Assembly: GCF_022919075.1 (NCBI RefSeq)
Contig: NZ_CP095078.1
Span: 1,736,001 to 1,800,000 of the forward strand
Origin: Nocardioides sp. W7
Lineage (GTDB): Bacteria; Actinomycetota; Actinomycetes; Propionibacteriales; Nocardioidaceae
Direction of reading: 5' to 3'
DNA length: 64,000 nucleotides
In this document: positions 1-64,000 of the stretch, piece by piece
Numbering within the stretch: the stretch's first letter is position 1
Layout of the letters: each line of letters starts with the position of its first letter
Position numbers and translations under genes: made by a program
The notes under the pieces: generated by a model
Told to the model about the DNA's origin: nothing
Seen by the model: only the letters and a program-made list of their open reading frames with translations
Databases searched by the model: none

Positions 1-138
1 GCCGGAGTAGCCGACGATCCCGAAGATCTCGCCGGCCTCGACGTCGAGGTCGACGCCGTCCACCGCGACGATCGGACTGCCGTCGCGGGAGCGGGCGGGG
101 AACTCTTTGCGGACGTCTCGGATCTCGAGCAGGGCCAT
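1..138 (-). CDS. metN: methionine ABC transporter ATP-binding protein MetN (partial, N-terminus only)
   Basis: Only the first 46 codons lie in the window; the gene continues past position 1. The visible protein (MALLEIRDVRKEFPAR then VDLDVEAGEIFGIVGYSG) is the start of an ABC ATPase, ending inside the Walker A loop (GYSG). It would energise import of methionine at the inner face of the membrane. The ATG at 138 follows metQ by 43 bp on the same strand, so the pair is probably one operon. The MetN assignment rests mainly on the MetQ neighbour and on the GYSG Walker A start that is typical of MetN; the Walker motifs cannot be fully checked. Confidence 0.8.
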   Translation of the reverse strand, partial: MALLEIRDVRKEFPARSRDGSPIVAVDGVDLDVEAGEIFGIVGYSG

Positions 139-181
139 GGCGTTCGGGTCCTTCGGGTGGGGCGGAGGTGGTCGAGCGGCG

Positions 182-1093
182 TCACCGCTGGGCGCGGGTG
201 TCCTCCTCGACCTGGGCCAGCGACTTCTCGAGGTCGGCGACCGGGACCCGCACGAGCTCGGCGGTGTCGCCGGAGACCTCCTGCACGCCGTCCTGCACCT
301 CCTGGGTGTCCTGGAAGATCTTGACGAGCTTCTGGAGGGTCTCGTCGTCCTTGTCCTCGGCGCGGGCCGCGAAGATGTTGACGTACGGCAGCGCGTTCGC
401 GTCCTCGGGGTCGTCCTGGGCGATCGCGTCGGAGAACTTCAGGCCGGCGTCCTCGACGAAGTCGTTGTTGATGACCGCGGCCGCCACGTCCGGCAGCGAG
501 GTCGGGGTCAGGTCGGCCTTGAGTGCCGTGACCTTCACCCGGGAGGCCGCCTCGTCGACGTCGTCGAGCGTGGAGTAGATGGAGCCGCCGTCCTCGAGCT
601 CGATCAGGCCGGCCGACTGCAGGATGAGCAGACCGCGGGCCAGGTTGCTCTCGTCGTCCGGTACGGCGACGGTCGAGCCGTCCGGGATGTCCTCGACGGA
701 GTCGTGCTGGGTCGAGTACAGGCCGAGGGGGTAGATCGCGGTCGAGCCGATCGGCACCAGGTCCTCGCCCGAGTCGACGTTGTAGCCGGCCAGGTAGACG
801 ATGTGCTGGAACTGGTTGAGGTCGAGGTCACCCTCGGTGAGCGCCGGGTTGGGCTGCGGGTAGTCGGCGAAGTCGATGATCTCGACGTCGATGCCCTCGT
901 CGGCGGCGGCCTGCTGGTAGGTCTCCCAGTAGGGATCGCTGGCGCCGACGACGCCGATCTTGACGGTGTCCTTCCCGTCGTCGCCGCGCAGGGCGAAGAA
1001 CGCGACGGCGGCGATCAGGGCGAGTACGACGACCGCCAGGACGGCGTACAGGCCGGTGCGGGACTTGGGGGCGTCAACGAGCTGGTCGGACAT
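182..1093 (-). CDS. metQ: MetQ/NlpA-family substrate-binding protein, membrane-anchored
   Basis: 303 residues. Substrate-binding component of a D/L-methionine ABC importer (NlpA family). Family features include the early strand VKIGVVGASDPYWE, the segment EIIDFADYPQPNPALTEGDLDLNQFQH, and the later YVNIFAARAEDKDDETLQKLVKIF. Typical MetQ proteins are lipoproteins. Here residues about 16-36 form a single hydrophobic helix (AVLAVVVLALIAAVAFFALR) with no lipobox cysteine, so the protein is probably held by an uncleaved N-terminal anchor. The ATG at 1093 has a GGAGAGGA ribosome site just upstream. metN follows downstream. No SAM-type riboswitch could be recognised in the 296 bp before the tRNA. Confidence 0.88.
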   Translation of the reverse strand: MSDQLVDAPKSRTGLYAVLAVVVLALIAAVAFFALRGDDGKDTVKIGVVGASDPYWETYQQAAADEGIDVEIIDFADYPQPNPALTEGDLDLNQFQHIVYLAGYNVDSGEDLVPIGSTAIYPLGLYSTQHDSVEDIPDGSTVAVPDDESNLARGLLILQSAGLIELEDGGSIYSTLDDVDEAASRVKVTALKADLTPTSLPDVAAAVINNDFVEDAGLKFSDAIAQDDPEDANALPYVNIFAARAEDKDDETLQKLVKIFQDTQEVQDGVQEVSGDTAELVRVPVADLEKSLAQVEEDTRAQR

Positions 1094-1309
1094 GGGTTCC
1101 TCTCCGTTCCGGCTGGTGGCCGGAGGTCTCCTGCGCGAGGGGCGGTGGCCCTTCGGAGCAGACGGTAGTACTCAAAGTCGATGGACAAAGAATTGTTTCG
1201 TGCCGCGGGGCGGGTGAGCCCTGGGGGACATCGGCCCTCAACGGTGGGTGGTCCGGATGGATTCCCGCCCACCGCGTGGCGCTGGCGACACCGCCCAGCG
1301 GCGATCCGT

Positions 1310-1340
1310 TTGGACGGGGCTCAGGTCGTACCCGTAGAAT
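1310..1340 (+). promoter_or_regulatory. probable promoter for tRNA-Trp
   Basis: TTGGAC (1310-1315) and TAGAAT (1335-1340) are separated by 19 bp and lie 50 bp before the tRNA. The spacing is longer than the optimal 17, but both hexamers are good. The rest of 1094-1389 shows no gene; it must also hold the divergent metQ promoter, which I could not pick out. Confidence 0.5.
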
Positions 1341-1389
1341 CCCGACTGATGGATTTCCCAGATGCTTCGGCATGCCCGGATTCCATCGG

Positions 1390-1462
1390 AGGGCACTAGC
1401 TCAACTGGCAGAGCATCGGTCTCCAAAACCGAAGGTTGGGGGTTCAAGTCCCTCGTGCCCTG
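1390..1462 (+). tRNA. trnW: tRNA-Trp (anticodon CCA)
   Basis: A full cloverleaf can be drawn. Acceptor arms AGGGCAC (1390-1396) and GTGCCCT (1455-1461) pair perfectly, followed by discriminator G1462. The anticodon stem TCGGT/ACCGA encloses loop CTCCAAA with anticodon CCA at 1423-1425. The T arm contains GGTTCAAGTCC. The CCA tail is not encoded. tRNA-Trp directly upstream of secE-nusG is the common actinobacterial order. Confidence 0.97.
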
Positions 1463-1513
1463 CAGGACAACTGGTCACCTGGTCAGGTGGACGAACGAGG
1501 AGAGGTTGGCGTC

Positions 1514-1762
1514 GTGTCGGACAGCAAGGCGGTACGCGGCCCGCGCGACGAGAAGGCCGACAAGCGCACGAGTCTTCCCACGTTCTACCGACAGGTCGTC
1601 GCGGAGCTCCGCAAGGTCGTGTATCCGACCCAGGAACAGCTGGTCACGTACTTCTTCGTGGTCATGGTGTTCGTGATCGTGATGATCGCCCTGGTCTCGG
1701 CGCTCGACCTGGCCTTCGGCAAGCTCGTGTTCGAGATCTTCACGGGGCCCGACCAGACGTGA
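1514..1762 (+). CDS. secE: preprotein translocase subunit SecE
   Basis: 82 residues. SecE is the small clamp subunit of the SecYEG channel in the inner membrane. The family motif is clear: FYRQVVAELRKVVYPTQEQL followed by one transmembrane helix (YFFVVMVFVIVMIALVSALDLAF), then a short tail. The reading frame is open back into the tRNA. The GTG at 1514 is preferred because GAGGAGAGG (1497-1505) lies 8 bp before it and the protein then has the usual charged N-terminus. nusG follows after 93 bp. Confidence 0.96.
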   Translation: MSDSKAVRGPRDEKADKRTSLPTFYRQVVAELRKVVYPTQEQLVTYFFVVMVFVIVMIALVSALDLAFGKLVFEIFTGPDQT

Positions 1763-1855
1763 CCGGGGCGCTCGCGGGCTGACCCGCGGGCCTCGGTCCA
1801 CCGGTGCCGGCGACCAGCCGGGACAGACGAGCACAGCGAAGTGATGGAGCAGCAC

Positions 1856-2761
1856 GTGTCGGAGCAGCAGGACCCGTTCGAGGTCAACGCGACCCCCGAG
1901 ACCGAGCCTGAGGCCAGCCTCGAGGACCAGTACGGCGAGCCGAACGACGGTCCGGAGATCGAGGAGGACCCCCGTCTCGACGTGGAGGTCACCGACGAGG
2001 ACACCGACGAGGCCATGGGTCTCGACGACACCGACGCCGAGGGTGCGACCAGCCAGGACCTCAGTGCGGCCGAGGGCGACGAGGAGCCGGAGGCTGCTGA
2101 CGCCGACGAGGCCGAGGCCGCCGACGAGGACCCGCTCGAGGCGTTCCGCCGGGAGCTGTGGGCGAAGCCGGGCGACTGGTTCGTCGTGCACACCTACTCC
2201 GGCATGGAGAACCGGGTGAAGTCGAACCTGGAGAACCGCATCATCTCCCTCAACATGGAGGACTACATCCACGAGATCGTGGTCCCCACCGAGGAGGTCG
2301 CGGAGATCAAGAACGGGCAGCGCAAGATGGTCAAGCGCACCGTCCTCCCCGGCTACGTCCTGGTCCGCATGGACCTCACCGACGAGTCCTGGTCGGCCGT
2401 GCGGCACACGCCGTCGGTCACCGGCTTCGTCGGCCACAGCCACCAGCCGGTCCCGCTGAGCATGAGCGAGGTCGAGAGCATGCTCGCCCCCGCCGTGGTC
2501 GCGCAGGCCGAGGCCGAGGCCGCCGCCGCAGCGTCCGCCGCCGGTGCCCCCGCTCCGGCCGGCACCACCGCCAAGCGCCCGGTCGAGGTCGCCGACTTCG
2601 ACGTCTCCGACTCGGTCATGGTCGTCGACGGCCCGTTCGCGACGCTGCACGCGACGATCACCGAGATCAACGCCGAGTCCCAGCGGGTCAAGGCACTCGT
2701 CGAGATCTTCGGCCGGGAGACCCCGGTCGAGCTGTCGTTCAGCCAGATCCAGCGCGTGTGA
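1856..2761 (+). CDS. nusG: transcription termination/antitermination factor NusG
   Basis: 301 residues. NusG binds RNA polymerase near the clamp and modulates pausing, Rho termination and transcription-translation coupling. After an acidic, disordered N-terminal extension of about 100 residues (typical of actinobacteria) comes the NGN domain ([20 protein letters not shown] ... [14 protein letters not shown]), an Ala/Pro-rich linker ([19 protein letters not shown]) and the KOW domain ([19 protein letters not shown] ... [20 protein letters not shown]). I chose GTG 1856 because GGAG lies 6 bp before it. GTG 1841 and ATG 1844 are in-frame alternatives with poorer ribosome sites. Confidence 0.96.
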
Positions 2762-2764
2762 GGT

Positions 2765-2783
2765 TCCGGCGCTGCGCGCCGGA
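2765..2783 (+). terminator. hairpin directly after nusG
   Basis: TCCGGCGC/GCGCCGGA forms a perfect 8-bp stem with loop TGC, starting 4 bp after the nusG stop. There is no T-tract, so it may be a weak terminator or an mRNA 3'-end stabiliser separating secE-nusG from rplKA. Confidence 0.4.
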
Positions 2784-2839
2784 CCGTCACACGCACAGCC
2801 GATTCGCCAGCACGCGGGCCCAACCCGCAGAATAGATCG

Positions 2840-2883
2840 GTTGCTCAGCAACAAGCAGGTGGCAGAGGGCGGCGTACGCCCTC
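2840..2883 (+). promoter_or_regulatory. two hairpins in the rplK leader (possible L1 autoregulatory site)
   Basis: GTTGCT-C-AGCAAC (2840-2852) and GAGGGCG-gcgta-CGCCCTC (2865-2883) are perfect stems in the 153-bp nusG-rplK gap, 30 bp before rplK. L1 represses its own L11-L1 mRNA in many bacteria by binding a leader that mimics its rRNA site. Assigning that role here is inference from position only. Confidence 0.35.
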
Positions 2884-2914
2884 GTCATGACCACGGAACA
2901 GAAAGAGAAGCAAC

Positions 2915-3343
2915 ATGCCTCCGAAGAAGAAGATCGCTGCCCTGGTCAAGGTGCAGCTGCAGGCCGGTGCCGCGACGCCGGCCCCGCCGGTCGGTACCGC
3001 TCTCGGTCCGCACGGCGTGAACATCATGGAGTTCTGCAAGGCGTACAACGCCCAGACCGAGGCCATGCGCGGCAACGTGATCCCCGTCGAGATCACCATC
3101 TACGAGGACCGGTCCTTCACCTTCATCACGAAGACCCCTCCGGCCGCCGAGCTGATCAAGAAGGCCGCCGGCCTGCAGAAGGGCTCGGGCGTCCCGCACA
3201 AGGAGAAGGTCGGCAAGCTGACCAAGGACCAGATCCGCGAGATCGCGCAGACCAAGCTGCCCGACCTCAACGCCAACGACATCGACGCCGCGATGAAGAT
3301 CGTCGAGGGCACCGCTCGCTCCATGGGCGTCACGACCAACTGA
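2915..3343 (+). CDS. rplK: 50S ribosomal protein L11
   Basis: 142 residues, the standard length. L11 forms the GTPase-associated centre on 23S rRNA and supports factor binding and the stringent response. Diagnostic sequence includes [38 protein letters not shown] and the C-terminal RNA-binding segment [19 protein letters not shown] ... GTARSMGV. The ATG follows an AGAGAAGC purine stretch. rplA is 94 bp downstream in the same transcription unit. Confidence 0.98.
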
Positions 3344-3437
3344 CGCGCCCGGGGCACCCGCCCCACACCCCGGACTAGTGGCAGAGCCGCGCTGGCTCAC
3401 CTGACCACGACTGGCACCGAAGAAAAGAGAACCAGAC

Positions 3438-4154
3438 ATGCAGCGCAGCAAGACCTACCGCGCGGCGGCAGAGCAGTTCGACAAGGACGAGCTCTACGCG
3501 CCCCTCCCGGCGATCAAGATCGCCAAGGACACCAGCAAGAAGAAGTTCGACGAGACCGTGGACGTCGTCATGCGTCTCGGCGTCGACCCCCGCAAGGCCG
3601 ACCAGATGGTCCGCGGCACCGTCAACCTCCCGCACGGCACCGGCAAGACCGCCCGCGTCCTGGTGTTCGCGAACGGTGACAAGGCCGAGGCCGCCCGCGA
3701 GGCCGGCGCCGACGTCGTCGGTGGCGACGAGCTGATCGAGAAGGTGGCCGGCGGCTGGCTCGACTTCGACGCCGTCGTCGCGACCCCCGACATGATGGGC
3801 AAGGTCGGTCGCCTGGGCCGCGTGCTCGGTCCCCGCGGCCTGATGCCGAACCCGAAGACCGGCACCGTGACGCCGGACGTGGCCAAGGCCGTGTCCGACA
3901 TCAAGGGCGGCAAGATCGAGTTCCGCGTCGACCGTCACTCGAACCTGCACTTCATCATCGGCAAGGCCTCCTTCTCCGAGGTCCAGCTCGCGGAGAACTA
4001 CGCCGCGGCGCTCGAGGAGGTGCTGCGGCTCAAGCCCGCCAGCTCCAAGGGCCGCTACCTGAAGAAGGTCACCGTCTCCACGACCATGGGCCCCGGCGTC
4101 CAGGTCGACCCCAACCGCGTCAAGAACGTCGCGGTCGAGGACGAGACGAACTGA
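3438..4154 (+). CDS. rplA: 50S ribosomal protein L1
   Basis: 238 residues, full length. L1 binds the mobile L1 stalk of 23S rRNA and represses its own operon. Recognisable segments are [35 protein letters not shown], the signature [27 protein letters not shown] and [17 protein letters not shown] strong palindromic terminator follows 22 bp after the stop, so the rplK-rplA unit ends here rather than running into rplJL. Confidence 0.98.
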
Positions 4155-4176
4155 CGTAGCACCTCAGCATCACGCC

Positions 4177-4205
4177 GCCCCGGTCACCGTCACGGTGACC
4201 GGGGC
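4177..4205 (+). terminator. strong terminator hairpin after rplA
   Basis: A perfect 14-nt inverted repeat around one base (GCCCCGGTCACCGT, C, ACGGTGACCGGGGC) lies between rplA and the dehydrogenase gene. No long T-run follows, as is usual for actinobacterial terminators. Confidence 0.75.
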
Positions 4206-4222
4206 GTCGTACGTTGCGGTCC

Positions 4223-5173
4223 ATGGCCCCGACCCTGCGCTGCGTGATCCTCGACGACTACCAGGGCGTCGCGCTGTCGTACGCCGACTGGTCCGCGCTG
4301 CCGGTCGACGTCGAGGTGGTGCGCGAGCACCTCGACCCCGACGGCACCGCGGCCGCCCTCGCGGGTGCCGCCGTGGTGGTGCTGATGCGCGAGCGGACCC
4401 CGCTCACCCGGGACCTGCTCGACCGGCTGCCGGACCTGCGGCTGGTCGTCACGACCGGGATGCGCAACGCTTCGATCGACCTCGACGCCTGCCGGGAGCG
4501 CGGGATTCCGGTCTGCGGCACCGCCTCGTCGAAGACCTCGACGGCCGAGCTGACCTGGGCGCTGGTGCTCGGCCTGCTCCGGCAGGTCGGACCCGAGAGT
4601 CGGTCCCTGGCGGCGGGCGGCTGGCAGACCACTGTCGGCGCCGACCTGGCCGGCCGGACGCTCGGCCTGCTCGGGCTCGGCGCGATCGGCTCGCGGGTGG
4701 CCCGGGTGGCGGCGGCGTTCGACATGGACGTGGTGGCCTGGAGCCCGCACCTGACCGGGCAGCGGGCGGCCGACGGGGGAGCACGGCTCGTCGACCGGGA
4801 CGGGCTGTTCGCGGCTGCCGACGTGCTCTCGATCCACCTGGTGCTGGCCGCGACGACCCGCGAGATCGTGGGTGAGCGCGAGCTCGCCCTGCTGCGGCCC
4901 TCGTCGTACCTCGTGAACACCTCGCGGGCTGGCCTGGTCGACACCGCCGCCCTGCTCCGCCACCTCGACGCGGGCCGGCTCGCCGGGGCCGCCGTCGACG
5001 TCTTCGACACCGAGCCGCTGCCAGCGGCCCACCCGCTCCGCGACCACCCGCGGGTGCTGGCCACGCCGCACCTGGGCTACGTCACCGAGGACAACTACCG
5101 CCGGTTCTTCGGCGAGGCGGCCGAGGACGTCGCCGCCTGGCTCGCCGGTGCGCCGATGCGGCTGCTGACCTGA
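4223..5173 (+). CDS. D-2-hydroxyacid dehydrogenase family protein (NAD-dependent)
   Basis: 316 residues. NAD(P)-dependent reduction of 2-oxoacids or oxidation of D-2-hydroxyacids; the substrate cannot be told from sequence. The Rossmann fingerprint is GLLGLGAIGSRVARVAAAF. The family catalytic triad is visible as Arg in TSRAGLVD, Glu in DVFDTEPLP and His in TPHLGY. The N-terminal catalytic half begins LRCVILDDYQGVAL. ATG 4223 is chosen over TTG 4214; TACGTT at 4210-4215 lies 7 bp before it, so the mRNA may be leaderless. It separates rplKA from rplJL but has its own signals and no evident ribosomal role. Confidence 0.88.
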   Translation: MAPTLRCVILDDYQGVALSYADWSALPVDVEVVREHLDPDGTAAALAGAAVVVLMRERTPLTRDLLDRLPDLRLVVTTGMRNASIDLDACRERGIPVCGTASSKTSTAELTWALVLGLLRQVGPESRSLAAGGWQTTVGADLAGRTLGLLGLGAIGSRVARVAAAFDMDVVAWSPHLTGQRAADGGARLVDRDGLFAAADVLSIHLVLAATTREIVGERELALLRPSSYLVNTSRAGLVDTAALLRHLDAGRLAGAAVDVFDTEPLPAAHPLRDHPRVLATPHLGYVTEDNYRRFFGEAAEDVAAWLAGAPMRLLT

Positions 5174-5210
5174 GGCGTCCAGCGATGGTGGACGAATCGT
5201 CCAGCCCGAT

Positions 5211-5240
5211 TTGGACGATGGTCCGCGACCGCCGTACAGT
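5211..5240 (+). promoter_or_regulatory. promoter of the rplJ-rplL transcript
   Basis: TTGGAC (5211-5216), an 18-bp spacer and TACAGT (5235-5240) place the start near 5247, about 190 bp before rplJ and just before the conserved L10-leader sequence. Two GTCCA...TGGAC dyads (5177-5193 and 5199-5216) lie on and upstream of the -35. Confidence 0.65.
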
Positions 5241-5246
5241 CCCCTG

Positions 5247-5434
5247 TTGAAACCAGAGACCGCCGGTGGTCGGACTGCGCATGCAGACCGACCGAAGGTT
5301 CCGCAGTTGCGGACGGCCTGCGCAGGGGACAGAGCAACCACACGATTCGTTCGTGTCACGCCCTGAGCCTGCGCTCGGGGCGTTCGTCATTTGCGGGCTC
5401 CGTGCCGGTGGTCTCCCAGTCCGGAAGGAGACCC
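5247..5434 (+). ncRNA. ribosomal L10 leader (autoregulatory 5' UTR of rplJL)
   Basis: The leader begins with GAAACCAGAGACCGCCGGTGG, resembling the actinobacterial L10-leader consensus, and later has CCTGCGCAGGGGAC. In many bacteria the L10(L12)4 complex binds this RNA and shuts off rplJL. A hairpin CGCCCTGAGC-CTGC-GCTCGGGGCG (5359-5382), followed by GTTCGTCATTT, looks like the attenuator stem. The exact 5' end is inferred from the promoter. Confidence 0.75.
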
Positions 5435-6106
5435 ATGGCGCGGGCAGACAGGAACGCCGCCGTCGCGGAGATCGTTGAGTCCTTCAACGACGCCGCGGGT
5501 GCCGTGCTGACCGAGTACCGCGGTCTCACCGTCAAGGAGCTGCAGGACCTTCGCCGCTCCCTGGGTGAGAACGCCAACTACGCCGTGGTCAAGAACACGC
5601 TGGCCAAGATCGCCGCCAACCAGGTGGGCATCTCGGGCTTCGACGACCTGCTGACCGGCCCGACCGCGATCGCCTTCATTCAGGGCGACGTCGTCGAGGC
5701 GGCCAAGGGTCTGCGTGACTTTGCCAAGGCCAACCCCACCCTTGTCATCAAGGGTGGAGTCCTGGACGGCAACATCCTCGACGCTGCCGAGATCGCCAAA
5801 CTGGCCGATCTCGAGTCGCGCGAGGTGCTCCTGGGCAAGCTCGCGGGCGCCATGCTCGCTTCGCTCAGCCAGGCCGTCTACCTCCTCAACGCCCCGCTCG
5901 CACAGGCTGCCCGGCTCGCCGGCGCCCTGCAGGCGAAGGCGCAGGAGGACCCCACGATCCTCGCAGGTGGTGCCGGTACGCCGGCCGCCGCCGAGGAGGC
6001 ACCGGTCGAGGAGGCTGCCGAGGCAGCCCCCGAGCCCGAGGCCCCCGCTGACGAGGCGCCCGCCGACGCGGCCGCCTCCGACGAGGGCGACTCCGCCGAG
6101 GCCTGA
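5435..6106 (+). CDS. rplJ: 50S ribosomal protein L10
   Basis: 223 residues. L10 anchors the L7/L12 stalk on 23S rRNA. The N-terminal RNA-binding domain is clear ([32 protein letters not shown]). The C-terminal helix that carries L12 dimers includes [20 protein letters not shown] and [14 protein letters not shown] long acidic Ala/Glu/Pro tail makes it longer than E. coli L10 (165), as is usual in actinobacteria. ATG 5435 is preferred over an upstream in-frame GTG at 5402 because CCGGAAGGAG ends 4 bp before it and family N-termini match. Confidence 0.97.
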
Positions 6107-6195
6107 TCCTTCGGGATCTCGCCACGACACCCACCACCTGAAACCAGGCCGGACCGCAGTCGCTGCGCCGGCCGCCGAATGGAAGGAACGCCACC

Positions 6196-6585
6196 ATGGC
6201 GAAGCTCAGCACCGACGAGCTCCTTGACGCTTTCAAGGAGATGACCCTGATCGAGCTCTCCGAGTTCGTGAAGCAGTTCGAGGAGACCTTCGGCGTCACC
6301 GCCGCCGCCCCGGTCGCCGTGGCCGCTGCCCCCGCCGCCGGCGGTGGCGCGGGCGCCGAGGAGGCCGCTGCCCAGGACGAGTTCGACGTCATCCTGGAGG
6401 CCGCTGGCGAGAAGAAGATCAACGTGATCAAGGAGGTGCGCGCGCTCACGTCCCTCGGCCTGAAGGAGGCCAAGGACCTCGTCGAGTCCGCACCGAAGGC
6501 GATCCTCGAGAAGGCCGACAAGGCCTCCGCCGAGAAGGCCAAGGAGGCGCTCGAGGGCGCCGGGGCCACCGTCACCCTCAAGTGA
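6196..6585 (+). CDS. rplL: 50S ribosomal protein L7/L12
   Basis: 129 residues. It forms the flexible stalk that recruits translation GTPases. The N-terminal dimerisation domain ([20 protein letters not shown]), the Ala/Gly hinge ([17 protein letters not shown]) and the globular C-terminal domain ([30 protein letters not shown]) are all present. It follows rplJ by 89 bp with GGAAGGA before the ATG and ends at a strong terminator, so rpoBC are transcribed separately. Confidence 0.98.
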
Positions 6586-6626
6586 CGAATCCTCACCTGA
6601 TCGGCTGATCCAGCCGCATCGCCGCC

Positions 6627-6662
6627 AGGGGCGGTCACCCGTGCAGACGGGTGGCCGCCCCT
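6627..6662 (+). terminator. terminator after rplL
   Basis: A 16-nt stem (AGGGGCGGTCACCCGT with ACGGGTGGCCGCCCCT, one G.U pair) has loop GCAG and is followed by GTCGCGTCTG. It isolates the ribosomal operon from the Mce operon. Confidence 0.8.
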
Positions 6663-6787
6663 GTCGCGTCTGCTGAGGCGTTTGAGACCTCCGCCACCCG
6701 GGCACAAGCCCTCGCAGATCCGGTTAAGAACAGTGTTTGTGCAGGTCGTGAGGGGTTTCGACGGTGATCTCGGCCCGTGCCGAGCCC

Positions 6788-6816
6788 GTGACGGCCGACA
6801 CACGACGGCGTAACCT
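6788..6816 (+). promoter_or_regulatory. candidate promoter of the Mce operon
   Basis: GTGACG (6788-6793), a 17-bp spacer and TAACCT (6811-6816) would start transcription near 6823, giving a leader of about 100 nt that contains two perfect palindromes. The -35 matches consensus at 4 of 6 positions. Confidence 0.45.
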
Positions 6817-6855
6817 CGCCGCCGTTCTCCCGTTGTTACCGGTCAGTGGGGACAG

Positions 6856-6892
6856 GCGTTCACCGAACGCGTGTCGAGAGCAGTGACTGCTC
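6856..6892 (+). promoter_or_regulatory. two perfect palindromes in the Mce leader (possible operators)
   Basis: GCGTTC-ACC-GAACGC (6856-6870) and GAGCAGT-G-ACTGCTC (6878-6892) stand 7 bp apart, 31 bp before the MceG-type ATPase gene. They could bind a dimeric repressor or fold in the mRNA. Neither matches the KstR sterol-regulator motif as I remember it. Confidence 0.45.
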
Positions 6893-6923
6893 GGACCGAC
6901 GGTCGCAGAAGGGTGTCACCAGC

Positions 6924-7877
6924 ATGGGCGTGGAGATCAAGGTCGACGACCTCAGCAAGTCGTTCGGCAAGCAGCTCATCTGGGGTGACGTCACGCTGAC
7001 CGTCCCGGCGGGGGAGATCTGCGTGATGCTCGGCCCCTCCGGCACCGGCAAGTCGGTGTTCCTGAAGACCCTGATCGGTCTGCTGAAGCCCGACAAGGGC
7101 TCGATCATCATCGAGGGCACCGACATCGCGAGCTGCTCGGAGAAGGAGCTCTACGAGATCCGCAAGCTGTTCGGCGTGCTGTTCCAGGACGGCGCCATGT
7201 TCGGCTCGATGAACCTCTACGACAACGTCGCGTTCCCGCTGCGCGAGCACACCAAGAAGTCCGAGTCCGAGGTCCGCGACATCGTCATGGAGAAGATGGA
7301 CCTGGTCGGTCTGATCGGCGCCGAGGACAAGCTCCCCGGTGAGATCTCCGGTGGCATGCGCAAGCGCGCCGGACTGGCTCGGGCCCTGGTCCTCGACCCC
7401 GAGATCGTGCTCTTCGACGAGCCCGACTCCGGCCTCGACCCGGTCCGCACGGCCTTCCTCAACCAGCTGATCGTCGACCTCAACGCTCAGATCGACGCGA
7501 CGTTCCTGATCGTCACCCACGACATCAACACCGCGCGCACCGTCCCCGACAACATCGGCCTGCTCTACCACCGCCACCTCGCCATGTTCGGCCCGCGCGA
7601 GATGCTGCTGAGCTCCGAGGAGCCGGTCGTGCGTCAGTTCCTGAACGCGCAGAAGGTCGGCCCGATCGGCATGTCGGAGGAGAAGGACGCCGACGAGCTC
7701 GCCGCCGAGCAGGGCCAGGAGCTCCCGCCGCTCCCGCCGATCCCGATGCAGCTGGAGCCCTCCAACGGCATCGCCCGGCGCTCGCAGCGTGAGCCCGGCT
7801 CCTGGTGCCGCGAGAACGGCATCACCCCGCCGCCCGGGTCGTTCGACGCGAACATGTCCATGGTGACGGGCGGCTGA
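6924..7877 (+). CDS. mceG: Mce-system ABC ATPase (MceG/Mkl-like)
   Basis: 317 residues. It energises lipid (fatty acid or sterol) import by Mce complexes from the cytoplasmic face, pairing with the YrbE permeases. Walker A is GPSGTGKS, the Q-loop is LFQDGAMF, the signature SGGMRKRAGLARAL and Walker B VLFDEPDSGLDP. The C-terminal extension of about 70 residues after the ATPase core is a known feature of MceG. ATG 6924 fits family N-termini; an in-frame extension to 6846 is unlikely. The two permease genes follow, the first after 9 bp. In M. tuberculosis the single MceG (mkl) also lies between rplL and rpoB, although its mce operons are elsewhere. Confidence 0.92.
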   Translation: MGVEIKVDDLSKSFGKQLIWGDVTLTVPAGEICVMLGPSGTGKSVFLKTLIGLLKPDKGSIIIEGTDIASCSEKELYEIRKLFGVLFQDGAMFGSMNLYDNVAFPLREHTKKSESEVRDIVMEKMDLVGLIGAEDKLPGEISGGMRKRAGLARALVLDPEIVLFDEPDSGLDPVRTAFLNQLIVDLNAQIDATFLIVTHDINTARTVPDNIGLLYHRHLAMFGPREMLLSSEEPVVRQFLNAQKVGPIGMSEEKDADELAAEQGQELPPLPPIPMQLEPSNGIARRSQREPGSWCRENGITPPPGSFDANMSMVTGG

Positions 7878-7886
7878 TCCGCCTCG

Positions 7887-8672
7887 ATGGCACCCCTCAC
7901 CGCGACCCGGCTCCTCGCGCCGGTCGGGGCCGCAGGCAATCTGTTCGCCTTCGCCCTCGACGTCGGACGCGCGCTCTTCCGGCGTCCCTTCCAGCTGCGC
8001 GAGTTCCTCCAGCAGGCGTGGTTCATCGCCTCGGTCACGATCATCCCGACGGCGCTGGTCGCCATCCCGTTCGGCGCGGTCATCGCGCTGCAGGTCGGCG
8101 GCCTGATCCGCCAGTTCGGTGCCCAGTCGTTCACCGGCTCCGCCTCCGTGCTCGCCGTCATCCAGCAGGCCGGACCGATCGCCACCGCCCTGCTGATCGC
8201 GGGAGCCGGCGGGTCCGCGATCGCCGCCGACCTCGGCGCCCGGCGGATCCGCGAGGAGCTGGACGCGATGATGGTGCTGGGCATCGACCCGATCCAGCGG
8301 CTCGTCGTACCCCGGGTGCTGGCGTGCATGCTCGTCGCGTTCTTCCTCAACGGCATGGTCAGCGTGGTCGGGGTCTCCGGTGGCTACGTGTTCAACGTGA
8401 TCCTCCAAGACGGCACGCCCGGCGCCTACATCGCGAGCTTCACCGCCCTGGCCCAGCTCCCCGACCTGTGGGTCGGGCTCCTCAAGGCACTGATCTTCGG
8501 GATGATCGCGGCGGTCGTCGCCGCCTACAAGGGCATGAACGCCGCCGGCGGCCCCAAGGGCGTCGGTGACGCGGTCAACGAGTCCGTGGTGATCACCTTC
8601 CTGCTGCTGTTCGTCGTCAACTTCGTCCTCAGCGCGATCTACCTGCAGGTCGTGCCCCCGAAGACGGGTTGA
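7887..8672 (+). CDS. yrbEA: Mce-system permease, YrbE-A type (MlaE family)
   Basis: 261 residues, integral membrane protein of the MlaE/YrbE family and one half of the permease that passes lipid delivered by the Mce proteins. It has five to six hydrophobic segments, for example SVTIIPTALVAIPFGAVIAL. The conserved cytoplasmic loop IAADLGARRIREELDAMMVLGIDPIQRLVVPRV contacts the ATPase. The C-terminus VNFVLSAIYLQVVPPKTG is typical. The gene starts 9 bp after mceG and is followed by an odd 166-bp repeat-rich spacer. Confidence 0.92.
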   Translation: MAPLTATRLLAPVGAAGNLFAFALDVGRALFRRPFQLREFLQQAWFIASVTIIPTALVAIPFGAVIALQVGGLIRQFGAQSFTGSASVLAVIQQAGPIATALLIAGAGGSAIAADLGARRIREELDAMMVLGIDPIQRLVVPRVLACMLVAFFLNGMVSVVGVSGGYVFNVILQDGTPGAYIASFTALAQLPDLWVGLLKALIFGMIAAVVAAYKGMNAAGGPKGVGDAVNESVVITFLLLFVVNFVLSAIYLQVVPPKTG

Positions 8673-8834
8673 AGGGCATGACTCCTCACTCCACGGCCTG
8701 CTGCGCGACGCCTCCGGGGCACCCGGACGGCGTTGTCGTCGGTCGCCATGACTCCCTCATGTCTCCCTCCTCCGCCTTGCCGGGCACTCCCGGAGACGCC
8801 GCTCGCGACGGCCTGGAGCAAGGAGGCATGCCCT
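8673..8834. repeat. imperfect inverted-repeat element between yrbEA and yrbEB
   Basis: The spacer begins AGGGCATG right after the yrbEA stop and ends CATGCCCT just before yrbEB. About 45 nt at each end are related as an inverted repeat with a few mismatches and small shifts (left arm CTCCT...CTCCA...GGCC...CTCCGG, right arm the reverse). CATGACTCC also recurs directly at 8677 and 8748. No ORF or transposase is present. It looks like a non-autonomous intergenic repeat lodged in the operon. Confidence 0.6.
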
Positions 8835-8838
8835 AGCC

Positions 8839-9666
8839 ATGGCCAACTTCCGCAGCGTCTACCAGCGCCCGATGGGCGCCCTCGACACCCTGGGCGAGCA
8901 GCTCCGGTTCTACCTGCGCGTCCTGCGCGCGCTGCCCCGCTCGGTGGTGCGCTACCCGCGTGAGATCCTCCGGATCCTGGCCGAGGTCACCCTCGGCTCC
9001 GGCGCGCTCGCCGTCATCGGCGGCACCATCGGGGTCATCATCGGCATGACCTTCTTCACCGGCGCCCAGGTCGGCCTCTCGGGGTACGCCGCGCTCAACC
9101 AGCTCGGCACCGCCGCGTTCTCCGGCTTCGTCTCGGCCTACTTCAACACCCGCGAGATCGCGCCGCTGGTCGCCGGCATCGCGCTCGCCGCCACGGTCGG
9201 GTGCGGCTTCACCGCCCAGCTCGGCGCGATGCGGATCTCCGAGGAGGTCGACGCCCTCGAGGTGATGGCGATCCCGTCGATGCCGTTCCTGGTGGCCACC
9301 CGGGTGATCGGCGGCCTGATCGCGATCATCCCGCTGTACGTCGTGGGGCTGCTGTCGTCGTACTTCGCGAGCCGGCTGGTGGTCACCCAGTTCTACGGGC
9401 AGTCGACGGGCACCTACGACCACTACTTCAACCAGTTCCTGCCACCCGGCGACGTGCTGTGGTCCTTCGGCAAGGTGCTGGTCTTCGCCGTCGTGGTGAT
9501 CCTGATCCACTGCTACCACGGCTACAACGCCTCCGGCGGTCCCGCGGGCGTCGGCGTGGCCGTCGGCCGGGCGGTGCGCACCAGCATCGTCGCGATCAAC
9601 GTGATCGACCTGTTCCTGTCCATGGCCATCTGGGGCACGTCGACGACCGTGCGTCTGGCGGGGTGA
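8839..9666 (+). CDS. yrbEB: Mce-system permease, YrbE-B type (MlaE family)
   Basis: 275 residues, the partner of the preceding permease. It carries the same loop signature (FTAQLGAMRISEEVDALEVMAIPSMPFLVATRV) and an ending typical of the family (SIVAINVIDLFLSMAIWGT). In Mce systems the two paralogous permeases are thought to form a heterodimer on a MceG dimer. The ATG lies after AAGGAGG, which is part of the repeat right arm, so the repeat supplies the ribosome-binding site. The stop overlaps the next start (GTGA). Confidence 0.92.
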   Translation: MANFRSVYQRPMGALDTLGEQLRFYLRVLRALPRSVVRYPREILRILAEVTLGSGALAVIGGTIGVIIGMTFFTGAQVGLSGYAALNQLGTAAFSGFVSAYFNTREIAPLVAGIALAATVGCGFTAQLGAMRISEEVDALEVMAIPSMPFLVATRVIGGLIAIIPLYVVGLLSSYFASRLVVTQFYGQSTGTYDHYFNQFLPPGDVLWSFGKVLVFAVVVILIHCYHGYNASGGPAGVGVAVGRAVRTSIVAINVIDLFLSMAIWGTSTTVRLAG

Positions 9667-10943
9667 GGGCGGTGGTGCGCACCAAGCTGCTCGGCGTCGT
9701 CTTCCTCGCCCTGGTCGTGCTCTCGGGCTACCTCACCTACGGCGTCTTCACCCAGAAGTTCACCGACTACGACCGCGTCACCCTGCAGACCTCGAAGATC
9801 GGCATGCAGCTGCCCCGCCGCGCCGACGTCAAGATCCGCGGCGTGATCGTGGGCGAGGTGCTCGACGTACGCGCCGACACCGACGGGGCGGAGGTCGAGC
9901 TCGGCATCTTCCCCGAGCAGCGCGACACCATCCCGGCCGACGTCACCGGCTCGATCGTCCCGAAGACGCTGTTCGGCGAGAAGTACGTCTCGCTGGTCGT
10001 CCCGGAGCGGCCCGCGGGCGCCTCGCTCGAGGCCGGCGCCACGATCGGGCGCACCGAGCTGCCGACCGAGGTCGAGGAGGTCCTCTCCGACCTCTACCCG
10101 CTGCTGCGCACCGTGCAGCCCGCCGACCTCAACCTGACGCTCACCGCGATCGCGACGGCGCTCGAGGGACGCGGCGACCGGCTCGGCGACAACCTGGAGA
10201 CCGTCGACAGCTATCTGAAGAGGCTCAACCCCCAGATCCCGGCCCTCGTCGAGGACCTCCGGCTCACCGTCCAGGTCGCCGACACCTACGACGAGATCCT
10301 CCCGGAGGTGGGCCAGATCCTGCAGGACACGATCACCACGACCGGCACCCTCGAGGAGCGCGAGAAGGCGCTGAACCTGCTCTTCCGCGACGTGTCCGCC
10401 TTCTCCGGGACGGCACGCGAGTTCCTCGCCGACAACGAGGCGAACCTGATCCGGCTCGGCGAGGTCACCGAGCCGTTCGTGGGCCTGCTGGCCAAGTACG
10501 CCCCGGAGTACCCCTGCCTGCTCAAGGGGATCGTCGGTGCCGGCGAGCTCCAGGCAGAGGCCTTCCGCGGCCACACCCTGCACATCGTGCTCGAGACGCT
10601 GCCCAACCAGCCGCGGCCGTACGGCCCCGAGGACAAGCCGGTGTTCGCCGAGGACCGTGGCCCCAGCTGCCTGCACCTTCCGACGCCGAACTCCGGTCAG
10701 GAGAACCCGCTGCGCCGCCAGCCGAACCTGGACGACGGCGTCGACGAGCCGACCGGCAAGGGCACCTCGCGGGTCGCGCCCGGCCACGGCCTCCGGGACG
10801 CGTACGCCGGCACCTCGGCCGAGGCCGGTCTGCTGCGCTCGCTGCTCGCCGACGGGACCGGCCGGCCGGCCGGCGACGTCAGCGACCTCGGAGTGCTGCT
10901 GCTCGGGCCGATGGCCCGGGGCGCTGAGGTGTCGCTGCGATGA
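9663..10943 (+). CDS. mceA: Mce family protein A
   Basis: 426 residues. The N-terminal membrane helix (LLGVVFLALVVLSGYLTYGVF) is followed by an MCE/MlaD domain (RRADVKIRGVIVGEVLDVRA ... GSIVPKTLFGEKYVSLVVPE) and a long helical region expected to form part of the hydrophobic tunnel outside the membrane. The C-terminal part is Pro/Gly-rich with a Cys pair (YPCLLKG ... GPSCLHLP), as in Mce A proteins. GTG 9663 overlaps the yrbEB stop by 4 nt; the longer open frame upstream is a shadow. The stop overlaps mceB (ATGA). Confidence 0.93.
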   Translation: MRAVVRTKLLGVVFLALVVLSGYLTYGVFTQKFTDYDRVTLQTSKIGMQLPRRADVKIRGVIVGEVLDVRADTDGAEVELGIFPEQRDTIPADVTGSIVPKTLFGEKYVSLVVPERPAGASLEAGATIGRTELPTEVEEVLSDLYPLLRTVQPADLNLTLTAIATALEGRGDRLGDNLETVDSYLKRLNPQIPALVEDLRLTVQVADTYDEILPEVGQILQDTITTTGTLEEREKALNLLFRDVSAFSGTAREFLADNEANLIRLGEVTEPFVGLLAKYAPEYPCLLKGIVGAGELQAEAFRGHTLHIVLETLPNQPRPYGPEDKPVFAEDRGPSCLHLPTPNSGQENPLRRQPNLDDGVDEPTGKGTSRVAPGHGLRDAYAGTSAEAGLLRSLLADGTGRPAGDVSDLGVLLLGPMARGAEVSLR

Positions 10944-11974
10944 AGCTCCTCGACAAGCGCACCGCCGGCGACCTGGTCAAGCTCCTGGTCTTCATCCTCG
11001 TCACGACCCTGGCGACCGGCGTCCTGGTCGTCACCATCGGCAACCTCTCCTTCACCGACTCCCGCGAGTACCGCGCCGAGTTCACCGACGCCACCGGCGT
11101 CGTGAAGGGCGACGAGATCCGGATCGCGGGGGTCAAGGTCGGCACCGTCAAGGGCGTGGAGGTCGTCGACCGCACCCGCGCGCTGGTGACCTTCGACGTG
11201 GCGGAGGCGTCGGCGGTGCGGGAGTCCACCACCGCGTCGATCCGCTACCGCAACCTCGTCGGGCAGCGCTACATCTCGCTGGCCGAGGGGGTCGGCGACA
11301 CCACGCCGCTCGACGAGGGAGCGACCATCCCGGTGGCGCGGACCAAGCCCGCCCTCGACCTGACCGTCCTCTTCAACGGCTTCAAGCCGCTCTTCCAGGC
11401 GCTCTCGCCGTCCGACATCAACCAGCTCTCCTACGAGATCGTCCAGGTCTTCCAGGGCGAGGGCGGCACGTTGGAGAGCCTGCTCGGCCACACCGCCTCG
11501 GTGACCAGCACCCTGGCCGAGCGCGACGAGGTGATCTCCTCGCTGATCACCAACCTCAACGACGTGCTCGACCACCTCGGCGACCGCGACGACCAGCTCT
11601 CCCAGCTGATCATCAACTTCAAGTCCCTGGTGGGCGGGCTGAAGACGGACCGCCGGGCGATCCTCTCCTCGCTCGACCAGATCTCGCTGCTGTCGGAGCA
11701 GACCGCCGACCTCGTCACCGGCATCAAGGAGCCGTTCGTCGAGGACGTCAAGCAGCTGCGCCGCCTCGCCGGCGACATCGACGAGAACAAGGGCGAGCTC
11801 GACCGCGCCCTCCAGGTGCTGCCGATCAAGCTGGAGAAGGTCGGTCGGACCGCCATCTACGGCGCCTGGTTCAACTTCTACCTCTGCCACTTCCAGGGCC
11901 GCGTCCGGCTGCCGGCCGGGATCTCGGTCCCGGTGAAGTACAACGTCGGCGGCGAGAGGTGTGATCTGGGATGA
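10940..11974 (+). CDS. mceB: Mce family protein B
   Basis: 344 residues. Membrane helix LVKLLVFILVTTLATGVLVV, then the MCE domain (VVKGDEIRIAGVKVGTVKGVEVV ... ASIRYRNLVGQRYISLAEG) and a heptad-rich helical region to about residue 300. The C-terminus holds FNFYLCHFQGRVRLPAG. Translational coupling to mceA is by ATGA. It is one of six non-identical Mce subunits that presumably assemble as a hetero-hexamer. Confidence 0.93.
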   Translation: MKLLDKRTAGDLVKLLVFILVTTLATGVLVVTIGNLSFTDSREYRAEFTDATGVVKGDEIRIAGVKVGTVKGVEVVDRTRALVTFDVAEASAVRESTTASIRYRNLVGQRYISLAEGVGDTTPLDEGATIPVARTKPALDLTVLFNGFKPLFQALSPSDINQLSYEIVQVFQGEGGTLESLLGHTASVTSTLAERDEVISSLITNLNDVLDHLGDRDDQLSQLIINFKSLVGGLKTDRRAILSSLDQISLLSEQTADLVTGIKEPFVEDVKQLRRLAGDIDENKGELDRALQVLPIKLEKVGRTAIYGAWFNFYLCHFQGRVRLPAGISVPVKYNVGGERCDLG

Positions 11975-12041
11975 ACCACCCCACGAAGTCGCGCTCTCCG
12001 CTCGCTGCGCTCCCTCCGGTCCCGACTCCGAGGGGGCCCCG
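11975..12041. other. 67-bp repeat-like spacer between mceB and mceC
   Basis: The operon otherwise uses 4-nt overlaps. Here a C-rich stretch (CTCCGCTCGCTGCGCTCCCT, then TCCCGACTCCGAGGGGG) intervenes. It stays open in the mceC frame back to GTG 11961, so an N-terminally extended MceC of 354 residues is possible. I favour ATG 12042 because CGAGGGGG lies just before it and the protein then starts like its homologues. Confidence 0.45.
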
Positions 12042-13025
12042 ATGAGCGTCCCCTTCCGCCAGCGCAACCCCGTCGTCATCGGCGCGATCAGCCTCGCCGT
12101 CCTCACCGGTCTGCTCCTGGCCGCCTTCCGGGCCCAGGACCTGCCGCTGATCGGCGGCGGCGACACCTACTACGCCGCCTTCGCCGAGTCCGGTGGGCTC
12201 AAGGCCAACGACGAGGTCCGGATCGCCGGGGTCCGGGTCGGCAAGGTCGAGTCGGTCGACCTCGACGGCGGCCACGTCAAGGTCACCTTCAAGGTCAAGA
12301 CCGACTCCGGCTTCGGGGGCGACACCCGGGCCGCGATCCGGGTGAAGACGCTGCTGGGCGCGATGTACCTCGCCCTCGAGCCGGCCGGTTCGGGCCAGCT
12401 CGCCGAGGACAGCGAGATCCCGGTCGAGCGGACCAGCTCGCCGTACGACGTCGTCGAGGCCTTCGAGGGGCTCGGGGAGACCTCCGAGGAGATCGACACC
12501 GACCAGCTCGCCGAGTCGCTCACGACCCTGGCCGACCTGACCCGCAACACCCCGGAGGAGTTCCGCGACGCGCTGACGGGCGTCTCGGCCCTGTCGACCA
12601 ACATCGCCGAGAAGAACGAGCAGATCGGCACCCTGCTGCAGAACCTCGACCGGGTGACCGCGGTGCTCGACGCCCGCGACCAGGACATCGTCAAGCTGAT
12701 GAAGGACTCCGACGTCCTGCTGCGCGCCCTGGTCGCCCGCCGCGACGCCGTACATCGGCTCCTGGTCTCGACCACGACGCTCTCGAAGTCGCTGACCGCG
12801 TTGATCCGCGAGTCCCGCGACGACCTCAAGCCCGCCCTGACCGAGCTGGAGAACGTGCTGCGCGTGCTCAACAAGAACGAGGACAACCTCGACAACAGCC
12901 TGCGGCTGATGGCGCCGTTCTACCGCGTCTTCGCCAGCACGCTGGGCGGCGGTCCCTGGTTCGACACCTACATCCAGAACCTCCCGCCGGTGCCCGACCT
13001 GACCAACGGCGGAGGTGTCGGATGA
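12042..13025 (+). CDS. mceC: Mce family protein C
   Basis: 327 residues. N-terminal helix VVIGAISLAVLTGLLLAAF, MCE domain (ESGGLKANDEVRIAGVRVGK ... AIRVKTLLGAMYLALEPAG) and a long helical domain with leucine-rich heptads (LLQNLDRVTAVLDARDQDIV). It ends MAPFYRVFASTLGGGPWFDTY, a signature of Mce C proteins. The stop overlaps mceD by 4 nt. Confidence 0.93.
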   Translation: MSVPFRQRNPVVIGAISLAVLTGLLLAAFRAQDLPLIGGGDTYYAAFAESGGLKANDEVRIAGVRVGKVESVDLDGGHVKVTFKVKTDSGFGGDTRAAIRVKTLLGAMYLALEPAGSGQLAEDSEIPVERTSSPYDVVEAFEGLGETSEEIDTDQLAESLTTLADLTRNTPEEFRDALTGVSALSTNIAEKNEQIGTLLQNLDRVTAVLDARDQDIVKLMKDSDVLLRALVARRDAVHRLLVSTTTLSKSLTALIRESRDDLKPALTELENVLRVLNKNEDNLDNSLRLMAPFYRVFASTLGGGPWFDTYIQNLPPVPDLTNGGGVG

Positions 13026-14158
13026 CCACCGCCAAGCGGGTGATCCCGCTGCTCGTGATCCTCGCCCTGGTGGCCGCCGCCGGGCTGACCATGCTCGGCT
13101 CCGAGGACCACAAGCGCCTCACGGCGCACTTCCCGCGCACGGTCTCGATATACGAGGGCAGTGACGTGCGAGTGCTCGGGGTCCCCGTCGGTCGGGTCGT
13201 CAGCGTGACGCCCTCGGGCACCGACGTCGTCGTGGAGATGGAGTACGACGCCGAGGTCGACGTCCCGGCCGACGCACGGGCGGTGATCGTGGCGCCGTCG
13301 ATCGTCGGCGACCGGTTCATCCAGCTGACCCCGGCGTACGAGAAGGGCAAGGTGCTCGCCGACTCGGCCACGCTGACGGCCGACCGCACCTCGGTCCCGC
13401 TCGAGCTCGACCAGATCTACTCCAGCATCGACGACCTCACCGTCGCCCTCGGGCCGAGCGGCGCCAACAAGAACGGCGCGCTGACCGACCTGCTGGAGAC
13501 GACGGCTCAGAACTTCGCAGGCCAGGGCGTGCAGCTCAACCAGACCATCAAGGACTTCGGCAAGCTGAGCACGACCCTCGACGACAACAAGGACGAGCTG
13601 TTCAAGTCGGCCACCCAGCTGGAGTCGTTCATCAGCGCCCTGGCCGAGAACGACCAGACCGTGCGGTCGTTCAACACCTCGCTCGGCGAGGTGTCCACGA
13701 TGCTCGCCGGGGAGCGGGAGGAGCTCTCGGCCTCGCTGGAGAACCTCTCGGCCGCCCTCGGGGAGGTCTCGACCTTCGTCAGCGACAACCGCGAGGTGCT
13801 CGGACGCGACATCGCCGGGCTGAACCGGGTCGCCAAGGTGCTGGTCAAGCAGCGCGGCGCGCTCGACGAGATCCTGAAAGCAGGTCCGCTGGCGCTGAAC
13901 AACCTCTACCTGACCTACAACCCGGAGGCCGGCACCCTCGACACCAATGCCAACATCGGCAACCTGGCCAATGAGATCGTCTCCGACCCCGGGCTGCTGC
14001 TGTGCAGCATCCTCGCCCAGAACGACCCCACCGGGACGCTGTGCCAGCTGGTGCAGGGCATCCTGCCGCGGGCCGGCGCGCTGTCGGGCCGGGCGCCGGC
14101 GGACCCGTCGGCCGTCCTCGACCCGACCCTCGGCGGACTCGTGGAGGCGAAGCGATGA
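13022..14158 (+). CDS. mceD: Mce family protein D
   Basis: 378 residues. Signal-anchor VIPLLVILALVAAAGLTML, then the MCE domain (RTVSIYEGSDVRVLGVPVGR ... ARAVIVAPSIVGDRFIQLTP). A long helical segment follows (residues about 120-300, repeated Leu heptads), then a C-terminal region with two Cys residues (LLLCSILAQ ... LCQLVQGIL) and a Pro-rich end. ATGA coupling on both sides. Confidence 0.93.
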   Translation: MTTAKRVIPLLVILALVAAAGLTMLGSEDHKRLTAHFPRTVSIYEGSDVRVLGVPVGRVVSVTPSGTDVVVEMEYDAEVDVPADARAVIVAPSIVGDRFIQLTPAYEKGKVLADSATLTADRTSVPLELDQIYSSIDDLTVALGPSGANKNGALTDLLETTAQNFAGQGVQLNQTIKDFGKLSTTLDDNKDELFKSATQLESFISALAENDQTVRSFNTSLGEVSTMLAGEREELSASLENLSAALGEVSTFVSDNREVLGRDIAGLNRVAKVLVKQRGALDEILKAGPLALNNLYLTYNPEAGTLDTNANIGNLANEIVSDPGLLLCSILAQNDPTGTLCQLVQGILPRAGALSGRAPADPSAVLDPTLGGLVEAKR

Positions 14159-15555
14159 GGCGGCTGCGCAGGAGCGGACAGGCCCTGCTGGGGGTGCTGC
14201 TGGGCTCGGTGCTGCTCGCCGGCTGCGACTTCGACGTCTACCAGCTGCCGCTGCCCGGTGGCACCGACGCCGGCGACGACGCCATCGAGGTCACGGTGAT
14301 GTTCACCGACGTGCTGGACCTGGTGCCCAAGTCGACGGTGAAGGTCAACGACGTCTCGGTCGGCCAGGTCACCGACGTCAACCTGTCCGGGTACGTCGCC
14401 GAGGTGACCCTCGAGCTCCGTGGGGACACCCGGCTCCCCGAGAACACCATCGCGGAGATCCGGCAGACCAGCCTGCTGGGCGAGAAGTTCGTCTCCCTCA
14501 GCGCACCCGCGTCCGGTGCTGAGGGGGAGCTGACCAGCGGCGAGACCATCCCCCTGGAGCGCACCGGGCGCAACCCTGAGGTCGAGGAGGTGCTCGGCGC
14601 GCTGAGCCTGGTCCTCAACGGCGGCGGGATCGCCCAGCTGAAGACGATCGCGGGCGAGCTCAACCAGGCCCTGGAGGGCCGCGAGGGGGCGGCCCGGTCC
14701 GTGCTGACCCAGGTCGACACGCTGATGGCCAACCTCGACGCCGGCAAGGCCGACATCGTCGGGGCCATCGAGTCCCTCGACCGGCTGGCCCGCACGGCGC
14801 AGGAGCAGCAGGGCACCATCGACGCTGCCCTCGACGAGTTGCCCAGCGCGCTGGACTCCCTGGACCGGCAGCGCGAGGACCTGGTCAAGATGCTGCGGAG
14901 CCTCAACGAGCTCGGCGACGTCGGCGTCCGGGTCATCGAGCAGACCAAGGACGCGACGATCTCGACGCTCACCCAGCTGGAGCCGACGCTGCGCCAGCTC
15001 GCCAGGTCGGGCGACTCCTTCGTCAAGGCGTTCCACGTCTTCCTGACCTACCCGTTCGTCGACGAGGTCGTCGGCCGGGACCCCCAGGTCGCGCGCAACC
15101 TGCACATGGGCGACTACACCAACCTCTCCGTCGAGCTCGACCTCGACCTCTCCCTCGGCCTGACCCCGGGCGCGACCCAGCTCCCGACGCTGCTGCCCAG
15201 CGACATCGACCCGACGGTGATCCTCGACAACGTGCTGCGCTGCATCACCAGTGCGGGGCTCGACAGCGCCGCGTGCCGCAAGGTGCTCGGCAGTGTCGAG
15301 GCGCTGCTGAAGCTGAAGTCGGAGTGCCAGAAGCCCGCCAACCGCGACACCGTGGTCTGCCGGCTGCTCAACCAGGTGCCCGGCCTGCCCTCGCTCCCGG
15401 TCCCGGGCGTCAACGACCTCCTCGGCGGGCTCGGCCTCGGTCGGCCGGCGACCGGCGAGGGGGCCGCCGGCGGCGGGCCCACCCTGGGTCAGCTGGCGGA
15501 GGCCTACGACCCGGGCCTGGTCAACCTGCTCGTTCCGGGGATGGTGAGCCGATGA
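14155..15555 (+). CDS. mceE: Mce family protein E (lipoprotein, LprK-like)
   Basis: 466 residues. The signal peptide ends in the lipobox LLAG-C (Cys about residue 23), so this is the lipid-anchored member, as MceE/LprK is in mycobacteria. MCE domain: FTDVLDLVPKSTVKVNDVSV ... AEIRQTSLLGEKFVSLSAPA. Helical needle region to about residue 300, then a Cys-containing C-terminal domain (ILDNVLRCITSAGLDSAACR, KSECQKPANRDTVVCRLLNQ) and a Gly/Pro tail. ATG 14155 overlaps the mceD stop; an open frame from 14002 is not used. Confidence 0.94.
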   Translation: MRRLRRSGQALLGVLLGSVLLAGCDFDVYQLPLPGGTDAGDDAIEVTVMFTDVLDLVPKSTVKVNDVSVGQVTDVNLSGYVAEVTLELRGDTRLPENTIAEIRQTSLLGEKFVSLSAPASGAEGELTSGETIPLERTGRNPEVEEVLGALSLVLNGGGIAQLKTIAGELNQALEGREGAARSVLTQVDTLMANLDAGKADIVGAIESLDRLARTAQEQQGTIDAALDELPSALDSLDRQREDLVKMLRSLNELGDVGVRVIEQTKDATISTLTQLEPTLRQLARSGDSFVKAFHVFLTYPFVDEVVGRDPQVARNLHMGDYTNLSVELDLDLSLGLTPGATQLPTLLPSDIDPTVILDNVLRCITSAGLDSAACRKVLGSVEALLKLKSECQKPANRDTVVCRLLNQVPGLPSLPVPGVNDLLGGLGLGRPATGEGAAGGGPTLGQLAEAYDPGLVNLLVPGMVSR

Positions 15556-16838
15556 TCACCCGTCGTACCAAGGTCCAGCTGCTGGTCTTCGTGATCGTCA
15601 CCCTGGTGGGGGTCAGCTTCGTGGGCGCCCGCTACGCCCGCCTCGACCGGCTCTTCATCGACGACAGCTACGCCGTCGTCGCCCACTTCCCCGACTCCGG
15701 CGGCATCTTCGCCGGTGGCGAGGTGTCGTACCGGGGGGTGAAGGTCGGGGAGGTCAGCGAGCTCGTGCTGACCGACGCCGGCGTCGACGTCCACCTGTCC
15801 ATCGACAACGACCAGGACCGGATCCCGGCCGACACCCTCGCCGTCGTCGGCAACCGCTCTGCCGTGGGGGAGCAGTACGTCGAGCTGCAGCCGCAGGTCG
15901 ACAAGGGCCCCTACCTCGCGGAGTCCTCCGAGATCGAGGAGGAGGCGACCCGGATCCCGATCGCCACCGAGAAGCTGCTGACCGACCTCTCCGACACGGC
16001 CGGCTCCGTCGACCGGGAGGCGCTGCGCACCACCGTCTCCGAGCTGGGTGACGCCTTCGAGGGCACGGGGCCGGACCTGCAGCGGATCATCGACACCGGC
16101 AACTCGTTCCTGGAGACCGCCAACGCCAACTTCGACGTCACCGCCGCGCTGATCCGCGACAGCAACACGGTGCTGCAGGGCCAGGTCGACAGCGCCGGCG
16201 CGCTGCGCACCTTCGCCAGCCGGCTGAAGCTCTTCACCGGCGAGCTGGCCGCCTCCGACCCCGCACTGCGCCGGCTCATCGAGACCGGCTCGCTGGCCGC
16301 CACCGAGCTGCGCACGTTCCTGAAGCAGAACGGCGTCGAGCTCGGCGACCTCATCAACAACCTGGTCACCACCGGCGAGGTCGTCACCGCGAACCTCCCC
16401 GGCATCGAGCAGCTGCTGGTGGTCTATCCCTACATCGTCGAGGGCGGCTACACCGTCGTCTCGAAGTCGCCCGACACCGGCCTGTACGACGCGCACTTCG
16501 GGCTGATCCTCACCACGCACCCCAGCTGCCGCCAGGGCTACGAGAGCACCGACAGGCGGACCCCCCAGGACCGCGACGACCGGCCGATGAACGCCAAGGC
16601 CGGCTGCACCGAGCCGGCCGGCACGAGCAACGCCCGCGGTCCCCAGAACCTCGCCCCCCGCGCGCCCGCGGACTACGACGCGCCGGTGGTGGCGTCGTAC
16701 GACCGGGGGAGCGGCGAGCTGACCTGGCTGCCGAACGGGACGGCGGACCCCGCCCGTCCCGACACGGTGGCCCCACCCTCACCCGGAGAGGAGTCGTGGA
16801 AATGGCTCTACCTTCAGCCCCTGCTCGCCCGACCGTGA
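15552..16838 (+). CDS. mceF: Mce family protein F
   Basis: 428 residues, the last Mce subunit. N-terminal helix VQLLVFVIVTLVGVSFVGARYA, MCE domain (FPDSGGIFAGGEVSYRGVKV ... LAVVGNRSAVGEQYVELQPQ), helical region, then the typical F C-terminus (VVYPYIVEGGYTVVSKSPDT ... HFGLILTTHPSCRQGYEST) with paired Cys. The start overlaps mceE (ATGA), and its last 43 nt overlap the next gene. Confidence 0.94.
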   Translation: MITRRTKVQLLVFVIVTLVGVSFVGARYARLDRLFIDDSYAVVAHFPDSGGIFAGGEVSYRGVKVGEVSELVLTDAGVDVHLSIDNDQDRIPADTLAVVGNRSAVGEQYVELQPQVDKGPYLAESSEIEEEATRIPIATEKLLTDLSDTAGSVDREALRTTVSELGDAFEGTGPDLQRIIDTGNSFLETANANFDVTAALIRDSNTVLQGQVDSAGALRTFASRLKLFTGELAASDPALRRLIETGSLAATELRTFLKQNGVELGDLINNLVTTGEVVTANLPGIEQLLVVYPYIVEGGYTVVSKSPDTGLYDAHFGLILTTHPSCRQGYESTDRRTPQDRDDRPMNAKAGCTEPAGTSNARGPQNLAPRAPADYDAPVVASYDRGSGELTWLPNGTADPARPDTVAPPSPGEESWKWLYLQPLLARP

Positions 16839-17491
16839 CGAGCAGCCCGCACGACCCGGCCGGGAGCGCCGCGGCGCCGCGTTCCGCGCGGTTCCGGGCC
16901 GTGCTCCTCGTCGCCCTGGTCGTGCTGCTGCTCTGCTCCGCCGGCGCCGTCGTCTGGCTGCTCGCGGCCCGCGGCGGCGACGCCGAGGACCGACAGGGCC
17001 AGCGCGACGCGGTGATGAGCCAGGCCCGCCAGTTCATGCTCCGCAGCTACACCTACGGTCCCGACGACCTCGACGAGGCCGGCCGGCTGGCCGAGAACCG
17101 GGCCCAGGTCGAGGAGGTCGTGTCCGACAAGTTCGGTGCCGCCTACGAGGAGTCGATCGCCGCGATCGAGCAGCTGGTCAAGAGCCAGGGCGTCGGGCAG
17201 TCCGCGCAGGTGCACGGCGTCGGCGTGCAGTACCTCGACGGCGACTCGGCCCGCGCGCTCGTGGCGGGGGAGTCGACCTTCACCCAGCGTGCGGAGGACG
17301 GCAGCACCCAGGACGTCCAGACCCAGACCTTCCGGATGGTCGTCGACCTGGTCAAGGTCGACGGCGCCTGGCTGGTCGACGACTCCAACATCGCCTCCGC
17401 CGCGTCGCCCGATGCCGAACCGTCCGGCTCGCCCGCCGACACTCCGGCTCTCTCGCCGACTCCCTCGCCCACCGACGGAGCCGGCCGATGA
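16796..17491 (+). CDS. Mce-associated membrane protein (Mas)
   Basis: 231 residues. One transmembrane helix (AVLLVALVVLLLCSAGAVVWLLAA, residues about 34-57) follows a Pro/Ala-rich cytoplasmic tail, then an extracellular domain of the SnoaL/NTF2-like Mce-associated type (ALVAGESTFTQR ... TQTFRMVVDLVKVDGAWLVDD). Such proteins are encoded at the 3' ends of mce operons and are thought to stabilise or organise the complex. GTG 16796, with GGAGAGGAG just before it, overlaps mceF; ATG 16802 is an equally valid start. Confidence 0.85.
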   Translation: MEMALPSAPARPTVTSSPHDPAGSAAAPRSARFRAVLLVALVVLLLCSAGAVVWLLAARGGDAEDRQGQRDAVMSQARQFMLRSYTYGPDDLDEAGRLAENRAQVEEVVSDKFGAAYEESIAAIEQLVKSQGVGQSAQVHGVGVQYLDGDSARALVAGESTFTQRAEDGSTQDVQTQTFRMVVDLVKVDGAWLVDDSNIASAASPDAEPSGSPADTPALSPTPSPTDGAGR

Positions 17492-18252
17492 CGCCCACCT
17501 GGTACGACCTGCTCGGCGTCGATCCCGATGCTCCCGAGGCCGAGATCCGCGGGGCCTGGAAGGGCGCGATCGCCGAGCTCGACCCGGGCGACCGACGCTT
17601 CCGCACGCTCAACCAGGCGGCCGAGGTGCTGCTCGACCCCGTCCGACGGGCGGCGTACGACGCCGAGCTCGCCGCGCAGCAGCCGGTCGACGAGCTCGTG
17701 GGGGAGCCCTGGGAGGAGACCGCGGAGGAGACCGTCGCGAAGCCGGTGCCGACCTCCGGCCCGCGGCGCCGGGTGGTGCCGGCCTGGATGCTGCTCGGTG
17801 TCGGCGTGCTCACGGCGGCGCTGGTCGTCGCGGCGGCCCTGCTGGCCCGCCAGCCGTCCGACGACGCGGTGGCCGACGCGGCCCGGGCCGCCCAGGCCGC
17901 GGCGGAGCGGGCCGTGCCCCCGGTGCTGTCCTACGACGCCGCCGACCTCGAGGGCTCGCGGTCGGCGGCAGCGGCGTACCTCACCGCGTCGTACCAGAAG
18001 GAGCGCGACCAGCTCTTCGAGGAGGTCATCGACGCGAACGCGCCGAACACCGGCACCAGGCTGGCCACCTCGGTGGTCGACTCCAGCATCGTCCGGGCCA
18101 CCGACGACGACCGGGTGCAGGTGTTCCTCTTCATCGACCAGGCCGCCACGAACAAGGAGCAGACCGAGCCGCAGGTCACCCGCACCTGGGTGACGATGAC
18201 CATGGAGCGCGTCGAGGACGAGTGGCTGGTGGCCGCGATGCGGGTGGTCTGA
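17488..18252 (+). CDS. J-domain-like / Mce-associated fusion protein
   Basis: 254 residues. Residues 1-60 look like a DnaJ J-domain (TWYDLLGVDPDAPEAEIRGA ... FRTLNQAAEVLLDPVRRAAYD) but the HPD tripeptide is absent; LDPGD (31-35) stands in its place. A transmembrane helix follows at about 97-119 (MLLGVGVLTAALVVAAALLA), then an extracellular Mce-associated-type domain (SAAAYLTASYQKERDQLFEE ... TWVTMTMERVEDEWLVAAMR). It is coupled to the upstream gene by ATGA and ends the Mce operon. The cytoplasmic module probably docks a partner rather than stimulating DnaK, since HPD is needed for that. Confidence 0.82.
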   Translation: MTPTWYDLLGVDPDAPEAEIRGAWKGAIAELDPGDRRFRTLNQAAEVLLDPVRRAAYDAELAAQQPVDELVGEPWEETAEETVAKPVPTSGPRRRVVPAWMLLGVGVLTAALVVAAALLARQPSDDAVADAARAAQAAAERAVPPVLSYDAADLEGSRSAAAAYLTASYQKERDQLFEEVIDANAPNTGTRLATSVVDSSIVRATDDDRVQVFLFIDQAATNKEQTEPQVTRTWVTMTMERVEDEWLVAAMRVV

Positions 18253-18298
18253 GCCGGATCGTCCGGGCGACACGCGGGGTGGGTTTGTGCGGAACCGC

Positions 18299-18392
18299 TT
18301 GACCTGGGAGCCGACGCACCGCATGATCGACGCCAAGCTCGTCATTCCCGGCGCACGCAGATATTGTGTGGCGCCCTGGTTCGGGGTATCGT
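18299..18392 (+). promoter_or_regulatory. tandem promoters of rpoBC
   Basis: P1: TTGACC (18299-18304), 17 bp, CATGAT (18322-18327). P2: TTGTGT (18364-18369), 17 bp, TATCGT (18387-18392). Both lie in the 239-bp gap between the Mce operon and rpoB. No strong terminator for the Mce operon is visible, so some readthrough into rpoB is possible. Confidence 0.55.
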
Positions 18393-18491
18393 AGCGCTTT
18401 GCGTCTGCCCTCAAATGCGAGTCTCCTGCCCGGTGGTTGACTTAGTGGTGGGCCTGGACGCGATCCAGTGCGAACTGTCGAAGGACACCTC

Positions 18492-21971
<3,480 letters not shown>

Positions 21972-21982
21972 CCGGAGAACGC

Positions 21983-22018
21983 GCGGAGCGCTTGTTCCCA
22001 GGAACAGGCGCTCCGCGG
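21983..22018 (+). terminator. strong hairpin in the rpoB-rpoC gap
   Basis: CGCGGAGCGC and GCGCTCCGCG pair perfectly around a second stem (TTGTTCC/GGAACAG) in the 114-bp gap. rpoC has no obvious separate promoter and should be cotranscribed, so this may be a partial attenuator, a processing site or a stability element. There is no T-tract. Confidence 0.55.
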
Positions 22019-22085
22019 GGCCCAGCCCCTCCGCTCCGTCAGTCCACAAGCTTTGATTCAGAACTAACGAAGGACAACAGCCATC

Positions 22086-25964
<3,879 letters not shown>

Positions 25965-25974
25965 CATGCTCATG

Positions 25975-26012
25975 ACGAAGCCCCCAGCGCCTGTCGGCGC
26001 TGGGGGCTTCGT
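25975..26012 (+). terminator. rpoBC terminator
   Basis: A perfect 17-bp stem (ACGAAGCCCCCAGCGCC with GGCGCTGGGGGCTTCGT) has loop TGTC and starts 11 bp after the rpoC stop. With only short flanking A/T it can act in both directions, also serving the convergent kinase gene. Confidence 0.9.
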
Positions 26013-26064
26013 CGTGTGTGGGAGCTGCGTGGAGCTCGCTGGTGGGTGGTTGCGGTCGGTGAGT

Positions 26065-26095
26065 GCCGAGTCAGCACCAGTGGTGCTGACTCGGC
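26065..26095. repeat. perfect 15-bp palindrome plus a third half-copy
   Basis: GCCGAGTCAGCACCA, G, TGGTGCTGACTCGGC is a perfect inverted repeat. TGCTGACTCGGC recurs directly at 26106-26117, just before the 3' end of the kinase gene. It sits between convergent rpoC and kinase genes and could be the terminator of the latter. Confidence 0.6.
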
Positions 26096-26129
26096 CCGCT
26101 ACTTCTGCTGACTCGGCAAGGGCGGGGGA

Positions 26130-28133
26130 TCAGGGGTCGGGGAGGGTGACGGTGATGCGGGTGCCGGGGGTGGTGGGCTCGATGGTGAAGGTGCCGCGGA
26201 GCTCGGCGGCGCGCTCGCGCATCGAGCGCAGGCCGATGCCCGGGCGGGTGCCGGTGGCGACGCCGGTGCCGTCGTCCTCGACGACCAGGCGGACGCCGTC
26301 GTCGCAGCGGTCCAGGGTGACCTGGCAGCGGGTGGCGCCGGCGTGCCGGTAGGCGTTCAGGACCGCCTCCGCCGCGACGTGGTAGAGCGCGATCTGGCGG
26401 CGGCTGTCGATCCGGTCGGCGTCCTCGGCCCGGACGGCCACCGTGAACCGGCCCTGGTCGAAGCGCTCCACCAGCTGCTCGAGCGCCTCGCCGAGCCGAC
26501 CGTCCTCCAGCGCCGGGGGCAGCAGGTGCCGCGACATCTGCCGGACGTCCTCGGAGCGCTGGGCGAGCTCGTCCTGGAGCTGGGCGAGCATGTCGGCCTG
26601 ACCCGGCTCCAGGCCGGCGGTGCGACTGATGGCGGCCAGCGCGAGCGAGGTGCCGGCCAGTGAGGGGCCCAGGCTGTCGTGCAGCTCGCGGCGCAGCAGC
26701 CGACGCTCCTCCTGCCGCACGTCGACCAGCCTGGTCCTGGCCCCCTCCAGCTCCGCGTTGACCAGGGCGAGGTCGAGGGCGACGGCGACCAGGGCGGCGA
26801 GCTGCTCCACCAGCTCCAGGGTCCTCAGGTCGAGCCGCTCGCCCAGGGGCGCCTCCAGCACCAGCCGGCCGACGTCCTGACCGCGGCTGCGCAGCGGCAC
26901 CTCGACGGGGACGAACATCCGTCGCGGTCCGGCGCCGACCCGGAGGCCGCCACCGACGTCCTCGACCACCACGGCGCGCAGCCGCAGGCCGCGACGCAGG
27001 CCGTCGACCAGTCCCTCCAGGATCGACATCTCGCCGTGCCCGCGCTCGATGTCGGCCCCGAGTCGGTCGAGCAGCCGGCCGGCGTCCGCGCTGGAGCCGA
27101 AGACGAGCCGGTCGACCCGCACCTGCAGCCAGGTCCGCAGCGGCATCACGGCCAGCGCCAGGCCGGCCACCGCGACCAGCCCCGCCGACTCCCGACTCCA
27201 GGGCAGGTAGCGGCCGCCGAACCAGACCAGCACCAGGTAGGCGCCGACGACGGCGATCGTCAGCAGCGCGCCGACCAGGGCCCGGGAGACCGCCAGGTCG
27301 ACGCGGTACGACGGCTCCCGCACCACGAGCACGAACACCGCGGCGGGCAGCATCACCATCGCCGCGGAGAGCAGGAACGCGCCGAGCGGGACGGCGGGCC
27401 CCTCGGCCGCGAGGCCGGCCTCGAAGGCCAGGTAGGACAGCGAGAGCGCTAACAGGCTGACCATCAGCCAGCGCAGCGCGCGGCGCTCGGAGGCCACCGC
27501 GCGGTACGAGCGGAGCGCGAGGCGCAGGGCACCCAGGACCCCGGCGACGACGTAGACCGGGACGATCCACTCGTCGTACCGGGACGCGATGTCGGAGACG
27601 CGCGCCGAGGTCAGCGGGTGGTCGGGTGCGCCCTCCTGCTGGATCAGGAAGCGGCTCACCCCCGCACTGAGCGCCAGCACCCCGCCCGCCACCGAGGCGG
27701 AGAGCCGCAGCCCGGTCGGCGGGTCGCGCTCGATCAGCCACGGCAGCACCAGGATCGCGCACAGGGTGCCGGCGACCCACCCGGAGACGACCAGCTGCGA
27801 GACCAGGGCGTACGCCGGGGGCTGGGGATGCGCGACACCGAGGACGGCGTACTGGATCCCGAAGCTGGTGAGCGAGAAGCCGAACCCCACTCCGAGCAGG
27901 GCCCAGCCGACGACGTGGCCGCGGGCCACGACGAGGGCGCCGAACGGGCCGTAGAGGAGGGCAAGGAAGACGTCGGAGACGAAGAACTCCCGGTGCACCT
28001 CGAACGGCGGGTCGCCGGTCGAGGCGTTGACCAGGGCCAGCACCACCGCTGCGACGGCGAGTCCGGTCGAGAGCGCACCCAGGAGCACTGCGCTGCCACG
28101 CGCGACGCCGAGGGATCGGGGTGCGGCGGGCAT
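26130..28133 (-). CDS. sensor histidine kinase (HisKA_3 / NarL-type family)
   Basis: 667 residues. The N-terminal half has about ten hydrophobic segments (residues 1-330). A GAF-like region (about 350-450) is followed by a HisKA_3 dimerisation/phosphoacceptor helix (RRLLRRELHDSLGPSLAG, His in ELHDSL) and an ATPase domain with N-box ALYHVAAEAVLNAYRHAGA, and DDGTGV and GIGLRSMRERA loops. It should phosphorylate a LuxR-type response regulator, but none is adjacent, so it is an orphan. The signal is unknown. ATG 28133 lies 79 bp from the divergent reductase gene. Confidence 0.88.
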   Translation of the reverse strand: MPAAPRSLGVARGSAVLLGALSTGLAVAAVVLALVNASTGDPPFEVHREFFVSDVFLALLYGPFGALVVARGHVVGWALLGVGFGFSLTSFGIQYAVLGVAHPQPPAYALVSQLVVSGWVAGTLCAILVLPWLIERDPPTGLRLSASVAGGVLALSAGVSRFLIQQEGAPDHPLTSARVSDIASRYDEWIVPVYVVAGVLGALRLALRSYRAVASERRALRWLMVSLLALSLSYLAFEAGLAAEGPAVPLGAFLLSAAMVMLPAAVFVLVVREPSYRVDLAVSRALVGALLTIAVVGAYLVLVWFGGRYLPWSRESAGLVAVAGLALAVMPLRTWLQVRVDRLVFGSSADAGRLLDRLGADIERGHGEMSILEGLVDGLRRGLRLRAVVVEDVGGGLRVGAGPRRMFVPVEVPLRSRGQDVGRLVLEAPLGERLDLRTLELVEQLAALVAVALDLALVNAELEGARTRLVDVRQEERRLLRRELHDSLGPSLAGTSLALAAISRTAGLEPGQADMLAQLQDELAQRSEDVRQMSRHLLPPALEDGRLGEALEQLVERFDQGRFTVAVRAEDADRIDSRRQIALYHVAAEAVLNAYRHAGATRCQVTLDRCDDGVRLVVEDDGTGVATGTRPGIGLRSMRERAAELRGTFTIEPTTPGTRITVTLPDP

Positions 28134-28212
28134 GATCGATCATCCTGCCGCAGGAGTCCCGGCTACGAGGGCCGGATGCCCCGAACAGCCGGGCCGATGG
28201 GACAATCTGCGG

Positions 28213-29448
28213 GTGAGCATCCCCGCGAGGACCGACGTCCTGGTCGTCGGCGCCGGCCCCGCCGGTGCCGCTGCTGCGGCCTGGGCTGCGCGCGGCGGCG
28301 CCGACGTCGTGCTCGCCGACGCGGCGGTCTTCCCCCGCGACAAGACCTGCGGGGACGGGCTCACCCCCCGCGCGATCGGCGAGCTGCAGCGCCTCGGCCT
28401 CGAGGACTGGCTGCGCGCCCACACCGTCAACCAGGGCCTGCGGGCGCACGGCTTCGGCCAGACGCTCCTGCTGCCGTGGCCCGGTGGGTCGCTGCCCGAC
28501 TGGGGCTCGGCCGTCGCGCGCACCGAGCTCGACGACCACCTGCGCACCACGGCGCTGAAGTCCGGCGCCACCGGCATCGACGGCGCCCGCGCGGTCGACG
28601 TACGACGTGACGGCGAGCGGGTCGCCGCCGTCGTGTTCAAGACCGCCACCGGCACCGTCGAGATCGCGTGCGACACCCTCGTCGTCGCCGACGGGGTCCG
28701 CTCGCCGCTCGGCAAGATCCTCGGGCGGGAGTGGCACCGCGACACGGTGTACGGCGTCGCCGGACGCTCGTACGTCGCCTCCGAGCTGAGCGACGACCCG
28801 TGGATCAGCTCGCACCTGGAGCTGCGCGGGGAGGACGGGGACATCCTCAGCGGCTACGGCTGGATCTTCCCGCTCGGCACCGGCGAGGTGAACCTCGGCG
28901 TCGGCACGCTCGCGACCGCGAAACGGCCCACCGACATCGCCGTCCGACCGCTGATGGCGCACTACGCCGAGCAGCGCCGCGAGGAGTTCCGGCTCGGCGA
29001 CGAGCTGCGGGCCCCCACCTCCGCGCTCCTGCCGATGGGCGGGGCCGTCTCGCACGTCGCCGGGGCCAACTGGGCCCTGATCGGCGACGCGGCCGGCTGC
29101 GTGAACCCGCTCAACGGCGAGGGGATCGACTACGGCCTCGAGACCGGCCGGCTGGTGGCCGAGCTGATCGCCGACGGGGCGGCGCTGGACCGGGCCTGGC
29201 CCGCGCTGCTCAGCGAGCACTACGGCGAGGCGTTCTCGATCGCTCGCCGGCTCGCGGGGCTGGTCACCGTGCCGCGGCTGCTCCCCGCCCTCGGCCCGGT
29301 GGGCATGCGCTCGGACTGGCTGATGACCCTCGCGCTGCGCTGGATGGGCAACCTGGTGACCGACGAGGACCGCGACCGGGCGGCGCGGGTGTGGCGCTGG
29401 GCCGGCCGCCGCTCGATCGCCCGCGACCACCGACCGCCGTTCTCCTGA
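28213..29448 (+). CDS. geranylgeranyl reductase family FAD-dependent oxidoreductase (MenJ-like)
   Basis: 411 residues. Members reduce isoprenoid double bonds, for example in the menaquinone side chain (MenJ) or in archaeal-type lipids. The FAD-binding motif is [18 protein letters not shown]. The family stretch [18 protein letters not shown], then [11 protein letters not shown] and [20 protein letters not shown] (the second FAD motif), are all present. GTG 28213 is preceded by GACAAT (28201-28206) at 6 bp, suggesting a leaderless mRNA; a long in-frame extension upstream overlaps the divergent kinase and is rejected. A menaquinone role is inferred from actinobacterial relatives. Confidence 0.85.
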
Positions 29449-30344
29449 TGCGCAACCTGCCGCACGAGCGTCGGCTGGCGGCGTACGCCGTGGTGCTCCG
29501 CGACGAGCAGGTGCTGTTGAGCCGGCTCGCGCCGCGCGTCAGCGCCAACGAGCTGTGGACCCTGCCCGGCGGCGGGGTCGAGCACGGCGAGGACCCGCGG
29601 GACGCGGTCGTGCGCGAGGTGCACGAGGAGACCGGGCTCGACGTCCGGGTGGGGGAGGAGGCGCGGGTCGACTCCCTCCACCAGCCCTCGGCGTGGCGGG
29701 GTGGTCGCCGGGTCGACGCCCACTCGGTGCGGCTGGTCTACGAGGGCTGGGTGCCGCGCGACGCACCCCCGCCGCGGGTCGTGGAGGTCGACGGGTCGAC
29801 GGTGGACGCGGCCTGGCACCCGGTCGCGGCGGTCCTGGACGGCACGGTGCCGACGGCGCCGCTGGTCCGCCTGGCCCTGCGCAGCCACGAGCCGTTCCGG
29901 CTGCAGCGGGTGGCGGCGTACGCCCTGGTGCGCCGGGGCGACGATGTGCTGCTCACCCGGATCTCCGAGCGCGGCTTCCACTCCGGCAGCTGGACGCTGC
30001 CCGGCGGCGGCATCGACCACGGCGAGGCGCCGCGGGAGGCGCTGGTGCGCGAGGTGCGCGAGGAGTGCGGGGTCGACTGCGTGGTCGGCGAGGTCCTGGA
30101 GGTGCACGACGTGCACTTCGGGGGTACGGCGCCGTCCGGCCGCCACGAGGACTTCCACGCCGTCCACCTGGTCTTCGCTGCCACGGTCCCCGACGACGCC
30201 GAGCCCCGCGTGCTCGAGGCGGACGGGACCACCGACGCCGCCGCCTGGGTGCCGCTCGCCGACGTGCGCGCCGGAGAGATCGACGTACTCGAGGTCGTCC
30301 GGGTGGCGCTGGACGCTGCCGACCGTCGTACTCCCGGGAGCTGA
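29448..30344 (+). CDS. tandem-Nudix-domain hydrolase
   Basis: 298 residues containing two complete Nudix domains. Each has an intact Nudix box: [23 protein letters not shown] at about residues 40-62 and [23 protein letters not shown] at about 187-209, with the REVxEE metal-binding core. Nudix enzymes hydrolyse nucleoside diphosphates linked to other groups; the substrate is not predictable here. The start overlaps the reductase stop by one base (TGATG), so the two are co-translated. The two halves are about 140 residues each and begin alike ([11 protein letters not shown] and [11 protein letters not shown]), which suggests an internal duplication. Confidence 0.85.
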
Positions 30345-30350
30345 GCTGCG

Positions 30351-30490
30351 CGACCCGTCACTTTCTCGCCGTTTTTTGCGGCGTGTCGGAGAAGGAATGA
30401 CGGTTCGACCATCGGACGCCGACGTCCGTTGATCGAACCGTCGATCGTGCGTCGACACACCGCAATTCCTGCCGATTAAGTGACGGGTCG
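30351..30490. repeat. 140-bp co-centred nested palindrome
   Basis: Four inverted arms share one axis at 30420.5: CGACCCGTCACTT/AAGTGACGGGTCG (30351-30363 and 30478-30490, perfect 13), TTGCGGCGTGTCG/CGACACACCGCAA (12 of 13), ACGGTTCGA/TCGAACCGT (perfect 9) and CGGACG/CGTCCG (perfect 6). Internal loops are symmetric (12 and 12, 11 and 11, 4 and 4 nt). It fills the gap between convergent genes. It could be a bidirectional terminator, a structured RNA or a recombination site. Confidence 0.75.
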
Positions 30491-30500
30491 GCGAGTGGGA

Positions 30501-31622
30501 TCAGTACGCCGCGACCGCGGTCTCGCAGACGTTCAGCTCGGGACGGGCCCGGTTGTTGGTGAGCAGGTAGGACGAGACGATGAAGCTGCGCTTGACCTTC
30601 CCGACCTCGAAGAAGAGTCGCAGCATCCCGTTTCGGGGCAGGTCGATGCTGCCGACCAGTCCGGTCTCCGGGTCGTAGCCGATGCTCTCGCCGTCGACGT
30701 GCTGCTCCACCCGGCCCTCGCCGGTGACTGTCTCGACCCACACCCGGGCGCTGCGGTTGCGCATCGCCGGGGCCAGCGCGATGGTGCGCCGACCCTCGCG
30801 GGAGCCGGTGTCGGGCTCGCACCGCAGCTGCAGGGTGCCGAGCTGGGGCAGGTCGTACTCGGCGTGCTGGGTCGTGGCGGCGTCGGCGTCGCCGTGCCAG
30901 CTCACGCCCATCCGCGGGGCGTAGCGCGTGGTGAAGACGGCGTCAATCTTGCAGGAGCGCCACGACATCGGGTGCCGGAAGCCGGTCCACCACCAGTTCA
31001 GCTTGACCGACGTCACCGGCCGCGGCGCCGAGCCGGTGACCGGCTGGTTCCGGCCGGGGCGCTGGCTGATCACGCCGTCGAGGTAGCCGCTGGAGAAGTT
31101 CTCGATCCGGCCGCGCTGGTTGAGACCCTCGCTGGAGGTCGCGCCGGTGCCGCCGGTGCCGTCGTCGGCCGCGTCGGCGTACTGGTAGACCCGCGCGGTC
31201 TTGGTCGCGACCACGGCGCGGTTGTCCTTGGTCTCGTACTTCGCCATCCAGAACTGCGTCTCGGCGGAGCGGTCCTCGACCCGGAGCCGGAGGTACGTCG
31301 CGTTCGGCCGACACGTCATCGACAGTCGCCCGATCCCCGGGATCACCGCCGACTTGCTGTAGACCCGCCTCTTCTTGGTGCCCTTCCAGGAGACGGTGAC
31401 CTGCTGGACCCGGCGGTCGGACTGCTTCTTGCGCGCCGTCCGCATCGTCGCCGGCGCCCGCCCGGGGGTCCCGGCGCGGCTCGCGTCGAGCCTCACGACC
31501 CCCGAGGCGTCGCCGGTGGCGGCAGCCGCCGACGCGGAGGGTACGACGGAGCCGAGGCCCGCCGTCGCGAGCGTGAGGAGCAGGGGTACGGCGAGCCAGC
31601 GGCGGCTCCGAGACGGCGACAT
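30501..31622 (-). CDS. secreted protein of unknown function (last gene of the exopolysaccharide-like operon)
   Basis: 373 residues. Signal peptide of about 27 residues (LAVPLLLTLATAGLGSVVPS, then ASA). No family recognised. The mature part appears to contain related beta-rich segments: VIPGIGRLSMTCRPN, then YDLPQLGTLQLRCEPD and IDLPRNGMLRLFFEV share the pattern P-x-x-G-x-L-x-[ML]. Cysteines recur within these segments. Its ATG overlaps the upstream stop by one base (TGATG), so it is translationally coupled to the PstS-like lipoprotein. A role in binding or presenting the polymer outside the cell is inference from the operon only. Confidence 0.7.
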   Translation of the reverse strand: MSPSRSRRWLAVPLLLTLATAGLGSVVPSASAAAATGDASGVVRLDASRAGTPGRAPATMRTARKKQSDRRVQQVTVSWKGTKKRRVYSKSAVIPGIGRLSMTCRPNATYLRLRVEDRSAETQFWMAKYETKDNRAVVATKTARVYQYADAADDGTGGTGATSSEGLNQRGRIENFSSGYLDGVISQRPGRNQPVTGSAPRPVTSVKLNWWWTGFRHPMSWRSCKIDAVFTTRYAPRMGVSWHGDADAATTQHAEYDLPQLGTLQLRCEPDTGSREGRRTIALAPAMRNRSARVWVETVTGEGRVEQHVDGESIGYDPETGLVGSIDLPRNGMLRLFFEVGKVKRSFIVSSYLLTNNRARPELNVCETAVAAY

Positions 31623-33079
31623 CACTCGGCCGGCTGGTCGACGGGAGTGGCGTCGTCCGAGGACTCCTCGGACGAGGACTCCTCCTCCGGGACCACCAGC
31701 TCGGGGGCCTGCTCGCCCCGCACGACGGCCAGCTGTTGGGCCACGGTGGCATCGGGCAGGGGGACCAGCCGGGCGTCGTCGGCCGCCTCGACGGAGTGCT
31801 CGAGAGCGAACTCCAGCAGCTCGCGGAGGGTCTCGCGGTCCAACGAGCGGGTCGTCGTCGTGAGCAGCAGCCGCTGCGCGAGCGGGTACTCGCCCGAGAC
31901 GATCGTGCGCTGGCTGGGGAAGACGCAGTTGCGCTGGCCGTCGGGGAGCGTGATCTCGAAGGGGCGGAGCTGGTCCTCGAAGAGCTCGTAGTAGCTGAAC
32001 CGGAAGTACGCCACGTTGCCGCGGGTCTCCTCGTAGCGGCGCAGCGCGGCGGTCGTCGACACCGCGTTGCCCCGGACCCGCACCCAGCGGGCCCGGAGGT
32101 CGCGCATCACGGCCCGGGCGGACCGCCACGCGGCCCGCGCCTGGTCCAGACGCTGCTGGTCGCGCACCTGCTGGTCGGCGGGGCGCCGGTCGCGGACGCC
32201 CTTGGCCACCTCGGCCTCGGCCGCCTGGACCTCCTCGTAGGCGTCGGCGACGACCTGACGTTGGCCGGCGACCTGGCTGCGGAGCTCCTCGCGGACCCGC
32301 AGCCGGTCGGCGTTGCGGGCGGCGAGCCGCTTGTCGCGGGCGCTGCCGACGACGAAGGTCCGCGAGCCGCGGTCGTTGTCGAAGGACTCGTAGTCGGAGC
32401 GCAGGTTGACCAGGGACGGCTGCGGCGCGTCGAGCACCACGCGGCCGAAGAAGCTGAATGCCTGGTTGTCCTGGTCGGGACCCGCGACGCTCAGCGGTAC
32501 GCCGTCGAGGCCGACCTGCTCCCAGTTCGTGACGGGGGAGCCGGCCCGGTAGATGTCCTGGACCTGCTGGGTGTCCAGGCAGTCGCCGCCGACGTCGGAC
32601 TCGGACTTGATGGCCACGACGACGGCGTCCGCGCCGACCTGGAACTGGACCACGTCGAGCCCCACGGCACGGCAGGCGTCCCACTCGGCCCGGGTGATCT
32701 CACGGTCGGAGTCGACGACGTCGATCTCGCCGGCACACAGCCGCTGGAAGGCGGCGTCCTCGCCGTTCGCGTCCACGTCGACGGTCGTCGACGTGCCGTC
32801 GCGGAGGTAGGCGGCGGTGAGGTCGCGGGTCAGCGAGCTGTCGGTGTTGCCGTCGATGGACACCGTGCCGGCCTGCGGGGTCGGCAGCTCCGCCGCCCGG
32901 CGGGCGACCTCCTGCTGCTGTGCCAGCTCGCTGCGGTTCTGCACGTTCTGGGCCTCGGCGACCAGGTCGCCGCCGTCGGAGTCGTCGGAGCTGCACGAGG
33001 CGAGCAGACCGGCGGCGAGCAGCAGTCCGGTGCCGGTGGCGAGACGTCGTACGCCGGCGCTGCGCGTGGGGCGGCGCAT
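31622..33079 (-). CDS. PstS-like substrate-binding lipoprotein with a long helical insertion
   Basis: 485 residues. Lipobox LLAS-C at Cys29. Residues about 70-245 resemble a PstS-type periplasmic-binding fold (VSIDGNTDSSLTRDLTAAYL, GEIDVVDSDREITRAEWDAC, then TQQVQDIYRAG-SPVTNWEQVG). Residues about 247-350 are a highly charged, probably coiled-coil insertion (RLRVREELRSQVAGQRQVVA ...). The binding fold then resumes with GNVAYFRFSYYE and IVSGEYPLAQRLLLTT, where PstS would normally continue directly. The C-terminus is acidic and Ser-rich. No pst permease genes are nearby, so phosphate import is unlikely; it may bind a product or scaffold the complex. Coupled by TGATG on both sides. Confidence 0.75.
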   Translation of the reverse strand: MRRPTRSAGVRRLATGTGLLLAAGLLASCSSDDSDGGDLVAEAQNVQNRSELAQQQEVARRAAELPTPQAGTVSIDGNTDSSLTRDLTAAYLRDGTSTTVDVDANGEDAAFQRLCAGEIDVVDSDREITRAEWDACRAVGLDVVQFQVGADAVVVAIKSESDVGGDCLDTQQVQDIYRAGSPVTNWEQVGLDGVPLSVAGPDQDNQAFSFFGRVVLDAPQPSLVNLRSDYESFDNDRGSRTFVVGSARDKRLAARNADRLRVREELRSQVAGQRQVVADAYEEVQAAEAEVAKGVRDRRPADQQVRDQQRLDQARAAWRSARAVMRDLRARWVRVRGNAVSTTAALRRYEETRGNVAYFRFSYYELFEDQLRPFEITLPDGQRNCVFPSQRTIVSGEYPLAQRLLLTTTTRSLDRETLRELLEFALEHSVEAADDARLVPLPDATVAQQLAVVRGEQAPELVVPEEESSSEESSDDATPVDQPAE

Positions 33080-34224
33080 CAGGGTGCTCCCTCGGTGGTG
33101 GTCGGAGTGGCGCTGGGCGTGCCCGGGGTGGCGCGGGCGCCGTCGCCGGCGTCCGCCTCGTCGGGCGGGTACTGGTAGCGGGTGCCGAGCTGGACGACCT
33201 CGAAGTCGTCGAGGTGCAGGCCCTGCAGCTCGTTGCCGCGGAGCATGTCGCCGGTGACGTCGCGCTGGGCGTACAACGTCGGTACGGCGGCGCGGTCCAC
33301 GACGATCGCCCCGTAGGTGCGCAGGGCCAGGGCGATCGCGTCGGCGTACCGGCGCTGCTGGTCGGTCATCGGGATCGGCTCACCGGTCACCGGGTCGACC
33401 GGGTCCGCCATGGTCACGTCGGCCTTGAGACGGATCCGGGCGCCTTCGGGCAGCGACTGGGGCCGGCCGTTGCCGTCGGTCGACGACGCGGGCTGGACGA
33501 ACGAGCTCTGGGCCGGGCCCGGCACGCTGATCGCGAGCGCGTGCTCGATCCGGCCGGCGTTCAGCTCGCCTGGGCGGATCAGCCCGGCGAACAGCGGGAG
33601 GCCGGAGCCGCGGGCACCGACGACCTGAGGGTCGCTGAAGCCCTCGCCCTCGAGCTCCCAGATCCGCATGAAGTGGTAGGAGATGCTCCCGTCGTCCTCG
33701 CGGCGCGCGCGCCACAGGTCGTAGGCGATCGACTTGCTGGGGTCGAAGATGGTGTACCAGCCGTCGTAGCGCGGGTCGGGGTCGACGTCGGTCGGGACGT
33801 CGAGCACCATGCTGGCCTCGCCGTCGCCGCAGACGATCTGCCGGCACACGACGGGGGTCGGCTTGCCGCCGGCGACCACGGGCGTCGTCCAGGCCTCGGT
33901 GTTGATGTAGACCGGGTCGGTGATGCGGCGCGGCTCGGTGCGGATCCGGTCGCCGTTCTCGACGACGCCGATCCGCTCCTGGGCCAGGTCCATCATCGCG
34001 ACGGAGTCGGGATCGACCGTGAGGTCGTCGGCCCGGGTGTTCCACGGGGAGGAGTCGGAGAAGAAGCGGGTCTCGGCGGAGGTCAGGGTGTTGGCCGCAT
34101 CGGCGCCGTCCGCGGTGATCTGGAGGTCCGGCTCGGGCGCCGCGGGATCGTCGCCTCCGCAGCCGGCGAGCACGAGGGCGGCGACGGTGGCGAGCGCGAC
34201 GAGCCCGTGCCGGCGGGCGTTCAC
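33079..34224 (-). CDS. actinobacterial lipoprotein of unknown function (SPWNT-motif family)
   Basis: 381 residues. Lipobox VLAG-C (Cys22) after a short signal. The N-terminal motif SSPWNTRADDLTVDPDSVAM and the later GARGSGLPLFAGLIRPGEL-NAGRIEHALAISVPG resemble, from memory, a family of uncharacterised secreted actinobacterial proteins with an XWNTP motif. TYGAIVVDRAAV lies near the C-terminus, which ends in a Pro/Thr tail. GTG 34224 overlaps the upstream stop (GTGA). No enzymatic residues could be assigned. It is predicted to sit on the outer face of the membrane beside the polysaccharide machinery. Confidence 0.72.
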   Translation of the reverse strand: MNARRHGLVALATVAALVLAGCGGDDPAAPEPDLQITADGADAANTLTSAETRFFSDSSPWNTRADDLTVDPDSVAMMDLAQERIGVVENGDRIRTEPRRITDPVYINTEAWTTPVVAGGKPTPVVCRQIVCGDGEASMVLDVPTDVDPDPRYDGWYTIFDPSKSIAYDLWRARREDDGSISYHFMRIWELEGEGFSDPQVVGARGSGLPLFAGLIRPGELNAGRIEHALAISVPGPAQSSFVQPASSTDGNGRPQSLPEGARIRLKADVTMADPVDPVTGEPIPMTDQQRRYADAIALALRTYGAIVVDRAAVPTLYAQRDVTGDMLRGNELQGLHLDDFEVVQLGTRYQYPPDEADAGDGARATPGTPSATPTTTEGAP

Positions 34225-35105
34225 GACCAGCTCCGGTGATCGGCGACCGAGGTGGACTCGATGCTCGAGTCCAGGGTCTGGGCGAACCGCGAGAAGGTGC
34301 CGCCGACATCGGCGAGCCGCCGCTCGGTGGGCGTCGCCCCGCCGAGGGACCCGGTCCGGGTGCGCGCGGCGGTGACGATGGCGTGCGCCTCGCGGCGGGC
34401 GTGCAGGCGGATCAGCTCCGCGTCGAGCTCGGCCTGCGCCGTCAGCAGCTCCAGGCGCCGGGCCGCCTCGTTCTCGATGGCCTCCAGGTGGCGCAGGTGG
34501 GCGACCTCGGCCGCGCGCATCCGGACGCGTGCGGACTCCGCGACCTCCTCGACCGAGAGACCCAGGTAGGCGACGTCGTTCTCGGGCACGGTCGACGGGC
34601 TGGTCAGCGTCGGCGTCCGGCGACGCAGGCGCGCCCGGGCGTACGGGTCGGCGTAGGCGTCGGGGTACTCGTCGAGGTCGTCGTGCTCCTCGGGCCCGTC
34701 GTCGGCCGGCTCGGGCTCGGTGAAGGACTGGGGCTCGATCTCCGGCTCGGGCTCGACCGCCTCGACGTGCACCTCGGGCTCGTCCAGCTCGGCCTCGTCC
34801 GGCTCGGCCTCGGCCGGTTCGGCCTCGGCGGCGGGTGCGAGGACGGGCGCCTCGTCGACGGGCACGGACGTGGGCTCGGCCGCGGCCGGCTTCGGCGTGG
34901 GCAGGGTGGCCTTGGCGCTCGGGCGGGGTCGGGCCTTCGCCTTGCCGGACCGGGCCGAGGGTGCGGCCGGCTCCCCGGACGCTGTCTCGTCGCGCTGGTC
35001 GGGGACCAGGCGGGAGGCGAAGTCGACGCGCCCGATCAGGGTCTCGCCCCCCGAGAGGATGTCGGCGAGCGACGGGGGCGGAGCGATCTTGTCGTGGTCG
35101 ATCAT
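34221..35105 (-). CDS. acidic/helical cytoplasmic protein of unknown function
   Basis: 294 residues, no signal or membrane helix. Residues 1-60 are an ordinary segment (IAPPPSLADILSGGETLIGR). About 60-165 is Pro/Ala/Glu-rich and very acidic, likely disordered (EAEPAEAEPDEAELDEPEVH). A helical C-terminal half (about 185-265, VEEVAESARVRMRAAEVAHL ... LLTAQAELDAELIRLHARRE) is probably a coiled coil. The layout recalls adaptor or polar-organiser proteins rather than an enzyme, but this is inference. Start ATG 35105 overlaps the membrane-protein stop (ATGA), placing it between the glycosyltransferases and the lipoproteins. Confidence 0.7.
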   Translation of the reverse strand: MIDHDKIAPPPSLADILSGGETLIGRVDFASRLVPDQRDETASGEPAAPSARSGKAKARPRPSAKATLPTPKPAAAEPTSVPVDEAPVLAPAAEAEPAEAEPDEAELDEPEVHVEAVEPEPEIEPQSFTEPEPADDGPEEHDDLDEYPDAYADPYARARLRRRTPTLTSPSTVPENDVAYLGLSVEEVAESARVRMRAAEVAHLRHLEAIENEAARRLELLTAQAELDAELIRLHARREAHAIVTAARTRTGSLGGATPTERRLADVGGTFSRFAQTLDSSIESTSVADHRSWS

Positions 35106-36892
35106 CGGACCGAGCCTCCTTGGCTGTTGCCGGTCGACGGCGCCGGGACGTTGGTGCCGGTGCCGTCGGCGGCGGGGTCGGCGGCGTCGCCGCGCTGGTA
35201 GCCGGCGGGGACGCCGACGAGGCGGTAGCGGGGCGTGGAGAAGAGCTCGGGCAGCATCGCGTCGTTGCCGTCGACGGCGTCGGTGTAGAGCTGGCTGAGC
35301 AGGTCCTCGCTGGTGTCGGTGGACAGCAGCAGGTAGCGAACGCCGGCTCGGGCCGGGTTCTTCGCGGCGGTCTGCCACGGGCCGTCGGAGTGGTCGACCC
35401 GGTCGAAGAAGAGGGCCGGGTCGCCGGTCAGCAGCATCACGCCGTACGTCTGGGCGTTGTCGGTGAGGATCGAGTCCTGGCCGGTGATGTTGGCGCGGAT
35501 GTAGTCGGCCATCGCCTGCTCGGAGACCACGCCGATGGTGCCGCCCCCGATGGTCCGCGCGCCCTCCTGGCTCTCGCCGGTGCTGATCGCGGCGGCGAAG
35601 GCGGACTCGAGGTTCTGGTAGCGGTAGGTCTTCATGGCGTGGAAGGTCCACGGGATGCTGGCGACGAGGACCGCGACCAGCACCGCGCTGACCGCGGCGT
35701 TCTGGGTGCCGGAGGAGCGGGCCACCCAGATCGCACCGACGACCGCGAACAGCAGGATCGGCAGGGCGTTGCGCATCAGCATCGGCGCGTCGGCGAGACC
35801 GAGCGCCACCGACGCGGCGGGGGCGAGGATCGCGGCCCCGAGCATCACCGCGAGCCACAGCGCGAAGCCGTTGTTGCGGAAGCCGCTGAAGATCAGCGCG
35901 GGCAGTACGACGATCGCCAGCGGCGCGCCGTACAGGACCAGCTCGCCGGTGTACTGGGCGAGCTCGAGGAAGCTGAAGTGCTCCGTGGCGCCCGACGCGG
36001 CCGCGTCGTTGCTGTTGGTGATCCAGGCGATCGGGTTCGACAGCAGGATCAGGTTGAAGGCCGTCCAGAGGGCGATGACGTACGCCGTCGGCGCGGCGAA
36101 GCCGACCGTGGTGCCCTCGATCTCCTCGCCCCGTGCGCCGAGCCGGCTCAGCACCGAGCCGATCATCAGCGCGCCGATGGCGAACCAGATCAGGCTGGAG
36201 TAGCCGGCGAGCATCGCGACCGAGAAGGCGAGGCCCGAGATCATCACGAAGCGGATGTCGGCGGTGACGTACCAGGCGAACAGGGCGCCGACCGCGGCCA
36301 TCACCAGCGAGATCCAGATGAAGTGCCGCGACCCGCCCGCGCCGTACAGCAGCACCAGCGGGTTGGCGCCGACCGCGAGCAGCACGGCGTACCGCAGCGC
36401 GATGAGCACCTGGGCGCGGCGCAGCATGCTGTTGAGCAGCACCATGGTCGCGGCGGCGAACAGCGCCGACGCCACGGGGACGATCACCAGCGAGCGGGCC
36501 AGTGCGGGGATCAGGGTCAGCGGCGAGATCAGCAGGGTGGCCAGCGGCGGGTAGTCGAAGCCGATGGCGGAGAGCTTGGCGGGGTCGTTGTGCCAGACCA
36601 TCAGCGAGCGGTTGAGCCGGTCCAGGGTCTCGAAGCTCACCACGTGCATCTCGGCGACCAGCCAGTAGCCGAACCAGATGTAGGCGACGGCGAAGAACGC
36701 GAAGATCGCGAGGCTCTCCCACCGGCGGCGCTCGATGTCGTGCGGGCGGTGGCCGACGGCCTGGACGGTGCCGGCCAGTCGCTCCTTGGTACGACGGACG
36801 ACCTGGTCCTTCTCGGCCTGGGCGCCGTCGAGCTGGCCGGTCCCGGACGGGGTGGGCTCGGTCGGGGTGGGCTCGGTGACGGACGTGTTCAT
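35102..36892 (-). CDS. multi-spanning membrane protein, GT-C-type glycosyltransferase-like
   Basis: 596 residues. After an N-terminal cytoplasmic tail of about 60 residues come about eleven hydrophobic helices (from WESLAIFAFFAVAYIWFGYW onwards) and a C-terminal extracytoplasmic domain of about 160 residues. The motif FDYPPLATLLISPLTLIP resembles the YPP loop seen in polyprenyl-phosphate-sugar-dependent GT-C enzymes (GT39/GT87-like). A lipid-linked sugar donor and transfer on the outer face would follow from that family. Coupled to the upstream GT2 by TGATG. It could instead be a non-catalytic channel partner of the GT2. Confidence 0.7.
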   Translation of the reverse strand: MNTSVTEPTPTEPTPSGTGQLDGAQAEKDQVVRRTKERLAGTVQAVGHRPHDIERRRWESLAIFAFFAVAYIWFGYWLVAEMHVVSFETLDRLNRSLMVWHNDPAKLSAIGFDYPPLATLLISPLTLIPALARSLVIVPVASALFAAATMVLLNSMLRRAQVLIALRYAVLLAVGANPLVLLYGAGGSRHFIWISLVMAAVGALFAWYVTADIRFVMISGLAFSVAMLAGYSSLIWFAIGALMIGSVLSRLGARGEEIEGTTVGFAAPTAYVIALWTAFNLILLSNPIAWITNSNDAAASGATEHFSFLELAQYTGELVLYGAPLAIVVLPALIFSGFRNNGFALWLAVMLGAAILAPAASVALGLADAPMLMRNALPILLFAVVGAIWVARSSGTQNAAVSAVLVAVLVASIPWTFHAMKTYRYQNLESAFAAAISTGESQEGARTIGGGTIGVVSEQAMADYIRANITGQDSILTDNAQTYGVMLLTGDPALFFDRVDHSDGPWQTAAKNPARAGVRYLLLSTDTSEDLLSQLYTDAVDGNDAMLPELFSTPRYRLVGVPAGYQRGDAADPAADGTGTNVPAPSTGNSQGGSVR

Positions 36893-39015
36893 CAGTGCCC
36901 CTCGTCCAGACCGTGCTCGGTCTTCTCCCAGTAGAACGGGTTCGTGAAGAGCTGGATGAAGCCCTTCCACGCCGCCAGGCTCATCAGGCCCCAGTACAGC
37001 GGCGAGAGCAGGGCGGTGCTGGTGATCCCGAACTCGCCGCGTTGCAGGCTGCCCGCCACGTTGAGGTAGATGAAGACGAAGTTGCCGACGAACAGCATCG
37101 CGCTGGCGACGTAGAAGACGATGCCCGGGAAGAGCTGCTCGATGAAGCCGGCCTGGGTGAAGAAGTACAGCGTGGTCAGGCCCCAGAAGATCGGGTTGAG
37201 CAGCAGCACGAACGCGCTGCCCATGGTCAGGTTGAAGCTCATGAAGCCGCGCAGACCGGTCTGCGCGAGCAGCTGGAGCGGGTTGCGCATGTGGACCAGC
37301 CAGGTCTGGAAGTAGCCCTTGTTCCAGCGGCTGCGCTGCCGGATCCAGTTCGGGACGACCGAGTTGGCCTCCTCCAGCGTCGTGGAGTCGATCATCGCCG
37401 TGCGGTAGCCCTTGCGGTGCAGGCGGATGCCGAGGTCGGCGTCCTCGGTCACGTTGAACGGGTCCCAGGCGCCCAGCTCGCGCAGCGTCGAGGTCACGAA
37501 GTGGTTGGAGGTGCCGCCGAGCGGGATCGGGGAGCCCGCGGCGCCCATGGCGGGCAGGATCAGCTCGAAGTGCATGGAGTACTCGTTGGCGAACCAGGCC
37601 GTCAGCATGTTCTGGTCCTGGTTGAAGTGGTTCAGCTTGGCCTGGACACAGGCGACGTTGCGGTCGACGCGGGTGAAGGTGACGAACGCCTTCTTCAGCT
37701 GGTCGGGGTCTGGGCGGTCCTCGGCGTCGAAGATCACGCAGTACTTGCCCTTGGACAGCTGCAGGCCGTAGTTGCAGGCCTTCGGCTTGGTCTTCGGCAG
37801 GCTGTCGGGGACGACCACCAGGTGGAAGTGCGGCGGCAGGTTCATCGAGCGGATCTTCTCGATCGTCTCGACGTCGTCCTCCTCGCAGAGGAGCTTCACG
37901 TCCAGGCGGGTCTTCGGGTAGTCCAGCGCGTTCATGTCGCGGACCAGGCGCGGCACGATCCCAGCCTCCTTGTAGAGCGGGACCAGGATCGTGTAGATCG
38001 GCAGGATCCGCTCGTCGAGGTCGGCGAGCTCCTCGTCGGTGACGTCGTACTCGAGGTGCGTGCCGAGCGCTCGCAGGGTGAGCCGGAACTTGTAGACCGA
38101 CACCGCGAGGTAGGCGACGCTGCACAGCGCCACCAGCCCGATCAGGGTCTCCATCGGCCAGACGACCCCCACCAGCACGGCGAGGATGATGAGGCAGACG
38201 AAGAACGCCTTCTGGGTCGGCGAGACGACCACGTGGGCCGACTCCTCGGGCCGGGTCTCCATCATCAGCCGGGTCGCGACCTCGGCGTAGTGGTGCGAGT
38301 GCACCCGCTGGATGAGCTGGTCGAGGTCGATGCGGTTGGCCAGCAGCTGGCGGACCGGACGGCCCAGGGCCGCCTCGACCCGGGCCAGGTCCTCGTGGCC
38401 GAGCGGCCGGGCGACCGCCACCAGGAACTCGTTGCCCGAGCGGGCGACCGGGAGGGCCTGCAGCTCCTGCGCGAGCACCTCGGGCAGCGCCCGGGACACC
38501 TCGTCCTCGGGCTCGAAGTCGGTGAGGCCGACCCGTTGGAGCTGGTGCAGCTCGGAGAGGGCGGCGACCAGCACGTCCTCGGAGATCGCCCCGTGGGAGA
38601 CCAGGATGTCGCCGAGCGGGTCGCCGGTGCGGGAGTACTCCAGGGTGGCTGCCTGCAGCTGGTCCTCGGTCACCAGACCGCTGCGGGTCAGCATCTGGGC
38701 GATCTGGACCCGCGCCCGACGGTCCTCGGGGGACTCGAGGTTCTCCTCCAGTGCCGGGTAGACGGCGTCGATGGCGCCGTTGATCTCGTTGACGGTGTGT
38801 CGCACGAGGACGAACGGACGGGTGAACCGCTCCGCGACGACGCGCTCGACGATCGGGTCGGAGACGTCGGCCGTCGCGATCAGCAGCTGGCCCTCGACCT
38901 CGGCGTACGGCAGCACCCGGAAGGTGCGGCAGAAGCCCTCGGGAAGCAGCAGGCCGAGCTCGGGGTCGATGCCGTCGGTGAGGCGGGACGCGGCGGCGAC
39001 AGCAGTGGTGGTCAC
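36892..39015 (-). CDS. processive-type GT2 (cellulose-synthase-like) with N-terminal MshEN-type domains
   Basis: 707 residues. Residues 16-90 and 100-250 resemble the MshEN/T2SSE_N fold: LLPEGFCRTFRVLPYAEVEG, then IAQMLTRSGLVTEDQLQAAT and PLGDILVSHGAISEDVLVAA (the LGxxLxxxGxIxxxxLxxAL pattern). MshEN domains bind cyclic di-GMP in several proteins, including the glycosyltransferase NfrB. Two helices (270-310) precede a GT2 domain with the processive synthase motifs EEDD (378-381), DAED (430-433), TED (523-525) and QRSRW (560-564). Four C-terminal helices would form the translocation channel. The product should be a beta-linked polysaccharide; the sugar is unknown. GTG 39015 overlaps the small upstream gene. 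Confidence 0.82.
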   Translation of the reverse strand: MTTTAVAAASRLTDGIDPELGLLLPEGFCRTFRVLPYAEVEGQLLIATADVSDPIVERVVAERFTRPFVLVRHTVNEINGAIDAVYPALEENLESPEDRRARVQIAQMLTRSGLVTEDQLQAATLEYSRTGDPLGDILVSHGAISEDVLVAALSELHQLQRVGLTDFEPEDEVSRALPEVLAQELQALPVARSGNEFLVAVARPLGHEDLARVEAALGRPVRQLLANRIDLDQLIQRVHSHHYAEVATRLMMETRPEESAHVVVSPTQKAFFVCLIILAVLVGVVWPMETLIGLVALCSVAYLAVSVYKFRLTLRALGTHLEYDVTDEELADLDERILPIYTILVPLYKEAGIVPRLVRDMNALDYPKTRLDVKLLCEEDDVETIEKIRSMNLPPHFHLVVVPDSLPKTKPKACNYGLQLSKGKYCVIFDAEDRPDPDQLKKAFVTFTRVDRNVACVQAKLNHFNQDQNMLTAWFANEYSMHFELILPAMGAAGSPIPLGGTSNHFVTSTLRELGAWDPFNVTEDADLGIRLHRKGYRTAMIDSTTLEEANSVVPNWIRQRSRWNKGYFQTWLVHMRNPLQLLAQTGLRGFMSFNLTMGSAFVLLLNPIFWGLTTLYFFTQAGFIEQLFPGIVFYVASAMLFVGNFVFIYLNVAGSLQRGEFGITSTALLSPLYWGLMSLAAWKGFIQLFTNPFYWEKTEHGLDEGH

Positions 39016-39254
39016 TGGGCACCCGATCCGAAGCCGGTGGTCGGGGTCTCGGGCGAGGCACCGGCCCGGCGCTTGGCCTCATTGCGACCGCGCATGACGG
39101 TGTAGACGAGGAAGGCGATCGCGAGGGCGAGCAGCGGCGCGACCAGGAAGGTGACGACCACGACGAGGAACCCGCCGAGCTGCAGCAGGGCGCCGAGGCC
39201 CGCGGCGCCCGCGCTCTTGCCCTCCGGGCGCGACGATGTTGCTTGGACCGTCAT
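39012..39254 (-). CDS. small membrane protein, first gene of the exopolysaccharide-like operon
   Basis: 80 residues with one or two hydrophobic helices (LGALLQLGGFLVVVVTFLVA and PLLALAIAFLVYTVM) and a basic cytoplasmic end (RGRNEAKRRAG). No family recognised. It is accepted because its stop overlaps the GT2 start (GTGA), it heads the gene set, and codon bias matches its neighbours. Small membrane partners accompany many polysaccharide synthases; a partner role here is inference. Confidence 0.65.
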   Translation of the reverse strand: MTVQATSSRPEGKSAGAAGLGALLQLGGFLVVVVTFLVAPLLALAIAFLVYTVMRGRNEAKRRAGASPETPTTGFGSGAQ

Positions 39255-39392
39255 GACTTATCCCCCCACCGGTGCCCCACGGCCCTCACAGGTCCGTGGC
39301 TTGCGGCTCTCATCCTTCCGGGCGGGATCCCACTGGACCTCCTCAGTGCAGTAACAGCACGTCAAAAACCCATCTTTATCTTGTGAGTGAGG
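39255..39392 (-). promoter_or_regulatory. structured leader before the exopolysaccharide-like operon
   Basis: Read on the minus strand, the 138-bp gap holds a stem CCACGGACC-TGTGA-GGGCCGTGG (one internal mismatch) and an upstream AGGTCC that could pair with GGACCT instead, so two structures compete. The segment GAGCCGCAAGCCACGG is reminiscent of the GCAAAGCCACGG core of class I c-di-GMP riboswitches, but the GGGCAAACC half is not visible, so I do not call a riboswitch. No convincing -35/-10 pair was found. Confidence 0.35.
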
Positions 39393-40586
39393 TCACTTTG
39401 GCGAGATGGGTGGGACCGGCTCGCCGGAGAGCCAGGCCCGGGCGCGAACTCCGTACTCGGTGGGGGTGCCGCCCTGCTCGACCAGCAGGGACATCGGGTC
39501 GGTCGCGTGCGCGGCCCAGACCCAGAACAGCGCGCCGATGCCGTGCTCGTCGGCCCAGTCGAGCTGGTCGTCGACGTAGCCGGCGAGCGGGTCCGTGGCG
39601 CCCAGCTCGGCGATCAGCACCGGTACGTCGTCGGCGAGCGGAGCGAGGACGGAGTCCCAGCACTCGCGGGTCGAGCACTCCTTGAAGTCGTAGCTGTGGA
39701 AGGCCGCCACGAGCTGGTCGTCGTCGGGGGCGAACTCGCGCCACCGGCTGAGGTCGTTGGCGTAGTCGAGCCCGCCGAGGAGGACCGGCTGGTCGGCGCC
39801 GCTGTCGCGGATCTCGCCGACGACCGCGGCCATGCCCTGCACGGGGTAGGTCTCCCGGCTGTCGGGCGTGGTCTGGTCGTCCACGGCCGGGGCCGCGCAG
39901 CCGCCGTCGCGCCAGCACTCCCAGGTCAGGTCGAAGACCAGCTCGTCGGTGGCGTCGTAGCGCGAGTAGGGCTCGTTGAACGCGTCGAACATCACCGAGG
40001 GGTTGTGCTGGTACGCCGTCGCGACGCTGCGCCAGAAGAGCAGCGACTCGCTGTCGGGCATCGCCAGGTTGCCGAACTCGGGCGCGGGCGCCCGCTTGCG
40101 GCTGTGCAGGTCGAGGATCACCACCAGGCCGTGGCGGTTCAGGGCGGTGACGAACCGGGCGACCTCGTCGCGGTAGCCCTGTGCGGTGCGCTCCTCGTAC
40201 TGGTCGCTCACCGGTGCCCCGCGGCTGCCGAGCCAGCAGTCCTGGTTGAGGGGGAGTCGGACGGTGTTGGCGCCCCACGCGGCGATCGCGGCGGCCTGGG
40301 TGGCGTGCGGCTCCGCCGAGCCGGTGCTGTCCAGGGAGCTGATGCCCCAGCCCTGGGCGCAGGCGTACTCGAAGCTCGACCAGTTCACGCCGCGCGGCAC
40401 GAAGGTGCTGCCGTCGCGGGTGTCGACGAGCCGCTTCCCGTCCACCCGCGGCTGCGGGGCGCCGGTGGTGGCGGCCGCCGCGTCGGGATCGTCGTCGAGC
40501 AGCCCCGACTTCCCGACGGAGAATGCAGCGGCGCCCAGCAGCAGGGCGATCGACGTCGCCAGCAGGACGCGAACGTGTCGACGCAC
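39393..40586 (-). CDS. glycoside hydrolase family 5 (cellulase-like), membrane-anchored or secreted
   Basis: 397 residues. N-terminal hydrophobic helix (VLLATSIALLLGAAAFSVG) without a clear cleavage site. GH5 hallmarks: FVPRGVNWSSFEYACAQGWG, WGANTVRLPLNQDCWL, the acid/base Glu in FDAFNEPYSRY, and the nucleophile Glu in VLIAELGAT. GH5 enzymes cut beta-1,4-glucans or mannans. Endoglucanases encoded beside cellulose synthases (BcsZ-type) edit or release the polymer, which fits the synthase immediately downstream on the same strand. GTG 40586 has GGGAAAGGGGGG upstream; TACGAT at 40619-40614 (minus) is a plausible -10. Confidence 0.86.
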   Translation of the reverse strand: MRRHVRVLLATSIALLLGAAAFSVGKSGLLDDDPDAAAATTGAPQPRVDGKRLVDTRDGSTFVPRGVNWSSFEYACAQGWGISSLDSTGSAEPHATQAAAIAAWGANTVRLPLNQDCWLGSRGAPVSDQYEERTAQGYRDEVARFVTALNRHGLVVILDLHSRKRAPAPEFGNLAMPDSESLLFWRSVATAYQHNPSVMFDAFNEPYSRYDATDELVFDLTWECWRDGGCAAPAVDDQTTPDSRETYPVQGMAAVVGEIRDSGADQPVLLGGLDYANDLSRWREFAPDDDQLVAAFHSYDFKECSTRECWDSVLAPLADDVPVLIAELGATDPLAGYVDDQLDWADEHGIGALFWVWAAHATDPMSLLVEQGGTPTEYGVRARAWLSGEPVPPISPK

Positions 40587-40651
40587 GAAGGCCCCCCTTT
40601 CCCTCGGTGACGCATCGTACGGGCAACAGCCTGGGCGGCTATCGTGAAGTC

Positions 40652-43456
40652 GTGAGCGACCCGGCGGCCGATGCGCGGGTCGACCTGGTGGCCGAGCTCC
40701 GCCGTCGGGGGGTCACCGATGCCGACGACTCGGTCCTGACCCGAGCGCTCTACTCCTCCGACGCCTCGCTCTACCGCGTCGTGCCGCAGGTCGTCGCGCG
40801 GCCGCGATCGCGCGAGGAGCTGCTGGCGGTGCTCGACCTGTCGCGCACGAGCGGCGTACCTCTCACGATGCGGGGCGCCGGTACGTCGATCGCCGGCAAC
40901 GCGGTCGGGACCGGCATCGTCGTGGACACCGTCCGGCACCTCGGGCGGGTGCTGTCGATCGACCCCGAGACCCGGACCGCGGTCGTGGAGCCCGGTGCGG
41001 TGCACGCGACCCTGCAGCGGGCCGCCGCCGCGCACGGGCTGCGGTTCGGCCCGGACCCGTCGACGCACTCGCGCTGCACGGTCGGCGGGATGATCGGGAA
41101 CAACGCCTGCGGGTCGCGCGCGCTCGGCTACGGCCGGACCTCCGACAACGTGGTCGCGCTGGAGACGGCGTACGCCGCCGACGGTGACGTGCCGGCGGCG
41201 CTCGAGGCGCTGGTCGCCGACCACCTGGCGCACGTGCGGACGACCTTCGGGCGGTTCTCGCGGCAGGTCAGCGGCTACTCCCTCGAGCACCTGCTGCCCG
41301 AGCGACGCTCGGTCGACCGCTTCCTGGTGGGCTCCGAGGGCACCCTGGCGGTGGTGCTCGGCGCGACCGTGCGGCTGGTGCCGGACGAGCCGGTGCGGGA
41401 GCTGGTCGTGCTGGGCTACCCGTCGATGGCGGAGGCGGCGGACGCGGTGCCGGCGCTGCTGGCGGCGGCACCCGCTGTGGATCCTGTTGTGGAGAGCGGG
41501 TCCGGGCTGTCGGCGGCGGGTGCTCGGCTGGTCGCATGCGAGGGACTGGACGCGCGGATCGTCGACCTGGTGCGGAGCCGAGGGGGCTCCGTGCCCGAGC
41601 TGCCGCGCGGTTCGGGCTGGCTGTTCGTGGAGGTCGTCGGGCCCGACGCGCCCTCGCTCGTCTCGTCGCTGGTCGCCGTGTCCGGGGCGCTCGCCCACCG
41701 GCGGGTGGGCTCGAGCGCCGAGGCCGCGGCCCTGTGGCGGATCCGCGAGGACGGGGCCGGGCTGGCGGCCCGCAGCCTGAGCCGGCCGGCGTACTCCGGC
41801 TGGGAGGACGCCGCGGTCCCACCGGAGCGGCTCGGGGCGTGGCTGCGCGACTTCGACGAGCTGCTGCGCGAGCACGGGCTGGACGGCGTCCCCTACGGCC
41901 ACTTCGGCGACGGCTGCGTGCACGTCCGCATCGACTTCGACCTGACGGGAGGGGCCACCGGCCGGTTCCGCGACTTCCTCATCGCGAGCGCGCTCCGCCT
42001 GCGCGACCACGGCGGCTCGCTGTCCGGTGAGCACGGCGACGGGCGCGCGCGTTCGGAGCTGCTGCCGCTGATGTACGACGCGGAGTCGCTGCGGCTCTTC
42101 GGCGCGGTCAAGGCGATCTGCGATCCGGCGGGCGTGCTCAACCCGGGCGTGCTGGTGGATCCCGCGCCGCTCGACGCGGACCTGCGCGCGGTGCGCCCAC
42201 GGCTGCCGGTGCGGTCGCTGCTGCGGTTGGTCGAGGACGGCGGCTCGCTGGGCGACGCGGTGCACCGCTGCACCGGGGTCGGTCGCTGCGTCGCGCCGAC
42301 CACGACCGGGGTGATGTGCCCCTCCTACCTCGCCACCCGGGAGGAGAAGGACTCCACCCGCGGTCGGGCGCGGGTGCTCCAGGAGGCGCTCGACGGCTCG
42401 CTGGTGACCGGCCTCGCGGACCCGGCGGTGACCGAGGCGCTCGACCTGTGCCTGGCGTGCAAGGGCTGTGCGTCCGACTGTCCGACCGGCGTCGATCTCG
42501 CGACCTACAAGGCCGAGGCGCTGCACCAGCAGTACGCCGGGCGCCGCCGGCCGCGCAGCCACCACACGCTGGGCGGGCTGCCGCGCTGGGTGGCGCTGGC
42601 TGCGCCGGTCGCCCCGGTGCTGGCTCGCGCGCAGCGGGTGCCGCTGCTGGGTCGCCTCGCGGGCGCGCTCGCCGGCGTCGACCGGCGGCGCACGCTGCCG
42701 GCGCTCGCGCCCCAGTCGCTGCGCCGCTCCGCGGGGGTGCCCGACCGGGTCCCGGACGTGTGGATCTGGGCCGACACCTTCACCGACCACTTCCTGCCGG
42801 GCACGGCGCGCGCGGCCGTCCGGGTGCTGGAGGCGGCCGGGCTCAGCGTCCGGGTGATCGCCGACGACGCCTGCTGCGGGCTCACCTGGCTGACCACGGG
42901 CCAGCTCGAGCGGGCCCGGTCCACGATGGCGGGCACGGTCCGGACGCTGGCGCCGTACGTCTCGAGCGGGGTGCCGGTGATCGGCCTGGAGCCCTCCTGC
43001 CTGGCGACCCTGCGCAGCGACGCGGTCCAGCTGGTCGACGACCCCCGGGCGGTCGTGGTGGCCGAGGGCGTGCTGACCTTCGCCGAGCTCGTCGACCGGC
43101 TCGGCGTGCCGGTGCCGGACCTGACCGGGGTCGAGGTGGTCGCCCAGCCGCACTGCCACCAGTCGTCGGTGCTCGGCTGGGCGGCCGACGAGCGGCTGTT
43201 GACCGGCGCCGGCGCGACGGTGACCCGGGTGCCGGGCTGCTGCGGGCTCGCCGGCAGCTGGGGCATGGAGCCCGGCCACTACGACACCTCGGTCGCGGTC
43301 GCCGAGACCCACCTGCTGCCGGCCGTGCGCGCCCGACCGGACGCGATCGTGCTGGCCGACGGCCTGTCGTGCCGCCATCAGCTCGACGACCTCGCCGGCG
43401 TGCCGGCGATGCACCTGGCCGAACTGCTCGCTTCTCGTGGCGCGTGTGCGAAATAG
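40652..43456 (+). CDS. FAD-linked oxidase / Fe-S fusion (D-2-hydroxyacid dehydrogenase type, GlcD-GlpC-like)
   Basis: 934 residues. N-terminal FAD-binding domain (VPLTMRGAGTSIAGNAVG, CTVGGMIGNNACGSRALGYG) and FAD-oxidase C-terminal domain (YGHFGDGCVHVRIDFDL, LSGEHGDGRARSELLPLMY). Then a ferredoxin-like region (CTGVGRCVAPTTTGVMCPSY and CLACKGCASDCPTG) and paired CCG-type modules (DACCGLTW, PGCCGLAGSWGME). Such proteins oxidise D-lactate, D-2-hydroxyglutarate or similar acids and pass electrons onward at the membrane. GTG 40652 is preceded by TATCGT (40640-40645) at 6 bp, so the mRNA is probably leaderless. Substrate not determinable. Confidence 0.88.
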   Translation: MSDPAADARVDLVAELRRRGVTDADDSVLTRALYSSDASLYRVVPQVVARPRSREELLAVLDLSRTSGVPLTMRGAGTSIAGNAVGTGIVVDTVRHLGRVLSIDPETRTAVVEPGAVHATLQRAAAAHGLRFGPDPSTHSRCTVGGMIGNNACGSRALGYGRTSDNVVALETAYAADGDVPAALEALVADHLAHVRTTFGRFSRQVSGYSLEHLLPERRSVDRFLVGSEGTLAVVLGATVRLVPDEPVRELVVLGYPSMAEAADAVPALLAAAPAVDPVVESGSGLSAAGARLVACEGLDARIVDLVRSRGGSVPELPRGSGWLFVEVVGPDAPSLVSSLVAVSGALAHRRVGSSAEAAALWRIREDGAGLAARSLSRPAYSGWEDAAVPPERLGAWLRDFDELLREHGLDGVPYGHFGDGCVHVRIDFDLTGGATGRFRDFLIASALRLRDHGGSLSGEHGDGRARSELLPLMYDAESLRLFGAVKAICDPAGVLNPGVLVDPAPLDADLRAVRPRLPVRSLLRLVEDGGSLGDAVHRCTGVGRCVAPTTTGVMCPSYLATREEKDSTRGRARVLQEALDGSLVTGLADPAVTEALDLCLACKGCASDCPTGVDLATYKAEALHQQYAGRRRPRSHHTLGGLPRWVALAAPVAPVLARAQRVPLLGRLAGALAGVDRRRTLPALAPQSLRRSAGVPDRVPDVWIWADTFTDHFLPGTARAAVRVLEAAGLSVRVIADDACCGLTWLTTGQLERARSTMAGTVRTLAPYVSSGVPVIGLEPSCLATLRSDAVQLVDDPRAVVVAEGVLTFAELVDRLGVPVPDLTGVEVVAQPHCHQSSVLGWAADERLLTGAGATVTRVPGCCGLAGSWGMEPGHYDTSVAVAETHLLPAVRARPDAIVLADGLSCRHQLDDLAGVPAMHLAELLASRGACAK

Positions 43457-43578
43457 TTGGACGGTTGGCGTCGTCAGGGTTCGTGCCTCGCAAGGCGGCG
43501 GCACGACGGCATACCGGGCGTCTTCCGAGTGCTGCCAACGCAGCGAGGGGCGCGCCATGGCGGCGTCCAACCGTTCAA
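43457..43578. repeat. 122-bp element with terminal inverted repeats
   Basis: It starts TTGGACGGTTGG immediately after the preceding stop and ends CCAACCGTTCAA (11 of 12 inverted match). The inside holds further short inverted pairs, such as CGTGCC/GGCACG. No ORF. The size and ends resemble a MITE or a long intergenic palindrome. Confidence 0.55.
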
Positions 43579-43610
43579 GGATTTCGTGCGCGCGACACTA
43601 GACTCGTCGA

Positions 43611-43697
43611 GTGAACCCCCAGCAGCGTCGACTCATCATCCCGGCCGCTCTCGTGGTGCTGCTGGTGATCGTGGTGATCGCCTCGGTGGTGAAGTAG
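43611..43697 (+). CDS. 28-residue membrane peptide, leaderless
   Basis: Reads VNPQQRRLIIPAALVVLLVI-VVIASVVK: a short basic N-terminus then one hydrophobic helix. TAGACT (43599-43604) ends 6 bp before the GTG, the spacing of a leaderless promoter, and the TAG stop abuts the ATG of the methyltransferase gene with no gap. Codon use (GTG/CTC/GTC) matches real genes. The function is unknown; it may be a functional microprotein or simply deliver ribosomes to the next gene. Confidence 0.6.
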   Translation: MNPQQRRLIIPAALVVLLVIVVIASVVK

Positions 43698-44909
43698 ATG
43701 CCGTCGGAGTCCCTGCTGCGCGTGCTCGCCGAGATCCGCGGCCACCTGCTCGACCCCGACACCCTCGTCAAGGCGGTGGCCGGTGGCCGCCAGCGCGGCA
43801 CCGAGCCGCCGTGGCGGCGGGTCGAGCTGCGCTACGTCGACCTGAAGGCGGGCCGACACCTTCAGGTGACGTCGTACGACGAGACCCAGGCGCACACCGC
43901 CAACCACCTCGTCGGCGACCCCGCGCGCGGCGCCGTCGACGCCCTGCTGGAGCTGCCGTTCGGCAACTGGCACGTCGACACCACGACCCAGAGCCACCAG
44001 GTCCGAGTCACCAAGAAGCTAGAGGGGGTGCTGCACACCCAGGACCGGTCCGCGCCGGTCGAGGCGGTGCGCGGGCACGACCGGGCGAAGGACCGGCTGC
44101 TGCCCGAGGACGACCCGGTCTTCCGGGCACTCGGCCTCAGCGACGCGCAGGGCCGCCTCAAGCCGAGCCGGCAGGCGAAGTACCGCCAGGTCGAGGAGTT
44201 CCTCCGGCTGCTCGACAAGACCCTCACCGACGCGCTGGAGAAGGGGCACCTGCGCCGGCCCTCCGCCGAGGAGCCGCTGCGGATCGTCGACCTGGGCTGC
44301 GGCAACGCGTACCTCACCTTCGCCGCGCAGCGCTACCTCACCGCCGTCCGCGGACTGCCCGTCGTCGTCACCGGTGTCGACGTCAAGGAGCAGTCGCGCG
44401 AGCACAACAGCGAGGTCGCCGCGTCGCTGGGGGTCGAGGCCGAGTTCGTCGTCGGCACCATCGGCGGCGTCGAGCTGGACCCGGCACCCGAGGTCGTCCT
44501 CGCGCTGCACGCCTGCGACACCGCGACCGACGAGGCGCTGGCGCAGGCGGTCGGCTGGGGCGCCCAGGTCGTGCTCGCCGCCCCGTGCTGCCACCACGAC
44601 ATCGCCGCCCAGCTGCGCAAGGCGCCCACCCCGGCGCCGTACTCCCTGCTGACCCGGCACGGCATCCTGCGCGAGCGGCTCGCCGACACCCTCACCGACG
44701 GCATCCGGGCCGCGCTGCTGCGCATCGAGGGCTACCGGGTCGACGTCGTCCAGTTCGTCGAGAGCCAGCACACGCCCCGCAACACCATGCTCCGAGCCAT
44801 CCGCACCGGCGGCCCGGTCGAGGACGGGGTCCGCGCGGAGTACGACGACCTCGTCGCCACCTGGTCGGTCCGCCCCCTGCTCGCCGAGCTGCTCGATGCG
44901 CGTCCCTGA
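43698..44909 (+). CDS. class I SAM-dependent methyltransferase (METTL25-like)
   Basis: 403 residues. The SAM-binding motif is RIVDLGCGNAYLTFAAQRYL (about residues 195-215), followed by VTGVDVKEQSREHN. ALHACDTATDEALAQAV and APCCHHDIAAQL are hallmarks of the METTL25/RRNAD1-like group, whose bacterial members are uncharacterised. An N-terminal domain of about 190 residues (RRVELRYVDLKAGRHLQVTS) is specific to this family. The substrate is unknown; a nucleic-acid or ribosomal target is a guess. It starts directly after the 28-residue peptide and overlaps the next gene by 14 nt. Confidence 0.8.
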   Translation: MPSESLLRVLAEIRGHLLDPDTLVKAVAGGRQRGTEPPWRRVELRYVDLKAGRHLQVTSYDETQAHTANHLVGDPARGAVDALLELPFGNWHVDTTTQSHQVRVTKKLEGVLHTQDRSAPVEAVRGHDRAKDRLLPEDDPVFRALGLSDAQGRLKPSRQAKYRQVEEFLRLLDKTLTDALEKGHLRRPSAEEPLRIVDLGCGNAYLTFAAQRYLTAVRGLPVVVTGVDVKEQSREHNSEVAASLGVEAEFVVGTIGGVELDPAPEVVLALHACDTATDEALAQAVGWGAQVVLAAPCCHHDIAAQLRKAPTPAPYSLLTRHGILRERLADTLTDGIRAALLRIEGYRVDVVQFVESQHTPRNTMLRAIRTGGPVEDGVRAEYDDLVATWSVRPLLAELLDARP

Positions 44910-45912
44910 CCGGGCGCTGGCGCTGCTGGTCGCGGTGCCGTTCGTGGTGGGCTTCACCGCGGCGCCCGCCGACGCGGGGGCGGAGGTCGCGTTCACCTTC
45001 GCGGACCCCGAGATCGTGGAGTCCAGCGGCCTCGCGACCCTCGACGGGCTGGTCGCCACGGTGAACGACTCGGGCGACTCCGGCCGGGTGTTCGCCGTCG
45101 ACCCGGCCAGCGGCGAGACCGTCGGCGTGACCCGCTGGTCGCCGGAGCCGCGTGACGTCGAGGCGGTCGCCCCCGCGGGTCCGGGGGAGGTCTGGGTCGG
45201 CGACATCGGCGACAACCGTGGGGTCCGTGAGTCGGTCGAGGTGCTGCGGGTGCCGGTCCGGCGAGGGGACCGGACGGTCGAGCCGGAGCGGTTCGAGCTG
45301 GTCTACCCCGACGGCGCCACCGACGCCGAGACGCTGATGACCGAGCCCGGCTCCGGCCGGTTGGTGGTCGTGAGCAAGGGCATCTTCGGCGGCGTGGTCT
45401 ACCGGGCGCCCGCGCGACTCGACCCCGACGAGCCCAACCGGCTGGAGGAGGTCGGTACCGCGATCGGGCTCGCCACCGACGGGGCGTTCTTCCCCGACGG
45501 TCGCCACCTGGTGGTGCGCAACTACGGGAGGGCCGCCGTACTCACTTGGCCGCGGCTGGAGGAGGTCGGCTCCTTCGACCTCCCCGACCAGGACCAGGGC
45601 GAGGGCCTCGCCGTCGACGAGGACGGGCAGCTGCTCGTCGGCACCGAGGGCGCCTTCAGCGAGGTGCTGCGGGTGTCGCTGCCGGGCGAGTTCCAGGCGG
45701 CGATGGCGGCTACGCCGTCGCCGTCCGCCGAGACGTCGCCGCTGCCGGCGGACACGGTCGAGCCCGACGACGGGTACGACGGTCCCGGCGACGGCAGCGA
45801 CCCCCAGTGGGGGTGGCTGGTCGCCGGCCTGCTCGTGATCGTCCTGCCCCTGCTCGGGGTGGCGCTGCTCGTGCTGGTCGTCGTCTCCGCCGTCCGCGGC
45901 CGGCGTCGCTGA
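44896..45912 (+). CDS. secreted, C-terminally membrane-anchored protein (beta-propeller-like)
   Basis: 338 residues. Signal peptide (ALALLVAVPFVVGFTAAPAD, cleavage near ADAG). The body has repeated strand-turn segments of the propeller type (LVATVNDSGDSGRVFAVDPA, GEVWVGDIGDNRG, GLATDGAFFPDGRHLVVRNY, GEGLAVDEDGQLLVGTEG). A Pro/Ser/Asp-rich stalk leads to a C-terminal helix (WLVAGLLVIVLPLLGVALLV) with a basic end (RGRRR), which would anchor it outside the membrane. No enzymatic motif. It overlaps the methyltransferase by 14 nt, so it is likely cotranscribed. Confidence 0.72.
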   Translation: MRVPDRALALLVAVPFVVGFTAAPADAGAEVAFTFADPEIVESSGLATLDGLVATVNDSGDSGRVFAVDPASGETVGVTRWSPEPRDVEAVAPAGPGEVWVGDIGDNRGVRESVEVLRVPVRRGDRTVEPERFELVYPDGATDAETLMTEPGSGRLVVVSKGIFGGVVYRAPARLDPDEPNRLEEVGTAIGLATDGAFFPDGRHLVVRNYGRAAVLTWPRLEEVGSFDLPDQDQGEGLAVDEDGQLLVGTEGAFSEVLRVSLPGEFQAAMAATPSPSAETSPLPADTVEPDDGYDGPGDGSDPQWGWLVAGLLVIVLPLLGVALLVLVVVSAVRGRRR

Positions 45913-45963
45913 GCACCCGCTCGGACGAGTTTGTCGGCGGTCGTCCGCGGCTACCGACGTCGT

Positions 45964-46968
45964 GTGCCCCGCCTGCGCCGTACCTCTCCCGACCAGCCGG
46001 GCTGGACCCGGCGCCGGGCCGGCCGCGGCTTCGTCTACCTCGACCAGCACGGGGAGCGGCTGCCGGAGGCGGACGCCCAGCGGGTGCGCGACCTGGTCAT
46101 CCCGCCCGCCTGGCGCGACGTGTGGGTCACGCCGTACGAGAACGGCCACCTGCAGGCCGTCGGCACCGACGACGCGGGACGGCGGCAGTACCTCTACCAC
46201 CCCGCCTGGCGGGAGCGTCGCGACGCGGAGAAGTTCGACCGGATGCTGGCCTTCGGGCACGCGCTGGCCAAGGCGCGGGAGCTGATCGTCGCCGATCTCG
46301 GCCGCGAGGGGATGCCGCTGGAGAGAGCGTGCGCGGCCGCCGTACGCCTGCTGGATCTCGGGTACTTCCGGATCGGCAACGACGTGTACGCCGATGAGAA
46401 CGGCAGCTTCGGGCTGACGACGCTGGAGCGCCGACACGTCCGCCGCCAGCAGGACCGGCTGGTGTTCACGTTCACCGGCAAGTCGGGGGTCGACCACCGC
46501 ATCGAGATCGACGATGCGGTCGTGGTCGCGACGATCGAGGCGATGCGGCGCCGCCGCGGCGACACCCTGCGGCTGCTGTCCTACAAGGACGGGCGGTCGT
46601 GGCGCGACCTGCTGCCGGCGCTGGTCAACACCTACGTCCGGGAGTCGACGGGCATCGAGGCGACCGCCAAGGACTTCCGCACCTGGCACGCCACCGTGCT
46701 GGCGGCCGCCGCCCTGGCCGAGACGCGGGAGCCGGGGCACTCGAAGGCCTCGCGGAAGCGTGCCGTCTCCGGTGCGATGAACGAGGTCTCGTCGTTCCTC
46801 GGGAACACCCCGACGCTGGCGCGCTCGTCGTACGTCGACCCCCGAGTGATCGAGGCCTACGACGAGGGTCGCACCATCGAGCGGGCGACCCGGCGCAGCT
46901 ACGCCAGCCCCGACGAGCGTCAGGCCGCGCTGGAGCGGGCGACGCTGAAGCTGATCAAGGAGGCCTGA
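45964..46968 (+). CDS. DNA topoisomerase IB (poxvirus/bacterial type)
   Basis: 334 residues, the usual size of bacterial TopIB. It relaxes supercoils by nicking one strand through a 3'-phosphotyrosine. Landmarks: PGWTRRRAGRGFVYLDQHGE, LVIPPAWRDVWVTPYENGHL, QYLYHPAWRERRDAEKFDRM, FRIGNDVYADENGSFGLTTL, FTGKSGVDHRI, AKDFRTWHATVLAAAAL, and the catalytic Tyr in SSYVDPRVIEAYDEG. GTG 45964 is preferred; the frame is open to TTG 45931. Its stop overlaps the macrodomain gene (TGATG). Confidence 0.92.
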   Translation: MPRLRRTSPDQPGWTRRRAGRGFVYLDQHGERLPEADAQRVRDLVIPPAWRDVWVTPYENGHLQAVGTDDAGRRQYLYHPAWRERRDAEKFDRMLAFGHALAKARELIVADLGREGMPLERACAAAVRLLDLGYFRIGNDVYADENGSFGLTTLERRHVRRQQDRLVFTFTGKSGVDHRIEIDDAVVVATIEAMRRRRGDTLRLLSYKDGRSWRDLLPALVNTYVRESTGIEATAKDFRTWHATVLAAAALAETREPGHSKASRKRAVSGAMNEVSSFLGNTPTLARSSYVDPRVIEAYDEGRTIERATRRSYASPDERQAALERATLKLIKEA

Positions 46969-47477
46969 TGGAGATCACGGCGGTGCAGGGCGACATCGCG
47001 GCCCAGGACGTCGACGCGGTGGTCAACGCGGCGAACCGCGCGATGCGGGGCGGCGGCGGGGTGGACGGCGCGATCCATCGGGCCGGCGGCCCCGCGGTGC
47101 TCGCGGACTGCGTCGCGCGCTTCCCCGACGGGCTGGCGACCGGCGACGCCGGGTGGACCACCGCCGGCGAGCTGCCCGCGCGGTGGGTGATCCACGTCGT
47201 CGGCCCGAACCGGAACGCCGGCGAGACCGACCGCTCCCTGCTGACCTCCTGCTACGCCCGCGCGATCGAGATAGCCGATGAGCTCGGCGCGCGCTCCGTC
47301 GCCTTCCCCCTGGTCAGTGCGGGGGTCTACGGCTGGCCGAAGGACGACGCGATCGCCTGCGCGCTGGAGGTCCTCCGCGCGGCGTCCGACGCCGGGTCCA
47401 CGTCGGTCACCGAGGCCCGGATCGTGGCCTTCGACGCGGCGACGTACGAGCTGGTGGCCACCTCGCTGGTCGAGTAG
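46968..47477 (+). CDS. macrodomain protein (O-acetyl-ADP-ribose deacetylase-like)
   Basis: 169 residues, a single macrodomain of the YmdB/MacroD type. VDAVVNAANRAMRGGGGVDG-AIHRAGG is the diagnostic ADP-ribose-binding loop, with the second loop at AFPLVSAGVYGWPKDDA. Such enzymes deacetylate O-acetyl-ADP-ribose or remove ADP-ribose from proteins or nucleic acids. It is translationally coupled to topoisomerase IB. The last codons (LVE, stop) are part of a genome repeat beginning at 47468, so the C-terminus was set by that element. Confidence 0.92.
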   Translation: MEITAVQGDIAAQDVDAVVNAANRAMRGGGGVDGAIHRAGGPAVLADCVARFPDGLATGDAGWTTAGELPARWVIHVVGPNRNAGETDRSLLTSCYARAIEIADELGARSVAFPLVSAGVYGWPKDDAIACALEVLRAASDAGSTSVTEARIVAFDAATYELVATSLVE

Positions 47478-47555
47478 CGAGCGCCAGCGAGCGTATCGAG
47501 ACCGTGCTTCGGGCGATCTCGATACGCCCGCTCGTTCCTCGCGGGCTACTCGATC
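47468..47555. repeat. Nocardioides-like intergenic palindrome overlapping the macrodomain stop
   Basis: GGTCGAGTAGCGAGCGCCAG continuing to ...CGTATCGAGACC, and the near-inverted GATCTCGATACGCCCGCTCG continuing to ...GGGCTACTCGATC, form a long hairpin around TGCTTCGGGC. I recall near-identical GGTCTCGATACGCTCGC/GCGAGCGTATCGAGACC sequences as very common between genes in Nocardioides. It lies between convergent genes and probably terminates both. Confidence 0.75.
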
Positions 47556-47565
47556 AGCGAGTCGA

Positions 47566-48741
<1,176 letters not shown>

Positions 48742-48812
48742 TCATTGTTGCAGCAGCGTTGCGGCGAGATAAATCGCGACCGGCGCGCGGCGCGTGCGCG
48801 ATCATGGGACGC

Positions 48813-49307
48813 GTGACTGCGGCAGAGGTGCGAACGCTCGAGATCGTCCGTGTGGACTACGGCCACCCGGACGCCATGCGCCTGATCGAGGAGGTCCAGG
48901 CCGAGTACGTCGTCCGGTACGGCAGCCGCGACGAGACGCCGCTCGACCCGCTGATGTTCGCGCCGCCCGCCGGCAGCTTCTTCGTCGGCTACCTGGACGA
49001 CTCCGCCGTGGCGACCGGCGCCTGGCGGCGCTCGGGCGTCGAGGCACTCGGCACGGCGCGGACCGCCGAGATCAAGCGGATGTACGTCGCCCCCCGCGCC
49101 CAGCGCGCCGGGCACGCGCGGCGGATGCTGGCCCACCTGGAGGCGAGTGCCCGAGAGGCCGGCTTCGAGGCGCTGGTCCTCGAGACCGGCGAGCGGCAGC
49201 CGGAGGCGATCAGCCTGTACACCTCCGCCGGGTACGAGCCGATCCCGGCGTTCGGCTACTACCGGGACTCGCCGATCAACCGCTGCTTCGCCCGCCGGAT
49301 CGACTGA
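48813..49307 (+). CDS. GNAT family N-acetyltransferase
   Basis: 164 residues. The acetyl-CoA-binding motif A is IKRMYVAPRAQRAGHARRML, with LVLETGERQPEAISLYTSAG-YEPIPAFGYY downstream as in small GNAT enzymes. The substrate is unknown. GTG 48813 is chosen because GATCAT (48800-48805) ends 7 bp before it, the leaderless pattern. ATG 48804 is in frame but would overlap that -10. It is followed at 24 bp by the L7/L12-like gene. Confidence 0.85.
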   Translation: MTAAEVRTLEIVRVDYGHPDAMRLIEEVQAEYVVRYGSRDETPLDPLMFAPPAGSFFVGYLDDSAVATGAWRRSGVEALGTARTAEIKRMYVAPRAQRAGHARRMLAHLEASAREAGFEALVLETGERQPEAISLYTSAGYEPIPAFGYYRDSPINRCFARRID

Positions 49308-49330
49308 GCCCGCTCCGCTATCGTCGCGCC

Positions 49331-49594
49331 ATGGGTTTCTTCGACAGCGGCCCCTCGCGCTCGGACCACCACGCGCTGGTGGCGCGGATCCACCGGCTCG
49401 AGGCCACGGTGGCGATGCTCGCCGAGCGGCAGGGTCTGACCCCCGCCCAGGTCGACGAGGCGGCGACGGCCCACGTGTCGGCCGAGGCGCGGCTCCTCAA
49501 GCAGCAGGGCCGTGCGATCGAGGCGATCAAGGTCGTCCGCGAGCAGACCGGGCTCGGCCTCCGCGAGGCCAAGGACCTGGTCGACAGGCTGTAG
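49331..49594 (+). CDS. small protein with an L7/L12 C-terminal-domain-like motif
   Basis: 87 residues. The N-terminal part is a short helical region (ALVARIHRLEATVAMLAERQ, likely coiled coil). The C-terminus AIEAIKVVREQTGLGLREAK-DLVD closely resembles the ribosomal L7/L12 C-terminal domain encoded in this same window ([22 protein letters not shown]). It lacks the rest of L12, so it is not a stalk protein. It may bind translation factors or RNA polymerase partners the way L12 CTDs do; this is inference. TATCGT (49319-49324) lies 6 bp before the ATG, suggesting a leaderless mRNA. Confidence 0.75.
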   Translation: MGFFDSGPSRSDHHALVARIHRLEATVAMLAERQGLTPAQVDEAATAHVSAEARLLKQQGRAIEAIKVVREQTGLGLREAKDLVDRL

Positions 49595-49605
49595 GGCACC
49601 GACGG

Positions 49606-50196
49606 ATGCTGCTGGCCCCGAAGGTCGCCCACGGCGTCGCCGACGGCTCGGTCACCCTGGCGTTCCGGCGCTGGCCGCGGCCCGACGTGAAGGTCGGCTC
49701 GCAGTTCCGCACCGTGGCCGGGGTGGTGCGGGTCGACGAGGTGGAGGTCGTCGACGCCGACGCGATCACCGACGAGGACGCGCTCGCGGCGGGCTGGCCG
49801 GACGCGATCCGGCTGCGGCGCCAGCTCGACAAGGTCGAGGGCGACCTGCCGACGTACCGCGTCGTGCTGGCGTACGCCGGCCCCGACCCGCGGGTCGCGC
49901 TGCGCGAGAGCACCGACCTGAGCGACGACGACGTGGCCGACCTCGACCGGCGCCTGGAGCGGCTCGACCGGGCCAGCAGCCACGGCCCGTGGACGATGGC
50001 CACCCTCGACCTGATCCGACGACGCCCGCACACCCGCGCGCCGGACCTGGCCGCCGAGGTGGGCCGCGAGCGCGACCCGTTCAAGATCGACGTGCGCAAG
50101 CTGAAGAACCTCGGGCTGACGCAGAGCTTCGACGTCGGCTACGACCTTTCGCCGCGCGGCCGGGCGTACCTGGCGCGGACGTCGCGGCGACCGTAG
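49606..50196 (+). CDS. ASCH-like domain protein
   Basis: 196 residues. The N-terminal half (LLAPKVAHGVADGSVTLAFR, VKVGSQFRTVAGVVRVDEVE, DADAITDEDALAAGWPD) fits the ASCH fold, a PUA-related RNA-binding domain. The C-terminal half (TMATLDLIRRRPHTRAPDLA, FKIDVRKLKNLGLTQSFDVG) looks like a helix-turn-helix or winged-helix segment. Function unknown; nucleic-acid binding is inferred. The ATG lies 11 bp after the L7/L12-like gene, in a probable three-gene unit with the acetyltransferase. Confidence 0.68.
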   Translation: MLLAPKVAHGVADGSVTLAFRRWPRPDVKVGSQFRTVAGVVRVDEVEVVDADAITDEDALAAGWPDAIRLRRQLDKVEGDLPTYRVVLAYAGPDPRVALRESTDLSDDDVADLDRRLERLDRASSHGPWTMATLDLIRRRPHTRAPDLAAEVGRERDPFKIDVRKLKNLGLTQSFDVGYDLSPRGRAYLARTSRRP

Positions 50197-50226
50197 GCCG
50201 AGGCTCCGGCCGGACGGTGCCGGGAA

Positions 50227-50283
50227 GAAGCTGCTGACCGGACGGCCCGGAAGGCCCCCGCCCGGGCCCGGGTCAGCAGCTTC
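50227..50283. terminator. bidirectional terminator between the ASCH gene and citrate synthase
   Basis: GAAGCTGCTGACC (50227-50239) and GGTCAGCAGCTTC (50271-50283) pair perfectly over 13 bp around a 31-nt C/G-rich loop. It sits in a 116-bp gap between convergent genes. Confidence 0.75.
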
Positions 50284-50312
50284 CGAGGATCAGCGACCGG
50301 TTCCTGCCCCGC

Positions 50313-51416
50313 TCAGGCGTGCCACTCCGCCTGCCAGCCGTCGACCTCGTCGGCCTTGCGGGCGGCGGGACCGGTGTAGATCGCCGAGGGGCGGATCAGT
50401 CGGCCGGTGGTCTTCTGCTCCAGGATGTGCGCCGACCAGCCACCGGTGCGGGCACAGGTGAACATCGAGGTGAACATGTTCGCGGGCACCTCGGCGAAGT
50501 CCAGGACGATGGCCGCCCAGAACTCCACGTTGGTCTCCAGCACCCGGTCGGGCCGGCGCTCGCGGAGCTCGGCCAGCGCGGCCTGCTCCAGCGCCTCGGC
50601 GACCGCGTAGCGCGGGGCGTCGAGCTCCTTCGCCGTACGGCGCAGCACGCGGGCGCGCGGGTCCTCGGCGCGGTAGACGCGGTGGCCGAAGCCCATCAGC
50701 CGCTCGCCCGAGTCGAGCAGGCCCTTGACGTAGGCGGTGGCATCGCCGGACTTCTCGACGTCCTCGATCATGGTCAGCACGCGGGCCGGGGCGCCGCCGT
50801 GCAGCGGGCCGCTCATCGCGCCGATCGCGCCGGAGAAGGCGGCGGCGACGTCGGCACCGGTGGAGGTGATGACGCGGGCGGTGAAGGTGGAGGCGTTCAT
50901 GCCGTGCTCGGCCGCGCTGCTCCAGTAGGCGTCGATCGCCTTGACGTGCTTGGGGTCGGCCTCGCCCTTCCACCGGATCAGGAACTTCTCGGCGAGGGTC
51001 TGGCCCTCGTCGACGACCTTCTGCGGTACGACGGCCTGGTGCAGGCCGCGGGCCGACTGCGCGGCGTACGACAGCACCATGACGGCGAGGCGGCCGATGT
51101 CCTCGCGGGCCTGCTCGTCGCTGATGTCGTAGGTCTGGCCGAAGCCGAACGCGGGGGCGAGCATCGCCACGGCGGCCTGCACGTCGACGCGGACGTCGCC
51201 GGTGTGCACCGGCAGGTTGTAGGGCTCCGCCGGCGCGAGGCCGGGGGTGTAGGAGCCGTCGATCAGCAGGCCCCAGACGTTCTCGAACGGCACCCGGCCG
51301 ACGATGTCCTCGATGTCGACGCCGCGGTAGCGCAGCGCCGAACCCTCCTTGTCGGGCTCCGCGATCTGCGTCTCGAAGGCGACGACGCCCTCCAGTCCGT
51401 GGTGTACCTCGGTCAT
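50313..51416 (-). CDS. citrate synthase / 2-methylcitrate synthase
   Basis: 367 residues, the short dimeric (type I-like) class. Condenses acetyl-CoA or propionyl-CoA with oxaloacetate. Catalytic His residues appear in SGPLHGGAP and GFGHRVYR. N-terminal ALRYRGVDIEDIVGRVPFEN and C-terminal FTCARTGGWSAHILEQ fit the family. The usual NVDFYSG segment reads NVEFWAAIVLDFAEVP, so the catalytic Asp region is slightly atypical; the region ends with the family's EVPANMFTSMF. Citrate versus methylcitrate preference cannot be decided. ATG 51416; the divergent pdxH starts 78 bp away. Confidence 0.9.
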   Translation of the reverse strand: MTEVHHGLEGVVAFETQIAEPDKEGSALRYRGVDIEDIVGRVPFENVWGLLIDGSYTPGLAPAEPYNLPVHTGDVRVDVQAAVAMLAPAFGFGQTYDISDEQAREDIGRLAVMVLSYAAQSARGLHQAVVPQKVVDEGQTLAEKFLIRWKGEADPKHVKAIDAYWSSAAEHGMNASTFTARVITSTGADVAAAFSGAIGAMSGPLHGGAPARVLTMIEDVEKSGDATAYVKGLLDSGERLMGFGHRVYRAEDPRARVLRRTAKELDAPRYAVAEALEQAALAELRERRPDRVLETNVEFWAAIVLDFAEVPANMFTSMFTCARTGGWSAHILEQKTTGRLIRPSAIYTGPAARKADEVDGWQAEWHA

Positions 51417-51494
51417 CGACGCGACTCCTTCGTCTCGGTGGGCGCTTTGCCTCCGGCGCCCCGGGCATTCTGTACCCATCCCTAGGCTGGCGGT

Positions 51495-52145
51495 ATGGGT
51501 GACCCTGATCTCGACCTCCGCGCGCTCCGCCAGGAGTACGCCGCCGCCGGGCTGGCCGAGGGGGACCTCGCGGCCGATCCGGTGACCATGTTCCGCCGCT
51601 GGTTCGACGAGGTCCAGGCCGCCGGCCTGCACGAGCCGAACGCGATGGTCGTCGCGACGGTGGGCGCCGACCTCGCCCCGTCGTCGCGGATGGTGCTGCT
51701 CAAGGGACTCGACGAGGACGGCTTCGTCTTCTTCACCAACACCCGCTCGCGCAAGGGCGAGGACCTGGCCGGCAACCCCCGCTGCGCGCTGCTCTTCCCG
51801 TGGCACCCGCTGGAGCGGCAGGTCCGGGTCGACGGCGTCGCCGCGCCGTTGAGCGCGGCCGCCGTCGCGGACTACTTCGCGGTCCGGCCCCGGGGCTCCC
51901 AGCTCGGCGCCTGGGCCTCGCGCCAGTCGAGGGTGGTCGCCGGCCGCGAGGAGCTGGCGGCGTCGTACGACGAGGTCGAGGCGCGGTACGACGGCCGGGA
52001 CGTCCCGGTCCCCGAGGAGTGGGGCGGGTACGTCGTCCGCCCGGACGCCGTCGAGTTCTGGCAGGGCCGACCGGGGCGGATGCACGACCGGCTCGTCTAC
52101 CGGCGTGCGGCCGCCGGCTGGCGGACCGAGCGCCTGGCCCCATAG
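51495..52145 (+). CDS. pdxH: pyridoxine/pyridoxamine 5'-phosphate oxidase
   Basis: 216 residues. FMN enzyme making pyridoxal 5'-phosphate. Family motifs: PNAMVVATVGADLAPSSRMV-LLKG, FVFFTNTRSRKGEDLAGNP, ALLFPWHPLERQVRVDG, YFAVRPRGSQLGAWASRQS and the C-terminal VEFWQGRPGRMHDRLVYRR. TAGGCT (51483-51488) ends 6 bp before the ATG, so the transcript is probably leaderless. A long perfect palindrome follows the stop. Confidence 0.95.
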   Translation: MGDPDLDLRALRQEYAAAGLAEGDLAADPVTMFRRWFDEVQAAGLHEPNAMVVATVGADLAPSSRMVLLKGLDEDGFVFFTNTRSRKGEDLAGNPRCALLFPWHPLERQVRVDGVAAPLSAAAVADYFAVRPRGSQLGAWASRQSRVVAGREELAASYDEVEARYDGRDVPVPEEWGGYVVRPDAVEFWQGRPGRMHDRLVYRRAAAGWRTERLAP

Positions 52146-52157
52146 GGAGGATCTGGC

Positions 52158-52223
52158 GGGGTAGTCCGTCACACCAGTGGGGTCCGGCCGGATCCTGACC
52201 CCCCTCGTGTGACGGACTACCCC
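52158..52223. repeat. 17-bp perfect palindrome after pdxH
   Basis: GGGGTAGTCCGTCACAC (52158-52174) pairs perfectly with GTGTGACGGACTACCCC (52207-52223). The 32-nt loop contains a second stem, GGTCCGGCCGGATCC. It lies 12 bp after pdxH and just before the TetR promoter, so it probably terminates pdxH. Confidence 0.75.
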
Positions 52224-52243
52224 TGCGGTCGCGGACATTCTCC

Positions 52244-52272
52244 TTGTGAGTGAGCGCTCACTCATTTAGGAT
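52244..52272 (+). promoter_or_regulatory. promoter with embedded TetR operator
   Basis: -35 TTGTGA (52244-52249), 17-bp spacer, -10 TAGGAT (52267-52272), 7 bp before GTG 52280. The perfect 9+9 palindrome TGAGTGAGC/GCTCACTCA (52247-52264) overlaps the -35 and fills most of the spacer, where a bound TetR dimer would block polymerase. Confidence 0.8.
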
Positions 52273-52279
52273 CGCCGAC

Positions 52280-52891
52280 GTGACCGAAGGTCTCCGCGGA
52301 CCGCGCTCGACGCGCCCACGTGCCCGGCCGCTGTCGCCGGAGGAGCGCCGCGAGGTGATCCTGACCGCGACGGTGCCGCTGCTCTACGAGCACGGCCGGT
52401 CGGTGACGAGCCGGCTGATCGCGGAGGCCGCCGGCGTCGCCGAGGGCACGATCTTCCGGGTCTTCGCGACCAAGGACGAGCTCGTCGACGAGGCGATCGT
52501 GCGTGCCTTCCAGCCGGGCGACGTCGTGACGCGGATCGAGGAGATCCCGTCGGACCGGCCGCTGGAGGAGCGGCTGGTCCGGCTGGTGTCGATCCTCCAG
52601 CAGCGCTTCCGCGCGACCTTCGGGCTGATGCAGAAGGTCGGCATGCTGGGCCCTCCGGACCACCTCCACGACTCCGCCCAGGCCGACGCCTGGCGAGCCC
52701 GGCTCGACGCGCTGATGGTCGGCGTCGTGGGGGAGGACGGTGCGCAGCTCGCCGTACCTCCCGAGGACTTCGTGCACGTGCTCCGCCTGCTGACCTTCGC
52801 CGGCAGTCACCAGAAGGTCGCCGACGGGCGACTGCTCACCCCCGAGCAGATCGTCGACGTCGTCCTGCACGGCCTCGAGAGGAGGAACTGA
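52280..52891 (+). CDS. TetR family transcriptional regulator
   Basis: 203 residues. N-terminal helix-turn-helix: REVILTATVPLLYEHGRSVT-SRLIAEAAGVAEGTIFRVFATKDELVDEAI is a canonical TetR DNA-binding domain. The C-terminal ligand domain is unclassified. The frame is open to 52250, but that would place the operator inside the gene; GTG 52280 is preferred. Its stop overlaps the ABC exporter start (TGATG), so the repressor and both exporter genes form one autoregulated operon, probably induced by a substrate of the exporter. Confidence 0.9.
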   Translation: MTEGLRGPRSTRPRARPLSPEERREVILTATVPLLYEHGRSVTSRLIAEAAGVAEGTIFRVFATKDELVDEAIVRAFQPGDVVTRIEEIPSDRPLEERLVRLVSILQQRFRATFGLMQKVGMLGPPDHLHDSAQADAWRARLDALMVGVVGEDGAQLAVPPEDFVHVLRLLTFAGSHQKVADGRLLTPEQIVDVVLHGLERRN

Positions 52892-54630
52892 TGCTCGTCC
52901 GCCTGCTCCGTGAGCGGCTCGCGCCGTACCGCGCCTGGCTCACCGCCGTCGTCGTCCTGCAGTTCGTCGGCGTGCTGGCGATGCTCTACCTGCCCAGCCT
53001 GAACGCCCGGATCATCGACGAGGGCGTGGTCACCGGTGACACCGGCACCATCTGGCGCCTCGGCGGGCTGATGCTCGCCGTCTCCGTCGCGCAGATCATC
53101 TGCTCCGTCGGCGCCTCCTGGTACGGCGCCCGCACGGCGACCGCGTTCGGCCGCGACCTGCGGCGCGACCTGTTCGCCCGGGTCGGGACGTTCTCGACCC
53201 GGGAGGTCCAGGACTTCGGCGCCCCGTCGCTGATCACCCGCACGACCAACGACGTCCAGCAGGTGCAGATGCTGGTCGTGATGACCTGCCTGATCGCGGT
53301 CTCCAGCCCGATCATGATGGTCGGCGGCGTCCTGATGGCGCTGCGCGAGGACGCCGGACTGGGCTGGATCCTGGCCGTCGTGGTGCCGGCGCTGTTCGCG
53401 AGCGTCGGCTTCGTGATCTCCCGGATGGTCCCCAGCTTCCGCGCCATGCAGGAGCGCATCGACGAGGTCAACCGGGTGCTGCGCGAGCAGATCAGCGGCA
53501 TCCGCGTGGTCCGCGCGTTCGTGCGCGAGCCGCACGAGCGGGACCGCTTCGGCGAGGCCAACGACCGGCTCACCGAGGTCGCGGTCAGCGCCGGCCGGTG
53601 GATGGCGACCCTGTTCCCGCTGGCGATGCTGGTCGTGAACGTCTCCAGCGTCGCCGTCATCTGGTTCGGCGGTCACCGGGTCGACAGCGGCCAGATGGAG
53701 GTGGGTGCGCTGACGGCGTTCCTGGCCTACCTGATGCAGATCCTGATGTCGGTGATGATGGGCACGTTCATGCTCATGCAGGTGCCGCGCTCGGCGGTCT
53801 GCGGCGAGCGGATCGCCGAGGTCCTCGACACCGAGACCTCGGTGCGGCCGCCGGATGAGCCGGTGACCCCCGACCCCGCGGACCGCGGCCGGCTCGACCT
53901 CGAGGACGTCACCTTCGCCTACCCCGGCGCCCACGAGCCGGTGCTCGACGGCGTCTCCCTGCAGGCCCGGCCGGGCACGACCACTGCGGTCGTCGGGTCG
54001 ACGGGCGCCGGCAAGAGCACCCTGGTCAACCTGGTGCCGCGGCTCTTCGACGCGACCGGCGGGATCGTCCGGGTCGGCGGCGTGGACGTCCGCGACCTCG
54101 ATCCCGACGTGCTCTGGGCCCAGGTCGGCCTGGTGCCGCAGCAGGCGTACCTCTTCTCCGGCACCGTCCGCAGCAACCTCCAGCACGGCCGCGCGGACGC
54201 GACCGAGGAGGACCTGTGGGCCGCCCTCGACGTGGCCCAGGCGCGCGACTTCGTGGTCGCGCTCCCCGACGGCCTCGACGGCCCCGTCGCCCAGGGTGGC
54301 ACCAACTTCTCCGGCGGCCAGCGGCAGCGGCTCGCCATCGCGCGCGCCGTCGTACGACGTCCGGCCGTCTACCTGTTCGACGACTCCTTCTCGGCGCTCG
54401 ACCTGGCCACCGACGCGCGGCTGCGCGCCGCGCTGAAGCCGGTGACCACCGACGCGACGGTCGTGGTGGTGGCCCAGCGGGTCTCCACGATCCGTGACGC
54501 CGACGTGATCGTGGTCCTCGACGACGGCCGGGTGGTGGGCCGCGGCACGCACACCGAGCTGCTCGAGGACTGTCCGACCTACCAGGAGATCGTCGCGTCC
54601 CAGCTCACTTCCGAGGAGGCCGTCGCATGA
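52891..54630 (+). CDS. ABC exporter half-transporter, subunit with degenerate catalytic site
   Basis: 579 residues: a six-helix type IV exporter transmembrane domain (about 1-310) fused to an ATPase. Walker A GSTGAGKST, signature FSGGQRQRLAIARA, Walker B VYLFDDSFSALD. The catalytic Glu after Walker B is Asp (DDS), as in the degenerate half of heterodimeric exporters. The H-loop His is also replaced (VVAQRVSTIRDAD, Gln where His is usual). It should pair with the next gene product, which has canonical residues. The role is probably multidrug or lipid export. ATGA coupling to the partner. Confidence 0.92.
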   Translation: MLVRLLRERLAPYRAWLTAVVVLQFVGVLAMLYLPSLNARIIDEGVVTGDTGTIWRLGGLMLAVSVAQIICSVGASWYGARTATAFGRDLRRDLFARVGTFSTREVQDFGAPSLITRTTNDVQQVQMLVVMTCLIAVSSPIMMVGGVLMALREDAGLGWILAVVVPALFASVGFVISRMVPSFRAMQERIDEVNRVLREQISGIRVVRAFVREPHERDRFGEANDRLTEVAVSAGRWMATLFPLAMLVVNVSSVAVIWFGGHRVDSGQMEVGALTAFLAYLMQILMSVMMGTFMLMQVPRSAVCGERIAEVLDTETSVRPPDEPVTPDPADRGRLDLEDVTFAYPGAHEPVLDGVSLQARPGTTTAVVGSTGAGKSTLVNLVPRLFDATGGIVRVGGVDVRDLDPDVLWAQVGLVPQQAYLFSGTVRSNLQHGRADATEEDLWAALDVAQARDFVVALPDGLDGPVAQGGTNFSGGQRQRLAIARAVVRRPAVYLFDDSFSALDLATDARLRAALKPVTTDATVVVVAQRVSTIRDADVIVVLDDGRVVGRGTHTELLEDCPTYQEIVASQLTSEEAVA

Positions 54631-56573
54631 GCGAGCAGACGAAGAAGCCCGGCCAGGCCTTCCAGGCCACCGAGCGGATCCAGGCGCCGCAGGGCGGGCC
54701 CGGTCGCGGTCCGATGGCCGCCGGCCAGGTCGGCCAGAAGGCGATGGACTTCGGGCCGTCCGCCCGGCGCCTGGTCTCCGGGATGCGGCCCGACCGTTGG
54801 CCGGCGCTCCTGGTCGTCGGCCTGGTCGTGGTCTCGGTGCTGCTGATGTCGATCGGGCCGCGGCTGCTCGGGCACGCCACGGACCTGGTGTTCCGCGGCT
54901 TCATCGGCGGCCGGCTGCCGGCCGGCACCCCCGACTCCGAGCTGCCGGACGCGGTGCAGGGCCAGGGGGTCGTCCCCGGCGAGGGCGTCGACTTCGGGGA
55001 GGTCGGCCGCTGGCTGCTGATCGTGCTCGCCGTGTACGTCGTCGCCTCGCTGCTGTCCTGGCTGGCCGGCTACGTGCTCAACGGCGTCGTGCAGCGCACC
55101 GTGCGCCGGATGCGCCAGGACGTCGAGGACAAGATCCACCGGCTGCCCCTCGGCTACTTCGACCGGTCCCCGCGCGGCGAGCTGCTGAGCCGGGTCACCA
55201 ACGACATCGACAACGTCAGCCAGACCCTGCAGCAGACGATGAGCCAGCTGCTCCAGTCCCTGCTGACCCTGGTCGCCGTGCTCGCGATGATGTTCTGGAT
55301 CTCGCCGATGCTGGCCCTGGTCGCGCTGGTCAGCGTGCCCGTCTCGCTGGTCGCGACCCGGGCGATCATGAAGCGCTCGCAAGGTCAGTTCGTCGCGCAG
55401 TGGCGGCGTACGGGACAGCTCAACGCACACATCGAGGAGTCCTTCTCGGGCCACGCGCTGGTCAAGGTCTTCGGCCGCACCCGCGAGGTCGAGAAGGACT
55501 TCGAGGAGCACAACGAGGGCCTGTACGACGTCTCCTTCAAGGCGCAGTTCATCAGCGGCCTGGTGATGCCGACGATGATGTTCGTCGGGAACCTCAACTA
55601 CGTCGTGGTCGCGGTCATCGGCGCGCTGCGGGTGTCCACCGGAGCCCTCACGCTCGGCGAGGTCCAGGCGTTCATCCAGTACACCAGGCAGTTCACCCAG
55701 CCGCTGACCACACTGGCCTCGATGACGAACCTGCTGCAGTCGGGCGTGGCCTCGGCCGAGCGGGTCTTCGAGCTGCTCGACGCCGACGAGGAGCCGGCCG
55801 AGGAGGCGGGCTCCGGCGCGCCCGCGTCCCGGCGGGGCGAGGTGCACTTCGAGAACGTCTCGTTCTCGTACGACGCCGAGCGCCCGCTCATCACCGACCT
55901 CTCCCTCGTCGCCCGCCCCGGCGAGACGGTGGCGATCGTCGGCCCGACCGGCGCCGGCAAGACGACCCTGGTCAATCTGGTGATGCGCTTCTACGACCTC
56001 GACGGCGGCCGGATCACCATCGACGGCGTCGACATCGCCGCCGTACCGCGGGCGCAGCTGCGTGGCCAGGTCGGGATGGTGCTGCAGGACACCTGGCTGT
56101 TCGAGGGCACGATCCGCGACAACATCGCCTACGGCCGGCCCGGCGCGACCGAGGAGGAGGTGCTGGAGGCGGCCCGGGCGACGTTCGTCGACCGGTTCGT
56201 GCACTCGCTGCCCGACGGCTACGACACCGTCGTCGACGAGTCCGGCTCGAACCTCTCGGCGGGGGAGCGGCAGCTGGTCACGATCGCCCGGGCGTTCCTC
56301 ACCGACCCGGCGCTGCTGATCCTGGACGAGGCGACCAGCTCGGTCGACACCCGCACCGAGCTGCTGCTGCAGCACGCCATGGCCGCGCTGCGCACCGACC
56401 GGACGTCTTTCGTCATCGCCCACCGGCTCTCCACGATCCGCGACGCCGACCTGATCCTGGTGATGGAGGACGGCTCGATCGTCGAGCAGGGCACGCACAC
56501 CGAGCTGATCGCCGCCGACGGCGCGTACGCCCGGCTGCACGCGGCCCAGTTCGCGGCGGCCGCGGCGGGCTGA
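54627..56573 (+). CDS. ABC exporter half-transporter, catalytically canonical subunit
   Basis: 648 residues. An unusual N-terminal cytoplasmic extension of about 55 residues, rich in Gly/Pro/Gln, precedes the transmembrane domain. An extracytoplasmic loop of about 50 residues (TDLVFRGFIGGRLPAGTPDS ...) lies after the first helix. ATPase: Walker A GPTGAGKTT, signature NLSAGERQLVTIARA (Ala-Gly-Glu where SGGQ is common), Walker B LLILDEATSSVD with catalytic Glu, H-loop IAHRLSTIRDAD. It forms a heterodimer with the upstream subunit. No further gene follows in the operon; a 386-bp gap leads to the MFS module. Confidence 0.92.
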   Translation: MSEQTKKPGQAFQATERIQAPQGGPGRGPMAAGQVGQKAMDFGPSARRLVSGMRPDRWPALLVVGLVVVSVLLMSIGPRLLGHATDLVFRGFIGGRLPAGTPDSELPDAVQGQGVVPGEGVDFGEVGRWLLIVLAVYVVASLLSWLAGYVLNGVVQRTVRRMRQDVEDKIHRLPLGYFDRSPRGELLSRVTNDIDNVSQTLQQTMSQLLQSLLTLVAVLAMMFWISPMLALVALVSVPVSLVATRAIMKRSQGQFVAQWRRTGQLNAHIEESFSGHALVKVFGRTREVEKDFEEHNEGLYDVSFKAQFISGLVMPTMMFVGNLNYVVVAVIGALRVSTGALTLGEVQAFIQYTRQFTQPLTTLASMTNLLQSGVASAERVFELLDADEEPAEEAGSGAPASRRGEVHFENVSFSYDAERPLITDLSLVARPGETVAIVGPTGAGKTTLVNLVMRFYDLDGGRITIDGVDIAAVPRAQLRGQVGMVLQDTWLFEGTIRDNIAYGRPGATEEEVLEAARATFVDRFVHSLPDGYDTVVDESGSNLSAGERQLVTIARAFLTDPALLILDEATSSVDTRTELLLQHAMAALRTDRTSFVIAHRLSTIRDADLILVMEDGSIVEQGTHTELIAADGAYARLHAAQFAAAAAG

Positions 56574-56607
56574 GGGCTGTCGGTTGCTCATCTCGCCCGA
56601 AATTCCC

Positions 56608-56663
56608 TTGAGCCGCCCGGTGCTCCGATCTAGCGTTGAGGCACACGGGAAAGGAGGTGGTCC
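56608..56663 (+). promoter_or_regulatory. promoter and near-perfect Shine-Dalgarno for a 12-residue ORF
   Basis: TTGAGC (56608-56613), 17 bp, TAGCGT (56631-56636). Then AAAGGAGGTGGTCC (56650-56663), which matches the complement of the usual 16S rRNA 3' end (AAAGGAGGTGATCC) at 13 of 14 positions. This is far stronger than any other ribosome site in the window. Confidence 0.7.
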
Positions 56664-56668
56664 GAAGA

Positions 56669-56707
56669 ATGAGTTCTTTCAGGACGCGTGAGGTGGCTGC
56701 CCGCTAG
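56669..56707 (+). CDS. 12-residue ORF with exceptional ribosome site (leader-peptide candidate)
   Basis: Reads MSSFRTREVAAR then TAG, 5 bp after the AAAGGAGGTGGTCC site and downstream of a good promoter. The frame continues open for 66 codons past the TAG to TGA at 56906-56908, so it could be a leader peptide, a stop-readthrough gene or a nonsense-interrupted small gene. An efflux gene lies 252 bp downstream; ribosome-arrest attenuation of efflux genes by short ORFs is known elsewhere. Function here is unproven. Confidence 0.55.
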   Translation: MSSFRTREVAAR

Positions 56708-56728
56708 CAGCCCCAGCAGGACGACGGG

Positions 56729-56908
56729 GTGGAAGTGCCCCTGACGCTGCTGGCGAATCTCAAGCAGCTGCCCGACCCGCAGGCGAACCGGAACCACGTC
56801 CTCCGGTGCGGCCCGGACCCCGGTCCGGAGCCACGCCTGCGGGTCGCTGCATGTCCGGGTGACCTCCGGCCCGTCCGGAGAGAGCGTGGCCTGGGCCACG
56901 TTTGTTGA
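56729..56908 (+). other. open frame of 59 codons continuing from the 12-residue ORF
   Basis: GTG 56729 opens VEVPLTLLANLKQLPDPQAN and continues through GPDPGPEPRLR to GLGHVC. It is in the same frame as the upstream peptide, separated only by its TAG and seven codons. Two perfect short hairpins lie inside (CCGGACC-CC-GGTCCGG near 56815 and CTCCGG-CCCGT-CCGGAG near 56866). High GC makes open frames cheap, so coding status is uncertain; the stretch may instead be structured leader RNA. Confidence 0.3.
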
Positions 56909-56950
56909 CGGAGGCAACGAAGTTGGAATAAAGTTGCTCGAAGCAACCTT
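56905..56950 (+). promoter_or_regulatory. MFS-MarR promoter with clustered CAAC/GTTG half-sites
   Basis: TTGACG (56905-56910), 18 bp, TAAAGT (56929-56934), 26 bp before the MFS start. Half-sites GCAAC (56914), GTTGG (56922), GTTGC (56933) and GCAAC (56943) form two dyads, one between -35 and -10 and one on the -10. This suits repression by the MarR protein encoded after the MFS gene. Confidence 0.6.
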
Positions 56951-56959
56951 TTATCCGAT

Positions 56960-58570
56960 ATGAATCGAGCTTCCTCCGTGACCCAGGTCGACCCCGCGAC
57001 CGCCCCGACTGCCGAGCAGCCGGACCAGATGACCCACCGCCAGATCCTGGAGGCCCTCAGCGGCCTGCTGCTCGCGATGTTCGTCGCCATGCTCTCCAGC
57101 ACCGTCGTCAGCAACGCGCTCCCGCGCATCGTCACCGACCTCGAGGGCAGCCAGACCGGCTACACCTGGGTCGTCGTCGCGACCCTGCTGGCCATGACCG
57201 CGACCACGCCGATCTGGGGCAAGCTCGCCGACCTGTTCAGCAAGAAGCTGCTGGTCCAGACGGCGCTCGTGATCTTCTCCGTGGGATCCGTGGTGGCGAC
57301 CCTCGCCAACAGCATGGAGGTCCTGATCGGGGCCCGGGTCATCCAGGGCCTCGGCATCGGCGGCCTGACCGCGCTGGTGCAGGTGGTGATCTCGAGCATG
57401 GTCAGCCCGCGTGAGCGGGGCCGCTACTCCGGCTACATCGGGGCCGTCTTCGCAGCGGCCACCGTCAGCGGCCCGCTCATCGGCGGCCTCATCGTGGACA
57501 GCCCGATGGGCTGGCGCGGCTGCTTCGCGATCGGCATCCCGTTCGCGATCGCCGCCTTCGTCCTGCTGCAGAAGACCCTGCACCTGCCGGTGATCAAGCG
57601 CGAGGTCAAGATCGACTACCTGGGCGCGACGCTGATCATGGGTGGCGTCTCCATCCTGCTGATCTGGGTCTCCCTGGCCGGCAACCAGTTCGAGTGGGCG
57701 TCGGGCACCAGCTACGCCCTGGTCGCGGCCGGTCTCCTCGTCACCCTCGTCGCGGTCTTCGTCGAGATCAAGATCGCCGCCGAGCCGGTGATCCCCATGT
57801 ACCTGTTCCGCGACCGGACGATGAGCCTGGCCACCGTGGCGTCGGCTCTGGTGGGCGTCGCGATGTTCGGCTCCACGGTCTACCTGAGCCAGTACTTCCA
57901 GCTCGCCCGGGGCATGTCGCCGACCAAGGCCGGTCTGATGACGGTCGCCATGGTGGTCCCGCTGATGCTCTCCAGCCTGCTGAGCGGCAGGGTCATCACC
58001 CGCACCGGTGTGTGGAAGCGCTGGCTGGTGGCCGGCATGTTCCTCGTCGTCGTGGCACTGGTCCTGCTCGGCACCATCGACGAGAGCACCCACCTGGTCC
58101 TGGTCGGCCTGTTCATGGCCGTGCTCGGGCTCGGCATGGGCGCGACGATGCAGAACCTCGTCCTTGCCGTGCAGAACAACGTGCCCCTCAGCGAGCTCGG
58201 CGCCGCGAGCTCCGTGGTCGCGTTCTTCCGATCGATGGGCGGCACCGCGGGCGTCTCGGTGCTCGGCGCGATCCTCGGCACCCAGGTGGCCGACAAGGTC
58301 GCCAGCGGCTACCAGGCCGCGCAGCAGGCGCCGAGCGGCGACTTCGGCACCCACACGATCCCCGACCTGGCTAGCCTGGCCCCGTGGGAGGCGCAGATCT
58401 GGGAGCACGGCTTCGGCGCCTCGATCGGCGAGCTGTACCTGATCGCAGCACCGGCCGCGCTCCTGGCGTTCCTCTGCGTGCTGTTCATCAAGGAGGTCCC
58501 GCTGCGGACCACGTTGTCCCTGCCCGAGGAGGTCGCCCCCGAGGCGACGGAGGAGCTGCAGACCCGATGA
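56960..58570 (+). CDS. MFS multidrug exporter, DHA2 family (EmrB/QacA type)
   Basis: 536 residues with about 14 hydrophobic helices, the DHA2 layout. Motif A-like GKLADLFSKKLLVQTALVIF and motif C-like GPLIGGLIVDSPMGWRGCFA are visible, as is LPRIVTDLEGSQTGYTWVVV early on. A proton-driven exporter of drugs or toxic metabolites; the substrate is not predictable. ATG 56960 lacks a strong ribosome site, unlike the 12-residue ORF upstream. It is coupled by ATGA to the MarR gene. Confidence 0.92.
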   Translation: MNRASSVTQVDPATAPTAEQPDQMTHRQILEALSGLLLAMFVAMLSSTVVSNALPRIVTDLEGSQTGYTWVVVATLLAMTATTPIWGKLADLFSKKLLVQTALVIFSVGSVVATLANSMEVLIGARVIQGLGIGGLTALVQVVISSMVSPRERGRYSGYIGAVFAAATVSGPLIGGLIVDSPMGWRGCFAIGIPFAIAAFVLLQKTLHLPVIKREVKIDYLGATLIMGGVSILLIWVSLAGNQFEWASGTSYALVAAGLLVTLVAVFVEIKIAAEPVIPMYLFRDRTMSLATVASALVGVAMFGSTVYLSQYFQLARGMSPTKAGLMTVAMVVPLMLSSLLSGRVITRTGVWKRWLVAGMFLVVVALVLLGTIDESTHLVLVGLFMAVLGLGMGATMQNLVLAVQNNVPLSELGAASSVVAFFRSMGGTAGVSVLGAILGTQVADKVASGYQAAQQAPSGDFGTHTIPDLASLAPWEAQIWEHGFGASIGELYLIAAPAALLAFLCVLFIKEVPLRTTLSLPEEVAPEATEELQTR

Positions 58571-59025
58571 TCGCTACCGAGCAGGACAGTCGACGCGTCG
58601 AGCACCTCCACACCCTGGAGCAGGAGGTCGGGGTGCTGATCCGCCGAGTCCGGCGCGTGATCGGCCAGCGCTCCGCGCTGGTGCACCCCCAGCTGCAGCC
58701 CGCGTCGTACCTCATGCTGGGCTACCTGACCACCCACGGGCCGCTGCGAGCCTCGGCGCTGGCCGAGGTCTTCGACATCGACAAGGGCGCGATCAGCCGC
58801 CAGATCCAGCACCTGGAGGAGCTCGGGCTGGTCGATCGGACCCCCGACCCGGCCGACGGCCGTGCGTCGCTGGTCTCGGCCAGCGCCGACGCCGCCGCAC
58901 GGTTCGACGAGGTCGCGGCCGACCGTCGCCGCTGGCTCGACGAGCGCCTCGGCGACTGGTCCGAGGAGGAGCTCGGAGAGTTCGCCGCGGTGCTGAGTCG
59001 CTACAACGCGACGCTCGATCTCTGA
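58567..59025 (+). CDS. MarR family transcriptional regulator
   Basis: 152 residues. Winged helix: PASYLMLGYLTTHGPLRASA-LAEVFDIDKGAISRQIQHLEELGLVDRTPDPADGRASLVSAS, with the DGRA wing typical of MarR. A long C-terminal dimerisation helix follows. It is translated with the MFS exporter by ATGA overlap and probably represses the shared promoter at 56905-56950 until ligand binds. Confidence 0.92.
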   Translation: MIATEQDSRRVEHLHTLEQEVGVLIRRVRRVIGQRSALVHPQLQPASYLMLGYLTTHGPLRASALAEVFDIDKGAISRQIQHLEELGLVDRTPDPADGRASLVSASADAAARFDEVAADRRRWLDERLGDWSEEELGEFAAVLSRYNATLDL

Positions 59026-59058
59026 CCCTCGGCTCCGCGGGGCTGCTCGCGGGCCGAG

Positions 59059-59130
59059 CTGTAACGCGATGTTCGCCGCACTACCCGCACGCTGCAGCAG
59101 GCGGGTAGTGCGGCGAACATCGCGTTACAG
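59059..59130. repeat. 30-bp perfect inverted repeat between convergent genes
   Basis: 59059-59088 (CTGTAACGCGATGTTCGCCG ...) is the exact reverse complement of 59101-59130, with a 12-nt loop. This is the longest perfect palindrome in the window. It starts 33 bp after the MarR gene and ends 41 bp before the 3' end of the glucosidase gene, so bidirectional termination is the simplest role. Confidence 0.8.
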
Positions 59131-59171
59131 CGGACCCAGCGCCGGACCCGGCGGCGCGGCAGCGGGGCCGC

Positions 59172-60749
59172 TCAGCCCAGCCAGACCGCGGTGTCGGGCG
59201 GCAGCCCGTCCTTCAGCGGGCCGCTGGCGACGAGTACGTCTCCGGCGGGCAGCGGGACGGTCTCGGCACCGCAGTTGAGCAGGACGGTCACCGGTCCCCG
59301 GCGCAGGACGAGTACGTCGGTGTCGGCGTCGAGCACCTCGACGTCGTCGCCGGCGCTGGTCGCGAAGGCCCGCCGGGCGGCGAGCGCGGAGCGGTAGAAC
59401 TCCAGCGTCGAGTCCGGGTCGCCGGTCTGGGCCGCCACGGTCAGCGCCGACCACTCCTCGGGCTGGGGGATCCACGGCTTCCCGCTCGGCCCGAAGTCGT
59501 ACGGCTGCTCGGTGCCACCCCACGGCATCGGCACCCGGCAGCCGTCCCGGCCGACCTCGCCGGTCCGGAACCAGGAGGGGTCCTGGCGGTGCTCCGGCGC
59601 CACGTCGACCTGCTCCAGGCCGAGCTCCTCGCCCTGGTAGAGGTACGCCGAGCCGGGCAGCGCCAGCATGGTCAGCGTCGCCGCCCGGGCGCGGGCGAGC
59701 CCGACGGGCCCGCCGCCGTACCGGGTGGGGTGCCGGACGACGTCGTGGTTGGACAGCACCCAGGTCGGCGAGGCGCCGACCGGCGCGACCGCCTCGAGGG
59801 TGCCGGTGACGACGTCGGCGAACGCCTTGGCCGACCAGGGCGCGAGCAGCCAGGAGAAGTTGAAGGCCTGGTGCATCTCGTCGGGCCGCACGAACCGCGC
59901 CATCGACTCCGGCGTCTGGGTCCAGGCCTCGGCGACCAGCATCCGGTCGCCGTCGTAGGTGTCGAGCACGCGGCGCCAGCGCCGATACACGTCGTGCACC
60001 TCGGGCTGGTCCCACATCGGCTCGTCGCGCAGGGTGCGCTCGATCATCGACTCGCCGGTGGGTGCGCCGCTGCCCAGCGACTCACCCTCGGGCACCACCT
60101 GGTCGCGCAGCCCCTCCTCCTTGACGAGGCCGTGGGCCACGTCGATGCGGAAGCCGTCGACGCCGCGGTCGAGCCAGAAGCGCAGCACGCCCTCGAACAG
60201 GTCGCCTATGTCCGGGTTGCGCCAGTCGAGGTCGGGCTGGGACGAGTCGAAGAGGTGGAGGTACCACTGCCCGTCGGCCACCCGGGTCCACGCCGGCCCG
60301 CCGAAGACCGACCGCCAGTTGTTCGGCGGCTCGGAGCCGTCCGGGCCGCTGCCGTCGCGGAAGAGGTAGCGGGCGCGCTCCGGGCTGCCGGGCGCCGCGG
60401 CCAGCGCCTCGACGAACCAGGCGTGCGCGGACGAGGTGTGGTTGGGCACCAGGTCGACGATCACCTTCAGCCCGAGCTCGTGGGCGCGGGTCGTCAGGGC
60501 GTCGGCGTCCTCGAGACTGCCGAAGAGCGGATCGACGTCGGTGTAATCGGCGACGTCGTACCCGTGGTCCTTCTGGGGGGAGGTGTAGAACGGCGTGATC
60601 CACAGCGCGTCGACGCCGAGGTCGCGCAGGTGGGGGAGGCGCTCGGTGATGCCGGGCAGGTCACCGATGCCGTCGCCGTCGTGGTCGGCGAAGCTGCGGA
60701 CGTAGACCTGGTAGGTGACGGCGTGGCGCCACCACTCGGGAGAAGTCAT
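59172..60749 (-). CDS. GH13 alpha-glucosidase / oligo-1,6-glucosidase
   Basis: 525 residues. Hydrolyses alpha-glucosidic bonds of short sugars in the cytoplasm (no signal peptide). Conserved GH13 regions: DLVPNHTSSAHAWF (I), nucleophile Asp in GVDGFRIDVAHGL (II), general acid Glu in MLVAEAWTQ (III), and transition-state Asp in WVLSNHDVVRH (IV). The N-terminus WWRHAVTYQVYVRSFADHDG-DGIGDLPGI is typical of the GH13 subfamily 23/30 group. ATG 60749; it follows the frameshifted gene by 24 bp on the same strand, in an apparent operon with photolyase. Confidence 0.92.
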   Translation of the reverse strand: MTSPEWWRHAVTYQVYVRSFADHDGDGIGDLPGITERLPHLRDLGVDALWITPFYTSPQKDHGYDVADYTDVDPLFGSLEDADALTTRAHELGLKVIVDLVPNHTSSAHAWFVEALAAAPGSPERARYLFRDGSGPDGSEPPNNWRSVFGGPAWTRVADGQWYLHLFDSSQPDLDWRNPDIGDLFEGVLRFWLDRGVDGFRIDVAHGLVKEEGLRDQVVPEGESLGSGAPTGESMIERTLRDEPMWDQPEVHDVYRRWRRVLDTYDGDRMLVAEAWTQTPESMARFVRPDEMHQAFNFSWLLAPWSAKAFADVVTGTLEAVAPVGASPTWVLSNHDVVRHPTRYGGGPVGLARARAATLTMLALPGSAYLYQGEELGLEQVDVAPEHRQDPSWFRTGEVGRDGCRVPMPWGGTEQPYDFGPSGKPWIPQPEEWSALTVAAQTGDPDSTLEFYRSALAARRAFATSAGDDVEVLDADTDVLVLRRGPVTVLLNCGAETVPLPAGDVLVASGPLKDGLPPDTAVWLG

Positions 60750-60773
60750 GGCTCCCAGGTAACCAGGCGGCCC

Positions 60774-61488
60774 TCAGTTGAAGGCATCGGGATCGACGAC
60801 GAGCCAGATCGCCTCGGCGGTGCCGACCAGCCGGCCGTCCGGGTCGTACGCCGACGTCGCCGTGAAGACCTTGCGCCCCTCGGTGCCGCGCAGCTCGCCC
60901 AGCACGACGTGCTCCTCGCCGACGGCGGGCAGTACGTCGACCCGCGCGGTGATCTGCCCCAGCACCATCGGTCGCTCCGCCACGCCGGCCGCCCAGGCGC
61001 CCGCGCAGTCGAGGGCGGCCCAGGTGACCGGCAGCGTCGCCCGGTCGCCCTCGCCGACCGAGGGGTGCGGGGTCCAGGTGGCGGCGACCCGGTCCGGCCC
61101 GACCGGGCCGGGGAAGATCCGCAGCCCGTCGCCGGGCTCGCGGCCGGTGCCGCAGCTGAAGCAGGTCGGGAACGGGTGGCTCGCCAGTCCGGCGTACGAC
61201 GCCTCGGCCGCCCGGGCCGTCGCGGCATCGACCGGAGCCACCGGGGTGAGGTCGTCGTCGGCCGGCCGGGCCTGCAGCACGGGTCTCGTCGCCATCGGTC
61301 GCGCTCGTCCACCCGTCCCGGGTCTCGACGAGCAGCGCCGCGTCGAGCGGCGGCGGGCGGCGGAGCCGGACGGTCACGACGGGCGCCTCGGATCGGGAGA
61401 GGTGCGCGGCGAGCGCACCCGCGCTCCAGCCGCCGTTCCCGGACCGGGCGGGGCCGCAGAACCGGGCCGGGACGGTGAGGGTGCTCAT
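60774..61488 (-). pseudogene. hotdog/thioesterase-like gene broken by a single-base frameshift
   Basis: Two frames together encode one actinobacterial protein of about 237 residues. The N-terminal part (61488 to about 61284) reads STLTVPARFCGPARSGNGGW ... LRRPPPLDAALLVETRDG ... DGDET. The C-terminal part (about 61280 to 60774) reads VLQARPADDDLTPVAP ... HPFPTCFSCGTGREPGDGLR ... ERPMVLGQITARVDVLPAVG. Removing one base from the GGG run at 61281-61283 (CCC on the coding strand) joins them as DGDETVLQARPADDD, as I recall for intact relatives. ATG 61488 overlaps the photolyase stop (ATGA). A real lesion or a homopolymer sequencing error are both possible. Confidence 0.75.
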
Positions 61489-62828
61489 CGCCTGATCGTC
61501 TCCCATCGGGCCAGTGCCTCGCGCCGCTCCTCGGCGTGGTCGACGATCGGCAGCGGGTAGCCGACCCGGTCCCGGTCGTCGGCCGACGGGTCGTGCGGGT
61601 CGGCGACGTCCGCGAGCTCCGGCACCCACCGGCGCACGTAGTCGCCGGCCGGGTCGAACTTCGTCCCTTGCGACGTCGGGTTGAAGACCCGGAAGTACGG
61701 CGCCGCGTCGGTGCCGCAGCCGGCGGTCCACTGCCAGCCGTGCTGGTTGGAGGGCAGGTCGCCGTCGACCAGCCAGGTCATGAAGTGCCGGGCGCCGTGC
61801 TGCCACTCGACATGCAGGTCCTTGACCAGGAAGCTCGCGACGATCATCCGGACCCGGTTGTGCACCCACCCGATCGAGCGCAGCTGGCGCATCCCGGCGT
61901 CGACGATCGGGAAGCCGGTGCGGCCGTGCTTCCAGTCCTCGAGCTGGTCGCCGGGCTCGTCGTACGGCATCCGCGCGTGCTCGGGGCGCAGGTACTCGCG
62001 CGCGGTCTCCGGCCGGTGCCCGAGCACGTCGGCGTAGAACTCCCGCCAGGCCAGCTCGGTGCGGTAGGTCCGCGCCCCCTCGCTGCGGCGCCGGGCCAGG
62101 TCGGCGAGGAGCGTGCGGGGGTGCACCTCGCCGTACTTGAGGTGCACCGACATCCGCGAGGTCCCGTCGAGGCCGGGCTTGTCGCGCTCGTCGGCGTAGG
62201 CGTCGACGTGGTCCAGGAAGTCCGCCCAGCGTCGCCGCGCCGCGTCCTCACCGGCCTCGGGGAGCTCCAGCCCGGCGGACGGCTCCGGGTCCGGGATCTC
62301 GGTGGTGCCCTCGTCGAGCGCGAGCCAGCCCACCCCGGGCGGGGCCTCGACCGGGGGCCGCCAGCCGTGGTCGGCCCAGGCCTTCGAGAACGGGGTGAAG
62401 ACCTGGTAGGGCGACCCGTCGCCCTTGGTCACCCGCCCCGGCGCCACGGCGTACGACGACCCGGTGCGCACCAGCTCGATCCCGGCCTCGGCCAGCGCCT
62501 CCTCGACCGCGGCGTCGCGCTCGCGGCCGTAGGGACCGTAGTCGGCGGCGACGTGGACCCGGGTCGCGCCGACCGCCTGCGCGGCGAGCAGCACCCGGCG
62601 GCCCGGATCGCCGCGCACGACGCTCAGGCGGCCACCCTGCTCCCGCAGGGATGCGTCGAGCGAGCGCAGCGAGGCGCCGAGGTAGGCGCGGCGGCTGGGT
62701 CCGGCCGGACCCCACAGCGCCGGGTCCAGCACGAAGAGCGGGAGCACGTCGCCGGCCCCGGCGGCGTCGACGAGCGCGGGGTTGTCGGCTAGGCGCAGGT
62801 CACGGCGGAACCACATCAGGGCAGGCAT
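61485..62828 (-). CDS. phr: deoxyribodipyrimidine photolyase (CPD photolyase/cryptochrome family)
   Basis: 447 residues. Light-driven repair of UV pyrimidine dimers. N-terminal antenna domain (ALMWFRRDLRLADNPALVDA), linker, and FAD-binding helical domain: LDGTSRMSVHLKYGEVHPRT, RTELAWREFYADVLGHRPET, GFPIVDAGMRQLRSIGWVHN-RVRMIVASFLVKDL, DGDLPSNQHGWQWTAGCGTD-AAPYFRVFNP. The conserved Trp residues used in electron transfer are present. ATG 62828 gives the standard N-terminus; it is divergent from ideR with a 59-bp gap. Confidence 0.95.
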   Translation of the reverse strand: MPALMWFRRDLRLADNPALVDAAGAGDVLPLFVLDPALWGPAGPSRRAYLGASLRSLDASLREQGGRLSVVRGDPGRRVLLAAQAVGATRVHVAADYGPYGRERDAAVEEALAEAGIELVRTGSSYAVAPGRVTKGDGSPYQVFTPFSKAWADHGWRPPVEAPPGVGWLALDEGTTEIPDPEPSAGLELPEAGEDAARRRWADFLDHVDAYADERDKPGLDGTSRMSVHLKYGEVHPRTLLADLARRRSEGARTYRTELAWREFYADVLGHRPETAREYLRPEHARMPYDEPGDQLEDWKHGRTGFPIVDAGMRQLRSIGWVHNRVRMIVASFLVKDLHVEWQHGARHFMTWLVDGDLPSNQHGWQWTAGCGTDAAPYFRVFNPTSQGTKFDPAGDYVRRWVPELADVADPHDPSADDRDRVGYPLPIVDHAEERREALARWETIRR

Positions 62829-62887
62829 CGGCCCACCAGTAGCCGCGACGTGGGCATCGCAACCGTCGATGAGACACAATGTGCGGC

Positions 62888-63574
62888 GTGAGCGATCTGA
62901 TCGACACCACCGAGATGTACCTCCGGACCATCTACGAGCTGGTCGAGGAAGGCATCGTCCCGCTGCGTGCCCGGATCGCCGAGCGGCTCCACCAGAGCGG
63001 CCCGACGGTGTCCCAGACCGTGGCCCGGATGGAGCGCGACGGCCTGCTCACCGTCGAGGGCGACCGCCACCTCGAGCTGACCGACCAGGGTCACCGGCTC
63101 GCGACCCGGGTGATGCGCAAGCACCGGCTCGCCGAGCGGCTGCTCACCGATGTCATCGGCCTCGACTGGGAGCTCGTCCACGAGGAGGCGTGCCGCTGGG
63201 AGCACGTGATGTCCGAGACCGTCGAGCGGCGGCTGCTGGAGCTGCTCGACCACCCCACGGAGTCGCCGTACGGCAACCCGATCCCGGGTCTGCACGAGCT
63301 CGGACAGAGTGAGCTCGGCGAGGACTTCATGACCGACGTCGAGCCGCTGTCCAAGGCGGCCGGCTCGATGGAGGGGCGGGTCCTGGTCCGCCGGATCTCC
63401 GAGGAGATGCAGAAGGACGAGGTCCTGATGAGCGCGATGCGCCGGGTCGGCGCGCTGCCGGACAAGACCGTCACGGTCGTGTCGACGCCCGCGGGCGTGC
63501 TGGTCGGGTCGGGCGGCGAGACCGCCGAGATCGTGCCCGAGGCGGCCGACCACATCTTCGTCAAGCGGGTCTGA
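62888..63574 (+). CDS. ideR: iron-dependent repressor, DtxR/IdeR family
   Basis: 228 residues. Fe(II)-activated repressor of iron uptake genes. N-terminal winged helix (LIDTTEMYLRTIYELVEEGI, ARIAERLHQSGPTVSQTVAR-MERDGLL), dimerisation and metal-binding domain (MRKHRLAERLL, VHEEACRWEHVMSETVERRL, with the Cys, Glu and His ligands in CRWEH), and a C-terminal SH3-like domain. GTG 62888 matches IdeR N-termini. CACAAT (62875-62880) ends 7 bp before it, a likely leaderless promoter. The 61 bp after its stop up to about 63635 show nothing notable. Confidence 0.9.
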   Translation: MSDLIDTTEMYLRTIYELVEEGIVPLRARIAERLHQSGPTVSQTVARMERDGLLTVEGDRHLELTDQGHRLATRVMRKHRLAERLLTDVIGLDWELVHEEACRWEHVMSETVERRLLELLDHPTESPYGNPIPGLHELGQSELGEDFMTDVEPLSKAAGSMEGRVLVRRISEEMQKDEVLMSAMRRVGALPDKTVTVVSTPAGVLVGSGGETAEIVPEAADHIFVKRV

Positions 63575-63722
63575 CCGGTCTGGACCGGTCGGGGTCGGCG
63601 GGTGACCTCCCGTCAGCGACCTCGTTGAGGGGGCATGCATCTGGTCTCCGTGCCCTGTCCGCCCGCTCCCGTCCCACCGGTCGAGGACGACGGCGTGCAG
63701 CTGCTCCGCGAGCTCGCCGCCG

Positions 63723-64000
63723 TCATGACGCGAGCGCACTGAGGAACTCGCTGCACCCCACGTCGAGCCGGTACGTCGCCAGCTCGTCGCCGCGGGTCGC
63801 CCCCCGGTTGACGATCACCACGGGGACCCCGGCCTTGGCCGCCCGCCGGACGAACCGGAGGCCGCTCATCACCGTCAGGCTCGACCCCGCGACCAGCAGC
63901 ACCCCGTCGGACTCCGCCAGCGCGTCGACCGCGGCGTAGCACCGTCCGACCCGTGGGGCCGGGACGTTCTCGCCGAAGAAGACCACGTCGGGCTTGAGTA
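63723..64000 (-). CDS. NAD-dependent deacetylase, sirtuin (C-terminal part)
   Basis: The window ends inside the gene; 91 C-terminal codons are visible. LKPDVVFFGENVP is the sirtuin substrate-loop motif, then LLVAGSSLTVMSGLRFV (NAD-binding GTSL/GSSL loop) and VVIVNRGATRGDE, followed by the C-terminal helix. It removes acyl groups from lysines using NAD. The N-terminal NAD-binding and catalytic His regions lie outside, so subclass and integrity cannot be judged. Confidence 0.88.
   Translation of the reverse strand, partial: LKPDVVFFGENVPAPRVGRCYAAVDALAESDGVLLVAGSSLTVMSGLRFVRRAAKAGVPVVIVNRGATRGDELATYRLDVGCSEFLSALAS

What the first reader, a model, noticed from the sequence alone, without database searches (positions are those of the whole stretch)
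36892..39015. Cellulose-synthase-like glycosyltransferase controlled by N-terminal MshEN-type domains
Residues 100-165 contain two adjacent arms of the LGxxLxxxGxIxxxxLxxAL pattern and are flanked by two half-domains of the T2SSE_N type, ahead of a GT2 with DAED, TED and QRSRW. In the phage-N4-receptor enzyme NfrB an MshEN domain makes the GT2 respond to c-di-GMP; here the sensor is at the opposite end. The first arm begins RVQIAQ and the second PLGDIL rather than RLG, so ligand binding might be weakened or lost.
Basis: partly seen in the sequence, partly recalled or inferred. Interest (0 to 1): 0.72.

Follow-up and report, generated by a model that had tools for sequence, protein, structure and literature searches.

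The report
Glucan synthase with a decayed sensor
A soil-bacterium enzyme resembling cellulose synthase carries a module that in other bacteria senses the signal molecule c-di-GMP, but here the module has lost most of the residues that grip the signal and is still kept by evolution, so it probably no longer answers to c-di-GMP.

Summary
The gene (minus strand, 36892-39015, 707 aa, probably Nocardioides) is real. An N-terminal MshEN module with an extra half-domain precedes a processive-type GT2. Profiles and an AlphaFold2 model agree. This order is not unique: all 10 relatives tested by Pfam, from several phyla, share it.

R9, G11, Q32, R38 and Q61 are Q, A, Y, P and L. Paenibacillus, Sporolactobacillus and most Solirubrobacterales relatives read keep both Gly and both Gln. 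In the genus, 20 of 38 carrier genomes have no GGDEF match, yet the arms stay more constrained than the regions beside them. All 21 rows with at least 3 of 4 Gly/Gln positions lie in GGDEF-bearing genomes, against 24 of 46 others; with only 3-4 independent changes this is not significant.

Most likely: a cell-surface polysaccharide (perhaps beta-glucan) synthase in a conserved operon, whose MshEN domain is now structural or reads another input. Binding was not measured. Against: PilF GSPII-B binds without arginines, single changes in NfrB are mostly mild, and an NCBIfam c-di-GMP model still passes its cut-off.

The parts
36892..39015 (-). MshEN-GT2 glycosyltransferase gene, 707 aa, GTG start
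38749..38979 (-). extra N-terminal MshEN C-subdomain-like half, residues about 13-89
   Evidence: PF05157 match at G000:C1:1774749-1774979; beta/alpha pattern in the model
38548..38706 (-). two-arm (MshEN_N) region, residues 104-156; R9/G11/Q32/R38/Q61 replaced by Q/A/Y/P/L, G40 kept
   Evidence: NF053729; helices 96-111, 117-130, 134-140, 146-157
38299..38544 (-). MshEN C-subdomain, residues 158-239
   Evidence: PF05157; 5htl match
38068..38220 (-). long helices 266-285 and 287-316 in front of the GT2 domain, taken as two transmembrane helices (inferred)
   Evidence: model secondary structure
37321..37995 (-). GT2 catalytic domain, residues 341-565, with DAED, TED and QRSRW
   Evidence: PF13641; conserved columns; structure and profile matches
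36943..37281 (-). C-terminal helices, residues 579-691, taken as membrane helices (inferred); no PilZ match follows
39393..40586 (-). GH5 cellulase-family protein with an N-terminal hydrophobic segment, 138 bp upstream
   Evidence: PF00150 E 1.7e-27; gap; found in 24 of 30 Nocardioides-type loci
39012..39254 (-). 80-aa putative small membrane protein, overlaps the GT2 start by 4 nt
35102..36892 (-). GT-C-fold membrane glycosyltransferase (polyprenyl-phosphate-sugar type, inferred), overlaps the GT2 stop by 1 nt
   Evidence: model pLDDT 80.0; yeast oligosaccharyltransferase and ArnT matches; weak homologue in Paenibacillus is PMT_2
34221..35105 (-). 294-aa protein with a charged, coiled-coil-like C-terminus (by eye)
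33079..34224 (-). putative lipoprotein, no family above cut-off
31622..33079 (-). PstS/PBP-like putative lipoprotein
   Evidence: PF12849 E 2e-17; TIGR02136 88.4 bits, below its cut-off

Best explanation
This is a membrane-bound, processive-type GT2, closest in sequence among solved proteins to BcsA (cellulose synthase). It probably polymerises an exopolysaccharide, perhaps a beta-glucan, together with operon partners: a GT-C membrane glycosyltransferase that may decorate it and a GH5 glucanase that may trim it. The polymer and the partners' roles are inferred. An ancestral enzyme with an N-terminal MshEN module was probably switched by c-di-GMP, as relatives with intact arms may still be. In the Nocardioides lineage the ligand-binding positions decayed, and the domain is kept under purifying selection for another purpose: holding the enzyme, docking a partner or binding something else. 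So the synthase here is probably not gated by c-di-GMP. Shown: domain order, fold, replaced residues, conservation, operon and lack of GGDEF matches in many carriers. Inferred: loss of binding, the direction of change, the polymer and the new role.
For: MshEN and GT2 by profiles and by model (pLDDT 87.7; MshE 5htl Z 18.3; BcsA entries Z 18-26). R9, G11, Q32, R38 and Q61 replaced, G40 kept; the same 1 of 4 Gly/Gln positions in 31 of 31 close Nocardioides-type rows, against 4 of 4 in all 8 non-Patulibacter Solirubrobacterales rows read, 3 of 3 Paenibacillus and 2 of 2 Sporolactobacillus rows, and 3 of 4 in 4 Patulibacter-type rows. Precedent: PilF GSPII-A, a natural non-binder, needed changes at the positions of Q32, R38 and Q61 to regain binding and at Gly for affinity (PMC12002112, passages); XpsE, with several changes, does not bind (PMC5013675, section read); NfrB G491L abolished N4 killing and G519S partly (PMC8669472, passages). 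No GGDEF match in 20 of 38 same-genus carriers, 17 of 34 after dropping 4 less complete or contaminated genomes. pN/pS of residues 104-156 is 0.425 in 14 GGDEF-free and 0.307 in 16 GGDEF-bearing carriers; the four regions beside it have 0.55-0.69. Operon genes overlap by 1-4 nt; the GT-C, lipoprotein and PstS-like genes are found in 30, 27 and 27 of 30 Nocardioides-type loci and 14, 13 and 13 of 14 Patulibacter/Solirubrobacterales loci. BcsB-family genes lie near the GT2 in L086, L095 and L102, not among the two neighbours scanned in L103.
Against: No binding or enzyme assay. NF053729, named c-di-GMP-binding, still passes its cut-off (47.7 against 38). In MshE, single Arg9/Asp12/Gln32 changes cost no more than about fivefold (PMC5013675, passages), and in NfrB most single substitutions had no effect on N4 infection in one study. 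PilF GSPII-B binds tightly with Lys and Leu in place of both arginines and unwinds a helical turn on binding (PMC11731258, passages). Hydrophobic positions, the main contacts, are largely kept (I105, L120, L134, L149, L153; T124 differs, M in 23 of 31 rows). The own genome has a GGDEF protein with an intact GGDEF signature. The arm region is somewhat less constrained in GGDEF-free than in GGDEF-bearing carriers (0.425 against 0.307), while the GT2 domain is not (0.287 against 0.322), which would fit a remaining link to c-di-GMP. The motif/GGDEF association does not survive relatedness: 3 independent pairs on starred branches (4 in all), median p 0.5. Sphingomonad relatives with 1 of 4 Gly/Gln positions have 10-20 GGDEF matches. 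Polymer type: the top VIA-align match is a mannosyltransferase, PcManGT (Z 28.8), above BcsA, and hyaluronan synthases reach 20-23, so the fold does not name the sugar; no same-strand GH5 was found in the Patulibacter/Solirubrobacterales loci (0 of 14, several with short upstream flanks).
Confidence: 0.65

Rival explanations
1. The domain still binds c-di-GMP, weakly or in a shifted mode, and activates the synthase in cells that make it, as MshEN does in NfrB.
For: NF053729 passes its cut-off; hydrophobic positions mostly kept; GSPII-B shows that arginines are dispensable; single Arg/Gln changes in MshE are mild; the own genome has one GGDEF protein with an intact signature; the arms are more constrained in GGDEF-bearing than in GGDEF-free carriers; clade-invariant R102 and Q158 lie two residues outside the canonical R9 and Q61 positions.
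Against: Both Gln and one Gly are gone together; in PilF GSPII-A a comparable set goes with no binding. 20 of 38 same-genus carriers have no GGDEF match.
Confidence: 0.2
2. The arms now recognise a different small ligand, with the clade's own invariant residues (R99, R102, Q104, R129, D132, Q158, R161) forming a new site.
For: R99, R102, R129, D132, Q158 and R161 are identical in 31 of 31 rows and Q104 in 30 of 31; constraint persists in GGDEF-free genomes.
Against: No ligand known; the same pattern would follow from a protein-protein interface or from folding.
Confidence: 0.12
3. The module is only a scaffold or docking surface, for example for the operon's coiled-coil protein (34221-35105), and the synthase is constitutive or controlled by expression. 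This is one form of the best explanation.
For: The coiled-coil-like gene is detected in 26 of 30 Nocardioides-type loci and 0 of 14 Patulibacter/Solirubrobacterales loci, whose arms, where read, are intact or nearly so; two of the four misses (L039, L056) have an ORF with a similar tail.
Against: Aeromicrobium stalagmiti has a coiled-coil-like ORF at the same place and a partly intact motif; no interaction tested.
Confidence: 0.35

Closest known systems
NfrB of E. coli (c-di-GMP-activated glycosyltransferase; PMC8669469 and PMC8669472, passages)
   Same: GT2 and MshEN in one membrane protein; DxD, TED, QxxRW
   Different: MshEN is C-terminal; arms keep PLG and RLG...Q (sequence printed); c-di-GMP binding shown and its need inferred from mutants; partners are NfrA and YbcH
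BcsA cellulose synthase
   Same: GT2 with flanking membrane helices (Z 18-26; best solved GT by profile); some relatives of the window protein sit near BcsB-family genes
   Different: no PilZ domain, MshEN instead at the N-terminus; CelA model TIGR03030 51.9 bits, far below its cut-off 699.1; no BcsB match among the operon proteins scanned
MshEN domain of MshE (5htl) and PilF GSPII-A, -B, -C
   Same: same fold and two-arm layout
   Different: key Gly/Gln/Arg positions replaced, closest in state to the non-binding GSPII-A; fused to a GT2, not an ATPase
PcManGT (6yv7), archaeal GT2 mannosyltransferase
   Same: highest Z of the structural comparison (28.8 over 339 residues)
   Different: 346-residue chain without an MshEN part
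BgsA of Sinorhizobium meliloti (PMC5567048, start of abstract seen in a listing)
   Same: cellulose-synthase-like GT
   Different: described there as lacking a predictable c-di-GMP domain and having a novel one

Membership tests
MshEN (PF05157) domain family | profile match above the curated cut-off | tested here: met
   70.3 bits against 23.1. The best stretch is the C-subdomain, so it says little about binding.
MshEN (PF05157) domain family | MshE fold | tested here: met
   5htl_B Z 18.3, rmsd 2.5 A, 138 aligned, model 100-239
c-di-GMP-binding MshEN | two RLGxx...LxxxLxxQ motifs (Wang 2016, PMC5013675, passages) | tested here: not met
   1 of 6 R/G/Q positions and 6 of 12 key positions kept
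c-di-GMP-binding MshEN | NCBIfam NF053729 cut-off | tested here: met
   47.7 bits against 38
c-di-GMP-binding MshEN | measured nucleotide binding | not testable with these tools
   needs ITC or DRaCALA
Processive GT2 | DxD, TED, QxxRW | tested here: met
   DAED, TED, QRSRW; invariant in 36 sequences except T523 (90% or more)
BcsA cellulose synthase | CelA equivalog score (TIGR03030) | tested here: not met
   51.9 against 699.1 bits
BcsA cellulose synthase | C-terminal PilZ domain | tested here: not met
   no PilZ match in the protein nor in the whole genome at E <= 0.001
BcsA cellulose synthase | product is beta-1,4-glucan | not testable with these tools
   needs enzymology
NfrB | equivalog score NF008411 | tested here: not met
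   56.6 against 1170 bits, match confined to residues 98-254, the MshEN part

The most novel reading that the evidence does not exclude
A cell-surface glycan synthase family in which a c-di-GMP receptor domain became a kept pseudo-receptor, in Nocardioides and apparently separately in Mucilaginibacter-type Bacteroidota, so that a second-messenger switch was replaced by a new input read by the same scaffold.
Probability: 0.3. Interest if true: 0.62.

Novelty: new variant of a known kind. Interest (0 to 1): 0.45.

Why it matters
MshEN annotation is easily read as 'c-di-GMP receptor', and a curated model of that name still fires here. Yet in this fused enzyme most ligand residues are gone and about half of the same-genus carriers have no GGDEF match. 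The family offers matched pairs, intact and decayed, in comparable operons, to test how a receptor domain is retained after it loses its signal. It also points to an uncharacterised group of BcsA-like synthases, some beside BcsB-family genes, whose sensor would be MshEN instead of PilZ.

Tried and rejected
Rejected: plus-strand coding of 36892-39015; the frame is open but has no Pfam match at E <= 0.01. Rejected: the large minus-strand ORFs at 18411-25973 and 26071-29430; no Pfam match, while plus-strand ORFs there match the two large RNA polymerase subunits and a FAD-binding family. Rejected as proof: the raw Fisher test of motif against GGDEF (p 4e-5), since independent pairs number 3-4 and are not significant; that pair test used the six R/G/Q positions with at least 4 kept, a slightly different cut. 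No association in the genus between having the ortholog and having GGDEF: 18 of 38 against 95 of 158, p 0.20. A divergent second type of MshEN-GT2 in the genus lies in GGDEF-bearing genomes in 10 of 11 cases. Of the 10 I could read (my extraction of L113 hit a stop and gave nothing), 3 keep all four Gly/Gln positions (L114, L115, L118), 4 keep three (L112, L116, L117, L119), L122 two, and L120 and L121 one, although the last two genomes have 17 GGDEF matches each; so the contrast is suggestive only. Helix alpha-1 starting at residue 96 in the model, eight before the arm, was considered as a block to binding but not relied on, because GSPII-B unwinds a turn on binding. The root of the tree is unreliable (NfrB branch very long), so loss rather than gain is inferred from the wide spread of intact arms. 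Five of 81 aligned rows lacked a readable arm region and were dropped (L074, L078, L087, L108, L110). Nine more had no GGDEF count: L039 and L077 were not held, and L094, L096, L097, L101, L104, L106 and L109 were not submitted. That leaves 67, the window included. GGDEF searches were given 50 and 21 loci, 71 of the 80; 69 were held. For these genomes no completeness is told, and several are metagenome bins, so a missing GGDEF there is weaker than in the genus set. Paper searches for this architecture listed no study that I recognised as being about an N-terminal MshEN-GT2, but Wang 2016 states that MshEN can be fused to glycosyltransferases. One search was too broad to be useful, and only open-licence papers are held.
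Full report
What is there. The finding's coordinates hold a 707-aa gene on the minus strand with a GTG start at 39015. The plus frame is also open but has no Pfam match. The genome is one contig of 5.5 Mb. The nearest named relative found is Nocardioides lianchengensis (91% identity), so the genus is probably Nocardioides (inferred). Pfam gives MshEN (E 1.3e-19, two stretches) and GT2 (E 6.5e-22). The two MshEN stretches are residues about 13-89 and 158-239. Between them NCBIfam NF053729 finds the two-arm motif at 107-155, above its cut-off. The model (pLDDT 87.7, pTM 0.84) matches MshE with c-di-GMP over 100-239 (Z 18.3, 2.5 A). Over about 282-705 it matches PcManGT (Z 28.8), BcsA entries (Z 18-26), plant cellulose synthases and hyaluronan synthases. 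Foldseek ranks BcsA first, and by sequence profile BcsA is the best solved glycosyltransferase.

The arms. By alignment, arm 1 is Q104 to Y127 and arm 2 P133 to L156. Against MshE, R9, G11, Q32, R38 and Q61 are Q, A, Y, P and L; G40 is kept. L10, L25, L39, L54 and L58 are I or L; L29 is T here and M in 23 of 31 close rows. None of the 31 rows of the Nocardioides type has G11, Q32 or Q61. Both Gly and both Gln are kept in 8 of 8 Solirubrobacterales rows outside Patulibacter (L059, L064-L068, L070, L072; L074 could not be read), 3 of 3 Paenibacillus and 2 of 2 Sporolactobacillus rows; four Patulibacter-type rows keep 3 of 4.

Does it bind? Published work gives a scale. Wang 2016 (PMC5013675; abstract, passages and one section read) reports that single hydrophobic changes cost over 10-fold but single Arg9, Asp12 or Gln32 changes no more than about fivefold, and that XpsE has lost binding through several changes. 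For PilF GSPII-A, a natural non-binder with changes at Q32, R38, G40 and Q61, three positions had to be restored for measurable binding and Gly for high affinity, after trimming the domain (PMC12002112, passages). In NfrB, G491L abolished N4 killing and G519S partly did, while most other substitutions tried had no effect (PMC8669472, passages). GSPII-B binds tightly without arginines (PMC11731258, passages). My reading is that loss of both Gln, one Gly and both Arg together makes high-affinity binding unlikely, but not excluded.

Evidence from genomes. In 196 genomes of the genus, 113 have a GGDEF match. The ortholog (64-100% identity) is in 38 of them. Of these, 18 have GGDEF and 20 do not; leaving out four genomes under 90% complete or over 5% contaminated, 17 and 17. 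So the gene is kept where no diguanylate cyclase domain is detected. I read the arms of the named relatives, not of all 38. Over the wider family, all 21 rows with 3-4 of the 4 Gly/Gln positions lie in GGDEF-bearing genomes, against 24 of 46 others. The two data sets overlap. On the tree there are only 3-4 independent changes of motif state; GGDEF never goes the opposite way, but this is not significant. Sphingomonad relatives (group name recalled) have decayed arms and 10-20 GGDEF matches, so decay also occurs where c-di-GMP is probably made. Mucilaginibacter relatives have 0 of 4 positions; 4 of the 5 genomes counted have no GGDEF match, the fifth a weak one (2e-4).

Still under selection. 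Within the Nocardioides type, residues 104-156 have pN/pS 0.425 among 14 GGDEF-free carriers and 0.307 among 16 GGDEF-bearing ones. The N-half, the linker, the C-subdomain and the first membrane region range from 0.55 to 0.69; the GT2 domain has 0.29-0.32 and the C-terminal membrane part 0.33-0.40. These are raw proportions over pairs that share history. The looser arms in GGDEF-free carriers could mean a remaining tie to c-di-GMP. R99, R102, R129, D132, Q158 and R161 are identical in 31 of 31 rows. The domain therefore still does something.

Context. Six genes from the 80-aa protein to the PstS-like protein overlap by 1 or 4 nt, with a GH5 gene 138 bp upstream. Of 30 Nocardioides-type loci, the GT-C gene is found in 30, the lipoprotein and PstS-like genes in 27 each, the coiled-coil gene in 26 and GH5 in 24; some of the misses have short flanks. 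Of 14 Patulibacter/Solirubrobacterales loci, the first three are found in 14, 13 and 13, the coiled-coil gene and a same-strand GH5 in none. The membrane protein models as a GT-C enzyme (pLDDT 80; yeast oligosaccharyltransferase and ArnT among the best), and its weak Paenibacillus homologue matches PMT_2. BcsB-family genes lie near the GT2 in L086, L095 and L102; in L103 two neighbours scanned gave no match. Together these suggest a secreted polymer, perhaps a beta-glucan; the sugar is not known.

Novelty. An N-terminal MshEN with a C-terminal GT2 is common: all 10 relatives tested, of 80 found, carry both. NF053729 falls below its cut-off or is not listed in 5 of these 10 (L054, L055, L086, L102, L103). 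Wang 2016 already mentions glycosyltransferase fusions. What looks new is the combination of a conserved, decayed sensor with intact relatives and GGDEF-free carriers. I found no paper on it, which cover open-licence papers only.

Stating the mild single-substitution results, the looser arms in GGDEF-free carriers and the PcManGT match led me to lower the main confidence from 0.68 to 0.65 and raise the first rival from 0.17 to 0.20.

Noticed in passing
G000:C1 4.064-4.075 Mb (L001, L004, L005): The genome's only two GGDEF matches lie close together, about 8 kb from its only other MshEN protein, a T2SSE-family ATPase whose arms are also decayed (3 of 12 key positions). One GGDEF has an intact signature; the other reads NGDSF and belongs to a PAS-GGDEF-EAL protein.
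   Followed up: partly
L114, L115, L118: A second, divergent MshEN-GT2 type in the same genus; these three copies keep both Gly and both Gln. Genomes G057 and G169 carry both types.
   Followed up: partly
L122 (genome G207): A 39%-identical relative keeps QLG...Q in arm 1 but PLS...L in arm 2, a possible intermediate state; its genome is not among the 113 with a GGDEF match.
   Followed up: no
window 33079-34224: Putative lipoprotein with no Pfam match above cut-off, yet conserved in operons from Nocardioides to Solirubrobacterales (38-83% identity).
   Followed up: no
L086, L102, L095: MshEN-GT2 near a BcsB-family gene: possible cellulose-synthase-like systems with MshEN in place of PilZ.
   Followed up: partly
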